Shown piece by piece: positions 1-64,000 of a stretch of 64,000 nucleotides of DNA. The position numbers were made by a program, and so were the translations under genes. This stretch comes from Oscillospiraceae bacterium (GTDB lineage: Bacteria > Bacillota > Clostridia > Oscillospirales > Acutalibacteraceae), in assembly GCA_902792905.1 (NCBI GenBank), contig CADBBH010000008.1:1-64000 (forward strand), given 5' to 3'. The notes under the pieces were generated by a model that was given only the letters and a program-made list of their open reading frames with translations, did not search any database and was not told where the DNA came from. The stretch's first letter is position 1. Every line of letters begins with the position of its first letter.

Positions 1-1
1 A

Positions 2-511
2 ATAGATTCCGCAGACAAAAAGGAAAAGATCCGCAAAGAGATGAAAGACACAAAACAGATTATTGTAAAGCTCAGGGATATTTATGATACCGAGGAAACT
101 TACGGCAAGTATCTGAAATCATTTTTCAAAGACGGTTATTACAAAACCCACAAGGAACAGATTGACAGATACCGTAAAACCGAAAAATATCTAAAGAGCC
201 GCGGTTACGATTCGCTGACAAATATTGAGCCGTTTGAAGCAAAATATGACCGGCTCAAGGCTGAATACAAATCATTCGGCGATGATGTTCCCGAAAAGAA
301 CAGCGATAAATACAAAGAGATGTATCGAATCAGCAGAATTGTTTCAACTGTTCTTGACGATATGGATATTCAGTCCGACAGCACTCAGCCGGAGAAGAAA
401 AAGGAATCCGTGCTCGGAAAGCTTGAAAAGAATAAAGAGAGAGTCAGGCAAAACGAGGCGGAGAAAACTCAAAATACACACAGGGGCAAAAGATATACCC
501 CGGAAAGGTAA
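2..511 (+). CDS. C-terminal part of a probable relaxase/mobilization protein (partial)
   Basis: The frame is open from base 2, so the gene starts upstream of the window and only about 169 C-terminal residues are seen. They are highly charged and helical, rich in Lys/Glu/Tyr (for example DRYRKTEKYLKSRGYDS), and end in a basic tail. Such tails are common in relaxases of Firmicutes integrative elements. The downstream excisionase and integrase support a mobilization role. No catalytic relaxase motif lies in the visible part, so the call rests mainly on context. It could also be another element-encoded accessory protein. Confidence 0.45.
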   Translation: MDSADKKEKIRKEMKDTKQIIVKLRDIYDTEETYGKYLKSFFKDGYYKTHKEQIDRYRKTEKYLKSRGYDSLTNIEPFEAKYDRLKAEYKSFGDDVPEKNSDKYKEMYRISRIVSTVLDDMDIQSDSTQPEKKKESVLGKLEKNKERVRQNEAEKTQNTHRGKRYTPER

Positions 512-558
512 AGAATGTATAATTTCATTAATAAAATACGCACTATGGAGGTGAGAAA

Positions 559-768
559 ATGAATAATACCGAAAACGCCAACAACGGTATTCAAGAGGTA
601 ATGAACGCCAAGGATATAGCCAGATACCTAAAAATATCGGTTTCGCAGGCATATAATCTGCTTGCATCGGAATCTTTTCCCACTCTGCACATTGGTAACA
701 GAAAACTTGTCACGATAAATAATTTGAATGAATGGATGCTGAAAAACACGAATACGATATCAGATTAA
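559..768 (+). CDS. Excisionase-family helix-turn-helix protein
   Basis: A 69-residue protein with a MerR/Xis-type winged helix-turn-helix: NAKDIARYLKISVSQAYNLL forms the helix-turn-helix and IGNRKLVTINNLNEWM the wing. This is the usual architecture of small excisionases that bind arm sites and direct the integrase toward excision. GGAGGTGAGAAA precedes the ATG, a strong ribosome binding site. It lies between the relaxase tail and the integrase, the usual order at the end of Tn1549-like and related elements. A role in excision is inferred from family and position. Confidence 0.8.
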   Translation: MNNTENANNGIQEVMNAKDIARYLKISVSQAYNLLASESFPTLHIGNRKLVTINNLNEWMLKNTNTISD

Positions 769-778
769 ATCTAAATGC

Positions 779-807
779 TTGTAGTTCTGCCGTAATTATG
801 TTATAAT
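779..807 (+). promoter_or_regulatory. Putative sigma-70-type promoter of the integrase gene
   Basis: TTGTAG (779-784), a 17-bp spacer, then a perfect TATAAT (802-807). It lies in the gap between the excisionase stop and the integrase start and would give the integrase its own transcript of about 65 nt leader. Confidence 0.5.
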
Positions 808-878
808 AAATATGCCGCCATTCAAGATGCGGCACATAGGCAGGATTATGCAAAACCAATATGGAAGGAGCAATGTCT

Positions 879-1991
879 ATGGCAAAACGCCGCCCCAACG
901 GTGAGGGTCATTACAGAAAGCACCCTAACGGATCTTGGGAGTGGCAAGTTATGATAGGCCGTGATTTAAACGGTCAGCCAATACGCAAGAGTTTTTTTGC
1001 TAATACTAAAAAGGAAGCAAGAAGAATCGGCGAAGATTACATTGAAGAATTTGGCAGCGGCACTAAAGGTCTTAACGGCTTTACACCTTTTTCAAAATGG
1101 GCGGATAAGTGGTATGCCTATATCAAAGGAACCGTTACAATGACCACCTATGAGAGTTATAAATATACTCTCAAAATAATCAAGGATTATTTCAAAGATA
1201 CTCCTATATGCGAAATCAAGGCGCTGGATATTGAAATAATGCTGAAATCAATGGCCGCGGAAGGAAGGTCTTCTTCTTACACTTCAAAAATACGGGGTAT
1301 GCTTTTTCAGATTTTCCGAAAAGCAGAAGCAAATGAAATGATAAGAAGAAACCCCGTTGCATTGGCTGATAAACTCAGACGGCCAAGGCAACTGGGTGAA
1401 GAAGAAGCAGCAAAAAAAGATTCCTTCACTGCTGAAGAAATCTACAGGATGAATAAATATCTGCCCGATGATCGCGTTGGCTGGAGCATCCGTCTTATGC
1501 TGGGAACCGGGATGCGCACGCAGGAATTGCTTGCGTTACAGCCGAAGCATATTGCTTTTGACGGCTCCAAGATAGATGTTCATCAAGCTGTTGTAATGCA
1601 GAAAGGAACAGCCGTTATCGGTCCCACAAAAACCAGGGAAAGTTACCGGACAATTCCCGTGCCGATGAATCTCCGTCAATACGCAATCAAATTACGGAAT
1701 ACCGATAAAGAATATTGCTGGTACGGAACAAAAACGGCATTTATCAATCCAAGCACTTTCCGATACATGTTTAAGGAAGCTCTGGAAGAGGTTGGCGAAG
1801 TAAGGATACTTACACCTCACTGCTGCAGACATACTTATGTTTCGCAGTTACAGTCGCAGGGTGTTGATATTGAAACCATTATGGCAATGACGGGACACAC
1901 CAAACTTCAGACCACCGAGCATTATCTTCATGTTCAGCCCAAAAATAAGGACGATGCCATCGCCCAACTCAATGTATTGTTTGCTTCATAA
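879..1991 (+). CDS. int: Tyrosine recombinase / site-specific integrase
   Basis: A 370-residue phage-type integrase. N-terminal AP2-like arm-binding region (RRPNGEGHYRKHPNGSWEW, about residues 5-60), a SAM-like core-binding domain (about 70-170), then the catalytic domain. Catalytic residues are visible: Arg in GTGMRTQELLALQ, HCCRHTY (His-x-x-Arg), the late His in MTGHTKLQTTEHYL and the Tyr nucleophile in the same segment. The ATG at 879 is chosen because GGAAGGAG (862-869) is correctly spaced for it, whereas the ATGs at 861 and 873 overlap or abut that site. The gene points at the 3' end of tRNA-Ala 165 bp away, so the element most likely integrated there. Confidence 0.93.
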   Translation: MAKRRPNGEGHYRKHPNGSWEWQVMIGRDLNGQPIRKSFFANTKKEARRIGEDYIEEFGSGTKGLNGFTPFSKWADKWYAYIKGTVTMTTYESYKYTLKIIKDYFKDTPICEIKALDIEIMLKSMAAEGRSSSYTSKIRGMLFQIFRKAEANEMIRRNPVALADKLRRPRQLGEEEAAKKDSFTAEEIYRMNKYLPDDRVGWSIRLMLGTGMRTQELLALQPKHIAFDGSKIDVHQAVVMQKGTAVIGPTKTRESYRTIPVPMNLRQYAIKLRNTDKEYCWYGTKTAFINPSTFRYMFKEALEEVGEVRILTPHCCRHTYVSQLQSQGVDIETIMAMTGHTKLQTTEHYLHVQPKNKDDAIAQLNVLFAS

Positions 1992-2035
1992 AAAATCTTC
2001 TGTTTCTTTATGGAAAATTAAATAGATAATGTACT

Positions 2036-2072
2036 CAAAATAATTGCAGTAAAACGCAAAATAATTGCAGTA
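2036..2072 (+). repeat. Two 16-bp direct repeats downstream of int (possible integrase arm sites)
   Basis: CAAAATAATTGCAGTA occurs at 2036-2051 and again, without a mismatch, at 2057-2072, a 21-bp period equal to two helical turns. The position between int and the tRNA is typical for arm-type binding sites of tyrosine integrases. The binding role is inferred. Confidence 0.6.
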
Positions 2073-2080
2073 CAGACACA

Positions 2081-2098
2081 GAGAGCGCTTGAACGGCA
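2081..2098 (+). repeat. Inverted partial copy of the tRNA-Ala D-stem/anticodon region
   Basis: GAGAGCGCTTGAACGGCA matches 17 of 18 bases of the tRNA-Ala gene sequence (minus-strand positions 2213 to 2196) but runs in the opposite orientation. The match ends at the anticodon loop. It could be part of an attachment-site core, or a chance or relic tRNA fragment left by an earlier insertion. Confidence 0.5.
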
Positions 2099-2112
2099 GC
2101 CAAAAAAGAAAA

Positions 2113-2145
2113 TCCGCAAATCCTTGATATACAAGGACTTACGGA
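2113..2145. repeat. Imperfect inverted repeat next to the tRNA 3' end
   Basis: An interrupted palindrome: outer TCCG/CGGA arms and an inner perfect TCCTTG (2121-2126), ATATA, CAAGGA (2132-2137). It sits between int and the tRNA 3' end. It could be a core-type integrase site or a weak terminator; no long T-run follows on either strand. Confidence 0.4.
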
Positions 2146-2156
2146 CTATCTGATCC

Positions 2157-2232
<76 letters not shown>

Positions 2233-2243
2233 AAGGCACGGAT

Positions 2244-2272
2244 ATAATATCACACTATCGGAAAAAAATCAA
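2244..2272 (-). promoter_or_regulatory. Promoter of tRNA-Ala
   Basis: On the minus strand TTGATT (2272-2267), 17 bp, TATTAT (2249-2244). Transcription would start a few bases before the tRNA 5' end at 2232. The same hexamers and spacing precede tRNA-Gly. Confidence 0.7.
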
Positions 2273-2285
2273 GAGTTTTTTATAA

Positions 2286-3022
2286 TTAAAGGAATTCCGG
2301 CATATTATAAAGCGTTTTTTCTCGGAGGTTGCATCCGGGAATCCGGTTATTAATGTTCCCACCATTCAAAACGGCGAAAATATCCTATATGACGTGACAT
2401 TTAACAAAAAAAGCGACAGCAATAAAGCTGTCGCTGTTAGCAGAGGTGTCGGTAATCAACCCGCCTCACACTCTACTCAACTAAATGTAATCACGGTTGA
2501 ACGGGAAAGTCAAGGGAAAATTAAAAATATTGACCTTCCAAACATCAATCCCCTTTCCGAGCGCGGAGACATAGACAAATACGAAACCGAGCAGGAACAT
2601 TTCGTAACATTAAGATAGGCGATATCGATTTTGATAACAGTTGAAGAATATGGCACCAACAACAAAATACGCGGATATAATGCGCTTAGAATAGAAATGT
2701 CCAACCTTCAAGCTGGTCAATTTCCTGAACACGTCAGGTCCTCGACGTCAAGCAGTCAATCTTCAGAAGAAGAAAAGACAGCAGGTCACTCATCCGGTCG
2801 GAGTAGCATAAGTGTAGCAAATCTTTGCCCGCTTGTCAAGACCTACAATAAGTCGTTTGTGGCGGGGAATGTAATCCCTAAGCGGCTTTGCAATGAAGAT
2901 GGTAGCCCAAAGTGTCCTTCGACGTAATCGCTTCTGATTTTGACACCTTTAATATGAACGAAGGCACTTACGGTAAGGGTATGAAATTAAAGGCTGTTTA
3001 CGATTCATTACATCCTGCTTGA
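2286..3022 (+). pseudogene. Decayed coding remnants, unidentified
   Basis: This roughly 790-bp stretch between tRNA-Ala and the next gene has no intact gene. Base 2286-2618 is an open frame without a credible start or ribosome binding site; its conceptual peptide looks protein-like (NGENILYDVTFNKKSDSNK). A second frame at 2631-2927 is low-complexity and Ser-rich at its centre. A third short frame, 2912-3022, encodes a plausible C-terminal tail (SDFDTFNMNEGTYGKG) in another phase. The pattern suggests one or more degraded genes, perhaps relics of earlier mobile elements at the same tRNA. I do not recognise the parent family. Confidence 0.4.
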
Positions 3023-3027
3023 AATGT

Positions 3028-3420
3028 TTAATCGATTTCGAACCTGAAATCCCCGTTGCCGCATTTTTCTGCGGTTTCTACGATAATGTAAACTGTCCCG
3101 GCGGGGAGCGGGTCGGTTGTACCGGCGAGCTCATCGCCCTGTTTCACCGGGCGGAGGGATGTTTTACCGTTTCCGCAGTCGTAAGAAATCTCCGCTTCGC
3201 CGCTGCCGAGTTTCGCTGAATATTCAAGCGCTCCGCCGTCTTTATTCTTCAGTTTGAAAACCATTGTGCCTTCAAATTCATAGAAGCTCATGAACGCGGA
3301 TTCCGTTTCGTTTGAGTGAACGAATCCGACCGCTTTATAATGGGAAGCGTAACCTCCGCATCCGCCGAAGGTCAGCAGGACCGTGAGCAGAGCGGCAATC
3401 GCGCAGATTGTCTTTTTCAT
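3028..3420 (-). CDS. Small secreted protein, probable lipoprotein, unknown function
   Basis: A 130-residue protein with a signal sequence (MKKTICAIAALLTVLLTFGGC). The Cys at the end of the hydrophobic segment could be lipid-modified, although the lipobox is atypical (FGGC). The mature part is about 110 residues, predicted mostly beta, with no family motif recognised. The ATG overlaps the stop of the upstream YdeI-like gene (TAATG), so the two are translationally coupled. Confidence 0.7.
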   Translation of the reverse strand: MKKTICAIAALLTVLLTFGGCGGYASHYKAVGFVHSNETESAFMSFYEFEGTMVFKLKNKDGGALEYSAKLGSGEAEISYDCGNGKTSLRPVKQGDELAGTTDPLPAGTVYIIVETAEKCGNGDFRFEID

Positions 3421-4001
3421 TATTCTTCCCCTTTCTTCTCTATTCCGTAGTATTTTTCAACGCCGCCATATCCGGTAATCAGCTTGTTTTCGCGGGTTTT
3501 CGCAATGAAATTCGCGAGGCGTTTTTCAAATTCGGCGGGGCGTTTTCTCGCCGCGTCAATATATGCAACGCGAATCCTTTTATACGGCTGCGTGAAGGAC
3601 TGATAATTCTTCCAGACCGTTTTATCTTTCTTCAGAGCCGCGATTATATCCTTCGGGAAAACAAAAGGAGCGTTTATTATATCAATAACCGATTTCCTGA
3701 TTTCAGGATGGATAAGCCCCTTGGAATCAAGCCAGATAAGGCGCTCAATATTCGGGCGCGAATAGGGGCTCCCCTTTCGCCGTGGGGTGAAGCGGCGGGT
3801 ATGATGATATTCATCGAGTGTGCCTGCAGTGCCGTCTATCCAGCCGAAGCAGAGCGCTTCCTCCACAGCGTCATTATATGAAACGCCCTCCTCACCCGAG
3901 CTCTTTGTCGGGAAAACAAGATGGATTTCGCTCTCTGTTTCAAAATTCGCGGCAAGCCATTCACGCCACTGCTCACGGTTTGCGGCATAAAACACATTCA
4001 T
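3420..4001 (-). CDS. YdeI/OmpD-associated family protein
   Basis: A 193-residue protein of the YdeI-like family, some members of which are annotated as bacteriocin-protection proteins. Family signatures are AVEEALCFGWIDG near residue 45, RRFTPRRKGSPYS near 70, and the C-terminal PAEFEKRLANFIAKTRENK. Length fits the family. The biochemical role of the family is poorly defined; in Clostridia these are stand-alone cytoplasmic proteins. It is the first gene of a two-gene unit with the small lipoprotein that follows. Confidence 0.85.
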   Translation of the reverse strand: MNVFYAANREQWREWLAANFETESEIHLVFPTKSSGEEGVSYNDAVEEALCFGWIDGTAGTLDEYHHTRRFTPRRKGSPYSRPNIERLIWLDSKGLIHPEIRKSVIDIINAPFVFPKDIIAALKKDKTVWKNYQSFTQPYKRIRVAYIDAARKRPAEFEKRLANFIAKTRENKLITGYGGVEKYYGIEKKGEE

Positions 4002-4040
4002 GAAATCACCCCTTCGGTATTATTATAGCATATATGATAT

Positions 4041-4069
4041 AAAAATTCCAGCCGCCCAACGGACGGCTG
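4041..4069 (-). terminator. Terminator of the 4089-5144 lipoprotein gene
   Basis: CAGCCG (4049-4054) pairs with CGGCTG (4064-4069), extended by a GTCC/GGGC interior. On the minus strand the stem is followed by GAATTTTTATA, giving the T-run. It lies about 20 bp after the stop codon. Confidence 0.75.
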
Positions 4070-4088
4070 AACATTTTTGTTTGCTGTT

Positions 4089-5144
4089 TTATTTCTCAAA
4101 AACGCAGGATCTGCACTCTTCATCGGCGGCGCCGTCCCAGAGGAGCTTGCCGTCTTTTACAGTGAAATATCCCTTGCCGTTTTCGTATTCAACTTCCGGT
4201 TCGCCTTCACCGTTTTCATCGCTGGTGAAATCGGATTTCTTGCAATCGGTATAGTTGAGCTTGTTACCGTCTTTTGTGCAAATCATTTCCCAAACTGTTC
4301 TCTCTGTGGCAGAAGATGACCAGCTTATGGTGATTTCAACGGTTTCGGTATTATCGATGACATGAGCATACGCTCTCTGTGAATAGGAATCCTGATAATT
4401 GCCGCTGATTGAGCTCGCATAGTTGATTGAAAGCGAAGCGCCGGATGCTTTTTCCGCTGTGAAAGAACTCTCGCTGCAGACGATATAGATATATTTGCCC
4501 TCGTCGATTTTAAGATTGCCGTCGCCTTTGAGGTCGGCTTTCTCAGCCTGGGTAAGATATCTTGCGCCATCCTCAAATTTCTTATCAAGAACATAAACCG
4601 ACCACTCGGTATCGTCATGGCTTGAAGTGAAGGAATAAGTCTCGGTTGCGTCGCAGATAAGCTCGGTTACGCCGGCGTTGTTGAATCCGTCATCAGCCGT
4701 GATTACATAGGGTTCGTTGTTGATAATCATTCTGCGTTCAACTGCGGGGGCATCGGTGCTGTCTTCATCCGCCTTTGCCTGACCGATATATTTAAGAGTT
4801 TCGGTCACGCCTCTGTCTGCCCACGCGACGGTGCAGTTTTCATCATCGGTAAAAATAACGTTCGCGATGGTGTTATCGTCAACGGCGCCCATATGGAAAA
4901 CATAATCTTCGCCCTGGATTTCATAATCGAATCCGATGCCGGTAACGCCGTTATCATAAGCGCATTCCTTCATGCTGTCGGTAAAAGTATAGGTTTTGCC
5001 GGTTTCTTTTCCGTCTTCGATAACTGCCCAGACGCCTGCTTTGAATGCCGCGGGGGCGTTCTCTTCGGACTGCTTGGATGCGCCGCAGGCTGCGAGGCCC
5101 GCTAAAACTGCCAATGAGAGTAAAATTGCTATAATCTTTTTCAT
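4089..5144 (-). CDS. Lipoprotein, unknown function
   Basis: A 351-residue protein with a clear lipoprotein signal (LAVLAGLAAC, lipid on the Cys near residue 20). It is therefore anchored outside the cell. The mature part is acidic, beta-rich and appears to hold two domains: an N-terminal one containing KETGKTYTFTDSMKECAY and a C-terminal one with a sulfur-poor, Ser/Thr/Glu-rich makeup. No enzymatic motif is seen. AAAGGAGAAGAATT precedes the ATG, a strong ribosome binding site. It forms a single-gene unit closed by its own terminator. Confidence 0.75.
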   Translation of the reverse strand: MKKIIAILLSLAVLAGLAACGASKQSEENAPAAFKAGVWAVIEDGKETGKTYTFTDSMKECAYDNGVTGIGFDYEIQGEDYVFHMGAVDDNTIANVIFTDDENCTVAWADRGVTETLKYIGQAKADEDSTDAPAVERRMIINNEPYVITADDGFNNAGVTELICDATETYSFTSSHDDTEWSVYVLDKKFEDGARYLTQAEKADLKGDGNLKIDEGKYIYIVCSESSFTAEKASGASLSINYASSISGNYQDSYSQRAYAHVIDNTETVEITISWSSSATERTVWEMICTKDGNKLNYTDCKKSDFTSDENGEGEPEVEYENGKGYFTVKDGKLLWDGAADEECRSCVFEK

Positions 5145-5220
5145 AATTCTTCTCCTTTTACTTGAATTACGTTTATATAATAGATTTTTTGATTATACAT
5201 CAATGAGGATCAGGCGTATA

Positions 5221-7575
5221 TCATGCCGCCGCGTCTCTCTTCTTTTTGCCTGTGACTGCAGAGGCAACTGCAGTTACAACCGCGCCTATTCCGAGTCCGG
5301 CAACGCCTGCGATGGCAAAATTGCCCGCGGTGAAGTTTGAGCCGGTTGAAGTTGATTTCGCCGCTGTGTCCACCTTGAAATAGACCATAATGCTCGGAGC
5401 GCTCTTATTCCAGTCATAGAGTTCGCTGTTGAGATTTGCCGCGGATTTCGTGCCGAACATATGGATTCCTGTCGTGTATCCTGCCGGGATATTGGTATCC
5501 TTGACTTTTACAAGCAGGGAATTTGCGAGAATCGGCGCCTCGGCTTCGCTCTTCTGAGCATATAGGGCGAGCCACTGCTGACCGACATCGCCGTTCATAT
5601 CCGCGCAGGTGCCGAGATTCTTGTAGAACTCATCCGAGCTTGTTCTGTTGCATTCAACAGCTTTATAGAATGCGGACTGATTCTTGATGACTATCTTTTC
5701 ACCTTTTTCATTAAATGCCGTAATATCCTTTTCGTCAACCATATATTGGGGAATAGGAGTGAAATCGACCTTATAGTGATTGACCATATCGCGGTATGCA
5801 AGATAAGTGGTTATACCGGCAAGAATGACGGCCGCGACGCTGAAGCCGACGGTAAGATACTTGCACATAGTGGAACGCGAAGCATAAGTTGCATCCAGAT
5901 ATCGGGTTTCAACGCTGTAATTGCCGTTTGAAACAACTGCGCGCGAACGCATAAATCTCCCTGCGTCGGGGGTGTTGTAAACTATAGCGTATCTGGCGCG
6001 TTCGCTTAAGGAAGAATAAACCTTGATTCCGATACCGCTGCCAATGGCCGCAAAAGCAGTGACGCCGGTAATGACTATGGCGGCAATTGTCAGGCCGCTG
6101 AGCGAGGCGCTTTGGGGCTTGAACTGCTCGGTAACATCGGAACGCAGGGCATCGCTTGTGAGCGCAACGCCGCCTTTTTTATAAATATTGCGGTCAATAT
6201 CTTCGTAAATCGAAACTTCTTCAAGCTCTTCAATGGCGGAATCGCTGTAAGCTTCGGGCTTGGCGGCCGCAATCATTATAAACTCATCGAGGGAAACAAA
6301 TTCAAGTCCTGCTCTCTGCCCGTCGCTGAACGAGGCGACAACTGGATAGAGCACGGTAATATCGCTCTCGATTTCCTCTGTTTCGGTAAGGAAAAAATCG
6401 AGCAGGGTGCCGTCTTCGTAATTCCACTCATCAAGGAAATCATGGATAAAAATCATTTTAAGCGCTTTGGTCAGCTGAGCGGCTGTATCCATCGCCTGTG
6501 CATAGCCCTCATAAGCGTTGTCAATCTCTTCTTCGGTTGCATTATCGTCGAGATTCTTGAATTCTTCCATCTGCTCATCGGCTTTGTCAAGCTTTTCGGT
6601 GTCATATTTATCGACGAATTCTTTGTATTCATCATAGTTCGCAAGCTCACTGCGAAGGCCTTCCCACATATTGAGAAGTTTCTTGGCATCGTCCTCATAA
6701 AGTCTCGCAAGTTCGGATTCCGTTTCGCTCGGAAGCAGTTCCATATCCTCAGACATCAGATCCATGAAATTCCCGTATGACTCGAAATCGAACAGGCGCT
6801 CAATCCAGGTGTTGCTCCACGGGTCGGCGGCTCTGGTAATGAGGTTTTCTATCATAAAGGTGGCCTTGCCGTTTGACTGGGCGAGGATTGTAAGAATATC
6901 CGCGTGCTCCTTCTTTTCGGCGGAGGAAAGCGCGTCGTATGCCTTACGGCTCTCTTTCACCAGATCAGTCTTTGCCTTCTCAGCTTCGGAGAGCTTGTTA
7001 TAAGCTTCTTTGCCGAGTTCATAACTCGTCTTCTTGAGGAGCAGATCTCCGAGGCCTTTTCCGGTATCGTCATCGATATATTTGTTGAGTATATCGCGGA
7101 TGTAGTTCGCACGCTGATAAGCCGATGAGTTGCCGGTACGGCAGTTGATTCTGTATTCATCAATCGCGGCCTGGAAATCCTCGATGAACGGGATAATCTG
7201 ACTCTTCAGCTGACCATCCATCAGCGCTTCATAATCCTTAACGGAATAACCGCCCTTCATATTCATAAGCGCAAGGTCGGTGACGGCCTCTTTTCTGTCG
7301 GTTGTTGTCTTGTAGCCGAGATAAACAACCTTTTCGCCTTTGGAACCCCATCCTCCGCCTGCATTGTCATTGAGGTCAATGGGGTTGCCCTTGGAATCCG
7401 AGAGGATCTTATATCCGTCAAGCGCGGATTTTGCGCCTGACGCTTTCTTTCCCATACCTATTTTTACTTCGCTGATATATTCGGGGAGAGAGTCCGCAAA
7501 TACCTGAGCGGGCAGTGTTGCCGCTAAAGTCAGCGCCAGCAAAAGGGAAAGGAGAATCATTGATGCTTTCTTCAT
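5221..7575 (-). CDS. Large secreted, membrane-anchored helical protein, unknown function
   Basis: 784 residues from the ATG at 7575, chosen because GAAGAGGTATAAC and a signal peptide (MKKASMILLSLLLALTLAAT, cleavage after VFA) follow; the longer frame from 7620 adds 15 unlikely residues. After the signal comes a long helical, acidic region with short motifs typical of Firmicutes surface proteins (EAYNKLSEAEK, KAYDALSSAEKKE). Two hydrophobic segments lie near residues 500-530 and 575-600. A C-terminal hydrophobic Gly/Ala segment ends in KKKRDAAA. The topology suggests a cell-envelope protein anchored at several points. No enzymatic motif is recognised. Confidence 0.75.
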   Translation of the reverse strand: MKKASMILLSLLLALTLAATLPAQVFADSLPEYISEVKIGMGKKASGAKSALDGYKILSDSKGNPIDLNDNAGGGWGSKGEKVVYLGYKTTTDRKEAVTDLALMNMKGGYSVKDYEALMDGQLKSQIIPFIEDFQAAIDEYRINCRTGNSSAYQRANYIRDILNKYIDDDTGKGLGDLLLKKTSYELGKEAYNKLSEAEKAKTDLVKESRKAYDALSSAEKKEHADILTILAQSNGKATFMIENLITRAADPWSNTWIERLFDFESYGNFMDLMSEDMELLPSETESELARLYEDDAKKLLNMWEGLRSELANYDEYKEFVDKYDTEKLDKADEQMEEFKNLDDNATEEEIDNAYEGYAQAMDTAAQLTKALKMIFIHDFLDEWNYEDGTLLDFFLTETEEIESDITVLYPVVASFSDGQRAGLEFVSLDEFIMIAAAKPEAYSDSAIEELEEVSIYEDIDRNIYKKGGVALTSDALRSDVTEQFKPQSASLSGLTIAAIVITGVTAFAAIGSGIGIKVYSSLSERARYAIVYNTPDAGRFMRSRAVVSNGNYSVETRYLDATYASRSTMCKYLTVGFSVAAVILAGITTYLAYRDMVNHYKVDFTPIPQYMVDEKDITAFNEKGEKIVIKNQSAFYKAVECNRTSSDEFYKNLGTCADMNGDVGQQWLALYAQKSEAEAPILANSLLVKVKDTNIPAGYTTGIHMFGTKSAANLNSELYDWNKSAPSIMVYFKVDTAAKSTSTGSNFTAGNFAIAGVAGLGIGAVVTAVASAVTGKKKRDAAA

Positions 7576-7646
7576 GTTATACCTCTTCCAAACATTTTCT
7601 TTACATCTGTATATTATCACACGCGGGGTAACAAAAAGGAGACAAT

Positions 7647-7675
7647 ATAAAACTCCGCCGGCGGCGGAGTTTTAT
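7647..7675 (-). terminator. Terminator downstream of tRNA-Gly
   Basis: A perfect 13-bp stem (7647-7659 with 7663-7675) around a 3-base loop, with an A-tract on one arm and a T-tract on the other, so it can work in both directions. It starts immediately after the tRNA 3' end at 7677 on the minus strand. Confidence 0.85.
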
Positions 7676-7676
7676 C

Positions 7677-7750
7677 TGGAGCAGGGTACGGGAGTCGAAC
7701 CCGCCGCTGAGGCTTGGGAAGCGTCCGTATTACCGATATACTAACCCTGC
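7677..7750 (-). tRNA. tRNA-Gly (anticodon CCC)
   Basis: Minus-strand cloverleaf: acceptor GCAGGGT/ACCCTGC, D arm with a short loop, anticodon loop TTCCCAA (CCC), T arm GCGGGTTCGACTCCCGT, discriminator T and encoded CCA. The anticodon stem has one C:C mismatch at its middle pair (GACGC/GCCTC), which is unusual. The clean acceptor, T arm, promoter and terminator nevertheless argue for a functional gene. Confidence 0.93.
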
Positions 7751-7766
7751 ATATCTTTGCCGGGTA

Positions 7767-7795
7767 ATAATAACATATAAGCAAAAAAAAATCAA
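7767..7795 (-). promoter_or_regulatory. Promoter of tRNA-Gly
   Basis: On the minus strand TTGATT (7795-7790), 17 bp beginning with a T-tract, TATTAT (7772-7767). The hexamers and spacing are identical to those of the tRNA-Ala promoter at 2244-2272. Confidence 0.7.
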
Positions 7796-7822
7796 GAGAA
7801 ATATTGCGCTCCGGATAATAAA

Positions 7823-7846
7823 GCCGCATCGCCTGAGCGATGCGGC
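7823..7846 (-). terminator. Hairpin after the small zinc-finger-like gene
   Basis: GCCGCATCGC (7823-7832), loop CTGA, GCGATGCGGC (7837-7846): a perfect 10-bp GC-rich stem about 20 bp past the stop codon. The following minus-strand sequence is only moderately T-rich, so termination is likely but not certain. Confidence 0.65.
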
Positions 7847-7868
7847 AGTATTGTTATATTAAGAATTA

Positions 7869-8327
7869 TCAGCCTTTGACAGCACCGATGATGGTCTTGC
7901 CGAGAGCTACGATTTCGCCGAAATCAACAGCCTTGAAGAGAGCCTTGACGATATTTACGAGACCGCCGAGAACGTCGCCCCATGCGATACCCTTAACAGC
8001 GTCAACAAGCTTGCCGCCATAATACTTGAGATAGCCGATGGTGCTGTAATCGCCGTTGTGCGGGCAATTTGCAACGTGAAGATCATAAGCGTCTTTGGTT
8101 GCGAACTTCTCGTTGCAGCCGCCGTCTTTGTAATCATCGCCGGTATAGGGGCAGGTTACATAGTGGCCGTTGGTGAAGTTATAGGTCTTCATGTGCTCTG
8201 CGTAAGCAGCTTCGGTGGTGAAGGTCTCATCGCAGTAGGGGCACTTGGTCTCCCATGCGCTTGCCATAACGGACATTGCTGATAAAACGAAAAGAACTGC
8301 AAAAAATACTGAAAGAACCTTTTTCAT
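7869..8327 (-). CDS. Small secreted protein with C2H2 zinc-finger-like motifs
   Basis: 152 residues from the ATG at 8327 (GGAAG ribosome binding site; the frame extends to 8357 without support). A signal peptide (KVLSVFFAVLFVLSAMSVMASA) is followed by two Cys/His motifs: CPYCDETFTTEAAYAEH with a later His, and CPYTGDDYKDGGCNEKF followed by a His and CPH. Spacing resembles classical C2H2 fingers, which normally occur inside eukaryotic cells, not exported from bacteria. The C-terminal 50 residues are hydrophobic and amphipathic (GDVLGGLVNIVKALFKAVDF). Function is unknown; exported metal binding is an inference. Confidence 0.75.
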   Translation of the reverse strand: MKKVLSVFFAVLFVLSAMSVMASAWETKCPYCDETFTTEAAYAEHMKTYNFTNGHYVTCPYTGDDYKDGGCNEKFATKDAYDLHVANCPHNGDYSTIGYLKYYGGKLVDAVKGIAWGDVLGGLVNIVKALFKAVDFGEIVALGKTIIGAVKG

Positions 8328-8382
8328 TTTGTTACTTCCTTTGTAAGATATTTGCAACTCAGAAGTTGCACTTGTGAAAATT

Positions 8383-8411
8383 ATTGTATCATCTTTTTAT
8401 AATACTGTCAA
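8383..8411 (-). promoter_or_regulatory. Promoter of the secreted zinc-finger-like gene
   Basis: Minus-strand TTGACA (8411-8406, consensus), 17 bp, TACAAT (8388-8383). The expected start near 8376 gives a leader of about 50 nt before the ATG at 8327. The strong match suggests high expression. Confidence 0.8.
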
Positions 8412-8481
8412 CAATTTGTTAAAAAATAATCTGTATTTTGTTATCAAATCTGTTAAAGCGGGAATAATACTCAATATATAG

Positions 8482-9840
8482 TTAATTGTCTTCCTCTTCG
8501 TCGTCTTCATTTTCAACGGGGAGGATTTCGATTTTGATTTTATCAATCCTGCGCTCATCCATCGAGAGGATAGTGAATCTGAGATTCTCATACTGAGTTT
8601 CAATCGGAAGCTCGGCATCCTCGCCCGGAAGATATCCGAGAATACTGATGACAAAGCCCGCGAGAGTATCGTAATCGCCCTCGGGAATATCGACTCCGAC
8701 AAGCTCATCGACCTCGTCGATATCAATGGTGCCGTCAACTGTGAAGGTGGTATCGTCAATGCGGTTGATTTCTTCCTCTTCCTCATCGTATTCGTCGCGG
8801 ATATTGCCGACTATGCTCTCAATCAGATCCTCAAGAGTGACTATGCCCGCAGTTCCGCCGTATTCGTCAACAACCACGGCAAACTGGGTGCGGCTCTCTG
8901 TCATCGCCTTGAAAACATCCTGACAGGGCTGGGTCTCGGCAACATAGAGGGGCTTGCGCATTACGGTCTTTATTGTCAGATTTTTCGGCATTGCCCTGCC
9001 GACATATTTGAGCAGATCCTTCGCATAGAGCACGCCGACTATATTATCCTGATCGCCTTCAAATACGGGAATTCTCGAATAACCGTTTTCGACGCAGAGC
9101 TCCGCTACCTCTTCGAGAGATTTCGTAATCTCGATGGCGGTCATTTCGGTTCTGTGGGTCATAATGTCGCCCGCGTCGAGGTCATCAAACTCAAAGATAT
9201 TGTCAATCATCTCCGCCTGCGCGTTCTCTATAACGCCCTTTTCCTCGCCGGCGTCAACCATCATGCGGATTTCCTCTTCGGTCACATTCTCCTCGTCGGC
9301 ATTCGGGTCGAAACCGAAAAGGCGGACCACTCCGTTCGTGGAGAGGGAGAGAAATTTTACAAACGGTTTTGTGATTTTTGAGAAGCCGAGAAGGATGCCG
9401 ACCACTTTATACGACACCTTTTCGGGTATCTGCATCGCGATTCTCTTTGGCGCGAGTTCGCCGAGAACAAGCGAAAAATAGGACATGATTATCGTTATCA
9501 CGACTACGGAAAGCGCGGAGATTACCCCGACAGGGACAGGGTTGCCGGGAATTGCGGCAATCTTACCGGTCAGCAGGGTCGCAAAATTCTGCGAAGCCGA
9601 AGCCGAGGTCAGAAAGCCGGCGAGCGTGACGCCTATCTGGATAGTTGAGAGAAAAGCACTCGAGTTTTCCGTAAGTTTTACAATCTGCTTCGCCTTTTTA
9701 TCTCCCTCTTCGGCGAGATGGCGTATCTTGGTATCGTTGAGGGAAATAATTGCAATTTCGCTCATCGCGAAAAACGCGTTGATGATAATAAGCAGAAGCA
9801 GTATCAGAAGTTTAAGCGCGATTTGTAAGCCAGGTCCCAT
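8482..9840 (-). CDS. Hemolysin-C/CorC family membrane protein (CNNM-CBS)
   Basis: A 452-residue protein of the CNNM/CorC/HlyC type. The N-terminal DUF21 transmembrane domain (about 1-190) has the family motif NAFFAMSEIAIISLNDTKIR. Two CBS domains follow (about 205-330, with DIMTHRTEM and SRIPVFEGDQDNIVGVLYAK). A C-terminal CorC_HlyC domain ends the protein (about 350-440, with TFTVDGTIDIDEVDEL). Members are linked to magnesium and cobalt export or homeostasis, with the CBS pair probably sensing ATP-Mg; the hemolysin name is historical. The gene follows GH130 by 34 bp and may be read through from that operon. Confidence 0.93.
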   Translation of the reverse strand: MGPGLQIALKLLILLLLIIINAFFAMSEIAIISLNDTKIRHLAEEGDKKAKQIVKLTENSSAFLSTIQIGVTLAGFLTSASASQNFATLLTGKIAAIPGNPVPVGVISALSVVVITIIMSYFSLVLGELAPKRIAMQIPEKVSYKVVGILLGFSKITKPFVKFLSLSTNGVVRLFGFDPNADEENVTEEEIRMMVDAGEEKGVIENAQAEMIDNIFEFDDLDAGDIMTHRTEMTAIEITKSLEEVAELCVENGYSRIPVFEGDQDNIVGVLYAKDLLKYVGRAMPKNLTIKTVMRKPLYVAETQPCQDVFKAMTESRTQFAVVVDEYGGTAGIVTLEDLIESIVGNIRDEYDEEEEEINRIDDTTFTVDGTIDIDEVDELVGVDIPEGDYDTLAGFVISILGYLPGEDAELPIETQYENLRFTILSMDERRIDKIKIEILPVENEDDEEEDN

Positions 9841-9874
9841 ACGGGTAGATCACTCCTTGTATATTGTGAATTGA

Positions 9875-10837
9875 TTATTTACAGATTGAAATAAGGTCAT
9901 TGACATCCGCTGTCGCGAGGCATTCGACGGTATCGGACGCGCCGTAATAAATCTTAACCTCGCCGCTGTCTTCAAGAATCATGCCGCCGGGGAAGATTAC
10001 ATCCCTGCGGAAGCCGTTATCAAGCTCGTAATCCCTGTCGCAGACTATCAGCGGCTCATCGCATTTGCCGATGATTGCGCACGGATTCTCAAGGTCGAGC
10101 AGCATTATGCCCGCCCTGTAAATTTTCTGCCATTTATCCTCCCAGCCGTTTTTGCCTCTTGAGGGGTCGATTTCAACAGCGTGGAAGAGCGTGAGCCAGC
10201 CCTTTTCGGTTTTTACCGGAGGGGCGGCGGGGCCGATTTTGTTATCGGCATACGCAACATCCTCAACGCCCATAATCAGCCTGTGGTTGCCCCAGTGAAT
10301 CAGGTCGGGACTCTCGCAGACCCACATATCGAATCTGTCTTTTCCCCTTGAATAGACGGGCATCGGGCGCTCAAGGAGCACATAATTGCCGTTCACCTTT
10401 TCGGGGAAGAGGGCCAGATTCCGGTTATCGGGAGGCAGAAGGGACAGAATCTCGATTTCACTGAAACCGTGAAGCCTGCCGACTCCGCCCATCAGCCCGT
10501 GATAAGTATCGCAGGCAAAGCAGATGAAGATTTCATCTTCAATCGCGGTCAGGCGCGGGTCGTAAATCCTCTTTATTTCGGGGTTTTCGCCGCAAAGCGA
10601 GAGAAGTTTTTCACTGACATCCCACTTTATGCCGTCATCGCTGAAGGCGACGCCGAGGCTTGTGCCCTCGAACTTTTTTCCGTCAAACGCGCCGTAATCA
10701 TTGCGGAAAACCATGACGTATCTGCCGTCAAGTTTGCATACGCCCGCGTTGAAAACAAGCTCCGCCGGATAAGGAACATCCGCCTTCGTGAGAACGGGCC
10801 TGTCAAGCTTTTTGATTATATCGTGTGATTTTTCCAT
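9875..10837 (-). CDS. GH130-family glycoside phosphorylase/hydrolase
   Basis: 320 residues from the ATG at 10837, which overlaps the kinase stop (TAATG) and is preceded by GAAGAG. GH130 five-bladed propeller signatures are present: NAGVCKLDGRYVMVFRND, IYDPRLTAIED (containing the presumed catalytic Asp), IGPAAPPVKTEKGWLTLFH, YRAGIMLLDLENP and a late FPGG plus YYGASD. The family mostly phosphorolyses beta-mannosides to mannose-1-phosphate. There is no signal peptide, so it acts in the cytoplasm. It is translationally coupled to a PfkB kinase, which places it in a sugar-acid or mannoside pathway. Exact substrate is not determinable here. Confidence 0.88.
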   Translation of the reverse strand: MEKSHDIIKKLDRPVLTKADVPYPAELVFNAGVCKLDGRYVMVFRNDYGAFDGKKFEGTSLGVAFSDDGIKWDVSEKLLSLCGENPEIKRIYDPRLTAIEDEIFICFACDTYHGLMGGVGRLHGFSEIEILSLLPPDNRNLALFPEKVNGNYVLLERPMPVYSRGKDRFDMWVCESPDLIHWGNHRLIMGVEDVAYADNKIGPAAPPVKTEKGWLTLFHAVEIDPSRGKNGWEDKWQKIYRAGIMLLDLENPCAIIGKCDEPLIVCDRDYELDNGFRRDVIFPGGMILEDSGEVKIYYGASDTVECLATADVNDLISICK

Positions 10838-11910
10838 TATCTCTTCACTCTGGCGTTTCCGCTCCATACCGACCATATCATATCCTCATCAGCAGGTTGC
10901 GCGTAGTCGGTCAGGAAGGTGGTAGCGAGCGCTCCGCTTGCCCAGCCGAATTCAATCCATCTCGCGCTCTCCCAGCCCTTGATAATGGCGTAGAGCAGAC
11001 CGCCTACGAAGCCGTCGCCGCCGCCGATACGGTCGAGAACCCTTATTTCTCTGGGCTCGACGGTGAACCATTCGTCACCCGCGAGCATAATGGCGCCCCA
11101 GAGATGGGTGTTGGCGTTGACAACCTGGCGCAGAGTCGTGGCAAATACCTTTGCGTTGGGATAGGCCGCCTTGACTCTCGAAATCATTTCTTTGAAGGAA
11201 TCTATCTTTGCTCCGATATCCTTGCCGCCGGCTTCGGGGCCCTGAATTCCGAGGCAGAGCTGGAAATCCTCCTCGTTACCAACGAGAACATCCGCGGCGC
11301 CCGCGATTTCAGAGAAGATTTCACTGAGTTCCTGCTCCCTGCCCTTCCAGAAGGTGGCACGGTAATTGAGGTCAAACGAAATGAGGGTTCCGTATTTCTT
11401 AGCGGCTCTCGCGAGTTCGAGGCAGAATCTGCCCGTATCGGGAGAGAGCGCGGCGATAAGGCCCGAGAGATGAAGCACGGCAACGCCCTCGGTACCGAAA
11501 ATGCGCTCGATATCAAAATCGTTGATATTCAGTGTTCTGCCGACTTCTCCGGCTCGGTCATTCTCGACTCTCGGCCCTCTTGAGCCGCAGCCGCTGTCCG
11601 CTATATTGAATTGGTGACGGTAGCCCCAGGGGCCGCCCTTATCGACATCCTTGCCCTCGAATACCATTCCTCTCGCACGCAGATCCTGCTTGATAAAGGA
11701 GGCAATCTGGCCGTCTTTTACAAATGTGGTCAGCACTTTAACGGGCAAGCCGAGATAGGATGATACCGAAGCTACGTTGGTTTCCGCCGAAGTCGCCTGC
11801 ATTCTGAAAAGATTTGATGACGCTACGGTCTGACCCTCCGCGGGGCAGATTCTCACGCCCATGCTGGTCGGGACTACCATTGCCCAGGTATAGTTTTCTT
11901 TGATTTTCAT
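10837..11910 (-). CDS. PfkB-family sugar kinase, 2-keto-3-deoxygluconate kinase-like
   Basis: 357 residues of the ribokinase/PfkB fold. The C-terminal PfkB signature is RIGGGDGFVGGLLYA with the catalytic Asp in GGGD. The N-terminal substrate side has PTSMGVRICPAEG and ATSAETNVASVSSYLG, similar to KDG kinases. It would phosphorylate a ketosugar or sugar acid; KDG kinase yields 2-keto-3-deoxy-6-phosphogluconate. It lies 38 bp after gnd and is coupled to GH130. Substrate specificity is inferred from similarity and neighbours, not proven. Confidence 0.82.
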   Translation of the reverse strand: MKIKENYTWAMVVPTSMGVRICPAEGQTVASSNLFRMQATSAETNVASVSSYLGLPVKVLTTFVKDGQIASFIKQDLRARGMVFEGKDVDKGGPWGYRHQFNIADSGCGSRGPRVENDRAGEVGRTLNINDFDIERIFGTEGVAVLHLSGLIAALSPDTGRFCLELARAAKKYGTLISFDLNYRATFWKGREQELSEIFSEIAGAADVLVGNEEDFQLCLGIQGPEAGGKDIGAKIDSFKEMISRVKAAYPNAKVFATTLRQVVNANTHLWGAIMLAGDEWFTVEPREIRVLDRIGGGDGFVGGLLYAIIKGWESARWIEFGWASGALATTFLTDYAQPADEDMIWSVWSGNARVKR

Positions 11911-11948
11911 AATATTTCAGCTCCGTTTTTAATAATCGGGAATATTAC

Positions 11949-13400
11949 TTAAGCATTGTACTGCTCGGCGGATGTATCCCCGCCTTCGCCGGTCCAGTTG
12001 GTGTGGAAGAATTCGCCTCTGGGTCTGTCAATTCTCTCATAGGTGTGCGCTCCGAAATAATCGCGCTGAGCCTGAAGGAGATTCTGGGGAAGGCGCTCGC
12101 AGCGGTAACCGTCATAGTAATTGAGCGCGGCTGTCATTGCGGGCAGAGGAATGCCGTTTGAAATCGCGGCGGCGCAGACTCTTCTCCAGCCCGCCTGAGC
12201 CTTATCCATAACTCCCTTGAAATAGGGATCGAGCAGCAGGTTTGTAAGCTGAGGATTATTGTCATACGCTTCCTTGATTTTGCCGAGGAAGACGCTTCTG
12301 ATTATGCAGCCGCCTCTCCACATGAGAGCGATACCGCCGTAGTTGAGATTCCAGCCGTAGGTCTTCGCGGCGGAGCGCATAAGGGTATAGCCCTGCGCAT
12401 AGGAGACTATCTTCGCGGCAAAGAGCGCATTCTCTATATCCTCGATGAACTGCGCTTTGTCGCCCTTGAATTCGGGAACGGGGCCGGTGAGCACCTTCGA
12501 AGCCCCGACTCTCTCCTCTTTCATCGCGCTGAGGCATCTTGAGAATACCGCCTCGGCGATAAGAGTGAGTGGGATGCCCTCATCGAGAGCGGCAATGCCG
12601 GTCCATTTGCCGGTACCCTTCTGGCCGGCTGTGTCGAGGATTTTCTCGACTATCGGCGAGCCGTCCTCATCCTTATATGCGAGAATATCTCTTGTGATTT
12701 CAATCAGGTAGCTGTCGAGCTCTCTCTCATTCCATTTTGCGAACACTTCGTGCATTTCATCGTCGCTCATACCGAGCAGATCGCGCATGAGCTGGTAAGC
12801 CTCGCAGATAAGCTGCATATCGCCGTATTCAATGCCGTTATGAACCATCTTGACGAAATGGCCCGCACCGTTTTCGCCGACCCAGTCGCAGCAGGGAGTG
12901 CCGTCCTCAACCTTGGCGCAGATTCCCTGGAATATGGGCTTTACCGCCTCCCAGGCGCGGGGCGAGCCGCCGGGCATCATTGAGGGACCTTTGAGAGCGC
13001 CCTCCTCGCCGCCGGAAACGCCTGTACCGATATAGAGAAGGCCTTTGCTCTCGACGTATTCGGTTCTTCTGATTGTGTCGGGAAAGTGCGAATTGCCGCC
13101 GTCGATAATTATATCGCCCTCTTCAAGCAGAGGAATGAGCTGCTCAATCATATCGTCAACGGATTTGCCCGCCTTGATCATCATCATAACCTTGCGGGGC
13201 TTCTCAAGCGAGGCGACAAGCTCCTCGAGCGAATACGCGCCGACGATGTTTTTGCCGGCCGCTCTGCCGTTTACGAATTTTTCAACCTTGGATGTTGTTC
13301 TGTTATAGACCGATACGGTGAAGCCCTTGCTCTCCATATTCATTACAAGGTTTTCACCCATAACTGCAAGTCCGATAAGACCTATATCCGATTTTTTCAT
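11949..13400 (-). CDS. gnd: 6-phosphogluconate dehydrogenase, decarboxylating
   Basis: 483 residues, the normal length of the long NADP type. It converts 6-phosphogluconate to ribulose-5-phosphate with CO2 and NADPH. Rossmann motif IGLIGLAVMGENLVMNME at the N-terminus; the substrate signature IIDGGNSHFPDT near residue 130; catalytic Lys/Glu region GAGHFVKMVHNGIEYGDMQ near 185; C-terminal FHTNW. It starts 12 bp after the LarA-like gene, so both are cotranscribed. In this context it probably drains gluconate-derived 6-phosphogluconate rather than only serving the oxidative pentose route. Confidence 0.97.
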   Translation of the reverse strand: MKKSDIGLIGLAVMGENLVMNMESKGFTVSVYNRTTSKVEKFVNGRAAGKNIVGAYSLEELVASLEKPRKVMMMIKAGKSVDDMIEQLIPLLEEGDIIIDGGNSHFPDTIRRTEYVESKGLLYIGTGVSGGEEGALKGPSMMPGGSPRAWEAVKPIFQGICAKVEDGTPCCDWVGENGAGHFVKMVHNGIEYGDMQLICEAYQLMRDLLGMSDDEMHEVFAKWNERELDSYLIEITRDILAYKDEDGSPIVEKILDTAGQKGTGKWTGIAALDEGIPLTLIAEAVFSRCLSAMKEERVGASKVLTGPVPEFKGDKAQFIEDIENALFAAKIVSYAQGYTLMRSAAKTYGWNLNYGGIALMWRGGCIIRSVFLGKIKEAYDNNPQLTNLLLDPYFKGVMDKAQAGWRRVCAAAISNGIPLPAMTAALNYYDGYRCERLPQNLLQAQRDYFGAHTYERIDRPRGEFFHTNWTGEGGDTSAEQYNA

Positions 13401-13412
13401 AGTGTTTCTCCT

Positions 13413-14660
13413 TTATTTATCCGCGGTCCACAAGCCGAGCGCGGGATTGCTTATATAGAATATTTCCTCGCCGTCAACGGTATGATAGCCGTCGGTCAGC
13501 TTCGCGGGGTCATATTTCTTGATGATTTCATCATAGGGAACGTATCCGAAGCCGGCTCCCCCGACCTCCTCGCCCGTGAGCTTTTCGGTGCAGTAGGTGA
13601 TTGAGAATCTGCCGTCGGACGAGCCGTGAATCAGATGCGCGGCAACCGAGAGATTTTCCTTTAAGTCATCATTTGCGGCAGTCAGCTCAAGAATCTTTTC
13701 CCTGCCGACATAGCCGTATTTGCGTATGAGACGGTCGTTTTCGGCATCCTCGCCGAATTTCGCAACTCCCGGAGCGAGAATTATAAGCTCGCCGCCGTCC
13801 GCAATCGCCATCCTCGTTCTGTAAACCGCCTTGTTGCCGAGCCAGGTGCTCTTGAATTCTCTCGGATCGAGATAGACGACAACCTTTCTGAAAGGTTTAT
13901 CCACATGAACGAGATTGAGCTGTTGGCTGAGCTCCACCGCCTGCTCGAATATCACGCGCTTGTTGCCGATATACAGGCCGTGAATCAGCGTCTCATCGCC
14001 CTTGTTGGTTGTAACGGTCAGCACGAACATCAGCGGAACATCCCTGAGGAAATTCTCCTGCGCGTAGTCAAAGACCTTTCGCACGGGCGAGAAATCCCTG
14101 CCCATTATTCTCTCCATGCCGTAGAAAGCGCCGAGCATGTGAGAGGAATTTATCATGCTGCTGCCGCCGCAGCCGACGAAGATATTCTTGGAGTAATTCG
14201 CCATACCGACCACTTCGTGGGGCACGACCTGACCTATCGAAATGATTAAATCATAGGATTTATCGACTATCAGTTTATTGACCTCAACATCGATTTTATC
14301 ACTGACGAGCCCCTCCGACACTTCGCTGACGAATTCGCCGGGAACCTCGCCGATTTTGACTATATCCCTGCGCCAGTTGTGAACTATGATTTTTTCAAAC
14401 GGGACTCCCTCGCCGAAAAACGCTCTGCACTCCTCTTCGGTCATCGGCTCGTGAGTGCCGAGAGCAGGCATAATGTCAACCTCGCAGGAATCCTTCAGAA
14501 GGTCATAATAAATCGCGGTAATCTTTCCCGCGCCCGAGTAAAGGCGGGTATAATCGGGAGGTAAAAGCAGCACCTTCTTCAGATTTCTGCCCCTGAGAGA
14601 CTCCGCGAGCGAAGCGCGCAGCTCATCGTCCGATATGCAGCGAACCGTATTATCAGGCAT
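13413..14660 (-). CDS. LarA-family nickel-pincer racemase/epimerase (sugar acid?)
   Basis: 415 residues, LarA/DUF2088 type. Active-site elements of lactate racemase can be placed: GTHEPMT (nucleotide-domain His), VPHEVVGMANYSK (catalytic His and, ten residues later, the Lys that anchors the nickel-pincer cofactor) and NSSHM (nickel-ligand His). LarA relatives include 2-epimerases of hydroxy acids and sugar acids such as gluconate/mannonate. Placement before gnd, a KDG-kinase-like gene and GH130 favours a sugar acid over lactate. The cofactor genes larB, larC and larE are not in the window. First gene of the operon. Confidence 0.85.
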   Translation of the reverse strand: MPDNTVRCISDDELRASLAESLRGRNLKKVLLLPPDYTRLYSGAGKITAIYYDLLKDSCEVDIMPALGTHEPMTEEECRAFFGEGVPFEKIIVHNWRRDIVKIGEVPGEFVSEVSEGLVSDKIDVEVNKLIVDKSYDLIISIGQVVPHEVVGMANYSKNIFVGCGGSSMINSSHMLGAFYGMERIMGRDFSPVRKVFDYAQENFLRDVPLMFVLTVTTNKGDETLIHGLYIGNKRVIFEQAVELSQQLNLVHVDKPFRKVVVYLDPREFKSTWLGNKAVYRTRMAIADGGELIILAPGVAKFGEDAENDRLIRKYGYVGREKILELTAANDDLKENLSVAAHLIHGSSDGRFSITYCTEKLTGEEVGGAGFGYVPYDEIIKKYDPAKLTDGYHTVDGEEIFYISNPALGLWTADK

Positions 14661-14766
14661 TCAATCACTCCTTCACATATCTGTCCGCAAAATTATTCAG
14701 TTTATAATATCATAAAAGAGTATAACGGGCAAGTGGTATTATAGATAAAAATTAACATTTATTTTA

Positions 14767-14795
14767 TTGAAAAAGCAGCATAAATATGGTAGTAT
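14767..14795 (+). promoter_or_regulatory. Putative promoter of the 14827 gene
   Basis: TTGAAA (14767-14772), 17 bp, TAGTAT (14790-14795). A GAGGTG ribosome binding site at 14814-14819 precedes the ATG at 14827. Confidence 0.6.
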
Positions 14796-14826
14796 TATTC
14801 CGTAAACGAAAGTGAGGTGAATCCGT

Positions 14827-16509
14827 ATGGATATGATTGTCAATTTAATAAAAGCGGTATTTGCCGCGCTGATGTCCGTTATCATGACCTTAAGCGGATT
14901 CCTCGGATCTCTGCCCGGCAAAGAAAAAAGCTCTCCCGAAATACCGGAGATGGCTCCCGGCACAATCACTGCGGAGGATGCCGGTGAAACCGATTACGCT
15001 CCTCCGGTCCTGATAAGCGAGGATTATCCCGAAATAAATTACGAGGGAGCACAGTCCGCGATTACGGAAAATTTCTCACAGAGCTTCGATTCTTTTTCAA
15101 GAGATCTTCCCGCAGGCTATACTGCGGCGGAAAACAAGATTTACAAGGCAGTCGGATATATATATGAAGACGCAGAAACAATACGCACAAGGATTCCCGG
15201 AGGCGGCGTATCAATCACAGGCGCAAAAAACGCGCTGAACAAGCTCGGCGCCGACGGATATATCCAGGCACAGAACCAGAAATATAAGCGTCTTCGCGAG
15301 AATCTGTACGTTCAGGGAGCGGCCGCGGGCGGAGAATTCACTTACGTTATCGCCGAGGGCACAAATATCAAGGGCTCCTATGAGGGAAGCACCTACAGCA
15401 GCAGCGTTCTCTCAAAGCATTCATCCGACGGCACGCTCGTGAAAGCGGTCGAAATCTCCAATTATTCAAATGAACTTCACTTCACCGGCATTGCCGCTTC
15501 GGCTGATTCGGGCGTTGTGCTCTGCGGTTATTCCCCGATTTCCGAGACCGCAGGCTCAAACTACGCTTTCATCGAGAAATACGATTCCGATTTCAATAAA
15601 GTGTGGACAAAGAGGATTTACGGCGAGGGCAGCGACTATATCAACTGCATCGCCTCCACTCCGGACGGCGGTTTCGTTGCCGGCGGTTATACCAACTCGA
15701 CCACCCACGATTTTGACGGCATCCCCGATTACGGATACTTCTGCGCAGTGCTGATGAAATTCAATGCCGACGGCGACAGAGTCTGGTGCAGATATCTCGG
15801 AGGCAGCGGCGTTTCAAGCGTTGTGGATATTGACACCGATTCATCGGGAAATATATTTGCAGATATATCCTCCTCCTGCGCCGACGGAGATTTTGCCGGC
15901 TTCAGCGGAAAATTCGCCAACAACGTCGATAACGTCATAATAAAATATGACGGCAATGGCCTGATGAAATGGAAATGCGTGCTCTCGACCAACAGCCGCG
16001 ATTACTTTGACTGCGTCGCAGCCGACGGAAACGGCGGATGCCTGGCAGGCGGCAATTTCAGCCATAATTCTTCAGGTATGGTCGTGCAGTCCGGCACTCT
16101 GAGCGGGCTGTTTATCAGCGGAGGAAGCGATATTGTCATCGCTTCAATCGGAAGCTACGGAAACCTCACCAAGGCAAGACTTCTCAAGGGCACTTCCAGT
16201 GACTATCTCCGCGATATTGCGAAGCTCAGCGGCGGCTGGCTTCTCACCGGCTATTCCGAATCGGAAGACGGCGAATTCACCTACCCCGAAGGGCTTTCCA
16301 ATCAAGGCGATTATGACGCCTTTGCCGAAGTGATTGATTCTTCCCTCGCAAAAGCGGAAATGATAAATTTCGGCGGTGAGCAACGCGATGTGGCGACCGC
16401 CGCGCTGGCAAACGGCAATTCCTTCACGGTCTTCGGCGACATCGACACAGCCGCCGGCGGAAGCATCACAAGCGAATACTTTATCAAAGGTTACACCTAT
16501 AACGGATAA
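14827..16509 (+). CDS. Secreted repeat protein, probable beta-propeller, unknown function
   Basis: 560 residues with an N-terminal hydrophobic export signal (AVFAALMSVIMTLSGFLGSL). From about residue 200 onward, imperfect repeats of 55-70 residues recur, each with a DGGFVAGGYT-like strand followed by a KYD/KFNADG...VW strand. Examples are IASTPDGGFVAGGYTNS, MKFNADGDRVWCRYLGGSG and IIKYDGNGLMKWKC. This pattern is typical of extracellular beta-propeller proteins that bind ligands or partners. It is a monocistronic gene ending in a bidirectional terminator shared with the convergent PASTA gene. Confidence 0.78.
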   Translation: MDMIVNLIKAVFAALMSVIMTLSGFLGSLPGKEKSSPEIPEMAPGTITAEDAGETDYAPPVLISEDYPEINYEGAQSAITENFSQSFDSFSRDLPAGYTAAENKIYKAVGYIYEDAETIRTRIPGGGVSITGAKNALNKLGADGYIQAQNQKYKRLRENLYVQGAAAGGEFTYVIAEGTNIKGSYEGSTYSSSVLSKHSSDGTLVKAVEISNYSNELHFTGIAASADSGVVLCGYSPISETAGSNYAFIEKYDSDFNKVWTKRIYGEGSDYINCIASTPDGGFVAGGYTNSTTHDFDGIPDYGYFCAVLMKFNADGDRVWCRYLGGSGVSSVVDIDTDSSGNIFADISSSCADGDFAGFSGKFANNVDNVIIKYDGNGLMKWKCVLSTNSRDYFDCVAADGNGGCLAGGNFSHNSSGMVVQSGTLSGLFISGGSDIVIASIGSYGNLTKARLLKGTSSDYLRDIAKLSGGWLLTGYSESEDGEFTYPEGLSNQGDYDAFAEVIDSSLAKAEMINFGGEQRDVATAALANGNSFTVFGDIDTAAGGSITSEYFIKGYTYNG

Positions 16510-16535
16510 ACACCGATAATTAAATTTGATAAAAA

Positions 16536-16564
16536 GAGAGCAGTCCCAACGGGCTGCTCTTTTT
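16536..16564. terminator. Bidirectional terminator between convergent genes
   Basis: AGAGCAG(T)CCC pairs with GGGCTGCTCT around an AAC loop, with one bulged T. It is followed by TTTTT on the plus strand and by CTTTTTATC on the minus strand. It serves the 14827 gene and the 16577 gene. Confidence 0.88.
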
Positions 16565-16576
16565 GCTGTCTGTTTT

Positions 16577-18346
16577 TCAGTTGTTCTCTGCCGGTGCCGA
16601 TATTGACGGCGTCTGTGAAGCGGGCACGGTGGTTGTATATGCCGTGGTGGATTCGGGCTGAGCCGAAGTGGTTGAATAGGGATTGGTATAGCTTCTTCTC
16701 GAGGAGAATTCCTCGGTCACCTGCTGCGTAAAGACCTTGAGGGTGACGGGAGTTCCCATATCATATTCCTGATTCTCGGTCAGCGACATCTCGATAACCT
16801 CTTCATCGGAATACCAGCCGCTCTGCGTAACATCCATTCTTTCAACCACGAAACCGAGACTTGTGAGCTGGTCGTATGCTTCATCATATTTCTTGCCGAC
16901 CACATTCGGGAGAACTATCAATTCGGCTCCCTTGCTGACGGTCAGGACTATCGATGAGCCCTTGGGAACCATCGTATCGGGCGGAACGGACTGCGAAATT
17001 ATCGTTCCCTTCGGAAGCTCAGCGTTGAACACTTCATTCGCGGTTATCTTGAAATTCTTATTGAAAACGGGATTCGCCTGAACACTGTCGTAATTCGAAA
17101 CCGAGAAATCGGGTACCTTGACCTGCTCGACCTGAGTCTGCTCTTCGGTTGTGGTCTGGCCCGGATTCCTGAGGTTGATTTTTCCCGATTTGTCAAGGGA
17201 TACGAGCAGTATTCCGAGTGCAACCGCGCCTATGACAAGGACGCTCGCAAGGGCGATGAAGAAAATCGCCGCGGAACTCTTCTCCTTCTTGGGAGGTTTA
17301 TTCGAAACGGGAGTCTGCGGGCTCTTGTTCGGAATTGTCGGGGCGGGTGAATCCTTGCCGTAATTCGTGCTGACGGCTGTGGCCGCAGGCGAAGCGGAGA
17401 GCTCCGCTCTGAGCTGCTCTACGGTCTTCGTTCTGTCCTGCGGAAGTATCTGAAGGCCGTTGATAAGACCGTTGATAACGTATGCGGGAAGGGCTTCGGC
17501 AAATTTGCCGGGCACCATCAGGCGGTCGTTCGCCATCCTCTCTTTTGCCGAAATCGGATTGCTTCCGATAAGAGTTCTGTAAAGGACGGCAGTGAAGGAA
17601 TATATATCGGTCCACGGTCCCTGACGGACATCGAATCCATACTGCTCAACGGCGGCATAACCATCGAAAATCTGGGGATTCAGGCGGCTGCCGACAGTCC
17701 TGACATCGCCGATTGAGAAGCCCGTGATTTTGATTTTTCCGTCTTCGCCGATGACAAGCGTCGAGGGAGAAATGCCTCTGTGAATTATGCCGTTCGAGTG
17801 AAGAGTTCCGAGGGTTGAGAGCGTCGGCATAAGAAGCTGGCGCGCCTTCTCCCAGGTGATGTATCCGGTTTTGCTCCTGAGCAGAAAATCCTGAAGGGAG
17901 ATGCCGTCAAAATGATCGTAAACCGCATATGAGGTGCTGTTATCCTCAATCACGTCCGTGACATTTATCAGCGCGGAAAGTCCGCTGAGTTTCGCGAGCT
18001 TTCCCCATAATTCCTCAAAGCTGCGGCGCAGCTCGGCGTAGGTCGCCTCGGAGCCGAGACGCACCTGAAGAGACAGATTCAAATCGGACCTCGCGGTGAT
18101 TGCCGAAGGCATGAATTCCCTGATGTTGACGGCTTTTTTCTCCATGAGATCCCAGCCGATATAGGTAGCGCCTTCGCCGTTGTAATCAACGACCTTGCCG
18201 ACAAGGTATCTGTTGCCTATGACCGTGCGGACAGGCAAATAAGGAGCGCCCTGAACCGTATCGGCGTGATAGCCGCAGTACGGGCATTTCTTTTCCTCGC
18301 CTATCTCGTGCATACAGCCCATGCAGAGATTATCGGAACTAATCAA
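16577..18346 (-). CDS. Membrane PASTA protein with zinc ribbon and degenerate kinase domain (pseudokinase)
   Basis: 589 residues from a TTG at 18346. AAGGAG lies 8 bp upstream, and the promoter at 18431-18459 starts transcription downstream of the longer frame's ATG. Order: zinc ribbon CMGCMHEIGEEKKCPYCG (1-30); kinase-like domain (about 45-310); Pro/Ser linker; transmembrane segment AAIFFIALASVLVIGAVALG (about 365-390); two PASTA repeats (KVPDFSVSNYD, LPNVVGKKYDEAYDQL); Ser/Thr-rich tail. PASTA domains bind peptidoglycan or muropeptides outside the cell. The kinase residues are lost: HRD reads HRG, the DFG motif reads TGF, and the ATP-binding Lys is Arg (VNIREF). It is therefore probably a scaffold or sensor, not an active kinase. 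Confidence 0.88.
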   Translation of the reverse strand: MISSDNLCMGCMHEIGEEKKCPYCGYHADTVQGAPYLPVRTVIGNRYLVGKVVDYNGEGATYIGWDLMEKKAVNIREFMPSAITARSDLNLSLQVRLGSEATYAELRRSFEELWGKLAKLSGLSALINVTDVIEDNSTSYAVYDHFDGISLQDFLLRSKTGYITWEKARQLLMPTLSTLGTLHSNGIIHRGISPSTLVIGEDGKIKITGFSIGDVRTVGSRLNPQIFDGYAAVEQYGFDVRQGPWTDIYSFTAVLYRTLIGSNPISAKERMANDRLMVPGKFAEALPAYVINGLINGLQILPQDRTKTVEQLRAELSASPAATAVSTNYGKDSPAPTIPNKSPQTPVSNKPPKKEKSSAAIFFIALASVLVIGAVALGILLVSLDKSGKINLRNPGQTTTEEQTQVEQVKVPDFSVSNYDSVQANPVFNKNFKITANEVFNAELPKGTIISQSVPPDTMVPKGSSIVLTVSKGAELIVLPNVVGKKYDEAYDQLTSLGFVVERMDVTQSGWYSDEEVIEMSLTENQEYDMGTPVTLKVFTQQVTEEFSSRRSYTNPYSTTSAQPESTTAYTTTVPASQTPSISAPAENN

Positions 18347-18430
18347 TATAATCACTCCTTTTGGGAAGCTGAAATCATAACCGGGGATTGAAGAGAGACC
18401 CTTGCGGGCACATATTCCCCTATTATGGCA

Positions 18431-18459
18431 ATAGTAACAAAGCACAATGTCTTTGTCAA
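18431..18459 (-). promoter_or_regulatory. Promoter of the PASTA pseudokinase gene
   Basis: Minus-strand TTGACA (18459-18454, consensus), 17 bp, TACTAT (18436-18431). Predicted start near 18424 and a leader of about 78 nt to the TTG codon. Confidence 0.8.
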
Positions 18460-18544
18460 TCTATGTTACCGACTTGTAATAATTTTTAGTTATTTTAATT
18501 AAATTTTATAAATTAAATTTGTTAAGTAAACCTTTCAGTTCAAC

Positions 18545-18573
18545 TTGAAATGTTCATAATATGTTGTTATAAT
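18545..18573 (+). promoter_or_regulatory. Promoter of the glycogen gene run
   Basis: TTGAAA (18545-18550), 17 bp, TATAAT (18568-18573, consensus). The expected start near 18580 gives a leader of about 45 nt to the glgB ATG at 18624. It is divergent from the pseudokinase promoter about 85 bp away, so the two may share regulation. Confidence 0.85.
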
Positions 18574-18623
18574 TTACTGTGAATATTTATACTTTATTTA
18601 TATATAATCAAGGGGGCAGTTCA

Positions 18624-20522
18624 ATGTCATACGAGAATAACATACCTCTCTACCTCTTCCACCAGGGAACGAATGCCAAGGCATACGAATTCCTCGGATC
18701 GCATCCTTCGGAAAACGGCGGAGTTGTATTCAGGGTATGGGCACCCTCGGCCGTGAGCGTGAGCCTGACCGGCGATTTCAACGGCTGGGACGCGAGCGCG
18801 AATCCGATGTCAAAAATCAGCGGCGGAGTCTGGGAATGCCACGTGCCGGTTGTCAATGTCTATGACAGCTACAAGTATCTGATTACCGCGCCGGACGGCA
18901 GAACTTTCCACAAGGCCGATCCCTACGCCTTCCACGCGGAGACAAGGCCGGGCACCGCTTCAAAGTATTATCCCTCGCTCGATTTCAAATGGAGCGACAA
19001 GGCCTGGCTCAAAAAGAGAAAGGAATCCGATATCTACTCTTCGCCCGTCAATATCTATGAAGTCCACGCGGGCTCCTGGCAGGTATATGATGACGGCAAC
19101 CCCCTCTCATACAGAGAGCTTGCCGACCGCCTGATTCCCTATGTCAAAGATATGGGCTACACCCACATCGAGCTGATGCCGGTCATGGAGCATCCCTTCG
19201 ACGGCAGCTGGGGCTATCAGGTTACGGGCTATTTCGCACCGACCTCCCGCTACGGCACTCCCGAGGATTTCGCCTATTTCGTAAACACCGCCCACAAGGC
19301 GGGCATCGGCGTTATTCTCGACTGGGTCCCCGCCCACTTCCCGAAGGACGCCTTCGGCCTCTATGAATTCGACGGCTCGAAGTGCTATGAATACGAGGAC
19401 CTGCGCAAGGGCGAACACTTCCAGTGGGGAACAAGAGTTTTTGACTACGGCAAGAATGAGGTCCAGAGTTTCCTCGTTTCGAGCGCGATGTTCTGGATTG
19501 AAAAATATCACATTGACGGCCTGAGAGTTGATGCCGTCGCCTCAATGCTCTATCTCGATTACGGCAGAAACGACGGCCAGTGGATAGCGAACACTTACGG
19601 CGGCAGGGAGAATCTTGAAGCGGTAGCGTTCCTGAGAAAGCTCAACGAATCCATCTTCCGCGAGCACGGCGACGTTATGATGATTGCCGAGGAGAGCACC
19701 GCCTGGCCTATGGTCTCCAAGCCGACCTACAGCGGCGGTCTCGGCTTCAATTTCAAATGGAACATGGGCTGGATGAACGACTGCCTTCGCTACTTCTCGC
19801 TCGACGGCATATTCCGCAAATTCAATCACGACTGCCTGACCTTCTCGTTCTTCTACGCTTTCAGCGAGAATTTCGTGCTCCCGATTTCGCACGACGAGGT
19901 CGTTCACGGCAAGTGCTCGCTGATAAACAAGATGCCCGGCACATATGAGGAAAAATTCGCGGGCGTGCGCTCGTTCCTCGGCTATATGATGTCTCACCCG
20001 GGCAAGAAGCTTCTCTTCATGGGCAGCGAATTCGGCCAGTTCATCGAATGGAACTATAAGCAGCAGCTTGACTGGATGCTTCTCGATTACGACGCGCACA
20101 GGCAGCTCAGGCAATACACCGCAGATCTCAATAAATTCTATCTCGCGAATCCCCCGCTCTGGGAGGATGACTACAGCTGGGACGGCTTCAGCTGGATAGT
20201 CAGCGACGACTGTGACAATTCAGTGGTCGCCTATCTGCGCAGAGATAAAGAAGGCAACGAGATTATCACGGTCTGCAATTTCACAGGCGTTACGAGAAAG
20301 GGATACAGAATCGGAGTTCCCAAAGCGGGCAGCTATAAGCCCGTATTCTCCTCCGCCTCTCCCGCTTACGGCGGCAGGGACGAGAGCACCAAAGCATCCG
20401 TCAGGGCAAAGAAAGCGCCGATGCACGGCTTCGATTACAGCATTGAGCTCGATATTGAGGGCCTCAGCTGTCTCTACATAAAGAACACGGCAAAGAAGAA
20501 AACCGTTAAGGAGGATAAATAA
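18624..20522 (+). CDS. glgB: 1,4-alpha-glucan branching enzyme
   Basis: 632 residues from the ATG at 18624 (AGGGGGCAG upstream; the 18579 start is at the transcription start and is rejected). It makes alpha-1,6 branches in glycogen. N-terminal CBM48 ([22 protein letters not shown], about 30-110), then the GH13 barrel with [29 protein letters not shown] (nucleophile Asp), MIAEEST (acid/base Glu) and [14 protein letters not shown]-terminal all-beta domain ends the protein. First gene of the glg cluster; glgC begins almost immediately after its stop. Confidence 0.97.
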
Positions 20523-20523
20523 G

Positions 20524-21738
20524 ATGGCAAGGAAACAGGAATGCATAGCCATGTTGCTGGCCGGCGGTCAGGGAAGCCGCCTCGGTATTCTCACAAAGAA
20601 TATCGCAAAACCCGCAGTTCCCTACGGCGGAAAATACAGAATAATAGATTTCCCGCTGTCAAACTGCGTAAATTCGGGAATCCACACGGTCGGCGTGCTC
20701 ACCCAGTATCAGCCGCTCGTGCTCAATGACTATATCGGAAACGGTCAGCCCTGGGATCTCGACAGAGCGGACGGCGGCGTTCACATTCTCTCCCCCTATC
20801 AGCAGATAAAGGGCACCGAATGGTATAAGGGCACCGCAAATTCGATTTATCAGAATATCAAATTCATCGAGAGATACGATCCCGAGTATGTCCTGATTCT
20901 TTCGGGCGACCATATTTACAAGATGGATTATTCAAAGATGCTCGATTATCATAAGCAGAACCGCGCGGACTGCACTATCGCGATGATCGAGGTTCCCTGG
21001 GAGGAGGCAAGCCGCTTCGGACTGATGATAGTCAATGACGACGGCTCAATCTCCGAATTCGAGGAGAAGCCGGCAAATCCCAGAAGCAACAAGGCCTCTA
21101 TGGGCATTTATATATTCAACTGGAAAAAGCTGCGTCAGTATCTCATAGACGACGAGGCAAACGAGAATTCGGGCAACGACTTCGGCCACGATGTCATCCC
21201 CGCGATGCATCAGGCGGGCGAGAGAATGTTCGCCTATCAGTTTGACGGATACTGGAAGGATGTCGGAACAATCGACTCCCTCTGGGATTCAAACCTCGAC
21301 CTTCTCAATCCGAAGGTTGACCTCGACCTCGATGACGACAGCTGGAAGATTTATTCGAGATCTCCCGTCGCTCCGCCTCACTATGTGGGCGAAAACGCGA
21401 AGATTGAGAATTCGATGATTACCGAGGGCTGTGAGATTGACGGCAGCATAGATTTCTCGGTGCTCTTCGCAAATGTTAAAGTCGAAGAGGGCGCAAACGT
21501 CAAGTATTCGATAATCATGCCCGGCACAGTCATCAAAAAAGGCGCGACGGTGCAGTATTCGATAGTCGCAGAGAATACGGTTATCGAAGAGGGCGCGACA
21601 GTCGGCAGAAGCCCCGAGGAAATGGAAAACATTGAAGACTGGGGCGTGGCCGTTATCGGAAACGGCATTAAAATCGGCAAGGATGTAAAAGTTGCCCCGA
21701 AGGCAATGGTTGATACCGATATGGGAGGCGAAGCATAA
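20524..21738 (+). CDS. glgC: Glucose-1-phosphate adenylyltransferase, catalytic subunit
   Basis: 404 residues. It makes ADP-glucose from glucose-1-phosphate and ATP, the committed step of glycogen synthesis. Nucleotidyltransferase motif [20 protein letters not shown] with [24 protein letters not shown] carries the metal-binding Asp; SEFEEKP and the [16 protein letters not shown] region follow. The C-terminal left-handed beta-helix hexapeptides run from about residue 290. All catalytic elements are intact, unlike the following GlgD. Confidence 0.96.
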
Positions 21739-22850
21739 TGGCAGCAAAGAATGTTCTCGGAATAATCTTTTCAAACGCCTATGATGAAGTAATCCCCCAG
21801 GTCACTTCACACAGGACTATGGGCTCGGTCCCGTTTGCGGGCCGTTACCGCCTCATAGATTTTCAGCTTTCAAATATGGTAAACGCGGGCATTCCGCAGG
21901 TTGGAATCCTCACAAACAGCAATTACCGCTCGCTCATGGACCATATAGGCAACGGCAAGGCGTGGGATCTCGCCCGCAAGAGAGACGGTCTTACCATCCT
22001 GCCCCCGTTCAATCATCCCGATACCGGCGTATTCAAGGGCAAGATTGACGCGCTCTTCGGCAGCATCGGCTATATCAGCGATTCCGGCAAGGATTATGTG
22101 CTTATCACAGACTGCAACGTCGTGTGCGATATAGATTATGACGCTCTGCTCGAATTCCATATCGAGAGAAATGCGGAAATCACTCTCGCCTATGCGAGAA
22201 ACGTAAAATCACAGCTTGCAAGCGCAATGGAATACGAAGTTGAATCCTACGGCAGAATCAGCGAAATCAGATATGCCGATCCCTTCGGCGACGATTCCAG
22301 CAATTCGCTCAAGATGATGGTTATCAACCGCACCCTGCTCGAGCGCCTGCTCCACGAAGCGAGCCTCAAGAGAATTACCGATTTCGAGCAGTTCCTCTCC
22401 GAAAACTGCGGCAATCTCAGGGTTTACGGTTACAGACACAACGGCTACGCGAAGGTCATCGAGGATCTCAAATCATACTATGACGCTAATCTTGACCTCC
22501 TCAAGCCCGATGTCAGAAGAGCTCTTTTCCCGGCGGACAAACCCGTCTATACCAAGACCAGCGACAAAGTTCCCGCCGTTTACGGCATAAACTCGGTCGT
22601 TAAGAATTCACTCATTGCGGACGGCTGCAGGATTGACGGCGAGGTTGAAAACAGCATCCTCTTCAGAGGCGTAACCGTCTCGAAGGGCGCGAAGGTCAAA
22701 AACGCTATTATCATGCAGGATACTTTCATCAGCGAAGATGCGGATGTTGAATTTGTAATTACGGATAAAGACGTATCCATCGGAGCGCGCAAGAAGCTCT
22801 GCGGCGCGGAGAATTATCCGGTTTATATCGGGAAGGGAATAAACATCTGA
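21738..22850 (+). CDS. glgD: Glucose-1-phosphate adenylyltransferase regulatory subunit
   Basis: 370 residues, homologous to GlgC but with a degraded nucleotide loop: the GGxGxRL segment is replaced by FSNAYDEVIPQVTSHRTMGS. FAGRYRLIDFQLSNMVNAGI, IGNGKAWDLARK and the C-terminal beta-helix are retained. In Firmicutes GlgD pairs with GlgC and modulates its activity. The ATG overlaps the glgC stop (TAATG), which suits an equimolar heteromer. Confidence 0.93.
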   Translation: MAAKNVLGIIFSNAYDEVIPQVTSHRTMGSVPFAGRYRLIDFQLSNMVNAGIPQVGILTNSNYRSLMDHIGNGKAWDLARKRDGLTILPPFNHPDTGVFKGKIDALFGSIGYISDSGKDYVLITDCNVVCDIDYDALLEFHIERNAEITLAYARNVKSQLASAMEYEVESYGRISEIRYADPFGDDSSNSLKMMVINRTLLERLLHEASLKRITDFEQFLSENCGNLRVYGYRHNGYAKVIEDLKSYYDANLDLLKPDVRRALFPADKPVYTKTSDKVPAVYGINSVVKNSLIADGCRIDGEVENSILFRGVTVSKGAKVKNAIIMQDTFISEDADVEFVITDKDVSIGARKKLCGAENYPVYIGKGINI

Positions 22851-22862
22851 GGTAACTGACAA

Positions 22863-23609
22863 ATGGCATCAGGAAAAGCAAAAAAAGAGAATATCATTAC
22901 GATAGTTGTAGTGGCATTTGCCGCACTGCTCGCGCTTATTGTGGTTCTCGTGAAAACCGGCGTTATCGGCAAACCTGCCGAGACGACAACGGAGCCCCGG
23001 GAGGGAATTGACTACGAGGTAGTTACAACAAAGGTAACAAAAAGCGGAGTAGATGACGAAGGCAATGTTTTCTTTTACGAAGTAGATGAAACCTACACCA
23101 GACCGCTGCATTCCTCGAATCACCGCTACCCGACCACAACGACCACCAAGAAGGAAACCACCGAAGATGATGTGACCTACTTCATCGAGTCGGAGACTGT
23201 AGTCAATGTGACGGATGAAAACGGTGAACAGGTAACGAATGAAAACGGCGAACCGGTTACAAAGAAAGAAAAAGTCACTATCATAACCGATAAGGACGGC
23301 AGGACGACGACCGAATCGACCACCGAAACCACAACCCAGACAACGAGCGAGAGGACCACAAAGATTATCTATGTGACCGATCCGATTCTCAAGAAGCCCA
23401 TCAAGAATATCAGGGGCGAATATATTGTTTCGGGCGTTGAGACGGAACCGGAGACCACAACGGCCGCCCCGACCACGACAAAGCCGACAACTACGACCAA
23501 ACCGACGACGGTAAAGCCGTCAACAACCAAAAAGCCCTCCACTTCATCCACCGCGGCGGCGGAGGATGTGACATCCTCTGCAACCGCTCCGAAAACAAGT
23601 GAAAACTGA
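22863..23609 (+). CDS. Thr-rich single-pass membrane protein inside the glg cluster, unknown function
   Basis: 248 residues. A short basic cytoplasmic start (MASGKAKKEN) leads into one transmembrane segment (IITIVVVAFAALLALIVVLV). The remainder is predicted extracellular, low-complexity and Thr/Lys/Glu-rich. It includes near-duplicate DENGEQVTNENGEPVT units and a TTTKPTTTTKPTTVKPSTT linker. No enzymatic motif is seen. It sits between glgD and glgA with only 12-15 bp on each side, so it is cotranscribed with glycogen genes. The reason for that coupling is unknown; the tail resembles linkers of surface proteins in Clostridia. Confidence 0.8.
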   Translation: MASGKAKKENIITIVVVAFAALLALIVVLVKTGVIGKPAETTTEPREGIDYEVVTTKVTKSGVDDEGNVFFYEVDETYTRPLHSSNHRYPTTTTTKKETTEDDVTYFIESETVVNVTDENGEQVTNENGEPVTKKEKVTIITDKDGRTTTESTTETTTQTTSERTTKIIYVTDPILKKPIKNIRGEYIVSGVETEPETTTAAPTTTKPTTTTKPTTVKPSTTKKPSTSSTAAAEDVTSSATAPKTSEN

Positions 23610-23624
23610 TAAAGGAATGATAAG

Positions 23625-25043
23625 ATGAAAGTTTTATACGTAGCAAGTGAAGCTCTTCCCTTTGCCGCAAGCGGCGGACTTGCCGATGTCGCGGGCTCTC
23701 TGCCCGGCGCCCTGCGCAAGAGAAAGGTTGCCTGCAGAGTGGTTATGCCGCTCTACGGCTCGGTCAGCGATGAAATGCGCGCAAATATGAAATTCATCAC
23801 GAATATCATGGTCCCCGTCTCATGGCGCAGACAGTATTGCGGTATCTTCGAAGCACGCGCAAACGGAGTTATCTATTATCTGATTGATAACGAATACTAT
23901 TTCAAGAGAAATTCTCTCTACGGACACTATGATGACGGCGAGAGATTCGCCTTCTTCTCGAGAGCCGTGCTTGAAATCCTTCCGTATATCGATTTCAAGC
24001 CCGATATAATCCACTGCAACGACTGGCAGAGCGCTCTCGTGCCCGTTTATTATTCGGTCTATTACGCAAACCGTGAGGGATACACCGGCATAAAGACCGT
24101 CTTCACGATTCACAATATCCAGTATCAGGGTATCTACGGCAAGGAGATACTCGGCGATGTATTCGGCCTGGGCGAGGAGCACTACAGCCTCGTTGAATTC
24201 GGCGACGACATCAATCTGATGAAGGGCGCAATCGAATGCGCCAACAAGGTAACGACAGTCAGCCACACCTACGCCGAGGAGACGCTTGACCCGTGGTTCA
24301 GCCACGGCCTGCATCCGATTCTCAAGGAGAGAAGCTATAAGCTCTCCGGCATTCTCAACGGCATCGATACCGATAACTACAATCCCGAAACCGATAAGGA
24401 TATATTCTTCAACTATTCTGTTGAGGATAAAAGCGGCAAGGCGAAGGATAAGAACGCTCTGCAGGAGCTTTTCAATCTTCCTCAGCGCCCCGATACGCCG
24501 GTCCTCGCTATGGTCTCGCGCCTTGTTTCCCATAAGGGCTTCGATCTCGTGAAGAAGGTGCTCTGGAATATTCTTGCGACGACCGATATGCAGTTTGTCC
24601 TGCTCGGCGCCGGCGACTGGGAATATGAGGCATTCTTCAAGGAGCTTGCAGCCGCATTCCCCGACAAGGTAGGCCTTCGTCTCGGATTCGTTCCCGATCT
24701 TGCCCGCAAGATTTACGCGGGCGCCGATATATTCCTCATGCCCTCAAAGAGCGAGCCCTGCGGCCTGTCGCAGATGGTTGCCCTCAGATACGGCACAGTG
24801 CCGATAGTCAGGGAAACCGGCGGCCTCAAGGATACCGTATCCGACAGCGGCGACGGCATCGGCAACGGCTTCACCTTCAAGAGCTATGACGCTTATGATA
24901 TGCAGGATGCAATCTGGCGCGCTCTCGGCGCTTACAGCGATAAGGAATACTGGGCAAAGCTCGTTGACAGAGCCATGAAATGTGACAACAGCTGGGGTAA
25001 GAGCGCCAAGGAATATATCGCGCTCTATAATTCGATTGATTAA
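23625..25043 (+). CDS. glgA: Glycogen synthase (ADP-glucose)
   Basis: 472 residues, GT5 family, normal length. It extends alpha-1,4-glucan with ADP-glucose. N-terminal VLYVASEALPFAASGGLADVAGSLP, HCNDWQSALVPVYY, FTIHNIQYQGIYG, NGIDTDNYNPETD, and the C-terminal SKSEPCGLSQMVALRYGTVPIVRETGGLKDTV with the conserved Glu and Lys/Arg region. In the KxGGL ADP-glucose loop the usual Lys is Ala (FAASGGLADV). This is a visible variant whose effect is unknown. Last of the core glycogen genes. Confidence 0.96.
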   Translation: MKVLYVASEALPFAASGGLADVAGSLPGALRKRKVACRVVMPLYGSVSDEMRANMKFITNIMVPVSWRRQYCGIFEARANGVIYYLIDNEYYFKRNSLYGHYDDGERFAFFSRAVLEILPYIDFKPDIIHCNDWQSALVPVYYSVYYANREGYTGIKTVFTIHNIQYQGIYGKEILGDVFGLGEEHYSLVEFGDDINLMKGAIECANKVTTVSHTYAEETLDPWFSHGLHPILKERSYKLSGILNGIDTDNYNPETDKDIFFNYSVEDKSGKAKDKNALQELFNLPQRPDTPVLAMVSRLVSHKGFDLVKKVLWNILATTDMQFVLLGAGDWEYEAFFKELAAAFPDKVGLRLGFVPDLARKIYAGADIFLMPSKSEPCGLSQMVALRYGTVPIVRETGGLKDTVSDSGDGIGNGFTFKSYDAYDMQDAIWRALGAYSDKEYWAKLVDRAMKCDNSWGKSAKEYIALYNSID

Positions 25044-25046
25044 ACT

Positions 25047-25664
25047 ATGAAAACCTATCTCATTTATCTCATAAGGCACGCGGTCAATGAAGGCGCCGAC
25101 AAGGGCAGATACATCGGGCATACGGATGTCCCCCTCTCGGAGGAGGGAAGAGCCGAGCTCGGTCAGCTCAGGGATGATTACGGTTATCCCTTTGTTGAGT
25201 CCGTATTCTCAAGCCCTCTGAAGCGCTGCACCGAAACCGCAAAGATTATATATCCCGAAAAAGAGCCGATAATCATTCAGGAGCTTTCCGAAATGAATTT
25301 CGGGGAGTTTGAAAACAAAACCGCCGCAGAGCTTCAGTCAAATGAAGATTTCGCCGGCTGGCTCGAGGGAAGAAACGCTCCGCCCTTCGGCGAAACGAGC
25401 AACGAATTCGGCGCAAGAGTCTGCGGAGCATTTGAAAAAATTACCGACGGTATGATGAGAAGCGGCGTTTTCAGCGCCGCGGTAATCACCCATGCCGGAG
25501 TCATTGGCACGATTCTCTCCGCCTACGGCCTGCCGCAGGCGCCGATGCACGAGTGGTTCACTCCGAACTGCTGCGGCTATACCCTTCGTGTCGACCCCGC
25601 GCTCTGGATGAGGGGAAAGAAATTTGAAATCTTCGCAAAGATACCGGAATACCCGTCGGAATAA
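25047..25664 (+). CDS. Histidine phosphatase family protein (phosphoglycerate mutase-like)
   Basis: 205 residues. The catalytic motif LIRHAVNEG is a variant of LIRHGET (Gly replaced by Ala, Glu shifted). The other active-site parts are present: SSPLKRCTETAKII, ELSEMNFGEFENKT and VITHAGVIGTILSAYG with the second His. Such proteins dephosphorylate small metabolites; alpha-ribazole phosphatase and fructose-bisphosphatase-like members exist. Three bases separate it from glgA, suggesting a link to sugar phosphates, but the substrate cannot be named. Confidence 0.85.
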   Translation: MKTYLIYLIRHAVNEGADKGRYIGHTDVPLSEEGRAELGQLRDDYGYPFVESVFSSPLKRCTETAKIIYPEKEPIIIQELSEMNFGEFENKTAAELQSNEDFAGWLEGRNAPPFGETSNEFGARVCGAFEKITDGMMRSGVFSAAVITHAGVIGTILSAYGLPQAPMHEWFTPNCCGYTLRVDPALWMRGKKFEIFAKIPEYPSE

Positions 25665-25675
25665 GAGGTGAACCC

Positions 25676-27040
25676 ATGTCAATAATAGAATCAAAATTCA
25701 CGAGAGACGATATTGACGGTTTCTCGGAACAAATCAGAAAAAATTACTATATAAATCCCGCGGCCTTCGCGAATTTCAACGTCAAGAGAGGTCTGAGAAA
25801 CGCCGACGGAACAGGCGTCATGGCGGGCGTCACAAGAGTCTGCTCGGTCGAGGGTTACTATATAGTTGACGGCGAAAAATCCCCGAGAGAAGGCCATCTG
25901 ACCTATCGCGGAGTTGAACTCAATGAAATAGTTGACGCGTGCATCAGGGAAAACCGCTTCGGCTATGAGGAGGTTGCCTGGCTGCTGCTCTTCGGCAAGC
26001 TGCCGACCAAGGCGCAGCTCGACTTTTTCAACGCGACGCTCGCGGACTGTCGCAATCTGCCCGAGGATTTCATCGAGGATATGATAATGAAGGCGCCGTC
26101 AAACGACGTTATGAATAAAATGGCGAGAAGCGTGCTCGCGCTCTATTCCTTCGATGAGAATCCCGACAGCACGGACCTTGACAACGTTATCAGCCAGTGC
26201 ACCAATCTGATAGCCCAGCTGCCCGCGATTATGGCATACGCCTATCAGGTCAAGCGCAGGCATTATTATCACAAGAGCATGTATATCCATCCGCTCAAAC
26301 CCGAATTCACGACCGCCCAGACAATTCTGCGCTCGATAAGGCCGAATAAACAGTTCACCGACGAAGAGGCGAAGCTGCTCGATATATGCCTTATCTGTCA
26401 CGCGGAGCACGGCGGCGGCAATAACTCCACCTTCATCACCCGCGCGCTCTCGTCGAGCGGCACGGATACCTATTCCGCCATTGCCGGCGGCATCGGCGCT
26501 CTCAAGGGCCCGAAACACGGCGGCGCAAATCTTAAGGTCGCAGAGATGGTTGAATTCATAAAGCAGGATGTGGCGAATACCCACGATGAAGGCGCCGTAG
26601 CCGATGAGCTCGTGAAGATTCTTTCAAAAGAGGCGGGCGACGGAAGCGGACTTATCTACGGTATGGGTCACGCGGTCTATACCCTTTCGGACCCGAGAGC
26701 GAAAATTCTCAAGGCAAAGGCGGAAGAATTCGCGATGGGCACCGAGTTTGAGGATGAATTCCTCCTGCTCAACACTATAGAGAAGCTCACGCCGAGAATC
26801 ATTGCCGAAAAGAAGGGCATAGACAAGGCAATCTGCGCCAACGTCGATCTCTATTCCGGCCTCATTTATAAGATTCTCAAGGTTCCGACCGATTTATATA
26901 CTCCCATCTTCACGGTCGCGAGAATCGCGGGCTGGTCGGCGCACAGGATTGAGGAAATCCTGACAGGCGGCAGAATTATGAGACCCGCATACAAGAACGT
27001 CAATTCAAAGAATAAATATATTCCCATTTCCGAGAGATAA
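25676..27040 (+). CDS. Citrate synthase
   Basis: 454 residues, of the long form found in Clostridia with an N-terminal extension of about 70 residues. It condenses acetyl-CoA and oxaloacetate to citrate. Signatures: LTYRGVELNEIVDACI, EEVAWLLLFGKLPTK, CHAEHGGGNNSTFITRALSSSG (active-site His), ALKGPKHGGANLKV, GMGHAVYTLSDPRAKIL (second His) and a C-terminal Arg/Asp region (CANVDLYSGLIY). AGAGGTGAACCC precedes the ATG. 2-methylcitrate synthase activity cannot be excluded. No aconitase or isocitrate dehydrogenase is nearby. Confidence 0.93.
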   Translation: MSIIESKFTRDDIDGFSEQIRKNYYINPAAFANFNVKRGLRNADGTGVMAGVTRVCSVEGYYIVDGEKSPREGHLTYRGVELNEIVDACIRENRFGYEEVAWLLLFGKLPTKAQLDFFNATLADCRNLPEDFIEDMIMKAPSNDVMNKMARSVLALYSFDENPDSTDLDNVISQCTNLIAQLPAIMAYAYQVKRRHYYHKSMYIHPLKPEFTTAQTILRSIRPNKQFTDEEAKLLDICLICHAEHGGGNNSTFITRALSSSGTDTYSAIAGGIGALKGPKHGGANLKVAEMVEFIKQDVANTHDEGAVADELVKILSKEAGDGSGLIYGMGHAVYTLSDPRAKILKAKAEEFAMGTEFEDEFLLLNTIEKLTPRIIAEKKGIDKAICANVDLYSGLIYKILKVPTDLYTPIFTVARIAGWSAHRIEEILTGGRIMRPAYKNVNSKNKYIPISER

Positions 27041-27054
27041 GAGGCATTTTCATT

Positions 27055-27951
27055 ATGGTTAAAAAATTTCGTCCCGTTTTCACAAATGAGGCAATCGTGC
27101 TCGGCGCGGCTCTGCTCATAACTCTGCCGCTTCGCACGATTCAGCATCTGACAAATATGGAGCAGGGCACGGGCTTCTACCTGAAAGTTGACTGGAACAT
27201 CATTGTTTACGGCATCGTGCTCGCCGCGGCGATGGGGTATTTCATATTCTCAGCCGTCAAAAGAAAAAAGAAGATTCTGCTTGAGACCGCGCCCGTGAAG
27301 CTTCCGGGCTGCGGAGCGCTCTCATTTCTCACCGCTTTCGCGGTCGCCTACGGCGCTTACAACGATTACAGACTCTCAAAGCTCGATGCGTCGCAATATA
27401 CCGTTTCATCAACGGCGACCAGTGCCATAAACGGCTCGCTCTCAAATATCCAGTTCGTTGTGGGAGCGATCGCGGCGGTATTCTTCCTGATTCTTTCGGT
27501 GCTGTTTCTTGCCGGCAAAGCTTCATCCACCGTTAAGCTTCTCTCACTCACGCCGGTTCTGTGGTTTATTCTCAAGCTCGTCGTCAGATTCACGAGAACA
27601 GTCAGCTATATAAGAGTATCCGACCTCGCGATGGAAATGATTTCGCTCGTTCTGCTCGCTCTCTTCTTTATGGCGTTCGCGCAGACGAACTCAAATATCG
27701 AGGCGGAGGGAACCGCATGGAAGCTTGAGGGCTTCGGATTCCCCGCCGCCCTGATGTGTCTCAATATGTTCGTGCCGAGAATCGTCATTGCTCTCGCGGG
27801 CAAGGCGGAATTCAAATATATCCTCTCCTATGCCGATTTTTCGGACCTTGCGCTCGCACTGTTCATCGTCGCGACCGTGCTTACGAGGATTATACCCAAC
27901 ACGGCAAATATCATAGTCACTCCTTCTGCGGAGGATGAAACGGCGGAATAA
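27055..27951 (+). CDS. Polytopic membrane protein, unknown function
   Basis: 298 residues with about eight predicted hydrophobic segments. They begin at IVLGAALLITLPLRTI and NIIVYGIVLAAAMGYFIFSA and end at LALALFIVATVLTRIIPN. A basic loop VKRKKK follows the second segment. No transporter signature is recognised. It is cotranscribed with citrate synthase (14 bp upstream) and the AEC transporter (3 bp downstream). Confidence 0.7.
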   Translation: MVKKFRPVFTNEAIVLGAALLITLPLRTIQHLTNMEQGTGFYLKVDWNIIVYGIVLAAAMGYFIFSAVKRKKKILLETAPVKLPGCGALSFLTAFAVAYGAYNDYRLSKLDASQYTVSSTATSAINGSLSNIQFVVGAIAAVFFLILSVLFLAGKASSTVKLLSLTPVLWFILKLVVRFTRTVSYIRVSDLAMEMISLVLLALFFMAFAQTNSNIEAEGTAWKLEGFGFPAALMCLNMFVPRIVIALAGKAEFKYILSYADFSDLALALFIVATVLTRIIPNTANIIVTPSAEDETAE

Positions 27952-27954
27952 ACA

Positions 27955-28887
27955 ATGTTTTGGAAAAATGTCCTGATTGCCGGTGAGCAGGTAATTATCC
28001 TTTATCTGATGGCTTTCATCGGCGTCATAGCCGCGAAGACAGGCATATTCTCGCAGGATACGGCAAAAAAATGCACCAACCTGCTCTTTTATGTCATAAC
28101 TCCGGCGAAGATTTTAGAGAGCTTTTTCACTCTCGAATACAGTATTGAACATATAAAAGGTCTGCTGATTGCGGTCGGGTGCGGTCTGCTTATGCACGCT
28201 GTCGCCGCGCTTGCAATCATCCCCTTCTTCAATAAATCCGCCCCCGAGCAGAAGACGGTTTATAAATTTGCCGCGATGTACGGAAACTGCGGATATATGG
28301 GCCTGCCGCTCGTTGACGCGGTTGTCGGCAAAGAGGGCGTATTCTATTGCTCAGCGGTCATCATCTCATTCCAGATAGTCTCATTCACACACGGCGTCTG
28401 GCTGATGACAAAGGATAAAAACGACGGCAAATCGCAGGTTGATTTCAAGAGAATCATACTGAATCCGGGCGTGCTTCCGGTATTCGTCGGCCTGCCGGTA
28501 TTTCTGCTCTCGCTGAATCTCCCGAATATGATTATGACTCCGGTCAAATCAATAGCGTCAATGAATTCCCCGCTCGCGATGCTGATATTCGGCACTTTTA
28601 TCGCGGGAACGGATTTCAAATCAATCTTCAGGCAGTGGAGAATTCCCTGCGTGGCGCTTTTCAAGCTGATATTCATGCCCCTCGCGATGCTGACCGCGCT
28701 GAAGCTCTTCGGAGTGGCGGGCGCTCTCGGCACCACCCTTCTTATAACCTCGGCCGCTCCGAGCGCAAACAATACGATTATGTTTGCGGCAAAATACGAT
28801 AATGACGCGGGCCTGGCATCGCAGGCGGTCTCCGTGATAAGCCTGATTTCGATAATCACTCTGCCCGTAATGATTGCTCTGCTATGA
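27955..28887 (+). CDS. AEC family transporter
   Basis: 310 residues with ten hydrophobic segments, typical of the auxin efflux carrier/malate permease family. Family motifs are YVITPAKILESFF (first-repeat Pro-containing helix), YGNCGYMGLPLVDAVVGKEG, and in the second repeat LITSAAPSANNTIMFAAKYDND. Members move small organic acids; proximity to citrate synthase makes a di- or tricarboxylate plausible but unproven. Its stop overlaps the next ATG (ATGA). Confidence 0.88.
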   Translation: MFWKNVLIAGEQVIILYLMAFIGVIAAKTGIFSQDTAKKCTNLLFYVITPAKILESFFTLEYSIEHIKGLLIAVGCGLLMHAVAALAIIPFFNKSAPEQKTVYKFAAMYGNCGYMGLPLVDAVVGKEGVFYCSAVIISFQIVSFTHGVWLMTKDKNDGKSQVDFKRIILNPGVLPVFVGLPVFLLSLNLPNMIMTPVKSIASMNSPLAMLIFGTFIAGTDFKSIFRQWRIPCVALFKLIFMPLAMLTALKLFGVAGALGTTLLITSAAPSANNTIMFAAKYDNDAGLASQAVSVISLISIITLPVMIALL

Positions 28888-29672
28888 AAGAGATACTCAA
28901 CGAAGCATCGCCCCTCTGGGGAATATGCCCCTTCGGCGCAATCAGGGATAATCTGATTGAATGCCGCGCGAAACAGCGCCTGCCGGTGAATTCCCGCAGC
29001 GTTATAATAATGGCATTCCCCTATCTTCTCGATGAAAAATACTACAAAGATTCAAATATATCAAAGTATTCCGTGCCGGCGGACTATCATCCGATAGTCA
29101 CAGCACGGCTTGAAACCGCCGCCGCGAAGCTCAGGGATAAATATTCGGAATATGAATTTGAGGTGTTTGCCGATAATTCGCCGATACCCGAGGTGCGCGC
29201 GGCAAGCATAGCCGGAATAGGCGTAATCGGCTCGAATTCGCTGCTGATAACGGAGAAATACGGCTCCTTTGTCTTTCTCGGCGAAATAGTTACCGATATG
29301 CCCCTCGCTCACGAGGGCGGGGAAATCAGGGAGTGCCTCAGATGCGGCAGATGCACCGCCGCCTGCCCCGGAGGCGCGATTACCGACGGCAGAATTGACA
29401 GAGAAAAATGCCTCTCCCATATCACTCAGAAAAAAGGCGCTCTGAGCGAAGAGGAGATTGAAATGATAAAGAAGAGCGGCTGCATCTGGGGATGCGACAT
29501 CTGCCAGAACATATGCCCGCTCAATAAAAGCGCCGAGACCACCGGGATAACCGAATTTGAAAATACCGCGCTCGGAAGGGCGGAGAGCGACACCCCGATT
29601 GAGGGCAGGGCCTACGCCTGGCGCGGCGAAAAAGTAATACGCAGGAATATTGACTTGCAGAAGGAGAAATGA
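28884..29672 (+). CDS. QueG-like double 4Fe-4S cluster protein
   Basis: 262 residues. Two ferredoxin-type clusters: LRCGRCTAACPGG (about 150-163) and CIWGCDICQNICPLN (about 195-210). The upstream SIAGIGVIGSNSLLI matches the corrinoid-domain motif of epoxyqueuosine reductase QueG. QueG makes queuosine from epoxyqueuosine in tRNA. This protein is shorter than usual QueG (well over 300 residues in many species) and lacks a C-terminal extension. It may instead be a related corrinoid/Fe-S protein. The ATG overlaps the transporter stop. Confidence 0.75.
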   Translation: MKEILNEASPLWGICPFGAIRDNLIECRAKQRLPVNSRSVIIMAFPYLLDEKYYKDSNISKYSVPADYHPIVTARLETAAAKLRDKYSEYEFEVFADNSPIPEVRAASIAGIGVIGSNSLLITEKYGSFVFLGEIVTDMPLAHEGGEIRECLRCGRCTAACPGGAITDGRIDREKCLSHITQKKGALSEEEIEMIKKSGCIWGCDICQNICPLNKSAETTGITEFENTALGRAESDTPIEGRAYAWRGEKVIRRNIDLQKEK

Positions 29673-30577
29673 TGGAAGCGGTCGGCTTTGACAGAAATAA
29701 ACATACCGAATCCCAGATAGCCCGCGCTCTTGAAGCCGGCAGATTTCCTCATGCCGTGCTGATTGAGGGCGGCTCGCCCGATGAGAGGCGCTCCCTCGCG
29801 CTTAAAATCACCGCCTCTCTGCTGTGTGAGGATGATGAAAGAATTCCCTGCGGGCAGTGCCATTCCTGCATCAAGACCCTCGGCGGATTCCATCCCGACG
29901 TGCTCTTCTATGAGCCGAAAAGAAACCCGAAAACCTCGACAAAAAACGAACTCTACTACGTTGATTATATAAGAGAAATCCGCGATTCCTCCTTCGTTAT
30001 TCCGATGGAGGCGGATATTAAAATCGCAGTGCTGTGCGAGGCGCAGCTGATGAACGAGCAGGCGCAGAATGCCTTCCTCAAAATCCTTGAGGAGCCGCCC
30101 GAATTCGCGGTGTTCATCCTGCTCTCATCCACCAAATCGGTCTTCCTGCCGACGATTCTTTCAAGGGTTATGACCTATACCCTCTCCGGAGAAGCGAGCG
30201 ATAATAACGAGGCAATTCCGCGCGAGACGGCCTATGCCGCGGCGGAGAGTGTGGCCGAGGCGATAGTTTCGGCAAATCATTTCGAAATTGTCCGCGCGGC
30301 GGGCGTATTCGACAAAAACGGCGACCTTCTCAAAGCCGCCCTGCCGATTATGGCGGAGATATTTGTCGGCGCGCTCAGAGTAAAGTATTCGGCAAAAGAG
30401 GCAGACCCCGCCGACCCGTGCTCAATACTCGCCTCTAAGCTTTCACGCAGGGCTCTGCTGAAGCTGGTTGACGATGTTAATATTCTTACCGAAGCGCTCA
30501 ATATGAACGCAAATCTCAATTTAACAATAACGAGGCTGTGCACGCTTTTCAGAAGCGCCTCGAATGAACAGGAGTAA
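29669..30577 (+). CDS. holB: DNA polymerase III, delta' subunit
   Basis: 302 residues of the clamp-loader AAA+ family. RFPHAVLIEG near the start (variant nucleotide site), zinc-binding CGQCHSCIKTLGGFHPDV, IREIRDSSFVIPMEADIKIAV, and the hallmark sequence MNEQAQNAFLKILEEPPEFAVFILLS followed by ILSRVM. As in other delta' subunits the Walker A is degraded. Placement directly before ricT is the conserved Firmicutes order and settles the identification over DnaX. The gene overlaps the QueG-like stop by four bases. Confidence 0.93.
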   Translation: MMEAVGFDRNKHTESQIARALEAGRFPHAVLIEGGSPDERRSLALKITASLLCEDDERIPCGQCHSCIKTLGGFHPDVLFYEPKRNPKTSTKNELYYVDYIREIRDSSFVIPMEADIKIAVLCEAQLMNEQAQNAFLKILEEPPEFAVFILLSSTKSVFLPTILSRVMTYTLSGEASDNNEAIPRETAYAAAESVAEAIVSANHFEIVRAAGVFDKNGDLLKAALPIMAEIFVGALRVKYSAKEADPADPCSILASKLSRRALLKLVDDVNILTEALNMNANLNLTITRLCTLFRSASNEQE

Positions 30578-30579
30578 TT

Positions 30580-31446
30580 ATGGCAGAAATTGTAGGAATC
30601 CGTTTCAAGGATATAGGCAAGGTCTATTATTTCGACCCCGACGGCGCGGTATTCGCAAAGGGCGACCACGCGATAGTCGAAACAGTCAGGGGAATCGAAT
30701 GCGGCGAGGTCGCTATCGAAAACAAGGATGTCAGCGACAGCGAGATAGTTAAACCGCTCAAAAAGATAATCAGACCCGCGAGCGAAAGCGACATCAAGAC
30801 CTATCAGGAAAATAAAAAGAAAGAGATTGAAGCGGAGGAAATCTGCAGGAAAAAAATCGAGGCGCACGGCCTCGAGATGAATCTCGTTGATGTCGAATAT
30901 ACCTTTGACAGGGGCAAGATTATATTCTATTTCACCGCCGACGGCAGAGTGGATTTCCGAGAGCTTGTCAAAGACCTGGCCGGCGTTTTCAGGACCAGAA
31001 TCGAGCTTCGCCAGATAGGCGTGCGCGATGAGGCGAAGATGATAGGCGGCCTGGGTATATGCGGCAGACCGTTCTGCTGCAGCAGCTTCCTCGGAAACTT
31101 CCAGACCGTTTCAATCAAGATGGCAAAGGAGCAGGGACTCTCGCTGAATCCCGGCAAGATAAGCGGCGCCTGCGGCAGACTTATGTGCTGCCTCAAATAT
31201 GAGCAGGAGGCATACGACCATCTGCTTGAAATCACCCCGAAGCCCGGCGCGATAGTCAGAACTGCCGACGGCAAAGGCACCGTAACCGAGATTTCTCTGC
31301 TTACCGGCAAAATCAAGGTGCTGCTCGACAGCAATCCGAACGGAATCCCGAAGACATACGGCAGAAAAGATGTCAAGGTCATAAAAGACGCTCAGATAAA
31401 GGTTGACAAGACCGAGCTCGACGCGCTCAAGGATATCGAAGGATGA
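30580..31446 (+). CDS. ricT: PSP1-domain protein RicT (YaaT)
   Basis: 288 residues. The PSP1 domain carries the Cys motifs GICGRPFCCSSFLGNF and GACGRLMCCLKYEQEAY, which bind Fe-S clusters in the Ric complex (RicT/A/F). In Bacillus that complex promotes RNA maturation by RNase Y and affects sporulation. Whether ricA/ricF homologues exist here is unknown. AGGAG precedes the ATG and the gene follows holB by two bases, the conserved arrangement. Confidence 0.95.
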   Translation: MAEIVGIRFKDIGKVYYFDPDGAVFAKGDHAIVETVRGIECGEVAIENKDVSDSEIVKPLKKIIRPASESDIKTYQENKKKEIEAEEICRKKIEAHGLEMNLVDVEYTFDRGKIIFYFTADGRVDFRELVKDLAGVFRTRIELRQIGVRDEAKMIGGLGICGRPFCCSSFLGNFQTVSIKMAKEQGLSLNPGKISGACGRLMCCLKYEQEAYDHLLEITPKPGAIVRTADGKGTVTEISLLTGKIKVLLDSNPNGIPKTYGRKDVKVIKDAQIKVDKTELDALKDIEG

Positions 31447-32144
31447 CGGTTTACAATCCCGGCAATATCGTGAACTGCCGCGACCTCGGCGGATATGATT
31501 GCCCGCGCGGAATTACGGCCCCCGGACGGGCGTTGCGATGCGGAATTCCGAAAAACCCCGCGCCTTCCGATATTGAAATGCTGAAAAATCTCGGCATAAA
31601 AACAATATTTGATTTGAGAGGCAAAAATGAGGCGGCCGAAGCGCCGTCTTATTTTGAATCGGATGCGGATTTCGTTTATTATAATATTCCGCTGCTTGAA
31701 GCGAATCCCTCGCTCAATGATACGCGCCTGCCGATATGGAAAATGTACGCGATGTCGCTCGACGGCTTCAGAGACGGCTACCGCGAGCTCTTCACGCTCA
31801 TCGGCGAATGCGATTCCCCGTTTCTTTATCACTGCTTTCTCGGCAAGGACAGGACCGGTATCGTCACCGCTCTCCTGCTCGGGGCGGCGGGAGTCGGCAG
31901 AGAAGCGATAATCGCCGATTACTGCCTCTCATACAAATATCTGAGACCGTTTATCGAAAAAGAAATAGCGGATAACACGGGACTTATCTGGGAACAGGAT
32001 GTTTCCCGCCTCGAGTCACGGCGCGAATACATTGAGGATACGCTTAAATACATTGACTGCGAATACGGCGGAACAAACGGCTTTCTGCTGTCAGCCGGAC
32101 TTACCGAAAGCCTGATTGAAAAAGCGGTTGACCGCTTGTTTTAA
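31443..32144 (+). CDS. Tyrosine-protein phosphatase (DSP/PTP-like)
   Basis: 233 residues, cytoplasmic. The N-terminus has NCRDLGGYDCPRG, typical of the Y_phosphatase3 family (dual-specificity and lipid phosphatases). The P-loop is HCFLGKDRTGIVTALLLGAAG (Cys-x5-Arg) and FDLRGKNEAAEAP is the family Arg/Asp region. It overlaps ricT by four bases and is the last gene of the plus-strand run. The substrate may be phosphotyrosine or a phospholipid or inositol phosphate. Confidence 0.9.
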   Translation: MTVYNPGNIVNCRDLGGYDCPRGITAPGRALRCGIPKNPAPSDIEMLKNLGIKTIFDLRGKNEAAEAPSYFESDADFVYYNIPLLEANPSLNDTRLPIWKMYAMSLDGFRDGYRELFTLIGECDSPFLYHCFLGKDRTGIVTALLLGAAGVGREAIIADYCLSYKYLRPFIEKEIADNTGLIWEQDVSRLESRREYIEDTLKYIDCEYGGTNGFLLSAGLTESLIEKAVDRLF

Positions 32145-32155
32145 GTGAATAATAT

Positions 32156-32190
32156 AACGCTCACAAGGATTTCTCCCTGTGAGCGTTTTT
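32156..32190 (+). terminator. Terminator closing the glg-to-phosphatase run
   Basis: AACGCTCACA (32156-32165) pairs with TGTGAGCGTT (32178-32187), followed by a T-run. Strong rho-independent form. Confidence 0.9.
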
Positions 32191-32204
32191 GTTTTGTATA
32201 TAAA

Positions 32205-32224
32205 CTCGCACAGCGAATTTAGCT
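32205..32224. repeat. 20-bp flanking copy of the hairpin-array unit
   Basis: Identical, base for base and in the same orientation, to 32719-32738 on the other side of the four-helix-bundle gene. Its AATTTAGC part contains the stop codon of that gene. Confidence 0.85.
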
Positions 32225-32563
32225 TTCTTTATTGTTCTTCACCGTGTTTATTGAAGAAATCAACATACGGCGGATTGCACCGCAATTATTATTTAATGAC
32301 TTATAGCGTGTATCCGAAAGATAACCGGTTCTGTTAAGTAATTCAAGCCAATACTCCGATTCATAGCACTCTTTCAAAGCAATCTGCATTTTTGAAACAA
32401 AATCAGCTGTGCTGTGAGCATATTTAGACTCATGAATATTTGCTCCGATTGAAGTTCCCGATCGGATCAATTGATTTGTCATAACACTTTCGCGCTTTTC
32501 TTTCTTGATTAAGTTGCAGATTTCAACTATTTCAACGGCAAAATCTTTGGCTTTTTCAAGCAT
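32219..32563 (-). CDS. Four-helix-bundle protein (23S rRNA intervening-sequence family)
   Basis: 114 residues, the family's normal size. Core motif NQLIRSGTSIGANIHESKYAHS, helix 1 KAKDFAVEIVEICNLI and helix 4 (ESEYWLELLNRTG). The family is found in rRNA intervening sequences, is structurally similar to the Avd protein of diversity-generating retroelements, and probably binds nucleic acid. The strongest ribosome site (GGAGGAG) is about 21 bases before the ATG, oddly far. The stop codon lies inside a repeat unit that also occurs beyond the gene's 5' end, so gene and array appear to form one cassette. No reverse transcriptase is near. Confidence 0.88.
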   Translation of the reverse strand: MLEKAKDFAVEIVEICNLIKKEKRESVMTNQLIRSGTSIGANIHESKYAHSTADFVSKMQIALKECYESEYWLELLNRTGYLSDTRYKSLNNNCGAIRRMLISSINTVKNNKES

Positions 32564-32600
32564 TATACTTTCTGAAATAACAATCTCCTCCGATTATTGT

Positions 32601-32807
32601 TGTCGGCTAAATTGCCGATTGCATCGGCAGCTAAATTGTTCGTGTTTCTCACAGCTAAATTGCTCGCTTTCGCTCGCAGCTAAATTAAATTCGCATTTAC
32701 CGTAATAATTACCATCAGCTCGCACAGCGAATTTAGCTGCGCTTGCGCAATTTAGCTCGCCACAGGCGAATTTAGCTTGTGAAGCAAATTTAGCTGACCG
32801 AAGGTCA
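32601..32807. repeat. Hairpin array with AATTTAGC/GCTAAATT motif, inverted halves
   Basis: Four GCTAAATT copies start at 32606, 32630, 32654 and 32679. Four inverted AATTTAGC copies start at 32730, 32749, 32769 and 32787. Between them lie short, mutually different stem-loops: TGCCGA/TCGGCA, TCGC/GCGA, TGCGC/GCGCA, TCGCC/GGCGA and GACC/GGTC. The halves face each other, so the whole could fold into a long compound hairpin. The last unit contains the stop codon of the lipoprotein gene at 32805. Confidence 0.85.
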
Positions 32808-33722
32808 AACTATCTCTTTCGGAGCATCCGGATCCGTTCTGTCAATCGAGTATCTGACCGAATCGCGGTAGCAGAGCTGAACGGGAACATTGCCGATGCT
32901 CTCGAGCTTGCCCACACCCGTTACCGAAGTTTTGACATTGATATTCTTGATATATTCTATCGATGTGATTTCGTCGGTTTCAATATCCGCCCTGATGATA
33001 ATCTGACAGTTATCATAGACAAGCGTCGGCTTATCGACTGTCATATACTGATTTGCTTCTTCAAAGCCCTTCATTACCTCGTCGACGTTGCCCATATCAT
33101 ACGCCTTTTCAAGCGTTTCGGGCAGCGCGGGGCTCTTGAGGGTAACCGTAATTGTTCTCTCGCTGTCGCGGTCAACGCAGGTAGCGCTCTCCACATCTTC
33201 GAGTGTGAGCCTGCTGACAAAATCCTCACCCTTTACGGGCAGGAAACCCTTGAGGTCGCCGCCGTATTCAACCTCGGCCCCGTCCTCATTGAGCATATAA
33301 TCCTTGAGGGAGTCTATCGCGATATTGACATAGTCGTTTTCGCTGTAGGGAAGGCGCTCGGTCTCCTCGGTTTCATTGCCGTTTTCGTCTTTGACTGTTT
33401 TCGTCTCTTCGATACGGTTAATGCTCTTGTCCCTGCTCATATTTACGCTCGCCTTGATATCCTTGAGTTCGTTGATATGAACATTGAAATATTCAAATAT
33501 CGTGGCGGTGTTCTCTTTGAGCTTTTCGGGAGTGTACTGCGTATCGGTCACGACGCTGCTGTTTTCGTCGAGTGAGGTCGTGATATCGGTCGGCAGAGGA
33601 GTCTTCGCCTTTATTGTGGTTGTGGTCTCCCCTTCATTGCCCGTGAAATCGCAGCCCGCAAGGCAGAAAAGCATGGCTAAGGCCAGCATAAAGGAAACAG
33701 CGCAGATAACAGTCTTTTTCAC
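32805..33722 (-). CDS. Lipoprotein, unknown function
   Basis: 305 residues with a clear lipobox (LFCLAGC). A Thr-rich linker leads to an acidic alpha/beta region with VNMSRDKSINRIEETKTVKDENGN. No family is recognised. It follows the M28 peptidase by 36 bp and is the last gene of the prfB operon. Its stop codon is inside the hairpin array. Confidence 0.75.
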   Translation of the reverse strand: MKKTVICAVSFMLALAMLFCLAGCDFTGNEGETTTTIKAKTPLPTDITTSLDENSSVVTDTQYTPEKLKENTATIFEYFNVHINELKDIKASVNMSRDKSINRIEETKTVKDENGNETEETERLPYSENDYVNIAIDSLKDYMLNEDGAEVEYGGDLKGFLPVKGEDFVSRLTLEDVESATCVDRDSERTITVTLKSPALPETLEKAYDMGNVDEVMKGFEEANQYMTVDKPTLVYDNCQIIIRADIETDEITSIEYIKNINVKTSVTGVGKLESIGNVPVQLCYRDSVRYSIDRTDPDAPKEIV

Positions 33723-33758
33723 GTTATTATCCCCTTTCAGGATTTATAATAATGCTTA

Positions 33759-35033
33759 TTATTTAAGTCCTTCTTCGTCAAACAGGAACGCGCAGTTGAG
33801 AACGAGGTCAACGCCCGCCTCAATGGTCTTGAGTTCAAGATTGTCGGCTGTGTCAAGGCGTGTATGATAATAGCGCGCGGGTGCGGGATCCATCGCCGCG
33901 AAGCAGGTCGCTTTAAGACCCGCCTGGCTCATCGCCGCGGCATCGGATGAACCGAAGAACAGATTCTCATACGGAATATCGAGCCCGCAGAGTTCACCCG
34001 CCTTGTGAACGAATTCGGATACTTCCCTGCTGTTCTGAACGGTGCCGGTCATATCCTTATGATATATGCCCATGAATTCATAGTCCCTGACCGTATCTAG
34101 CGCGATGCAGATAGTTTCAACATCCTTCTCGCCTTTGATTTCGTCAGCGTGCACCTTGCAGAACGCCTTCGCGCCCCTGAGGCCCGCCTCTTCCGAGCCG
34201 GTGCAGACTACCATAACTTCAGTGTTTTCAAAGCGGATATCGTGATCCTGCATGAATCTCGGCACTGCCATTGAAATCAGGCAGCCGGTGAGATTATCAT
34301 TCGCGCCGTCAACTATTCTCTTCTTGTTATAGAAGAGCAGACACCAGAGGAAAAGCGGAATCATGCAGACATTTACTATCGAGAGAATCCAGACGAGCTT
34401 GCTGTCCGCAAAACCGTCTTTGAACGCGAACACGAGGCCGATTACGTTGGTTACAAGCGTGAATACGGCGCCGCCGAGACCCAGACCGATTGATGGAACA
34501 ACGAGCTTCGGTCCGCCCCAGTAGGTGAATCTCCACTCGGGAGCGGAGTCGGCGTGGCCGGTGAATACTATTCTTCTCTTTGTTTCGCCGCTCGCTTTTC
34601 TGACGGCGACAACATTGTGAGAGGTCTTCTTTTTCATAAAGGGATCGAGTGTCTGCTTATAGAGCAGGAACTCGGTGATAACAAAGAAAAACGCGATTAC
34701 AACAAGTGAGACGCCGATTATCGTGAATATCTTCGCCAGATCGGACAGGAAATGCGCCGCGAAGAGCAGCAGTGCGGCAACGGTGCAGCAGCATACGGTC
34801 AGCTGAACCCAGCTCATAAACGCCCAGGGAGCAAGCCTGAAATCCTCAATCTTTACGTCGTCGCAGGTATTTTTAAGCTCATCCGCCATCCACTGCTGGG
34901 CCTCGAGCTCCTTCTCGCTTCCGGCGCAGCGCGGACCGATTTCCTTACATATCTTTTTGATGTTCCTGAGAACATAATTCGAATACATCCTTCTCTCAGA
35001 AGGGTAGTTCTTTACGCTTTCACTTGCTTTCAA
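33759..35033 (-). CDS. M28-family zinc metallopeptidase, membrane-bound
   Basis: 424 residues. An aminopeptidase-type fold is interrupted by four hydrophobic segments (about 75-130 and 185-240), so it is membrane-embedded. Zinc ligands and catalytic residues are visible: GHADSAPE, DGANDNLTG, GSEEAGLRG (Glu pair), LDTV and a late YYHTRLDT His. The fold removes N-terminal amino acids or acts as a carboxypeptidase. It lies directly after a VanY-like peptidase, which suggests a cell-wall or peptide-processing context. Confidence 0.88.
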   Translation of the reverse strand: MKASESVKNYPSERRMYSNYVLRNIKKICKEIGPRCAGSEKELEAQQWMADELKNTCDDVKIEDFRLAPWAFMSWVQLTVCCCTVAALLLFAAHFLSDLAKIFTIIGVSLVVIAFFFVITEFLLYKQTLDPFMKKKTSHNVVAVRKASGETKRRIVFTGHADSAPEWRFTYWGGPKLVVPSIGLGLGGAVFTLVTNVIGLVFAFKDGFADSKLVWILSIVNVCMIPLFLWCLLFYNKKRIVDGANDNLTGCLISMAVPRFMQDHDIRFENTEVMVVCTGSEEAGLRGAKAFCKVHADEIKGEKDVETICIALDTVRDYEFMGIYHKDMTGTVQNSREVSEFVHKAGELCGLDIPYENLFFGSSDAAAMSQAGLKATCFAAMDPAPARYYHTRLDTADNLELKTIEAGVDLVLNCAFLFDEEGLK

Positions 35034-35063
35034 GATTCCACTTCCTTTTCATCTTATTCTCTT

Positions 35064-36140
35064 TTATCGGGGAGTTTTGCCGAGATATTCTTCAAGGCAG
35101 AGGCCGCTCGCCTTGATTTTTTTGGCGTTTTCGATTCCGACATAGCGCCAGTGCCACGGTTCATAGATTATTTCCGTTATCGCTTCCTTATCCTTGGGAT
35201 AGCGCAGGATGAAGCCGTAATCCTGGGCGTGAGCCATAAGCCACTTGAACGCCTTGGAATTCTCAAAGCTCTGCTCGAGCGAGATTATATCCATCGCGAG
35301 GCCGGCATTGTGTTCGCTTGTGCCGGGAGGCAGAATAATCTTAGCCGCCGCCTGAGTCGCCGCAACTCTGTTATAGCCCTGACTTATATATTTATTGATT
35401 TTATTCTCAAAATTATTCTTCTGAAGCTCGTATGAGCGGTAACCCGAGACGGTGGTCAGATAAATGCCGTCCTTCGCGGCCGCCTGATACATTTCGTTAT
35501 AGTGGGGCGCGACTCTGTAATCGAGATACTTGCTGTTATTGTCGCCGGTGACGGAATGGGCAAGTTGCGGCTTATAGTCCCTGCGGATGATATAATGCCT
35601 GTTGACAAGCACCATCTGCCAGTTGGCATCCGTAATCTCAATATATGTCGGGTTGAATCCCGCGTAGGAGTATTCATAAGTCCCTGCGGCAGCCGTGGTC
35701 GATGCGGGCTTCGCGCTTGTCGGGGTTGTTGCTGACGGCTTTGCGGGAGTTGTAGGCGCCGTCTTTGTTGTTGACGCTGTTTCGCTCGCTTTCGCAGTCG
35801 TTTCTTTTTTGCCGAAAAACGAGCGCTTCGTCGAAGCGGTTACGGACTCTGTGGTGTTAATCACCTGAGTAACGCTCGAAATGGTATTGTCAATCGCCGA
35901 AGTTATATCGGAGATGACACTGCTGCCGGCCTCTGCAGGAATCTCCTGCGTTTCGGGATTGGCAGTAATCTCCGGCTCCTGCGAAAAACTGTTCTCCTGC
36001 GAAGAATAGCCGGAGTTCATATCCGTTTCACTGTCAATATCAAGCTTCGGCGCTGAGGGCTTCAGGGTTTTGACAACCGCCAGAACAATCAGCCCGATTG
36101 CGAGCACGGCTACTGCCGCGGTCCAGATATTTTTTATCAT
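35064..36140 (-). CDS. D-alanyl-D-alanine carboxypeptidase (VanY/M15B family)
   Basis: 358 residues from the ATG at 36140 (AGAGGT upstream; the earlier frame runs into the transferase gene). N-terminal anchor (WTAAVAVLAIGLIVLAVV), a Ser/Thr/Pro-rich linker (about 40-170) with repeated TTPAKPSATTPTSAKP, then the M15B domain. Metal and catalytic motifs are SGYRSYELQ, GTSEHNAGLAMDI (His and Asp ligands), and EPWHWRYVG (Glu base and His ligand). It trims D-Ala from peptidoglycan. There are no van regulators or ligases nearby, so this is housekeeping rather than resistance. Confidence 0.9.
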   Translation of the reverse strand: MIKNIWTAAVAVLAIGLIVLAVVKTLKPSAPKLDIDSETDMNSGYSSQENSFSQEPEITANPETQEIPAEAGSSVISDITSAIDNTISSVTQVINTTESVTASTKRSFFGKKETTAKASETASTTKTAPTTPAKPSATTPTSAKPASTTAAAGTYEYSYAGFNPTYIEITDANWQMVLVNRHYIIRRDYKPQLAHSVTGDNNSKYLDYRVAPHYNEMYQAAAKDGIYLTTVSGYRSYELQKNNFENKINKYISQGYNRVAATQAAAKIILPPGTSEHNAGLAMDIISLEQSFENSKAFKWLMAHAQDYGFILRYPKDKEAITEIIYEPWHWRYVGIENAKKIKASGLCLEEYLGKTPR

Positions 36141-36144
36141 AGTT

Positions 36145-36729
36145 TTACCTCTTATCCGATTTGTCTCTGCCCTCGACGACATCTCTGCCGGTGAGCACTG
36201 CAAAAACGGTTCTGAACATAATCTTTATATCAAGCATTATTGTATGCTTCTCTACATACTGCCGGTCAAATTCCGCCTTTTCCTCATCGGTCAGGTTATC
36301 CCTGCCGTTAATCTGGGCAAGGCCGGTCATACCCGGTCGCACGGAATAGACATTGTATTTCTCGCGAAGCTCCCTGATTTCCTTCTCCTCGGGAATCAGC
36401 GGGCGCGGACCGACGAAACTCATCTTTCCCGTGAGAATATTCACGAGCTGCGGGAATTCATCAATGCTCGTCTTGCGCAGGAATCTGCCGCTCTTTGTTA
36501 TGCAGTCCCCCGATTCCTCGAGATTTCCGCTCGCTACGTTCCGAGTGCCGTTTTTCATGGTCCTGAACTTATAGATATTGAATAATTCGTTGCCCATGCC
36601 GACTCTCGGCTGGCTGAAAATCACAGGCACGCCGTCATCGATAATGATAATCAGAGAGACTATCAGAAACAGCGGCGAGAGAACAATCAGCAGTATTAAG
36701 CTCGCGAAGAAATCGAAAAATCTTTTCAT
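36145..36729 (-). CDS. Undecaprenyl-phosphate sugar phosphotransferase (monotopic PGT)
   Basis: 194 residues, the minimal-size class. A re-entrant helix (KRFFDFFASLILLIVLSPLFLIVSL) is followed by FSQPRVGMGNELFNIYKFRTM, the DE-type catalytic pair in TSIDEFPQL, and FVGPRPLIPEE. It transfers a sugar-1-phosphate to polyprenol phosphate to begin a surface polysaccharide or glycan. No other glycosyltransferases are in the window, so its product is unknown. Adjacent to the VanY-like gene. Confidence 0.93.
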   Translation of the reverse strand: MKRFFDFFASLILLIVLSPLFLIVSLIIIIDDGVPVIFSQPRVGMGNELFNIYKFRTMKNGTRNVASGNLEESGDCITKSGRFLRKTSIDEFPQLVNILTGKMSFVGPRPLIPEEKEIRELREKYNVYSVRPGMTGLAQINGRDNLTDEEKAEFDRQYVEKHTIMLDIKIMFRTVFAVLTGRDVVEGRDKSDKR

Positions 36730-37314
36730 CTAAAACCTCAGATCATTTTTCAAAAGAACCGCCCTTGCCGGTGCGCCTTCCAGACCGTCAAACTTAACGG
36801 GAGGTGCAAAAAGAAAATAAGTTCCAGGGGTTACTTTGTTTAAATCAAGGCATTCCGCAATAAAAACATCCTTTTTGAAAAATGCGGTGTGCACTGCAGC
36901 CTCTTCGCCTTTGCAGCTTACGGAAAGCGAATCAATACCCGCAAGCAATATTCCTCTGTCTGCTGCAGCCTGTGCCCCTTCGGGGGAAAAATATGCTTTA
37001 CCCCCGCCTTTGATAAGAAGCCTCTCGCATAGGGGTATTCTTTCAACGGCTTCCTGGTTGATTTCACCGTTTGCCTCCCATACAAGGCATTCACCTATAA
37101 ACGGCTTCAGCCCCAGCTGATCAATGGATTTGCCATTCTCAACAAAATGGAGGGGTGCATCTATATGGGTTCCGGTATGCACACAGGCAGAAACACAGGA
37201 AAGAGTATATATATCGCCGTTTTTGTAATCCGCCGTTTTCTCAGATTTCGGCAGAGGATCCCCGGGATATACGGGGCAGGAAAAGAACGGCACGGATATA
37301 TCAATTATTTCCAT
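36730..37314 (-). CDS. Cyclase family protein (kynurenine formamidase-like)
   Basis: 194 residues. The metal-binding motif HTGTHIDAPLHFVENG (His, His, Asp) is diagnostic. ISVPFFSCPVYPGDPLP begins the protein. Family members hydrolyse formyl or lactam bonds, for example formylkynurenine; the tryptophan pathway is not evident here. It abuts the transferase gene and starts 3 bp after prfB. Confidence 0.88.
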   Translation of the reverse strand: MEIIDISVPFFSCPVYPGDPLPKSEKTADYKNGDIYTLSCVSACVHTGTHIDAPLHFVENGKSIDQLGLKPFIGECLVWEANGEINQEAVERIPLCERLLIKGGGKAYFSPEGAQAAADRGILLAGIDSLSVSCKGEEAAVHTAFFKKDVFIAECLDLNKVTPGTYFLFAPPVKFDGLEGAPARAVLLKNDLRF

Positions 37315-37317
37315 ATA

Positions 37318-38436
37318 TCAGCCCTGCTGTGATTTAAGGGATTCCATTTTAAGATATGCGTTTATGAATCCGTCGATGTCGCCGTCCATAACAGCCTGGA
37401 TATTGCCCATTTCAAAGCCGGTGCGGTGGTCTTTGGCGAGGGTGTAGGGCATAAAGACATAGGAGCGAATCTGGCTGCCCCAGGCAATTTCCCTCTGCTC
37501 GCCCTTGATATCACCTATCTTGTCGAGATGCTCTCTCTCCTTGATTTCAATGAGCTTTGAGCGCAGCATCTTCATGGCGACTTCCCTGTTCTGATGCTGG
37601 CTTCTCTCAACCTGGCAGGCGCAGACGATGCCGGTCGGAATATGCGTAATTCTGACGGCTGACGAGGTCTTGTTGACCTTCTGTCCGCCGGCGCCGCTCG
37701 AGCGGTAATAATCTATTTTAAGATCGTCGGGATTGATTTCAACCTCAACCGTGTCATCAATTTCGGGCATAACCTCAAGGGAGGCAAACGATGTGTGCCT
37801 TCTGCCCGAAGCGTCAAACGGGGAGATACGGACAAGGCGGTGAACGCCCATTTCGCCCTTCAGGTAGCCGTAGGCGTTTTCTCCCTCAATGCGCAGAACG
37901 GCGGATTTGAGGCCCGCCTCATCGCCGTCGAGGAAATCTATCATGCTGACCGAGAAACCGCGCTTCTCAGCCCAGTGCTGATACATACGCACGAGCATCT
38001 GGTTCCAGTCCTGCGCCTCTGTTCCGCCGGCGCCCGCGTGGAAGGTAAGGATGGCGGGGCTGTTATCATATTCGCCCGAGAGCAGGGTGCTGAGAGTCAT
38101 ATCCTCGAGCTTCTTAATAAAGCTGTCGGAAGCCTCCTTGCACTCGTCAAACATATCGAGATCCTCCGCCTCATCGGCGAGCTCGATAAGCACGAGAGCG
38201 TCGTCATACTCGGCCGAGAGATTCTCATAGGCCTTGATTTTATTTTTGAGCTGGGTGATTCTCTGCTGAACCTTCTGCGAATTCTCAACATCATTCCAGA
38301 AGCCCTCCGCTTCGGTCTGCTTCTCGAGATCCGCCGCTTCGGCGCTCATTTTTTCGATGCCGAGCGCCTCGCCGAGCTGCTTGAGCTTTTCGGCGTAATC
38401 GGTCAGTGCGAGTCTTAATTCTTCAAACTGTAACAT
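37318..38436 (-). CDS. prfB: Peptide chain release factor 2
   Basis: 372 residues in one frame. It recognises UGA and UAA stops. FHAGAGGTEAQDW, the GGQ loop [21 protein letters not shown], and a peptide-anticodon region near MGVHRLVRISPFDASGRRHTSFAS are present. Frame MLQFEELRLAL is open from the first codon, so there is no in-frame TGA and no programmed frameshift near codon 25, unlike E. coli. A TTTACA-17-TATAAT promoter lies at 38526-38498. It heads a six-gene operon of envelope and peptidase genes. Confidence 0.97.
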   Translation of the reverse strand: MLQFEELRLALTDYAEKLKQLGEALGIEKMSAEAADLEKQTEAEGFWNDVENSQKVQQRITQLKNKIKAYENLSAEYDDALVLIELADEAEDLDMFDECKEASDSFIKKLEDMTLSTLLSGEYDNSPAILTFHAGAGGTEAQDWNQMLVRMYQHWAEKRGFSVSMIDFLDGDEAGLKSAVLRIEGENAYGYLKGEMGVHRLVRISPFDASGRRHTSFASLEVMPEIDDTVEVEINPDDLKIDYYRSSGAGGQKVNKTSSAVRITHIPTGIVCACQVERSQHQNREVAMKMLRSKLIEIKEREHLDKIGDIKGEQREIAWGSQIRSYVFMPYTLAKDHRTGFEMGNIQAVMDGDIDGFINAYLKMESLKSQQG

Positions 38437-38497
38437 AAATCAAGCAAGGCTGTTGCGCCTTTCCTTTCTCACAGAAATCATAATTTATCAATTATAT

Positions 38498-38526
38498 ATT
38501 ATATAATAGAATATATGAAATGTAAA
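38498..38526 (-). promoter_or_regulatory. Promoter of the prfB operon
   Basis: Minus-strand TTTACA (38526-38521), 17 bp, TATAAT (38503-38498, consensus). The leader to the prfB ATG would be about 55 nt. Confidence 0.75.
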
Positions 38527-38548
38527 GGAATAATTTGTGAATAAGCTC

Positions 38549-38577
38549 TTGACACTTGCCAGTGACAAATCTATAAT
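38549..38577 (+). promoter_or_regulatory. Consensus sigma-70 promoter of the zinc-ribbon gene
   Basis: TTGACA (38549-38554), exactly 17 bp, TATAAT (38572-38577): a perfect match in both hexamers. It is divergent from the prfB promoter 22 bp away. Confidence 0.9.
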
Positions 38578-38611
38578 TGAACTATCATATTATGTGAAAT
38601 GAGGAAAGAAT

Positions 38612-39130
38612 ATGCCGATAGTTGAAGCAAAGTGCCCAAATTGCGGAGCAAAATTATCTGTTGATAACGAAAAGGATGCGGCTGTCTGTGAATTCTGCGG
38701 AACACCGTATATCGTAGAAAAAGCAATAGCTGGAGCTATATCAAACAGCACAATTAATAATTCAGTAATCAATGTTTATAATAACGATGAGAATAAGCAG
38801 GAAAAAGAATTATCTGACGAAGAACTCTATGCACGTTATCTTGCAGAGTATAAAGCTATAAAAAAAGATATTAGAAAGAGTAAACTAAAACATTTTCTTG
38901 CAGGCGTAATCTTGGCTGTTATATGTGCAATACTCTTCATTATCGGCCTGGCTCTTGATAAGGAAAACAAAGCCGCCTTGTGGCTTTTAATAGGTGGCGG
39001 TATGGGTGCTCCTGCATTTTTTATCGCAGGTTTACAATCTCTTATAAGAACAACAGAATCCGACGCAAGACGATTCAGAAAGCTCAACGATGCATACGAA
39101 AACGCACATCTCAAAAAGAAATTCAAATAA
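38612..39130 (+). CDS. Zinc-ribbon membrane protein, unknown function
   Basis: 172 residues. N-terminal zinc ribbon CPNCGAKLSVDNEKDAAVCEFCG, then a short Asn/Ser-rich segment (ISNSTINNSVINVYNN), a charged helix, and two transmembrane segments (LAGVILAVICAILFIIGLAL and ALWLLIGGGMGAPAFFIAGL). The tail is basic (KLNDAYENAHLKKKFK). Codon use is much more AT-rich than in neighbours, and the promoter is perfectly consensus, so it may be a recent acquisition. Ends with its own terminator. Function unknown. Confidence 0.85.
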   Translation: MPIVEAKCPNCGAKLSVDNEKDAAVCEFCGTPYIVEKAIAGAISNSTINNSVINVYNNDENKQEKELSDEELYARYLAEYKAIKKDIRKSKLKHFLAGVILAVICAILFIIGLALDKENKAALWLLIGGGMGAPAFFIAGLQSLIRTTESDARRFRKLNDAYENAHLKKKFK

Positions 39131-39140
39131 AGAAAAGGCA

Positions 39141-39171
39141 AAACTCGCGGGGAATAAATCCTCGCGAGTTT
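39141..39171 (+). terminator. Terminator of the zinc-ribbon gene
   Basis: AAACTCGCG pairs with CGCGAGTTT across an 11-13 bp stem with one mismatch, followed by TATTTATG. It begins 11 bp past the stop codon. Confidence 0.8.
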
Positions 39172-39200
39172 ATTTATGTATTCTCTGCAAAAGTATTGTC

Positions 39201-39409
39201 GGGGCGCCGGAGTCGTCGCCCCCTACGATGCCTTCCCCTTGAGGGGAAGGTGTCTGCGAAGCAGACGGATGAGGTGTATATACCCACCGCTTGCGGCAAC
39301 CTACAGTATTCATTATTCGTTTATATGCTCCGCATATCCTTGAATTCGCCCACACCCGTCACGGCTTATATCCTTTTCGCCGTGCCACCCTCTCCGATCG
39401 TGGAGAGGG
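39201..39409. repeat. Cluster of seven short GC-rich hairpins (MITE/REP-like)
   Basis: About 210 bp with no gene. Perfect or near-perfect stems: GGGGCG/CGCCCC (39201-39222), CCTTCCCC-TTGA-GGGGAAGG (39231-39250), GTCTGC-GAA-GCAGAC (39252-39266), CCGC-TT-GCGG (39287-39296), ATATGC-TCC-GCATAT (39323-39337), CACGGC/GCCGTG (39360-39384), CCCTCTCC/GGAGAGGG (39388-39409). Similar GGATGAGGTG-linked hairpins are, from memory, dispersed in gut Clostridia genomes. No transposase is present. Confidence 0.8.
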
Positions 39410-39424
39410 CTACAAGAGGTTTTA

Positions 39425-41122
39425 TCAGTTTATAAAATCAATATCTCTGTGGTAAATATCCCTGCCGAGGGCTGGTTTGATATAGGAGACCTTCAGGACG
39501 CTGTGGCCTTCGGGTATGCCGCCGGGGCAGCTGAGCGTCATGGTTTTTCCGGGAGCAACCGCTCTGACTGCGGGCAGCTTCAGTCTGACGGAATTCAGCT
39601 TTACATCGAGTATGACGACGGCCGATTTCTCCGAGAGATTGGTGATAACGAGACTTCCGTCTTTATTGATACAGCCCGGGGCGCAGTCCGAAAAATCGGC
39701 GGCAACGCTTCTGTAGGGCGCTCTCGAGTAGTTGAACTGCGGATACGCCTTGTCCGAGCGGACATTCATTCTTTTATCTGCGAAGAGCAGAGTCTTCACA
39801 AGGCTGAAGCCGTAGGGATCCTTGGCGTAGCAGCCGTGATATTCATCCTTGATGAACCAGGTGTGCTCCGGCAGATAGCAGCTCGTGGCGTCTATCTGCA
39901 TCGAGGGGGCAAGATGCCTGTGGCTTCTGTTCGCGCAGACCGTGTAAGCGGGCTTATAGCTGTCGGGGAAACATTTTTCGGCATCCGAGCAGACGGCTCC
40001 GCTCGTCCTCCGGGCATCGAGAAGCATATCGGCGAGTTTTTCGCCGCCGAAAGCGGTATAATCCACATAATTGCAGATTATCGAAACATTTATTCCGCGC
40101 TTCATACAGGCGAGGAAGTTGCTGCGGTAATTCTTCATAACGTTATAGTGGATGATGTCGCTCTTCCTGATTATCTCCCTGTTTGCCTTCTTATCGAGGA
40201 ACATCGGCTTGAGCTCGGTATAATCCTCGGGAGTCAGCAAATCCCAGAGACTGCCCCAGGTGAGTGGCATTTCCCTGATTTCTTTGAGAAAAGCTTCAAC
40301 AACCGGCTCAAGGCGGCTTAAATCAAGATTGCGCAGAACGGGAGCGAGATTCGTTTCCGCTCCGATTAAGCTCTCGGCGAGGGCGATGAGGCTCCTTGTG
40401 CAGAATTCGGTCTCTCCGAGGAAGAATCTGCGGGTAAAGGAGGTCCCTCCGAGGGCGGGGACATCGAGAGTCGCATTATTTACGGGTGCCGTATCTTTGA
40501 AAAGAGAGAGGTAAGCGCCGGTGATGAATCCGCCGTAGCTCATGCCGAAAATATTGACTTTCCTGCTGCCGGTGAAATTTATTACATCCTTTACGTATCT
40601 GTTCAGCTCCTGCGCGCAGTCATATGCGCCCATCCTGAAATCATACTGGAAGAGGAACACGTTGTCTCTGCCGGTTTTTTCAGCGCAGTAAGCGCATAAT
40701 TCGGGTTCGTTGATTTCATCGGGAGCGTTGTCGAGCAGATAACCGTAGCTCGAAATCGCGGGGTCATTGGGATAATGGACGATATCGTATTTTGACGAGC
40801 CGTCGGGATTCGTATACATCTTCTCGAGGATTATCTCTCCGCCGACCGCAACGGTAACTCCCAGAGGAGCGCCGTTTCCGAGCAGGAATGCCGCGAGGCA
40901 TCTGATGAAATTCGGGAAATCCCTCAATGTCTGACCGAGAGCGTCGCCGACGCCGAAGGGCCAGATGGTTTTCTGCGAATCGGTGCCGTAGTTTTCATAA
41001 AGATTTCCGGAAGAATATCCGCTGACGATTATTACCGGATAATCCTGCTTCTGCGCGAACGCAGGCATCGCGCAAAGCGCAATTATTATCAGAGTAAGAA
41101 CAACGCACGTTGCTTTCTTCAT
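39425..41122 (-). CDS. Secreted alpha/beta-hydrolase, lipase-like
   Basis: 565 residues with a cleavable signal peptide (KKATCVVLTLIIIALCAMPAFA). The nucleophile elbow is IFGMSYGGFITGAYLSLF (GxSxG, about residue 195). A plausible acid/His is harder to place; RSHRHLAPSMQID near 405 contains candidate His residues. The pattern PVIIVSGYSSGNLYENYG at the mature N-terminus is a typical lipase/acyltransferase first strand with oxyanion loop. Substrate unknown; a lipid or ester outside the cell is likely. Single gene. Confidence 0.78.
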   Translation of the reverse strand: MKKATCVVLTLIIIALCAMPAFAQKQDYPVIIVSGYSSGNLYENYGTDSQKTIWPFGVGDALGQTLRDFPNFIRCLAAFLLGNGAPLGVTVAVGGEIILEKMYTNPDGSSKYDIVHYPNDPAISSYGYLLDNAPDEINEPELCAYCAEKTGRDNVFLFQYDFRMGAYDCAQELNRYVKDVINFTGSRKVNIFGMSYGGFITGAYLSLFKDTAPVNNATLDVPALGGTSFTRRFFLGETEFCTRSLIALAESLIGAETNLAPVLRNLDLSRLEPVVEAFLKEIREMPLTWGSLWDLLTPEDYTELKPMFLDKKANREIIRKSDIIHYNVMKNYRSNFLACMKRGINVSIICNYVDYTAFGGEKLADMLLDARRTSGAVCSDAEKCFPDSYKPAYTVCANRSHRHLAPSMQIDATSCYLPEHTWFIKDEYHGCYAKDPYGFSLVKTLLFADKRMNVRSDKAYPQFNYSRAPYRSVAADFSDCAPGCINKDGSLVITNLSEKSAVVILDVKLNSVRLKLPAVRAVAPGKTMTLSCPGGIPEGHSVLKVSYIKPALGRDIYHRDIDFIN

Positions 41123-41148
41123 TTTGCATCTCCTGGATTCAATATTTA

Positions 41149-41170
41149 CCGCCCGCTTTCCGGCGGGCGG
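41149..41170 (-). terminator. Hairpin downstream of the P-type-ATPase-like gene
   Basis: CCGCCCGC (41149-41156) pairs with GCGGGCGG (41163-41170). The sequence that follows on the minus strand is AT-rich but lacks a full T-run. Confidence 0.6.
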
Positions 41171-41180
41171 ATATTAATTA

Positions 41181-43946
41181 TTATTTCCTGCCGAGCAGAA
41201 TCGTTCCGGCGATACCGGCGGCTTCGAGCAGCATAATCAGCACTGCCCAGAGAATTGTGATTCCGCCCTCTCCCGCAATGCCCGAAACAACGGTGAGGAC
41301 CACGCCGAGAACCATCGCGGCAATCTGCATAAAGATACCGATTCTGTTCTTGGCGGCCATCGAGCAGGCGGTAGCCATCGCCTTGAGCATCGAGAATGCG
41401 CCGCCGTCGTGGATTATTCCTGCAGGCAGACGGTCGGTGACCGAATCCTTCCTGCGCTTATAGAGTCTGCCCGCGACGGACGAGAGAATCTTGAAATTGT
41501 CTGGATTAAGGCCGAAGCTCTCCGAAATCAGGTTCTCCGTTACATTGACATCGTTTGTGCGGACAAGTATCTGAATTCCGTTATTCTCAAGCTGCTTGAG
41601 ATAGTTCTTTATATTCTCGTCAACGCTGTAGCTGACTACGAACATCGCGGCAAGCTGCTCATTGACGGCGAGGTAGATAACCTTTCTGCCGTCATGCGCG
41701 TATCTGTCTTCATACGCCTTGTCGGGCGCCTTGATATTGTGATGAACGAGCATATTCCTGTTGCCGAGGAGCACCTTCTGCTCGTAAATTCTCGCCGAAA
41801 TGCCCATTTTATCCTCATAGACAAGCTCCCTGACCGGCGGAAGAAGGTCGGCTCTGCTGTCAACGACCTGCTCGAAGCACTCTCTGAGCGGACCGCCCGA
41901 TTTGATAACCATCGCGGCCGTGTAGAGAAGCACGACATCCATGCGCATGCACTTGAAATCCTTCATGCCGTGCATAGTGCAGTTCTTGCGGTCGAATATA
42001 TCGGCGGAGTCGAGGACTACCGCGTTTGCCTGGGATACGGCATCGGCAGTGTCGAGACTCGCTATCATCGAGCCCTCTCTGTTGAGGCGCTTATTTGAAA
42101 CGAATGAGATGAACGAGGGAATGAATCTGCCGAAAATCGGGGCGCTCAGGCAGATTGCGGCGGTGAATGCCGCGAAGAAGGCCATAAATTCCTGCTTGAC
42201 TATGCCCACGATAACTCCCGCTATAAGCGAGGCGACTGCCGAGGCGACAATCATGACCTTGGTCCATTTTTCATTATCCTGCTCGCTCTCGGAATTCTTG
42301 ACGAAATCGGAGGGGAAGGCGATATTTGAGGAATAATAAATCTTCGCGTCGCCCATCAGCAGACCTCTGCCGAGCTCAAAGACTTCGCTCTCATTGTCAA
42401 ACTGGTGAACCGCATACATATTATGGTCGTAGCTGAAAGCGCAGACCGAGAAATTATCAAGAATCCTGCGCGCGTCGATTACATCGGTGATCTTATTGAG
42501 AAGCAGTCCGAAAACGGCTATTGCGCCGAATACGGGATAAGCTCCCTTGTCTATCGTTACAGCCGCGAGGGTATTCTCGATAAGGGCGACCACAACCGCT
42601 ATCACGGTCGCGGAATTGCCGCTGAGTCTTCCCTTGACAGTCTGGGTGAAGGTATCGAAAAATCTTGTGGAATCGAGCACGACGGCGACGATTATAAGCA
42701 GGGCGTTGACAACGCACATAATCACGCTCTCGGGACCGAAAAGGGAAGATGAGAATACGTCCGCGCGCACCAGAGTGCTGATAATCGCGATGAGAAGCAG
42801 AGCGCCTTCGACCACGCCCATAAGCACTGCGGAATGCATAGTGGCCTTGACTCTCTCGGTCAGGCGGGTGTGAATCCTGTTGCGCTCACCGGGCTCATTG
42901 TATTCGCCGATTGCTTCAACCAGCGACATGCCCGCGTCATCCTCTTCGGGAGCCGCTTCTTCGGGAGTATCGGAAAGCGGAAGATCCTCGCTGAGCTCAT
43001 CGAAGCCTTCGCCGAAGCCCTCCTCATCGATATTGTCAATTTTGAATTTCTTTGCCTTCTGCCTGCGCTTCCTGTTGAGGTTTTCCTCCACATCGTCCTC
43101 GCTGGACTTGTTGGGAACGGCCTCTGCGGGAACATCTACGAAATCGGTGAGGATAATCTGACCCTCAACATTGATTTCGCCGGGCTCCTCTTTCTTTTCG
43201 GTTCTGCCGGGCAGAGGAATAATCTTTGTCTTTTCCTCGTCGAATTTCTTATTCGCGGCATCCTCGGCGGCCATAAGGACAGGCATGCCCTCAAGATCCT
43301 CTTCGCTGTCGGACTCGCCTTTTTTAACGACTATTCCGCTCTTGTCATCGGGGAATTCGGGCTCCTTCTCCTCTTCCTCGGGAAGCGGAATATCCTCGGG
43401 TCTGATTTTCTCAAAGAATTTCTTGCGGAAGTCAATCTTCGGCTTATCCTCATCCTCTTCCCTGCTTTCGCCTATAGTCGGCGGAAGAGGCTCTGGCTTT
43501 TCGGTATGGTTCGAGTATTTGATTTCGGTCGGCTCAGGCACGGCATCGGGCATAACGACCGTCTCCATCTCAAATGAAAACGGGTCAAAACCGTCACCCT
43601 CATCCTCGAAAAATTTCTCCTGACCGGAAACCTCGCTGCCGGAGAATATGTCGGTCGGCTCGGGGATTTCCTCCTCGGGCTCTTCATCCGTATCTGTTTT
43701 AAGGGTGAACATACCCTCGTCGAATTCGCTGCCCGCAAGCATCTTTTCGAGCCTGTCGGCCGCGGATTCCTTCTTTGCGGCGGGAGTGAATTCTCCGCCG
43801 CCCTCTTCGGCAATAAGGCGGTCTATATCTTCGAGCGACCATTCCTTGGAGGGCTCATCCTCTGCGCCGCTTTCGCCGCCGAGCACCTCTCCGAGTATTT
43901 TTTCGATTTCTTCGTCGTTTGTTCCGTGGTTTACGTAATCACTCAT
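41181..43946 (-). CDS. P-type-ATPase-like membrane protein without phosphorylation motif, with long acidic N-terminus
   Basis: 921 residues from the ATG at 43946 (GAGGTG upstream; the GTG three codons earlier is less likely). Residues 1 to about 370 are disordered, Glu/Asp/Pro-rich. Then come hydrophobic segments (SAVLMGVVEGALLLIAII, VIMCVVNALLIIVAVVLD), an A-domain-like region, a TM pair and the P-domain equivalent. Where DKTGT should be it reads VVLDSADIFDRKN: the Asp remains but Lys-Thr-Gly-Thr is lost. Where GDGxND belongs it reads AGIIHDGGAFSML. An N-domain-like stretch (ENIKNYLKQLENNGIQILVR) remains. It is therefore probably not an active pump. Coupled to rlmB 11 bp upstream. Confidence 0.82.
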   Translation of the reverse strand: MSDYVNHGTNDEEIEKILGEVLGGESGAEDEPSKEWSLEDIDRLIAEEGGGEFTPAAKKESAADRLEKMLAGSEFDEGMFTLKTDTDEEPEEEIPEPTDIFSGSEVSGQEKFFEDEGDGFDPFSFEMETVVMPDAVPEPTEIKYSNHTEKPEPLPPTIGESREEDEDKPKIDFRKKFFEKIRPEDIPLPEEEEKEPEFPDDKSGIVVKKGESDSEEDLEGMPVLMAAEDAANKKFDEEKTKIIPLPGRTEKKEEPGEINVEGQIILTDFVDVPAEAVPNKSSEDDVEENLNRKRRQKAKKFKIDNIDEEGFGEGFDELSEDLPLSDTPEEAAPEEDDAGMSLVEAIGEYNEPGERNRIHTRLTERVKATMHSAVLMGVVEGALLLIAIISTLVRADVFSSSLFGPESVIMCVVNALLIIVAVVLDSTRFFDTFTQTVKGRLSGNSATVIAVVVALIENTLAAVTIDKGAYPVFGAIAVFGLLLNKITDVIDARRILDNFSVCAFSYDHNMYAVHQFDNESEVFELGRGLLMGDAKIYYSSNIAFPSDFVKNSESEQDNEKWTKVMIVASAVASLIAGVIVGIVKQEFMAFFAAFTAAICLSAPIFGRFIPSFISFVSNKRLNREGSMIASLDTADAVSQANAVVLDSADIFDRKNCTMHGMKDFKCMRMDVVLLYTAAMVIKSGGPLRECFEQVVDSRADLLPPVRELVYEDKMGISARIYEQKVLLGNRNMLVHHNIKAPDKAYEDRYAHDGRKVIYLAVNEQLAAMFVVSYSVDENIKNYLKQLENNGIQILVRTNDVNVTENLISESFGLNPDNFKILSSVAGRLYKRRKDSVTDRLPAGIIHDGGAFSMLKAMATACSMAAKNRIGIFMQIAAMVLGVVLTVVSGIAGEGGITILWAVLIMLLEAAGIAGTILLGRK

Positions 43947-43956
43947 TACCTTCACC

Positions 43957-44718
43957 TCACCTGTGTTTTATAACTTCATACATCAGAATTCCCGCAGCGA
44001 CGGATGCGTTGAGAGAATTTATCTTACCCTTCATCGGGAGAGACACGATATAATCGCATTTTTCCCTTACCAGACGGCTTATTCCCCTTCCCTCGTTGCC
44101 TATCACAAGGGCGACTGCGCCGCCGTAGTCAAGCGTGTCCCAGCGCTCGCCGTTCATATCGGCTCCGTAAATCCAGAAGCCCTTTTCCTTAAGCTCGTCT
44201 ATCGTTCGGGCGAGATTCGGAACTCTCGAGACCGGGACATATTCTATCGCGCCTGCGGAAACCTTGCCGACCGCGTAGGTCAGGGCGGCTCCGCGCCGCT
44301 TCGGAATTATAACTCCGTGCGCCCCGCAGGCATCGGCCGAGCGGATAATCGCGCCGAGATTGTGCGGGTCTTCGATTTCGTCAAGAATTATCAGGAACGG
44401 CTCCTCGCCCTTTTCGCGGGCAGCGGCGAGCATATCGTCAATCTCCGCGTATTCGTGAGCCGCAGCCCTCGCGGCTATTCCCTGATGATTCGCTCCGCCG
44501 CACATCGCGTCGAGTTTCCTGCGGTCGGTTTCCTTGATGACGAATCCGCTCTCGCGCGCCTTTCCGATTATCATTCCGACCGAGCCGTTTCTCTCTCCCT
44601 TCGCGACATAGACGGTATCTATCTCCCTGCCGCTCTTTATCGCTTCAAGCACGGCGTTTCTGCCGATTATCATATCCTCGCCCGCCTGACCGGGCTCTGC
44701 TTTCGGTCTGTTATCCAC
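43957..44718 (-). CDS. rlmB: 23S rRNA (guanosine-2'-O-)-methyltransferase RlmB
   Basis: 253 residues from the GTG at 44718, chosen because GGAGGTGAGAGA lies just upstream. SpoU/TrmH SPOUT family with the three motifs NLGAIIRSADACGAHG, VIGNEGRGIS and SLPMKGKINSLNASVA. A substrate-binding N-terminal domain starts at IIGRNAVLEAIKSGREI. RlmB modifies G2251 in the peptidyl-transferase P loop. It lies in a compact six-gene minus-strand run. Confidence 0.93.
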   Translation of the reverse strand: MDNRPKAEPGQAGEDMIIGRNAVLEAIKSGREIDTVYVAKGERNGSVGMIIGKARESGFVIKETDRRKLDAMCGGANHQGIAARAAAHEYAEIDDMLAAAREKGEEPFLIILDEIEDPHNLGAIIRSADACGAHGVIIPKRRGAALTYAVGKVSAGAIEYVPVSRVPNLARTIDELKEKGFWIYGADMNGERWDTLDYGGAVALVIGNEGRGISRLVREKCDYIVSLPMKGKINSLNASVAAGILMYEVIKHR

Positions 44719-44751
44719 TCTCTCACCTCCGTTTCGCAGGTTTCGCAAAAA

Positions 44752-45627
44752 TCAATACAGTTCTTTTATGTAGTTTTCGACATCGGCTCTCGTACCCTTG
44801 AACGGACCGGGAGTCTCCATCTTCAGAGAGACGGTCGCCGTCGCCATGAGAAGCGCATCGGGTATCTGCGAATTCAGTCTCTCGTTTATGTATGCGGCGA
44901 AGGTTGTGTCGCCCCTGCCGGTTCTGCCGCTGAGATTTCTCGACTTTATAGGGCAGGTATAAAACTCTTTGCCGTCATAAATAAGAACCTCGGTATTATG
45001 GGTAATCATGATTTCACGCGCACCCCAGGAATAGAGATGCTTCGCCGCTTCTTTGCGGTCGGAACAGCCCGTGAGAATCTCCGCCTCGGCGGCATCGGTC
45101 TTGAGATAAGTTATACAGGGCAGGCATTCCTTCTTATCCGCCCAGTCCTCAAAGAACATCGCGCCGTCGGGGGCAACGTGCCTGAGCATCGCCTGAACAT
45201 CAAGGGCGACGGGCTTTCTCTTTGAGAGCGTCTTTATCATTTCGGTATCGAAATCGCCGTAAACAAGGCCTGCGAGATGATATATGCTCACTTCCGCCTG
45301 CGGAATCTCCGAAGCTTTGAACGGGTCGCCCTTCGAAGTGCAGGTGCAGGTGCGCCTCTCCTTATCGGCAGTGTGATAGATATTCGTTATTTCCGTGCTC
45401 TTTTCGCTCGGGAGAACAATAATATCCTCTCTCGGAATCGTGAACTGCTCCAGGCGGTCCATATCCTTTTCGGGAAGCTTCGTGACCGCGAGCACCTTAT
45501 GGCCGAGAGCATAAGCGGAGGCGGAGGAATAAACCACCGCGCCACCGACTATATTGACGGTGTTGCCGAGATGGTCGGTATTCGTATCAAGTGTTGCGTG
45601 ACCTATAATCATTGAACTGTATGCCAT
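44752..45627 (-). CDS. PfkB-family carbohydrate kinase
   Basis: 291 residues from the ATG at 45627 (GAGGTG upstream; the earlier ATG overlaps the previous stop). The C-terminal PfkB signature is SGRTGRGDTTFAAYINE with the catalytic Asp. The substrate side has VGGAVVYSSASAYALG and SEKSTEITNIYH. It phosphorylates a sugar, nucleoside or related ring; the specific substrate cannot be assigned. It sits between the metallo-hydrolase (ATGA overlap region) and rlmB, a context that gives no pathway. Confidence 0.85.
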   Translation of the reverse strand: MAYSSMIIGHATLDTNTDHLGNTVNIVGGAVVYSSASAYALGHKVLAVTKLPEKDMDRLEQFTIPREDIIVLPSEKSTEITNIYHTADKERRTCTCTSKGDPFKASEIPQAEVSIYHLAGLVYGDFDTEMIKTLSKRKPVALDVQAMLRHVAPDGAMFFEDWADKKECLPCITYLKTDAAEAEILTGCSDRKEAAKHLYSWGAREIMITHNTEVLIYDGKEFYTCPIKSRNLSGRTGRGDTTFAAYINERLNSQIPDALLMATATVSLKMETPGPFKGTRADVENYIKELY

Positions 45628-45635
45628 ATTGCACC

Positions 45636-46325
45636 TCATATTTCGTATTCTTTTCCCTCCTGAGCGACTTCAACCGAAGGGCAGTCCGCGAGATCTGCCT
45701 GAGGATCGTAGCCGGGGCTCAGATGGGTCGAGAGAATTTTAATTCCGAGTTTTGCGCTGAGTTCCTTCGCGATTTCAACATTCATATGCGGGCCTGTGAA
45801 TCCCGCCGGCTTTGATGTGTCCGCAAGGAGTAAATCCGCTCCCTGCGCCGCTGTTATGATATTGTCGTTATACACCGTGTCACCTGTATATACGAGAGTT
45901 TTCTCCCCCTCGATTCTCACCGCGAGGCAGGGCACGGTATGATTCATATCATAGAATTTCAGCCTGAAATCCCCGACGGTTATCTCATCGCCCGCTTTGA
46001 CGGGTATCACCTCAAAAAGCGGATGATCCAGCAGAAGAGCGCACCAGGGAGTATCGTGCGTCTGAGTGATTATCTTAATCTTCAGATTGAGCTCCTCAAG
46101 GCGGTATCTGAACGCGAGCAGGTCGCTCGTATGATCATAATGCAGATGGGATATGAAGAGAGCGCTTATCTTTTCGATATCGATTTTCTCCGTCAGGCGT
46201 GACATTGAGCCGGGGCCCATATCCATCACGAGATTCGTTTCGCCCTGAGAGACGAGATAACAGCTCGCGGCGTGACTGCCGCTCTTCGCGTAGGGACCGT
46301 ATTTTCCGATAACCGTCAGCTTCAT
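45636..46325 (-). CDS. MBL-fold metallo-hydrolase
   Basis: 229 residues with the metallo-beta-lactamase motif LFISHLHYDHTSDL (His-x-His-x-Asp-His), GSHAASCYLVSQGETNLVMDMGPGS before it, VYTGDTVYND (Asp ligand) and LSTHLSPG near the end. This resembles the RNase Z/arylsulfatase-type subgroup. No exosite (flexible arm) of true RNase Z is seen, so general hydrolase is preferred. It overlaps the PI-PLC-like gene by four bases. Confidence 0.88.
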   Translation of the reverse strand: MKLTVIGKYGPYAKSGSHAASCYLVSQGETNLVMDMGPGSMSRLTEKIDIEKISALFISHLHYDHTSDLLAFRYRLEELNLKIKIITQTHDTPWCALLLDHPLFEVIPVKAGDEITVGDFRLKFYDMNHTVPCLAVRIEGEKTLVYTGDTVYNDNIITAAQGADLLLADTSKPAGFTGPHMNVEIAKELSAKLGIKILSTHLSPGYDPQADLADCPSVEVAQEGKEYEI

Positions 46326-47218
46326 ATTTTTCTGCCTATCGCTTTCGCGTATTCTTCACGGAGTTCGGGCCTGACTATATCCTTGAGGAGATTGAGCCAG
46401 AGGATGTAATTCGTTTTCATATGGTCTCTCGTGATGAAATCGCCCGCAATGATATTGACCTTGTCGAGCATAAGCGGATCCTCCGCGATATCGGTAATCA
46501 TCTGCGGGAAATAGATTCTGTCCTCCTCGTCGAGGGCACGCGGCCATTTGAGACCGTTTTCGGTGCCGAGATTCGGAGTCTGCTGGGACTGGAACCAGAA
46601 GAAGCCGTCGCTCTCAAGCTCTCTGAGATAATTGAGACTCTCCTTCGCGAATTTCTCGGGCTTGAGGCCGAATACCACGGGATCCCACGGCTCGAGAAGC
46701 TTTATATCCCTGCTGTATTTATACGCCTCTTCGGCGTGGTGAATGACATATTTCTTGCCGCTTTTTCTTATGTCGCCGAGAGTCAGCGCCTTGAGATCGG
46801 GAATGTCGGTCAGCGCGTATTTCTCCGGCTCGAGGTATTTTTCAATCAGCTCGTCGACGAGCGCCGGGTCGGAGGTGTTTGTGAGCGTGAAAGGTCCGAC
46901 AGTCTGCTTCTGATAGGCCCTGACATCGAGGATAAAGAAATCGTTGAAATTTGTGATAATCTCGCCGAAATAAGAAAAGGCTTCATCGGCGGTCATGCCC
47001 TTCGCGATACCGTGGGCAATATATAATTTATTCTTTTTCTGGCTCAGGCGGATTCCGAATTTGCGCACTCCGTAGCGGTACTGGTCAAACGGCGTGCCGT
47101 CCTGACAGCAGGCGGTGTGGTTCATGCCCTTCGTGCCCGAATTATGCGCGCCCGGTATCGCGACCTTCGTTATGAGCGCGTCATCCCTGATATATTCGAG
47201 CCATTTATCGTAAAACAT
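46322..47218 (-). CDS. PI-PLC X-domain-like phospholipase/phosphodiesterase
   Basis: 298 residues with the TIM-barrel motifs of bacterial PI-PLC: IPGAHNSGTKG (general-base His; the following Asp of the canonical HD pair is Asn), YGVRKFGIRLSQKKNKLYIAHG (Arg and the second His). There is no signal peptide, so it is intracellular, unlike secreted virulence PI-PLCs. The DIR Asp is also changed (FGIRL). Catalysis may be altered or directed to another phosphodiester. Cotranscribed with the MBL and RlmI-type genes. Confidence 0.8.
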   Translation of the reverse strand: MFYDKWLEYIRDDALITKVAIPGAHNSGTKGMNHTACCQDGTPFDQYRYGVRKFGIRLSQKKNKLYIAHGIAKGMTADEAFSYFGEIITNFNDFFILDVRAYQKQTVGPFTLTNTSDPALVDELIEKYLEPEKYALTDIPDLKALTLGDIRKSGKKYVIHHAEEAYKYSRDIKLLEPWDPVVFGLKPEKFAKESLNYLRELESDGFFWFQSQQTPNLGTENGLKWPRALDEEDRIYFPQMITDIAEDPLMLDKVNIIAGDFITRDHMKTNYILWLNLLKDIVRPELREEYAKAIGRKI

Positions 47219-47219
47219 A

Positions 47220-48440
47220 TTAAATCACCTGGAAGATATAGAATTTCAGATAGTCGGTTTCGGGGACATTCCACAGAACCGGATGGTCGCAGCACTGCCT
47301 GCGAACCTCAACCTGCTTGAGCTGAACTCCCGCGTCCGACGCGGCTGAAACAAGCATTTTTTCAAATAATTCGCTCTTCATAAAATGCGAGCAGGAGCAG
47401 GTGGCGAGATATCCGCCGCGGGGCAGGAGTTTCATCGCCCTGTAATTAATCTCCTTGTAACCGCGCTCCGCCGATTTTACGGTCTTTCTGCTCTTTGTGA
47501 ACGCGGGCGGGTCGAGAATAATGAAATCATAGGGCTTGCCGCCCGCCTTTTCGAGCGAGGGAAGCAGGTCGAATACATCGGCGGTAAGAAAATCCATCTT
47601 ATCCGCGAGGCCGTTTCTTTCTGCATTCGCCTTCGCCTGCCGGGTCGCGAGTTCGCTGACATCGACGGCCGTCACATGCTCGGCTCCGCCCTTTGCGGCG
47701 TTGAGCGCGAATGAGCCCGTATGGGTAAAGCAGTCAAGCACTCTTCTGCCCTTTGCGATTCTCTGAATCGCGAGGCGGTTGTATTTCTGATCAAGGAAGA
47801 AGCCTGTCTTCTGCCCGTTTTCAAAATCGACCTCGTAAATTATGCCGTTTTCGGTAATTTCGGTAACGGTCGAATCGGGATGCGGAAATTTTTCATACCA
47901 TCCCTTATATTCATCGAGCATTTCGTGACTGCGCAGAGCGACATCGTTTCGCTCATATATGCCTTCAATTCTGTCTCCGCCCTCTTCGAGAACCTTGACG
48001 AGCAGGGAATATATCATATCCTTGCGCATTTCGATACCGTAGGAGAGCACCTGAGTCACGAGAATTCCTCCGAAGCGGTCAACCGTGAGACCCGGCAGAC
48101 CGTCGGCTTCGCCGAATACGAGGCGGCAGCAGGCGAAATCTTCGCCCATGACGGTTCTGCGGTAATCGACCGCGTATCTGAGACGGCGCTCCCAGAAGGC
48201 GGGAGAAAAAGTCTCATTGGCGTTATCCGAGAGCAGACGCACTCTGATTTTGCTGCCCAGACTTACAAGTCCGGTGCCGAGATACGCGCCCTTCGGGGAG
48301 GATATATCGGCAAGGCAGCCGTTTTCTGTTTCGCCGGCAACCGCGGTTATCTCGGCGTCATATACCCAGGGATGGCCGCCGCGAAGCGCCCTCTCCGCCT
48401 TGGGAGTAACGGTTATTATGGGATAGTTTCTTTGTTTCAT
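47220..48440 (-). CDS. Class I rRNA methyltransferase, RlmI/RlmO type
   Basis: 406 residues: N-terminal PUA domain (TPKAERALRGGHPWVYDAEI), then a Rossmann methyltransferase (DCFTHTGSFALNAAKGGAEHVTAVDVS for AdoMet; DPPAFTKSR; ATCSCSHFM with the catalytic Cys of m5C enzymes). RlmI makes m5C1962 in 23S rRNA; the close relative RlmO/RlmK acts nearby. It is the first gene of the minus-strand run that includes rlmB, another 23S modifier. Confidence 0.9.
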   Translation of the reverse strand: MKQRNYPIITVTPKAERALRGGHPWVYDAEITAVAGETENGCLADISSPKGAYLGTGLVSLGSKIRVRLLSDNANETFSPAFWERRLRYAVDYRRTVMGEDFACCRLVFGEADGLPGLTVDRFGGILVTQVLSYGIEMRKDMIYSLLVKVLEEGGDRIEGIYERNDVALRSHEMLDEYKGWYEKFPHPDSTVTEITENGIIYEVDFENGQKTGFFLDQKYNRLAIQRIAKGRRVLDCFTHTGSFALNAAKGGAEHVTAVDVSELATRQAKANAERNGLADKMDFLTADVFDLLPSLEKAGGKPYDFIILDPPAFTKSRKTVKSAERGYKEINYRAMKLLPRGGYLATCSCSHFMKSELFEKMLVSAASDAGVQLKQVEVRRQCCDHPVLWNVPETDYLKFYIFQVI

Positions 48441-48480
48441 AAATTATGGATTGCTTTCAGATATATAAATAACGGAGTAA

Positions 48481-48618
48481 ATGACGGGCAGTTCCGAATA
48501 TGACAGTCGGCGAGCAGATTTTTCGTATGATGAAGACGATGAATTGCAGGAATACTTTGTGTATTTCAAAATTCAGCGGCAAAATCAGACGGAAAAGATG
48601 CCGTCGAACGGCGTATGA
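48481..48618 (+). CDS. Possible 45-residue ORF
   Basis: ATG preceded by ACGGAGTAA, a weakly spaced ribosome site. The peptide is acidic at its centre (SYDEDDELQEYFVYFKIQ). No promoter is seen and nothing similar is recognised. The surrounding 48441-48868 gap otherwise holds only the terminator at 48643-48683 and AT-rich DNA. Confidence 0.25.
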   Translation: MTGSSEYDSRRADFSYDEDDELQEYFVYFKIQRQNQTEKMPSNGV

Positions 48619-48642
48619 GGAATTGCTCGGAATTTACATATA

Positions 48643-48683
48643 AAAAAGGTGTACTGCCGGATGTGTGCAGCATCCGGCAGTAC
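48643..48683 (-). terminator. Strong hairpin terminator of the M18 aminopeptidase gene
   Basis: A perfect 13-bp stem (GTACTGCCGGATG, 48651-48663, with 48671-48683) around a 7-base loop. On the minus strand it is followed by ACCTTTTTTATA. It lies about 185 bp past the stop codon at 48869, so the transcript has a long 3' tail. Confidence 0.8.
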
Positions 48684-48868
48684 TTGGGGAAAGAGAAAAT
48701 AAAAATGAAAAAAGAAGTTGTCAAATCAATGGTTTTTTGCTATATTCCAATAATAAATGATAACTGCTGTATATTTATGAATAAGCAAAGAACATTTTAT
48801 TAACAATTTATTAACAGAATTTCTCTTTTTGCCGGATGCTTATTATGTTTTTAGGGAAAAATGGTTGA

Positions 48869-50266
48869 TTATTTGCTCTCAAGGAATGCCTTGAAGCCTT
48901 TCCACGCCATATAGACATCGGTCTTCGCGACTATTTCAAAAGGAGCGTGCATCGAGAGAACGGGAACGCCGACATCGACTACGCTGACGCCGAGATTCGC
49001 GATATACTTCGCAACCGTTCCTCCGCCGCCCTCATCAACCTTGCCGAGCTCGCCGACCTGCCAGACAGTGGCGGACTTATCAAATATAGTTCTGATTTTT
49101 GATACGAATTCGGCATTGGCGTCGTTTGTGCCGCCCTTTCCGCCGGAGCCCGTATATTTGGTGAGGACTATGCCTTTATTCAGATATGCGGAATTATTCT
49201 TTTCGAATGCCTGCGAGAATGTCGGGTCGTAACCCGCGTTGACATCGGCGGAAAGGCATTCGCTCGCTCTGAGCACATCCCTGCCGGGAATCTTCTCAAG
49301 CGCGCCGAGATCGGAGATAAACTGCTTGAGATAGGCGGACTGCAGACCCGTGTTGCCGTCGGAGCCGGTCTCCTCTTTATCTGTGATAACCGTAACGGTC
49401 GTGTATTCGGGCTTCTTCGCGTCAATCGCCGCCATTACCGCGGGATAGGCGCAGACTCTGTCATCGTGGCCGTATGAGCCGATGAGACTTCTGTCAAAGC
49501 CGATATCGGTCGCGGGATATGCGGGAACTGCCTCAAGCTCTGCCGAGAGAAAATCGGATTCGACGATGCCGTATTTTTCATTGAGAAGCTTCATCAGATT
49601 GAGCTTGACAAGCTTGTCGCCCTTCTCTTTTCCGAAGGGGCGGCTGCCGATGAGAATATTGAGAGCTTCGCCCGCGATGACCTTTCTCATTGAGCGGTCC
49701 TCTCTGTCAAGATGGGGAAGCAGATCGGTGATGACGAATTTGGGATCGCCCGCCTCATCGCCTATGCGGACTGTCACGCACGAGCCGTCCTTTCTGTAAA
49801 TCACGCCGTGAAGGGCGAGGGGGACGGTCGGCCACTGATACTTTTTGATTCCGCCGTAATAATGAGTCTTGAAATATCCGAGTTCCTCATCCTCATAGAG
49901 CGGATTGGGCTTGAGGTCGAGGCGCGGGGAATCTATATGCGCGGCAACGATTTTCGTGCCGGCGGCGATGCTCTTTTTGCCGAAGGTTGTGAGAATGAGC
50001 GATTTATTGTGAACATCATAATAAACCTTGTCGCCCGCTTTGTATTTACCCTTAGGATTGAATTCCTTATATCCCTTGCTTATCGCGAGCGCCTTGACGA
50101 AAGCATTGGCCTCCCTCTCCGTGCGGCAGGCATTGAGAAAGTCAATATAACCGTCGCAGAATTTCTCCGCCTTGGCTATCTCTTTATCGTCGCATACATA
50201 ATACGCGTTCTGCGGTGTGTAGAAAAGTTCCTCCTTGAGAATCTCTTCCTGTGTCTTTTTGCTCAT
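48869..50266 (-). CDS. M18-family aminopeptidase
   Basis: 465 residues, typical of cytoplasmic M18 metallo-aminopeptidases that release N-terminal acidic or other residues. Motifs: AAHIDSPRLDLKP (zinc His), SYGHDDRVCAYP (bridging Asp), DKEETGSDGNTG (Glu pair), ECLSADVNAGYDP (Asp) and LSMHAPFE (His). GGGAGGAATT precedes the ATG. The gene overlaps the TsaC-CoaE fusion by four bases and ends the operon that starts near GH51. Confidence 0.95.
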   Translation of the reverse strand: MSKKTQEEILKEELFYTPQNAYYVCDDKEIAKAEKFCDGYIDFLNACRTEREANAFVKALAISKGYKEFNPKGKYKAGDKVYYDVHNKSLILTTFGKKSIAAGTKIVAAHIDSPRLDLKPNPLYEDEELGYFKTHYYGGIKKYQWPTVPLALHGVIYRKDGSCVTVRIGDEAGDPKFVITDLLPHLDREDRSMRKVIAGEALNILIGSRPFGKEKGDKLVKLNLMKLLNEKYGIVESDFLSAELEAVPAYPATDIGFDRSLIGSYGHDDRVCAYPAVMAAIDAKKPEYTTVTVITDKEETGSDGNTGLQSAYLKQFISDLGALEKIPGRDVLRASECLSADVNAGYDPTFSQAFEKNNSAYLNKGIVLTKYTGSGGKGGTNDANAEFVSKIRTIFDKSATVWQVGELGKVDEGGGGTVAKYIANLGVSVVDVGVPVLSMHAPFEIVAKTDVYMAWKGFKAFLESK

Positions 50267-51867
50267 AATAATTCCTCCCTTGCGATTTTTACCGTCTTAT
50301 CACGGGTATCGTCAATATCCGAGTTGCGGATAATAATATCTGATTTTGAAACGTAGTATTCTTCGCTCCTCTGCGCTTTTATACGCTCGAGTGCCTTCTC
50401 CCGGCTTATGCCGTCGCGCAGCATAATTCTTTCAAGCCGCTCCTTTTCATCCGCCGTCACGCAGATAATCTTTTTACAAAGGCAGGTGAGCGGGCTTTCA
50501 AACAGCACGGGCGCGTCAATGACCGCCGCCTTCGCTCCCGATTCCTGCGCCCCGTGAATCTCTTCAATCGTCAGGCGCGTGATTTCGGGATGGGTTATCG
50601 AATTGAGAAGCTTCGTCTTCTCTTCGCACGCGAACGCTCTCGAAGCGAGCAGAGCCCTGTCAGGCTTTCCGCCGGGAGCAACATCTTCGCCGAAAGCTTC
50701 CTTGAGCTGATTTATCACCTCGGGATTCTCAACCGCTTTTCTCGCGAGAGCATCGGTATCGATTACATAAAATCCGAGTTTTTCAAGCTCTTCTCCGACA
50801 ATGCTCTTGCCTGCGCCGGTCTGACCTGTCAGCCCGTAAACGGGTATATCAAAACCGAGGTCGATAATGCGGAATGCCGCCGAGCGGATGAGACGGTTGA
50901 ATACAGCGAGCCCAACGCCTTTTATTGACGGGCATCTGACAAACGCCTTTTTATATCCCTTCGCGTCAACCTCGCGCAGAACATCGAAAATATTGTGCGC
51001 CTGCGTGAGACTGTCCTTCGCTCTGCCGTATTCGATATATTCATCGAAGTTTTTTCCCTCGCCCTCAAAACAGACCGCGCAGATTATTTCGTTATGGGCT
51101 TTCAGGAATTTTTCATATCTTTCAAAGCTGCCTTTAATCAGCGTAACCTGCGCCTTCGGGGCATAGTGCTTATATTTCATTCCCGGTGAATGCGCCTTTT
51201 CGCCCTCGGCGAGTTTCTCATAGACCGCGTGGGAAATTTCGATTCCGCCGAGCACCTCTTCAAGCTCCTCGGGGGTGACTCCTCCGGGCCTGAGCAGAGT
51301 CGGTGGGTCGGTCGCCAGAGTGATGACCGTCGATTCCACGCCGACCGCGCATTCGCCGCCGTCAACTATCGCGTCGATTCTGCCGTCGAGATCCTCTTTC
51401 ACGTGCTCCGCCCTGGTAGGGCTCGGTCTGCCCGAGGCATTCGCGCTCGGAGCGGCAAGCGGAAAACCGCACGCCTTTATGATTTCCCTCGCGGCGGGAT
51501 GTGAGGGCATACGGATAGCGACCGTATCGAGCCCCGCTGAAACCGCGTCGGGAACAAGCGCCGATTTTTTCATAATCACCGTCAGCGGACCGGGCCAGAA
51601 TCTCTCCGCCAGCGCGGGAAGACGCTCATCGACCTTCTCAACGAGAGGCGGTATTTCATCGAGCGACTGCACGTGGACAATCAGCGGATTATCCTGCGGC
51701 CTGCCCTTCGCCGCGAATATCTTTGCGACCGCCTCGGGATTGAGAGCGTTCGCGGCGAGGCCGTAAACCGTCTCGGTGGGTATCGCGACTGTACCGCCGT
51801 CTTTCAGTATACCGGCGGCAATCGACGGTGTATTCTCATTTTCGGATTTCAGATAAAGTGTTTTCAT
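50263..51867 (-). CDS. Fusion of threonylcarbamoyl-AMP synthase (TsaC/Sua5) and dephospho-CoA kinase (CoaE)
   Basis: 534 residues in one uninterrupted frame. Residues 1 to about 210 are the YrdC domain ([28 protein letters not shown]-like stretch, [32 protein letters not shown]). The Sua5 C-terminal domain follows to about 345 ([17 protein letters not shown]). From about 346 a CoaE domain starts with [20 protein letters not shown] (P-loop), then [24 protein letters not shown]. The first half makes the t6A precursor of tRNA, the second the last step of CoA synthesis. A start overlapping the prfA stop (ATGA) supports coupling. Confidence 0.93.
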
Positions 51868-52937
51868 TGTGAACTGCTTTTAAGTTTCTCCGCTGTATCC
51901 GCGGTAATCAGCGCGTCGATAATCTCATCGAGGTCGCCGTTGATTATCGCTTCGATTTTATAAAGGGTAAGATTTATGCGGTGGTCGCTGACTCTGCCCT
52001 GGGGGAAATTATAGGTGCGTATTCTCTCGCTCCTGTCTCCCGTTCCGACCTGGGCCCGTCTCTCGCCCGCAATCGCGCTCTGCTGCTTCTCCATCTCCAT
52101 TTCGAGAATCTTCGAACGCAGAACCTTCATCGCCTTGTCTTTGTTCTTATACTGGCTTCGCTCATCCTGACATTCTACAACCGTGCCTGTCGGCAGATGC
52201 GTTATGCGGATGGCGCTCTCCGTTTTATTGATATGCTGACCGCCCGCTCCGCTTGAGCGGAAGGTATCTATCTGCAGGTCGGCGGGATTTATCTCGATAT
52301 CGACATCCTCCGCCTCGGGAAGCACGGCGACAGTCGCGGTTGAGGTCTGGATTCTGCCCTGACTCTCGGTCTCGGGCACACGCTGGACTCTGTGGACTCC
52401 GCTCTCGAATTTGAGGCGGGAATAAGCTCCCTCGCCCTCAATCATGAAACTGACTTCCTTGAAGCCGCCGAGCTCTGTCGCGTTTTCGTTTACGATTTCG
52501 CATTTCCAGCCGCGTGTCTGGGCATACATTGAATACATTCTGAAAAGTACGCCCGCGAAGAGCGAGGCCTCCTCGCCGCCCGCGCCGGCGCGGATTTCGA
52601 CGACGACGTTTCTGTCATCATTGGGGTCGCGCGGAAGCAGAAGCACCTTGAGCTCCTCGGCGCAGACTTCAAGCTCTTCCTTGGCGCTCTCGAATTCCTC
52701 GCGTACCATCTCCTTGAAATCGGGCTCGAGTCCGCCCTCGTCAAGCAGCTCCTTTGCCTCCTGCATTGAGGATTCAATCTTTTTGTATTCCCTGAATTTC
52801 TCAACGACCGGAGTCAGCGTCTTGAGCTCCTGCATTATTTTTTTGTATTCTTCGATATCGGAGGCGATATCGCCGTCACAGAGCCGCTCGTTGAGCGACT
52901 CGAAGCGCTTCTCGACCTCCCTGAGCTTGTCAAGCAT
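51864..52937 (-). CDS. prfA: Peptide chain release factor 1
   Basis: 357 residues from the ATG at 52937; family RF1 proteins begin like [15 protein letters not shown], and the GTG at 52946 is a weaker alternative. It reads UAA and [41 protein letters not shown] with the PxT-type region, and [19 protein letters not shown] (GGQ) are intact. In many Firmicutes prmC follows; here the TsaC-CoaE fusion directly overlaps. It overlaps the DUF951 gene by 8 bases. Confidence 0.96.
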
Positions 52938-53118
52938 CTTCTTCACGCATAACTTTCTTTATATTCTTCTGAGCCTTTATGCGCTCAATCATAATCTCCC
53001 TGCCGCATTCCGCGCATTTCAGACGCAGGTCGGCGCCCGCGCGCATAACGATAAAGATATTGTTCCCGCAGGGATGCGGTTTTTTCATAAGAAGTTTATC
53101 TCCGAGTTTAATATCCAT
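52930..53118 (-). CDS. DUF951 family protein
   Basis: 62 residues, the family's typical size. Conserved [42 protein letters not shown]: Cys residues could bind a metal. Function is unknown. In many Firmicutes it lies with translation genes. The CAP-domain gene ends 3 bp upstream. Confidence 0.88.
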
Positions 53119-53121
53119 AAA

Positions 53122-54216
53122 TCAATCCGTAAAATGCTGAACCCAGCAGAGATTCTTGGTCGGATCCGCCTCGGCGGCGACACCGATTCCGATATATTTG
53201 AAATCGGGATTCATAATATTCTCATAGTGGGTCTGCGATGCCTTCCACGCGGCACATACATCGGCGGCAGAACTGTAATACCAGCCGAGATTCTCGCCCG
53301 CGAGACCGGTCGTAATGCCGTTTTCCTTAAAAATCGAGGTATAGCTCTTGAGGTTGGGTCTGTAATGGGAATGCTTGCCGCTCCACGCGACCTCCTCCGC
53401 CCTGACATTCGCCTGGGTGCAGAGCTTTTCGCTGAGCTGGAGGGGTCTGAGTCCCTTCTCGGCTCTCATCTGATTGGTAAGGCGCAGAACCTCGCTGATA
53501 TATGCCGCGTAGGTCTGTCTGTTCTTCTGCGCGGCGGGGAGAAGCTGGCTGTAGGTTGCCGAATAGGTGCTTCTGTCATAGGTTCTGCCCGTCTCCTCCT
53601 CCTTGAGCACATACTTCTTGCCCTCGGAATTGAAGCCGTAATAAATCGTAACATGGCGGTGAAGGTCAACGCCGTATTTGAGATCGCTCGTATAGGTCTT
53701 GTTTTCGGTCACGACCCTGCCCGTATAACCTCCGAAATTGCCCGAGGTTGTTGACGGCTTGGCAGTCGTGCTCGCCTTGGTTGTTGACGGCTTGGCGGTC
53801 GTGCTCGCCTTGGTCGTGCTTGCTCTTGTTGTCGTTGTTCTCGGCGGTCTTGTCGTGGTAGTCCTCGAGGTTCTCGAATATTTTGTTATATCCGATGTGA
53901 TTTTCTCGGATGTTGTCCTGAGCGCGGTAGTCGCCGTCTCAATTATTTCGGATATCCCGCCCGCGGTTGTTTTCGCGGGGGAAGCGTCAGTTTCGGTGAC
54001 ACCCGGTCTGACGGATTCGCTCTTCGCGGTTTTTTCGGTTTGCGCAGTCTTCTCCGTCTCCGCTTCGCTTTCACTCTCCCGCGTCAACGAGGAGGGCTCG
54101 GCCGTTGTATCCTTTTTGCCGAAGTCAAAATCTCCGGTTATTTTCGGCAGGCCGCATGATGCAAGGGAAAGGAGCATCAGTATCACGGCGGCAGCTGCCG
54201 CTATTCTGCTTTTCAT
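53122..54216 (-). CDS. CAP-domain (SCP/YkwD-like) lipoprotein
   Basis: 364 residues with lipobox LLSLASC. A Ser/Glu-rich spacer is followed by a Thr/Lys/Pro linker that contains an exact 11-residue tandem repeat (TTKASTTAKPS), a linking strand (GRVVTENKTYTSDLKYGVD), and a C-terminal CAP domain with LRLTNQMRAEKGLRPLQ, SGKHSHYRPN (His), GENLGWYYS and HYENIMNPDFKYIGIG. Extracellular CAP proteins in bacteria have no settled enzymatic role; several bind lipids or peptidoglycan. The 33-bp DNA repeat is listed separately. Confidence 0.9.
   Translation of the reverse strand: MKSRIAAAAAVILMLLSLASCGLPKITGDFDFGKKDTTAEPSSLTRESESEAETEKTAQTEKTAKSESVRPGVTETDASPAKTTAGGISEIIETATTALRTTSEKITSDITKYSRTSRTTTTRPPRTTTTRASTTKASTTAKPSTTKASTTAKPSTTSGNFGGYTGRVVTENKTYTSDLKYGVDLHRHVTIYYGFNSEGKKYVLKEEETGRTYDRSTYSATYSQLLPAAQKNRQTYAAYISEVLRLTNQMRAEKGLRPLQLSEKLCTQANVRAEEVAWSGKHSHYRPNLKSYTSIFKENGITTGLAGENLGWYYSSAADVCAAWKASQTHYENIMNPDFKYIGIGVAAEADPTKNLCWVQHFTD
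53747..53812. repeat. Tandem 33-bp repeat within the CAP-protein linker
   Basis: Two copies, 53747-53779 and 53780-53812, that differ at one base (A versus G at the eighteenth position). In the protein they give two TKASTTAKPST units. Likely to vary in number between strains. Confidence 0.8.
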
Positions 54217-54230
54217 TCAATACACCTCGA

Positions 54231-54482
54231 TTACCATTTACAATTCGGGCATCTGTTCTTTGCAAATGCCGCTCTGAATTCGGGATAGCAGCCGCATTTG
54301 AGGCAGGTGCCGTCCGCGAGAAATTCACACCCGGCGCATATGCCGAGGCGCTCTTCATATATTTCGCTCTTCGCTCTTTCTTTTTCGGAAAGCTTTTCGA
54401 TTCTTATCCTGATGTCTTCAAGCACATCGCCGCGCCCGCTCTCAAAAAGCAGACATCTGCGGCAGACTCTCTCTTCCGTCAT
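54231..54482 (-). CDS. Cysteine-rich small protein, probable metal-binding (DUF6171-like)
   Basis: 83 residues with three CxxC-type groups: CRRCLLF at the start, [22 protein letters not shown] in the middle and CPNCKW at the end. A charged helix ([22 protein letters not shown]) lies between. This layout suggests one or two zinc sites. It overlaps the GH51 stop by four bases and is 15 bp before the CAP gene. Function unknown. Confidence 0.8.
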
Positions 54483-55960
54483 CTTCTGATTGTGAATTTA
54501 ACAACCGAGCAGGCGGGGATTTCGGCCGTGAAGCCGTCGGCAGTCTTTGTGAAGCCGTCGAATTTTTCGGTTCTGACAACGTCCTTATTCCCGAAGGAAT
54601 TATAGGCATCGATTTTGCCGGTGAGAATCTCGGCCTCGATTTCACCGACCTCGCTGTCGGCAACCTGACATTTGATCTGCGCGGGAGCGTCGGCGCTTGT
54701 ATTAGCGATTGTTGAATAAATGACTCCGTTTTCATCGATTGAAGCGCTCTCGACAAGCTGAGGAAGCTTATCCTCATCGGTGCCGACTTCATCGCTCGTC
54801 AGGAACGAACCGAGCAGGGTATTCTGCTGATGATCTCTGAACATCTTGAAAACATAATAGGTCGGGGTAAGGACCATATCCGCGCCGTCGGTCAGGGCAA
54901 CGGACTGGAGCACATTGATTGTCTGCGCTATGTTGCACATTCTGATTCTGTCGGAATGCTTATTGAATATATTGAGATTGAGCGCCGCGACAATTGCGTC
55001 GCGCATTGTATTCTGCTGATAGAGGAAGCCGGGATTTGTGCCTGGCTCGACATCGTGCCAGGTGCCCCATTCGTCAATTACAAGCTGAACCCTCTTTGAA
55101 GGATCGTGCCTGTTCATAATTTCAAGATGGCGGCGGATAATCTCATCGATATGGTACGCCTTGCGAAGGGTCTTATAGTATTCCTCGGTTGAAAATTCGA
55201 GCGCGCTGCCCTTGCGGCCCCATTCGTGGGTAACGGTATAATAGTGAAGGGCGAGGCCGTCCATCATCCGGTGGGCGCGCTTCATAACCGTATCGGTCCA
55301 GTTGTAATCCTCGGCGTTCGGGCCGCAGGCAACTTTGTAAATGCGGTTGTTCTGCCAGTCATACTGGCGCACATAGGTCTGATAACGCCTGTATTCATCG
55401 GCGTAATAGGACGGATCCATATTGCCGCCGCAGCCCCAGTTTTCGTTGCCGACGCCGAAGTATTTCACTCTCCACGGCTTATCCCTGCCGTTTTCTCTTC
55501 TGAGATTTGCCATGGGCGATTCGCCCGCGAAGGTCATATACTCAACCCATTCGCTCATTTCTCTGACGGTGCCGCTGCCGACATTGCCGGTGATATATAC
55601 GTCGCAGCCGAGCTGATCGCAGAGCTCGAAGAATTCGTGAGTGCCGAAGCTGTTATCCTCGATGACTCCGCCCCAGTGGGTATTTATCATCTTTTTTCTC
55701 TTTGAGGGGTCGCCGATGCCGTCCATCCAGTGATACTCGTCGGCGAAACAGCCGCCGGGCCATCTGAGAACGGGCAGCCCCATCTCTTTGAGAGCATTGA
55801 CCACATCAATCCTCATACCGTTGACATTGGGTATATCGGAATCCTTGCCTACAAAAAGGCCTTCGTAAATGCATCTGCCGAGATGCTCGGAAAAATTGCC
55901 GTAGATATCCTTGCTGATGGTCGATTTCTTCTCGTTGGGATTGATGAGATACTTTTCCAT
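54479..55960 (-). CDS. GH51 alpha-L-arabinofuranosidase
   Basis: 493 residues, cytoplasmic. Removes arabinose from arabinan and arabinoxylan oligosaccharides. [20 protein letters not shown] and [14 protein letters not shown] near the N-terminus; acid/base Glu in [13 protein letters not shown]; nucleophile Glu in [15 protein letters not shown]. The C-terminal beta-sandwich is present. It is preceded by CCGGAGGAAACT and heads the operon toward prfA. A -10-like TATAAT occurs at 56045-56050 but the -35 match is weak. Confidence 0.95.
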
Positions 55961-56162
55961 AGTTTCCTCCGGTTGATTGTCTTTTGACGGATAAAAGATA
56001 AAATTCGGGGTAAAAATACGTATACTTATCGATTATCCGAGATATTATAACATAATATTTTAAATAAATAAATAGTAAATAAAATTTTTTTCATTAGCGG
56101 GCGCGGAAATTTTCCTCTCCCTCTTCTGAACTGATCTTATCTTATCTTTTCTTATCTTTCCT

Positions 56163-56182
56163 CCCCTGTGGATCCACAGGGG
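56163..56182. repeat. Perfect palindrome in the GH51/VanX gap
   Basis: CCCCTGTGGATCCACAGGGG, self-complementary throughout, followed on the plus strand by ATTTTTACC. No plus-strand gene lies upstream, so a terminator role is doubtful. The rest of the 55961-56296 gap is AT-rich without a gene. Confidence 0.6.
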
Positions 56183-56257
56183 ATTTTTACCGGGTTTTAT
56201 GTAATTGTGAAAAGAAATGTGAAAAACGCGCTGAAAAACATATACCGGGAAACATAA

Positions 56258-56283
56258 AAAAACGCAGTACAAACGTACTGCGC
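56258..56283 (-). terminator. Terminator of the VanX-like gene run
   Basis: CGCAGTAC (56263-56270) pairs with GTACTGCG (56275-56282) around an AAAC loop. On the minus strand the stem is followed by TTTTTTT. About 15 bp after the stop of the dipeptidase gene. Confidence 0.88.
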
Positions 56284-56296
56284 AAATTTGCTGTTT

Positions 56297-56956
56297 TTAC
56301 TTTTTGAGATAGGCGGCAGAGACGGGAAAATCAAAATATGTGTCGGGATACGGCTCATCGGCGAGCATGAAATGCCACCATTCGCAATCGAGAGGCGCGA
56401 AGCCGTTTCTGACCATACACTGCTGAAGCATCATTCTGTTATTGAACTGCTCGGGGGTGATATCCTTATAATCGTGATGGGAAACCTCACCGAAGAAATC
56501 AAACGGGCTTCCCATATCGAGCTCCTTGCCCGTCTTCATATCGAGAAGAGTAAGGTCAACCGCACTGCCGCGGCTGTGGCTCGACTGCTTAGCTATATAT
56601 CCCTTCTCAAACAGCTCGGTTTTCTGAAGATTCGGATAAAAATAGGGCTTCATTCTGATATCCGTATCCTCAATGCCCCAGAGCACGAAATGCCTGACTG
56701 CCGTCGCGGGGCGGTAGGCATCGAACACCTTGAGCCGGTATCCCCTGACATTCATTTCGTTCGCGGCGTTTTTGAGAGCGCGAGCCGCCTCAATGGTAAG
56801 CAGGGCGCAGGGCTCCTCGTAGCCGTCAATCCTGTCACCGATAAAATTATAGGTGGAATGATAGCGGATTTCCTGCACGATTGAAGGCACAAAATCCGCG
56901 AGGGAAACGAATCCCGAGGGATCCATTATCACTTTCTTTTCAAAATCAGCAGACAT
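56297..56956 (-). CDS. D-alanyl-D-alanine dipeptidase (VanX/DdpX, M15D family)
   Basis: 219 residues with the zinc and catalytic motifs of M15D peptidases: LKVFDAYRPATAVRHF (Arg), SSHSRGSAVDLTL (His and Asp ligands) and CEWWHFML (Glu base, His ligand). It hydrolyses D-Ala-D-Ala. There is no signal peptide, so it is cytoplasmic. No vanA/vanH/vanS-type genes are nearby, so it is probably a dipeptide-scavenging enzyme. Last gene of the cluster with GH43 and GH3. Confidence 0.93.
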   Translation of the reverse strand: MSADFEKKVIMDPSGFVSLADFVPSIVQEIRYHSTYNFIGDRIDGYEEPCALLTIEAARALKNAANEMNVRGYRLKVFDAYRPATAVRHFVLWGIEDTDIRMKPYFYPNLQKTELFEKGYIAKQSSHSRGSAVDLTLLDMKTGKELDMGSPFDFFGEVSHHDYKDITPEQFNNRMMLQQCMVRNGFAPLDCEWWHFMLADEPYPDTYFDFPVSAAYLKK

Positions 56957-56967
56957 AATCCGCCCCC

Positions 56968-58278
56968 TTAACCGAATTCTTTGATTTCAAATGATTCCAG
57001 CTCGCAGAGAACGCCTTCTCCTCCGAAAAAAGTGAAGGCGAGGACAGAATCTCCGCTCTCTGTCTCAAATTCGCATTCCGCCTGCGCCTTATCCGCCGGC
57101 AGAAGCATATCGGCGGCAATAATGCCGTTGACAGTAACCCTGAGAAGGCAGTCCTCAAACGGCTTATACCCGACTTTCAGGCGGTATCTGCCCGATGAAA
57201 AGCGGACATATCTGTATTCACATCCGCCCGTTTTTTTAATATTCACAATGGGGAACGATCCGCCGCGCCGCTGAGTGACAAATGCTCCGCCGAAGAATCT
57301 GCAGGCATTCGCAGGGCTCTTTATCAGGCCTGCGGGCAGTGCGTCAAGAAAGCCGTTCGAAGTGATCTCAGCCCTTGATATGACGGCGTTTTCCTCATCG
57401 ACTTTTATGCGTTCAACACGCGCTCTGCGGTTGAATTCCGTATTGTTTGAAGAGCCGTGATAAAAGACATACCAGCGCTCTCCGATTTTTATTACGGAGC
57501 CGTGGCAGTTCCAGCTTTTCGGGTCGATTCCCGCGTTGTCGACAACCGTTCCCTTGCGCTCATAGGGGCCGTAAACATTATCCGATACGGCGTAATCAAG
57601 CTTGGTCGGAGCGGCCGATTTATTCGGGAATTCGCTCTTCCATTCCGAGGCGTAGATTATGCAGTATTTATCCCCGATTTTTCTCAGAGACGAGCCCTCG
57701 TGAAAGCCCTGCGCGCCCTCGTTGTTCGTAATGACGGCATCGTGAAAAGTCTCGCTTTTCAGAGTGCACATATCGTCGCAGAGCTCGGCCGCCTTCATTG
57801 AAAACTGACCCCAGGTATAGTAGAATCTTCCGCCGTCTTCGAGAACCGACGGGTCAATGCCCTCAACCGGTCTGCCGTCCATCGTGATACGCTTCGCATC
57901 CGAAAACGGACCTGACGGGGAATCGCTGACCGCAACGCCCTCGGAGCCGTCCGAGAGGCAGAAATACAGATAATATTTTTTGCCTTTTTTCACGACGTCG
58001 GGGGCATATAAATCGGCGGTTGACCAGGGAACATCGGCAATATTTCCGTATTCGTCGCGCGAGCGGAACGAAACGCCGTGATCGGTCCACTTTGTCAGAT
58101 CATCGACAGGAGCGGAGAAAACGTGATAATCCCCGCAGCAGTAGCCCCCGCCGAAAACATCGTGGGAACCGTAGAGATAAACTCTGCAGCCGAAAACCTT
58201 CGGCTCGCCGTCGGGTATATAGATATCGGGCGGAAGAAAAGGATTCGCGCCGTTTGTGTCAAGAATTCTGTCGGGCAT
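56968..58278 (-). CDS. GH43-family glycosidase (beta-xylosidase/arabinofuranosidase type)
   Basis: 436 residues. The N-terminal five-bladed propeller has the GH43 features YAPDVVKKGKKYYLYFCLSD, PSGPFSDA, IDPSVLEDGGRFYYTWGQ (Asp) and FHEGSSLRKIGDKYCIIYAS (catalytic Glu in HEGS). A C-terminal CBM6-like sandwich contains VRFSSGRYRLKVGYKPFEDC. There is no signal peptide. It starts after AGGAGG and lies 14 bp after GH3. Exact linkage is not determinable. Confidence 0.9.
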   Translation of the reverse strand: MPDRILDTNGANPFLPPDIYIPDGEPKVFGCRVYLYGSHDVFGGGYCCGDYHVFSAPVDDLTKWTDHGVSFRSRDEYGNIADVPWSTADLYAPDVVKKGKKYYLYFCLSDGSEGVAVSDSPSGPFSDAKRITMDGRPVEGIDPSVLEDGGRFYYTWGQFSMKAAELCDDMCTLKSETFHDAVITNNEGAQGFHEGSSLRKIGDKYCIIYASEWKSEFPNKSAAPTKLDYAVSDNVYGPYERKGTVVDNAGIDPKSWNCHGSVIKIGERWYVFYHGSSNNTEFNRRARVERIKVDEENAVISRAEITSNGFLDALPAGLIKSPANACRFFGGAFVTQRRGGSFPIVNIKKTGGCEYRYVRFSSGRYRLKVGYKPFEDCLLRVTVNGIIAADMLLPADKAQAECEFETESGDSVLAFTFFGGEGVLCELESFEIKEFG

Positions 58279-58292
58279 AAGCGCCTCCTGCC

Positions 58293-60479
58293 TTATTCGG
58301 CAATAATTTTTCCGTCTTTTACGCGGACTTCAAATCTGCATATTTCATCCTCGCACGAGGTGGCGGGGATAAGGGTGTGCCTGCCGTCGTGCAGGCCGAA
58401 ATTCATATCCGCGTCATAGTAGCAGAATGCGTCGTTTTCAAGGCGCAGAGTGATTTCTTTCTCCTCTCCGGCTTTAAGGAAAACGCGGGCATAGGCCTTG
58501 AGCTCCTTCAGAGGTCTGAGGACTTCGCAATGATGAGACGCGAGATAGAGCTGAACGACTTCGGCGCCGTCATACCCGCCCGTGTTCTTTATATCAAGCG
58601 AAATATCAGCTCCGCGGGGAGTGAGATTCAGCTTTGGGTTTGTGATTTCAAATGAGGTATAACTTAAACCGTAGCCGAACGGATACAGGGGCCTGCCGTC
58701 GTTATCGCAGTAGGCGTAGCCGCGCCCGGAGGGCTTGTATGAATAGAAAAGAGGCAGCTGACCGACGGATTTGGGTATCGTTATCGGAAGCTTTGCCGAG
58801 GGATTGGTCTGCCCGGAAAGAATTTCGGCGAGCGCCTTTGCTCCCTGCTCTCCCGGATACCAGGATTCTATGACGGCGGGGACTTTGTCAATCCAGGCGG
58901 TCATATCTATCGGAGCGCCGTTCTGAAGAATAACTATTGTATTCTTATTCGCTTCACTCAGGCGCAGAATTGATGTCTCCTGATTATCATCAATACTCTG
59001 CGCGGCTTCATCGACTATCAGACCGCCCGCGTCTTCGCCGCTCTTATGCGCCGAAACAGACGGCAGACGCAGGTCGCTGCGGTCACTGCCTTCGCCCTCG
59101 AGAATCGAGGTGAAATAAAGCACCGCGTCACAGGACGGAGCAACTTCTTCGATATCGGCGCTCCGGCAGTAAACAACCTCTGCCTCGCCGCCGAAATACG
59201 CCTCAAGCGCCTCAAGCGGAGTCGGGGCGTCAGCTCCCTGCCACGGAGCTTTGTACGGACCCGAATAGTTTGCGCCTATCGGTATGAGCTTCGCGCTCTG
59301 ACCGAATACGCCGATTTTTTTGATTTTATCTTTATTCAGAGGCAGAACGCCTTGATTTTTAAGGAGAATTATCGATTCGCGCGCCGCCTCGAGAGCGAGT
59401 TTTCTGTGCTCCCCGCTTCTTACGACTGCATCCGCTTCGTCGGGATTCACGTAAGGATTATCAAAGAGCCCGAGACGGAATTTCGCCGTCAGCACCCGCA
59501 GAACGTTTTTGTCGAGTTCCTCTTCGGTGATATAGCCCTTTTCAAGCGCTTCCTTAACTTCTTCAAAGCGGTTGAAGGGCAGGATAACATCGAGCCCCGC
59601 TTTAAGGGACATGGCCGCCGCTTCGGCGAAAGACGAGGCAAGTTTATGCGATTCGTTGATGCCCTCGACCTCCCAGTAATCGGAGACGACGAAGCCGTCA
59701 AAACCCCATTCATCCCTGAGAATACCGGTCAGCAGGCGTTTATTCGCGCCGCAGGGGACGCCCTCCCAGCCGTTGTAGGCCGCCATAACCGATTCGGCTC
59801 CCGCGTCAAAGCAGGCTTTGAAGGGCGGCAGTATTGTTTCACGCATTGTGCGCTCGCTTATCTCGGAATAATTTGAATCCCTGCCGCCGTATGAGTAATT
59901 GTCGGCAAAGTGCTTCGGAGTGGGAATCACGCCGTTTTTTATCAGCCCGCGGCACATCGCCGCGCCCATATCGGATGAGAGAAGCACATCCTCGCCGTAG
60001 GTTTCAACGGTCCTTCCCCAGCGGCAGTCCCTGACGAGATTGACAACGGGTGAAAACACCTGTCGTACGCCGACCGCCGCGCATTCTTCACCTATCGCGG
60101 AGCCGACCTTTTCGACAAGCTCGGGGTCAAATGATGACGCGAGCCCTATCGGCTGGGGAAAATTCGTGCCCATTCCCCACTGAGCGCCGTGAAGCGCCTC
60201 GCCGTTTTCTATCGGGGGAATGCCGTGCGGCTGGGCTTCGATGCTCGCCCTGACATCTTTATTTATCTTCCCGGCAACCTCGCGGGGAGAAGCGGGAACA
60301 TCCCTGCCCTGATGCATGAAATGCCCGGGATTGCGGTAACTTCCGCATAAAGGATTACGGCGATTGTCATAATCGCCGTCAACCTCAAAATACATATCGC
60401 CCGTCACCTGATAAATCTTTTCATCAAGCGAGAGCTCTTTGAGCAGCGCTTCGGCGCGCTCTTCGGGAGTCAGAGACAA
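58293..60479 (-). CDS. GH3-family beta-glycosidase
   Basis: 728 residues from a TTG codon at 60479 (AAGGA upstream). Full GH3: N-terminal barrel (about 20-300) with KHFADNYSYGG, VMAAYNGWEGVPC and the nucleophile Asp in GFVVSDYWEVEGI; then an alpha/beta sandwich with ESIILLKNQGVLPLNKD and TIVILQNGAPIDM; and a fibronectin-like C-terminus (LFYSYKPSGRGYAYCDN, PLYPFGYGLSYTSFE). It is a beta-glucosidase or beta-xylosidase. No signal peptide, so it acts on imported oligosaccharides with GH43 and GH51. Confidence 0.95.
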   Translation of the reverse strand: MSLTPEERAEALLKELSLDEKIYQVTGDMYFEVDGDYDNRRNPLCGSYRNPGHFMHQGRDVPASPREVAGKINKDVRASIEAQPHGIPPIENGEALHGAQWGMGTNFPQPIGLASSFDPELVEKVGSAIGEECAAVGVRQVFSPVVNLVRDCRWGRTVETYGEDVLLSSDMGAAMCRGLIKNGVIPTPKHFADNYSYGGRDSNYSEISERTMRETILPPFKACFDAGAESVMAAYNGWEGVPCGANKRLLTGILRDEWGFDGFVVSDYWEVEGINESHKLASSFAEAAAMSLKAGLDVILPFNRFEEVKEALEKGYITEEELDKNVLRVLTAKFRLGLFDNPYVNPDEADAVVRSGEHRKLALEAARESIILLKNQGVLPLNKDKIKKIGVFGQSAKLIPIGANYSGPYKAPWQGADAPTPLEALEAYFGGEAEVVYCRSADIEEVAPSCDAVLYFTSILEGEGSDRSDLRLPSVSAHKSGEDAGGLIVDEAAQSIDDNQETSILRLSEANKNTIVILQNGAPIDMTAWIDKVPAVIESWYPGEQGAKALAEILSGQTNPSAKLPITIPKSVGQLPLFYSYKPSGRGYAYCDNDGRPLYPFGYGLSYTSFEITNPKLNLTPRGADISLDIKNTGGYDGAEVVQLYLASHHCEVLRPLKELKAYARVFLKAGEEKEITLRLENDAFCYYDADMNFGLHDGRHTLIPATSCEDEICRFEVRVKDGKIIAE

Positions 60480-60491
60480 AAAATCAGATCC

Positions 60492-61667
60492 TTACTTATT
60501 GATATATTCCTCAATACGGGCAATCTGAGAATCGTTCAGACCGCCTCTGCGCAGATAATTCTCCGCGCCCGCTTTAAGATCGAGAGACCGGATATCCGCG
60601 CCGTCTTCCGCCTCGCAGATGCAGTAGAAGAAATCACGGACATTGCCGAGAATCGCTTCATATTTCTCGGGCTTGTCTTCCTTTGTGATGCGGTAATAAT
60701 TATAGTAGGTAATCATATAATCGTCGATGATTTCATCGGCAGTTGCGCCCGCGAGAGCGAGAATCAGAGCGCAGACGAAACCGGTTCTGTCCTTACCCTC
60801 AACGCAGTGGATATCGCAGGGGCCGTCGTGATTTGTCATCTCGAGCAGACCTTCCGAGATAATCTTCGCGAAATCATCGGAGCGGTAATTCGCGTTCATC
60901 GCAAGCAGAAGCACGTCACCGCTCTCATAAAGAGAATTATAGTAATCGGAATCAAAATCATCGGCCGCGACATAGCCCTTGTATTTCTCCTCGTTATCGG
61001 AGAGATTGAGGGCGAATTTCACTCCCGCTTTCTCAATCTGCGCATTCGCGTAAGAGGCGCGGTTATGCTGATTGTCGCAGGGCGAGGCCGAGCGATAGAA
61101 CATCTTTTCTTTTATATTTCCGCCTGTTACCTCACGGAAATTTGCGAACATAACGTCGCTGTCATAATCGCTTCTCTCATCGGAATACTGCAGGGCGTAA
61201 AGCTCCTGAACATCCTTGTATTTGCCCTTCTGATTCAGGGTTACTGTCACCTTTGAGGATTCGGTCATTTCGAACTCCTTCCAGGTGGATTCGCCGTAAT
61301 TGCGCGCGATGATGACATGGGGATAACCCGGATAGCCGCAGGCGAGGGGCTGACCTACAGGGACATAATAACCCGAATAATACGGTATATCCTCAAGGCC
61401 CCTGCCGTTATTAAATTCAACATTGACGCTGTCGCCGAATTCAAAGCCGAGAGCGTTGAATTCATCAATTGTGAGGTCGATATAGACATTGTCGAATTCT
61501 GTATCGTGAATGACGCCGATTTCGCCGGTCGTTATTTCCTTCGCGGTGGCGGTCGTTGATTCAGCGGTTACCTCAGTCGGCAGATCGGGACCGATTTTTC
61601 CGCAGGACGTGAAAATGCCTGTAACAAGCGCCAGCGCCGACAGAACGGCAATTATCTTCTTAATCAT
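60492..61667 (-). CDS. Lipoprotein with tyrosine-phosphatase domain
   Basis: 391 residues from the ATG at 61667 (AGGGAGAATAAA upstream; the 61727 start adds 20 unsupported residues). Lipoprotein signal ALVTGIFTSC. After a Thr-rich spacer and a beta domain, the phosphatase motif is HCVEGKDRTGFVCALILALAG (Cys-x5-Arg), with FYRSASPCDNQHNR earlier. The same Y_phosphatase3-like fold as the 31443 gene, but extracellular. A surface-exposed PTP in this context could remove phosphate from a metabolite such as inositol phosphate; the neighbouring iolB makes that worth testing. Confidence 0.88.
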   Translation of the reverse strand: MIKKIIAVLSALALVTGIFTSCGKIGPDLPTEVTAESTTATAKEITTGEIGVIHDTEFDNVYIDLTIDEFNALGFEFGDSVNVEFNNGRGLEDIPYYSGYYVPVGQPLACGYPGYPHVIIARNYGESTWKEFEMTESSKVTVTLNQKGKYKDVQELYALQYSDERSDYDSDVMFANFREVTGGNIKEKMFYRSASPCDNQHNRASYANAQIEKAGVKFALNLSDNEEKYKGYVAADDFDSDYYNSLYESGDVLLLAMNANYRSDDFAKIISEGLLEMTNHDGPCDIHCVEGKDRTGFVCALILALAGATADEIIDDYMITYYNYYRITKEDKPEKYEAILGNVRDFFYCICEAEDGADIRSLDLKAGAENYLRRGGLNDSQIARIEEYINK

Positions 61668-61705
61668 TTTTATTCTCCCTATATATATGTTCCGTTTATT
61701 GACCG

Positions 61706-62479
61706 TCAGTCCGCGTTGACAAGCCACTCGTGCTTCTCTTCATAGAATCTTGTGGTCTTATACCAGGGGTCGCCGTCGATATGCCTTATCATCCAGACAT
61801 AATACATCTCGTAGCCGGGTGAGGTGACCTGCTGATGATTCTCGCCGTCGGTAATCGTGCACCAGTCGCCGTCCTCGCTCTTATAGACGTTCTCGCCGTT
61901 GAAGCAGGCGCCGAAGCCCTGGGAGGGATTGAAGCGGTAATAGTAAACCTCGGGCTGCGGATGATGATGAGGCGGATAGCTCGACCATCTGCCGGGCTGG
62001 TTGAAGACTTCGCCCATTACCATATTCGAATAGGGCGCGTTGTCATAGTCAAACATGGTTGAGCAGATGCGGTAGCCCGTGCCTTCCCACTGGCCCTTGC
62101 CGAAATGCTGATAGAGGCAGTCCTCGGGCTTATAGAATACGGGGGCGAATTCGCGCTCGTTATCGGTCTGCTGAATTATGAATTCGCTGTCGGCGAGCGC
62201 CTCAACCTTAATCGCCGTGTTTTTGCAGACATGAAGGCAGTAGGGCTTCTTTTCAAACGGGCTCTCCCTTACCATTTTTTCGCTCTTATCCTGCCAGTAA
62301 ACGAGCATTTCGCCCTGCAGAATAAGAATCGCCGTCTCGTCTTCGGGAGCGAGAATCGAATATGTTCCGCCCTTCGCGAGACGCTTGACCTTTATCGTCA
62401 TATTCATCTCTTTATTCTTGCCGCCCATTTCGCAGAGCAGCTTTTCGCCGTTTGCATCAAATCCTTCCTTGAAAAGCAT
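61706..62479 (-). CDS. iolB: 5-deoxy-glucuronate isomerase
   Basis: 257 residues, normal length. Isomerises 5-deoxy-glucuronate to 5-dehydro-2-deoxy-gluconate in myo-inositol degradation. Double-cupin motifs: SSYPPHHHPQPEVYYYRFNP (metal His cluster), LYQHFGKGQWEGTGYR, and TDGENHQQVTSPGYEMYY. GGAGGAAAAACA precedes the ATG. No other iol genes (iolC, D, E, J) are in the window; they may be elsewhere. Confidence 0.95.
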   Translation of the reverse strand: MLFKEGFDANGEKLLCEMGGKNKEMNMTIKVKRLAKGGTYSILAPEDETAILILQGEMLVYWQDKSEKMVRESPFEKKPYCLHVCKNTAIKVEALADSEFIIQQTDNEREFAPVFYKPEDCLYQHFGKGQWEGTGYRICSTMFDYDNAPYSNMVMGEVFNQPGRWSSYPPHHHPQPEVYYYRFNPSQGFGACFNGENVYKSEDGDWCTITDGENHQQVTSPGYEMYYVWMIRHIDGDPWYKTTRFYEEKHEWLVNAD

Positions 62480-62548
62480 TGTTTTTCCTCCTTGATATTT
62501 ATCTGAACTATTTTAATATAAAATCTCTGCGTTTGCAATAATTTCCGG

Positions 62549-63226
62549 CTATTTAAGCAGCTTTTTAATCGCCTCTTCATCGGCGTCGGGCAGAATCCCG
62601 ATAAGGCGGCGCAGGATTTTCTCGTAGGATTCCTCCGGCTCGCGCTTATAGACTTTATCCGTGAACTTTCTGCCCATGAATAATTCGGGGGTGGAATACT
62701 CCGCGACTCCCCAGCCGTAGGTATTTCCGTATTTATCGAGCTCATAGACAAAATCGGAGATAACCACATAGCACTGCGACTGCAGGCGGTTGATAATCGT
62801 GTCAAATCCCTTCCTGCCGTCCTTGCCGTAGCCGCCCGCGCGTTTGAGGCGCTTGGAGATAACGGGCGCTTTTTCACTCAGCAGGTCATACAGAGTCTTA
62901 TCCCTGAAAGGGGCGAGACCGTCATCGTAGCGGGCATCAAAATCATAGCCGTCGCGCCTGTAATTCGCGAAATCGGGGAAGAACGCAGGGGAGACGAAAA
63001 CGGCTTTATTCTCAAAGAATTTGCCGTATCCGCAGCCCGTTTCGCGGATGACCGGACCCTTCCATTCCCAGACTCCCTCCTCGCCCGAAAACCAGGCTTT
63101 CGGCGAGACATTTTCCTGAACGGAGAAGCCGGGTATGGAATTGGCAAAGAGCGGCACGAATCCGAATTCGTGAACCGCGTCAATCAAATCCTGTTTTGTT
63201 TCAATATAAAAATCAAATTTCTTCAT
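62549..63226 (-). CDS. AlkZ-related protein, unknown function
   Basis: 225 residues. WFSGEEGVWEWKGPVIRETG, PDFANYRRDGYDFDARYDDG and KGFDTIINRLQSQCYVVISDF match, from memory, a conserved Firmicutes family called AlkZ-related, which shares winged-helix features with AlkZ DNA glycosylase but is much shorter. No catalytic assignment is possible. It overlaps the glycoside-hydrolase-like gene by four bases. Confidence 0.7.
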   Translation of the reverse strand: MKKFDFYIETKQDLIDAVHEFGFVPLFANSIPGFSVQENVSPKAWFSGEEGVWEWKGPVIRETGCGYGKFFENKAVFVSPAFFPDFANYRRDGYDFDARYDDGLAPFRDKTLYDLLSEKAPVISKRLKRAGGYGKDGRKGFDTIINRLQSQCYVVISDFVYELDKYGNTYGWGVAEYSTPELFMGRKFTDKVYKREPEESYEKILRRLIGILPDADEEAIKKLLK

Positions 63227-64000
63227 AACAGTTCAAAAAGCTTTGTTTCATCCGCTTTCATTTCAATCCTTATTATATCTCCTCTGCCGGTTATTCCTTC
63301 ATTCTCAAGCAGTTCGCGGTATGAGCGCTCTGACTTCAGGCGAATAATCTTTTCACCCTCCTGAGAGGAATGAACGGCGAGATAATTATCGCTGACACAG
63401 ACAATATCGCCGGAATCGCAATATATATGAATACCGTTCGCCTCGTAAAACGCGCGGATTTCAGCGGCGGTATAATCCTTTTTGAGATTTGAAGCGGAAA
63501 TGTACGAAATTTTATTCTTTTTGCATATATCAAGCGCCTTCGTCATATATTCCGTTCTGAGCTCCGACAGAAAAATCACTGCTTTATACTTTTCACAGAC
63601 TGCTTCGAAATCGGAGACATCATATAAATCATAAGGCGCGCCGGCCGAGCCGAGAGCCCTTCTCATATTGAAGGGAGCGCTTCGCAGGGCGCAGTCGGTC
63701 ATGTATTTATACATGCTCTCGTCGGCGAATACCGCAACTTCGGCGGTGCTTTTTCTGTTCTCTTTTGAGAGCGAAGAGGCGTAGATTTCGCGCATCTGCG
63801 CCATTTCCGCGAGAATCGCGGGCGAATCATACCAGCCGCCCCACATATCAAACCACCAGAAGCCGTTTCCTTTTATAAGCTGGCGGGCGAATGATTTGCG
63901 AAGAGCCGACTGCGTCTGCTCCGCGCTCTTAAGCGGCTGCCATATCGGGCCGTTATACTGCCCCTCATCACATCCGCCGTGCTCCGAGAGAAGGCCTGTC
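63223..64000 (-). CDS. Truncated glycoside-hydrolase-like protein (C-terminal part)
   Basis: The frame is open to the window edge, so only the C-terminal 258 or so residues are visible. HGGCDEGQYNGPIWQ, KGNGFWWFDMWGGWYDSPAIL and a Rossmann-like C-terminal domain (YKAVIFLSELRTEYMTKALDI) resemble the barrel end and trimerisation domain of GH42-like beta-galactosidases. Other related barrel families are possible. Cotranscribed with the AlkZ-related gene. Confidence 0.6.
   Translation of the reverse strand, partial: TGLLSEHGGCDEGQYNGPIWQPLKSAEQTQSALRKSFARQLIKGNGFWWFDMWGGWYDSPAILAEMAQMREIYASSLSKENRKSTAEVAVFADESMYKYMTDCALRSAPFNMRRALGSAGAPYDLYDVSDFEAVCEKYKAVIFLSELRTEYMTKALDICKKNKISYISASNLKKDYTAAEIRAFYEANGIHIYCDSGDIVCVSDNYLAVHSSQEGEKIIRLKSERSYRELLENEGITGRGDIIRIEMKADETKLFELL

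What the first reader, a model, noticed from the sequence alone, without database searches (positions are those of the whole stretch)
32205..32807. Four-helix-bundle gene inside a compound hairpin array: possible new mobile or RNA-level cassette
Eight AATTTAGC/GCTAAATT copies join short hairpins of unrelated stem sequence, with constant linkers and variable stems. The halves are inverted. One exact 20-bp unit lies on each side of the gene, which encodes an IVP/Avd-like nucleic-acid-binding protein. Stop codons of the gene and of the neighbouring lipoprotein fall inside units, so the insertion may have set those ends. Conserved linker plus variable stem suggests selection for stem pairing rather than sequence.
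Basis: partly seen in the sequence, partly recalled or inferred. Interest (0 to 1): 0.75.

Follow-up and report, generated by a model that had tools for sequence, protein, structure and literature searches.

The report
Mobile hairpin array carrying IVP gene
A small bacterial gene best known from insertions inside ribosomal RNA genes sits here in a jumping DNA element built of repeated short words and hairpins, which lands at the ends of genes such as tRNA genes, so a 30-year-old guess about this protein can now be tested.

Summary
Nine AATTTAGC/GCTAAATT copies join unlike hairpins in two inverted halves beside a four-helix-bundle (IVP) gene, with an exact 20-bp unit on each side. It is a mobile element. 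In congener G208 the same site has only the left half and one copy of the unit; a second element has a clean empty site, inserted in the T-tract of a tRNA terminator. In family relatives such arrays lie 5' of IVP genes; 42 of 82 IVP loci have a tRNA or tmRNA gene just upstream. Some IVP genes are coupled to varied cargo genes. Half arrays match the orphan Gut-1 RNA (RF01706). Genera rich in Gut-1 hits nearly always carry IVP (37 of 38, against 26 of 97); RVT_1 and Y1_Tnp show no such link. In the wider phylum and three other phyla IVP genes lie between inverted arrays of mostly 7-nt repeats (25 of 29 loci). Stems show compensatory changes; linkers show no nested pairing, so they look like repeated binding sites. 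Best reading: IVP acts on these arrays in a transposition-like process aimed at stem-loops. Enzyme, intermediate and IVP binding are inferred.

The parts
32719..32807 (-). Left half array (IVP orientation): hairpins TGACC/GGTCA, TTGC/GCAA-like, CGCC/GGCG, GCGC/GCGC, CGC/GCG, joined by the linker AGCTAAATT; present alone in congener G208
32719..32738 (-). 20-bp unit, upstream copy (AGCTAAATTCGCTGTGCGAG in IVP orientation): last linker and hairpin of the left half
32683..32718 (-). Centre: contains GCGAATTT, complementary to linker plus hairpin arm of the left half; in Gut-1 type relatives the corresponding helix shows compensatory changes
32602..32686 (-). Right half array: linker words at 32679-32686, 32654-32661, 32630-32637 and 32606-32613, with three hairpins between them
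32579..32601 (-). Short gap with the Shine-Dalgarno-like GGAGGAG before the IVP reading frame
32219..32563 (-). IVP / four-helix-bundle gene (PF05635, TIGR02436); several homologues start 5 codons further upstream, where this copy has ATT at 32576-32578 instead of ATG
32205..32224 (-). 20-bp unit, downstream copy (target duplication); holds the IVP stop codon
32225..32718 (-). 494-bp segment absent from congener G208, which has a single copy of the 20-bp unit here
32805..33722 (-). Host lipoprotein-like gene (no Pfam match) whose stop codon lies in the first hairpin of the left half
31443..32144 (+). Host Y_phosphatase3-family gene, convergent flank, with a terminator-like inverted repeat at 32156-32187

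Best explanation
The feature is a small mobile element whose hallmark gene is the IVP four-helix-bundle protein. Its ends are inverted arrays of a 7-8-nt word; in the window's family the words are mostly separated by hairpins, in other bacteria they are plain tandem repeats (mostly heptamers) on both sides of the gene. It inserts at the 3' base of a stem-loop, typically the T-tract of a terminator, or, as in this window, at the last hairpin unit of an older left-half array, duplicating the target (T5-6, or one 20-bp unit). SHOWN: site differences between sister species that fit insertion, target preference, array grammar, compensatory stem changes, association of array number with IVP. INFERRED: the IVP (a pentamer in a solved relative) binds the repeated words in single-stranded DNA or RNA, folds or synapses two arrays, and recruits host replication/repair enzymes that copy or strand-transfer the element into another stem-loop. 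Solo arrays would be moved in trans, and the Shine-Dalgarno-bearing 3' end of many IVP genes lets the element carry coupled cargo genes.
For: Window site: G208 (flanking proteins 78% and 90% identical) has the left half only and one 20-bp unit; the window has 494 more bp flanked by the exact repeat. G145 vs G219 (next gene 96% identical): 666 vs 109 nt after tRNA-Gly; the host terminator is present in both and the element sits in its T-tract. Homology between elements in unlike contexts typically starts near the terminator/tRNA end and stops at the IVP stop codon. 42 of 82 IVP loci have a same-strand tRNA/tmRNA gene ending 120-420 nt upstream of the IVP start, 15 kinds, and 17 of 27 scorable Gut-1 loci have one within 120 nt; ten other upstream genes are RumA-type methyltransferase 6, GuaA 2, UDG 1, SerRS 1. 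Array statistic 56 of 87 vs 32 of 870 control windows. Left-half words recur inverted in the remainder: 2.50 copies vs 0.41 for other elements' words. Genera with five or more Gut-1 hits carrying IVP: 37 of 38 vs 26 of 97; after subtracting two Gut-1 hits per IVP gene 23 of 24 vs 40 of 111. Inverted repeat arrays around IVP genes elsewhere: 25 of 29; best period 7 in 48 of 58 flanks vs 10 of 62 control flanks.
Against: No recombinase, nuclease or reverse transcriptase is encoded, and RVT_1 and Y1_Tnp show no association, so the enzyme is unknown. No binding data exist. 20 of 97 IVP genomes have no Gut-1 hit and 13 of 90 Gut-1 genomes have no IVP hit; IVP-negative G088 and G183 hold 11 and 9 Gut-1 hits, though MAGs are incomplete. 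25 of 30 fetched Gut-1 loci hold no IVP gene. G226, which lacks any array, also differs at the 3' ends of both flanking genes, so its empty state may be a later replacement. Precise loss in G208 by recombination between the 20-bp repeats is not excluded. The window arrays fold weakly and its IVP start codon looks degenerate.
Confidence: 0.7

Rival explanations
1. The arrays are moved by an unknown enzyme in trans (for example a tyrosine or serine recombinase, or a group II intron type RT), and the IVP is only a passenger or regulator.
For: Targets (tRNA 3' ends, tmRNA, guaA, rumA) are classic integrase sites (recalled); stem-loop/T-tract targeting resembles group IIC introns (recalled); direct repeats of array halves flank some insertions.
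Against: RVT_1 and Y1_Tnp are not associated with array-rich genomes, whereas IVP is (OR 101 with one genome per genus). Integrases were not tested.
Confidence: 0.2
2. Gut-1/array is a non-coding RNA gene, or a transcription insulator, with cis function, and IVP neighbours are secondary.
For: Conserved hairpins with compensatory changes; Gut-1 was published among RNAs most likely expressed as non-coding RNAs (PMC2864571, passages); most fetched Gut-1 loci have no IVP gene (25 of 30).
Against: Arrays often sit just downstream of terminators, are inverted-repeat halves, vary in stem sequence, occur at unrelated loci and are unoccupied in sister species.
Confidence: 0.07
3. Integron-like gene cassettes with the array as a folded recombination site.
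For: Single coupled cargo genes of varied families after IVP, cargo shared between different array types, tandem units, a conserved ca 55-nt 3' end in 11 loci.
Against: The array lies 5' of the genes, a promoter-like site is carried by about half, units are scattered over genomes instead of one platform, and 22 of 91 IVP genes have no same-strand ORF close by. attC and IntI were not searched for.
Confidence: 0.15
4. Replication slippage and snap-back errors build hairpin repeats at terminators without any mobility function; IVP presence is coincidence of lineage.
For: Some hairpins 5' of the arrays look like inverted copies of the host gene end, including an 18-nt copy of a tRNA 3' end in L012 (by eye).
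Against: Clean gene-containing insertion differences; similar second-layout elements follow three different tRNAs in G168, G049 and G010 (by eye); IVP association holds with one genome per genus.
Confidence: 0.05

Closest known systems
23S rRNA intervening sequences (IVS) with S23/IVP ORF
   Same: Same protein family; inverted repeats around the gene; tandem heptamers upstream of the ORF are reported for the IVS described in PMC4990558 (passages read); that paper calls IVS parasitic/selfish and reports an older hypothesis that the ORF serves mobility
   Different: Window element is intergenic, not in rRNA; repeats are hairpin-spaced; both halves lie 5' of the gene; target is a stem-loop; cargo genes occur in relatives
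Gut-1 RNA (Rfam RF01706)
   Same: Half arrays with the linker TGAAAT match the model; in L068 the left half on + and the right half on -
   Different: Published as a non-coding RNA found only in environmental sequences, 'Human gut only' (PMC2864571, passages); here it is half of an inverted repeat of a mobile element. The window array itself does not reach the Gut-1 cut-off
Heptanucleotide repeats (cyanobacterial STRR, recalled; TAACTGA repeats of Beggiatoaceae)
   Same: 7-nt tandem repeats in intergenic regions with strain-specific copy number; PMC4679880 suggests that a repeat-binding protein might be the mobile part (passages and section 10)
   Different: That paper's main text has 0 mentions of S23, 'intervening' or 'helix bundle'; here heptamers frame IVP genes
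REPIN/RAYT (recalled)
   Same: Many short hairpin elements without a gene plus fewer copies with a gene, apparently depending on a protein supplied in trans
   Different: Y1_Tnp is not associated
Group IIC introns (recalled)
   Same: Insertion just after intrinsic terminator stem-loops
   Different: No reverse transcriptase association; no intron family among Rfam matches of 18 loci; element ends with a reading frame

Membership tests
IVP / four helix bundle protein (PF05635, TIGR02436) | Profile match above curated cut-off | tested here: met
   97.0 bits vs 33.8; 109.8 vs 24
IVP / four helix bundle protein (PF05635, TIGR02436) | Homopentamer of four-helix bundles | not testable with these tools
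   Nearest solved relative 2rld, five chains in one entry, E 1.2e-31; no oligomer test made
23S rRNA IVS | Lies inside an rRNA gene | tested here: not met
   Window copy lies between two protein genes; some relatives (e.g. L284, L288) show 23S-like flanks by eye
23S rRNA IVS | Gene framed by inverted repeats | tested here: inconclusive
   Met in 25 of 29 loci outside the hairpin type; in the window both halves lie 5' of the gene
Gut-1 RNA RF01706 | Covariance model score at or above gathering | tested here: not met
   No match in the window locus L001; met in L068 and in 71 of 200 family genomes
REPIN/RAYT | Y1-type RAYT transposase in the genomes that carry the repeats | tested here: not met
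   No PF01797 hit in G000; OR 1.69, p 0.18 for array-rich genera
Group II intron / retroelement | Reverse transcriptase in cis or associated | tested here: not met
   No PF00078 hit in G000 (84% complete); OR 0.83 for array-rich genera
Integron gene cassettes | attC site 3' of the gene and IntI integrase | not tested
   Array lies 5' of the gene; IntI and attC not searched
DGR Avd | Reverse transcriptase and template/variable repeats beside the gene | tested here: not met
   No RVT_1 hit in G000; template/variable repeats not searched; Avd and IVP are homologous (PMC10053308, passage), so the profile match alone does not decide

The most novel reading that the evidence does not exclude
IVP proteins define a widespread class of mobile elements, across at least four bacterial phyla, that transpose without an encoded nuclease or polymerase: a repeat-binding four-helix-bundle pentamer recognises arrays of short words and drives insertion into stem-loops with host enzymes. 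rRNA IVSs, heptamer repeats, Gut-1 'RNA' and the cargo cassettes of gut Clostridia would all be forms of this one system.
Probability: 0.35. Interest if true: 0.93.

Novelty: new variant of a known kind. Interest (0 to 1): 0.8.

Why it matters
IVP/S23 proteins have had no known function since rRNA intervening sequences were described. This gives them a habitat outside rRNA, a candidate DNA partner (short repeat arrays), unoccupied sites to compare and a genome-level dependence, so the published idea that the ORF serves mobility becomes directly testable. It also reassigns an orphan Rfam 'RNA' (Gut-1), offers a candidate protein for unexplained heptamer repeats, and describes small cargo cassettes that land at terminators in gut bacteria.

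Tried and rejected
Nested left/right linker pairing as one long stem ladder: tested and not supported; the parse in that call is noisy, and some rows (e.g. L015, L045, L062, L095) are not real linkers. RT or HUH transposase as the moving enzyme: no association. The hairpin 5' of the array as element-borne or as an inverted copy of the host: revised after one search showed that it is the native terminator at one site; for gene-end cases the origin of the 3' arm is unresolved. A first hairpin-chain detector was far too permissive and was used for no count. A first control set for flank repeats was polluted by arrays themselves (only 9 of 29 passed its 99% line) and was replaced by shuffles. IVP as a defence or phage family: no PADLOC or PHROG match for the window protein. 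Deletion between the repeats in G208 was kept open.

Literature: the searches listed no paper that I could see linking IVP genes with intergenic repeat arrays or Gut-1. Only open-licence PMC was searched; most listed papers were seen as listings only. Passages were read in PMC4990558, PMC4679880 (plus section 10), PMC2864571, PMC5524665, PMC10910872, PMC10053308 and PMC11637426.

Rows dropped before counts: no family tblastn hit was weaker than 1e-15 (0 of 92); the second HSP of L063 was left out but is counted; loci too short upstream: 5, 6, 9; of 37 loci, five had no ORF hit and three of the hairpin type were left out; 3 of 30 Gut-1 loci at contig edges; 7 of 30 Gut-1 loci left out of alignment A1. 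Pfam was run in full on 20 of 30 cargo ORFs picked by hand, and on 10 of 16 upstream ORFs.

Full report
WHAT IS THERE. On the minus strand the window reads: lipoprotein-like gene, left half array (hairpins joined by AGCTAAATT), a centre, a right half array (the same word inverted, AATTTAGCT, between other hairpins), Shine-Dalgarno, IVP gene, and a second copy of one 20-bp unit, followed by a terminator-like repeat and a convergent phosphatase gene. All nine AATTTAGC words of the 64-kb window are here, against 3.1 expected. Elsewhere in the held genome the paired pattern occurs once more, in a half array with no IVP gene, on contig C19. The IVP gene is single-copy in this genome, an 84%-complete MAG. 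Its closest relatives in the named collection are Clostridia/Oscillospiraceae/Ruminococcus MAGs, many from ruminant guts (best 80 of 96 confirmed loci kept).

THE SAME ARCHITECTURE IN RELATIVES. 97 of 200 genomes of the family carry an IVP homologue, up to 15 each. Upstream of many of these genes lies the same grammar: about four hairpins joined by one word, a centre, then about three hairpins joined by the inverted word, then the gene (by eye). A word that occurs at least twice and then at least twice inverted (score 5 or more) is found in 56 of 87 IVP upstream regions and in 32 of 870 control windows from the same loci. The word differs between elements (GCTAAA, GTTATA, GTGATA, TGAAAT, GTGAAG, ATGATG, CGATAT and others), yet a word derived from the left part alone recurs inverted 2.50 times in the remainder, against 0.41 for other elements' words and 0.10 for its own direct copies; 5 of 52 have no inverted copy. 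A sigma-70-like promoter scoring 10 or more of 13 lies between array and start codon in 44 of 85 elements, against 9.9% of shuffles and 5 of 85 stretches inside the array, so in many elements the array need not be part of the IVP mRNA. A second layout (e.g. L040, L043-L045, L096) has pyrimidine/purine tandem repeats in place of hairpins (by eye).

IT MOVES. At the window's own locus three congeners differ. The window has left half, centre, right half and IVP. G208 (flanking proteins 78% and 90% identical) has the left half only and a single copy of the 20-bp unit. G226 (98% identical on both sides) has no array. Window and G208 align on both sides of the unit (97% over 141 nt, 94% over 158 nt), so 494 bp plus one 20-bp copy make the difference, and the IVP stop codon falls in the duplicated unit. 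G226 also differs at the 3' ends of both flanking genes, so its state may reflect a wider replacement; precise loss in G208 is possible too. A second, cleaner case is the element of L009 (G145). In G219, whose next gene is 96% identical, tRNA-Gly is followed by its terminator and, 109 nt after the tRNA, by the response-regulator gene. In G145 the distance is 666 nt, the terminator is present, the element begins right after the terminator's T-tract, and a T-tract is present again at its right end. In the 70 longest pairwise alignments listed, homology of elements in unlike contexts typically runs from about -270/-300 to about +317/+345 around the IVP start, that is to the IVP stop codon; longer ones share cargo, a tRNA flank or the host gene.

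WHERE IT LANDS. 42 of 82 IVP loci have a same-strand tRNA or tmRNA gene ending 120-420 nt upstream of the IVP start, of 15 kinds; 17 of 27 scorable Gut-1 loci have one within 120 nt. Ten further upstream genes were identified by Pfam: RumA-type methyltransferase PF05958 (6), GMP synthase C-terminal domain (2), uracil-DNA glycosylase (1), seryl-tRNA synthetase (1).

GUT-1. The Rfam family Gut-1 (RF01706), published as a likely non-coding RNA found only in environmental sequences (PMC2864571, passages), matches both halves of such an array on opposite strands in L068, 59.9 and 50.9 bits against a cut-off of 50. Of the 30 loci fetched, 5 hold an IVP gene in the fetched stretch and 25 do not. The window array itself is not a Gut-1 match, but the window genome has two Gut-1 hits elsewhere; the one examined lies about 170 nt 3' of a tRNA-Tyr gene and precedes a promoter-like site and a lipoprotein-like gene.

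IVP AND ARRAYS GO TOGETHER. Genomes with five or more Gut-1 hits carry IVP in 56 of 58 cases, the others in 41 of 142. With one genome per genus it is 37 of 38 against 26 of 97. Because each IVP element can bring its own array, I subtracted two Gut-1 hits per IVP gene; genera with an excess of five or more still carry IVP in 23 of 24 cases against 40 of 111. RVT_1 (OR 0.83, p 0.69) and Y1_Tnp (OR 1.69, p 0.18) show no such link. Six sister pairs within a genus differ in both traits, five in the same direction and one opposite. Against: G088 and G183 have 11 and 9 Gut-1 hits and no IVP hit; 20 IVP genomes have no Gut-1 hit. No other candidate family was tested.

OUTSIDE THE FAMILY. PF05635 is found in 29 of 149 genomes of the phylum, in 26 above cut-off. 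In 29 IVP loci from that phylum and from plasmids of Cyanobacteria (2), Bacteroidota (1) and Spirochaetota (1), the upstream flank is complementary to the downstream flank at p 0.05 or less against 200 shuffles in 25; 7-nt periodicity passes the same line upstream in 22 and downstream in 26; the best period among 5-12 is 7 in 48 of 58 flanks, against 10 of 62 control flanks. Two loci use 11-nt units (L287, L289). By eye some sit in 23S rRNA genes (classic IVS) and two in what looks like the RNase P RNA gene (L290, L292). The same theme is in print for one IVS (three tandem heptamers before the S23 ORF, PMC4990558, passages), and the idea that the ORF serves mobility is cited there; a heptamer-binding protein as the mobile part is proposed in PMC4679880 (passages and section 10). 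My searches listed no paper that joins these (open-licence PMC only).

STRUCTURE TEST. On 23 Gut-1 type arrays hairpin 1 is 100% paired with both-side changes at 5 of 6 pairs. The helix between linker 1 plus arm and the centre is 98% paired with both-side changes at 6 of 11 pairs; partners slid by one column fall to 49-67%. The two helices share columns and are mutually exclusive, which suggests a switch. Left and right linkers do not covary by nesting level (5.60 vs 5.64 of 7 in 59 variable elements, perm p 0.88; noisy parse). The simplest reading is that linkers are repeated recognition sites and hairpins are structural spacers. As single-stranded DNA the left half of L119 with its terminator folds far better than shuffles (z -7.9); the window's two stretches do not (z -0.30, -1.49).

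CARGO. In 91 IVP genes a same-strand ORF of 60 aa or more starts overlapping the stop or within 4 nt of it in 23, within 5-60 nt in 19, further in 27, and is absent in 22 (mechanical ORF calls). Fifteen start exactly at ATGA with AGGAG or AGGA inside the IVP 3' end. Of 20 cargo proteins scanned in full, 11 have a Pfam match at 1e-3 (GNAT twice, methyltransferase, nucleotidyltransferase, deaminase, NUDIX, two pyrophosphatases, three P-loop proteins; two of the 11 are below the curated cut-off) and 9 have none. Cargo is shared between unlike elements (L065/L073, L019/L034, L091/L093). A conserved ca 55-nt 3' end is found in 11 distinct loci, the weakest at E 0.03. The window copy has no same-strand cargo.

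MECHANISM. Shown: site differences that fit insertion, target, grammar, stem covariation, association. Inferred: IVP binds the words, joins arrays and uses host enzymes. The direct repeat of a half array, or of a whole array plus gene end, on both sides of IVP in L053, L082 and L089 suggests that resident half arrays serve as preferred targets, as in the window. The moving enzyme, the nucleic-acid intermediate and any host benefit are unknown.

Noticed in passing
window 32576-32578: Where several homologues of the IVP gene have their ATG (MAESI..), this copy has ATT after a good Shine-Dalgarno; the gene may start at a rare codon or five codons later.
   Followed up: no
L310 (G000:C13:26000-28500): In the window's own genome a Gut-1 type array lies about 170 nt 3' of tRNA-Tyr and precedes a promoter-like site and a lipoprotein-like gene without IVP.
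   Followed up: partly
L189 and L190 (MT835815.1, MT835590.1): Two unannotated, UNVERIFIED gut phage records carry an IVP gene with a hairpin array upstream; they may be bacterial DNA or point to phage carriage.
   Followed up: no
L065 ca +683 to +735 after the IVP start, L073, L031 downstream: A second hairpin-array family with the word TATATCATC/GATGATATAC occurs near cassettes.
   Followed up: no
L290, L292: IVP gene with heptamer arrays apparently inside the RNase P RNA gene, by eye.
   Followed up: no
L012, 5' of the array: After a tRNA-Ser terminator the last ca 18 nt of the tRNA gene recur inverted, giving a long palindrome.
   Followed up: no
L319 (G063:C43): Three array units in near-identical tandem of ca 290 bp after tRNA-Leu, with a shared downstream tail; the third is cut short.
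   Followed up: no
L314-L318 (G174): Near-identical left-half arrays (word GTGATAT) at several sites, partly nested in one another: solo halves seem to multiply.
   Followed up: partly
L287, L289: IVP genes framed by 11-nt rather than 7-nt repeats.
   Followed up: no
L313 (G226:C268), intergenic region around 1905-2107 of the contig: The convergent 3' ends of both flanking genes differ from the window although the proteins are 98% identical, suggesting local replacement.
   Followed up: no
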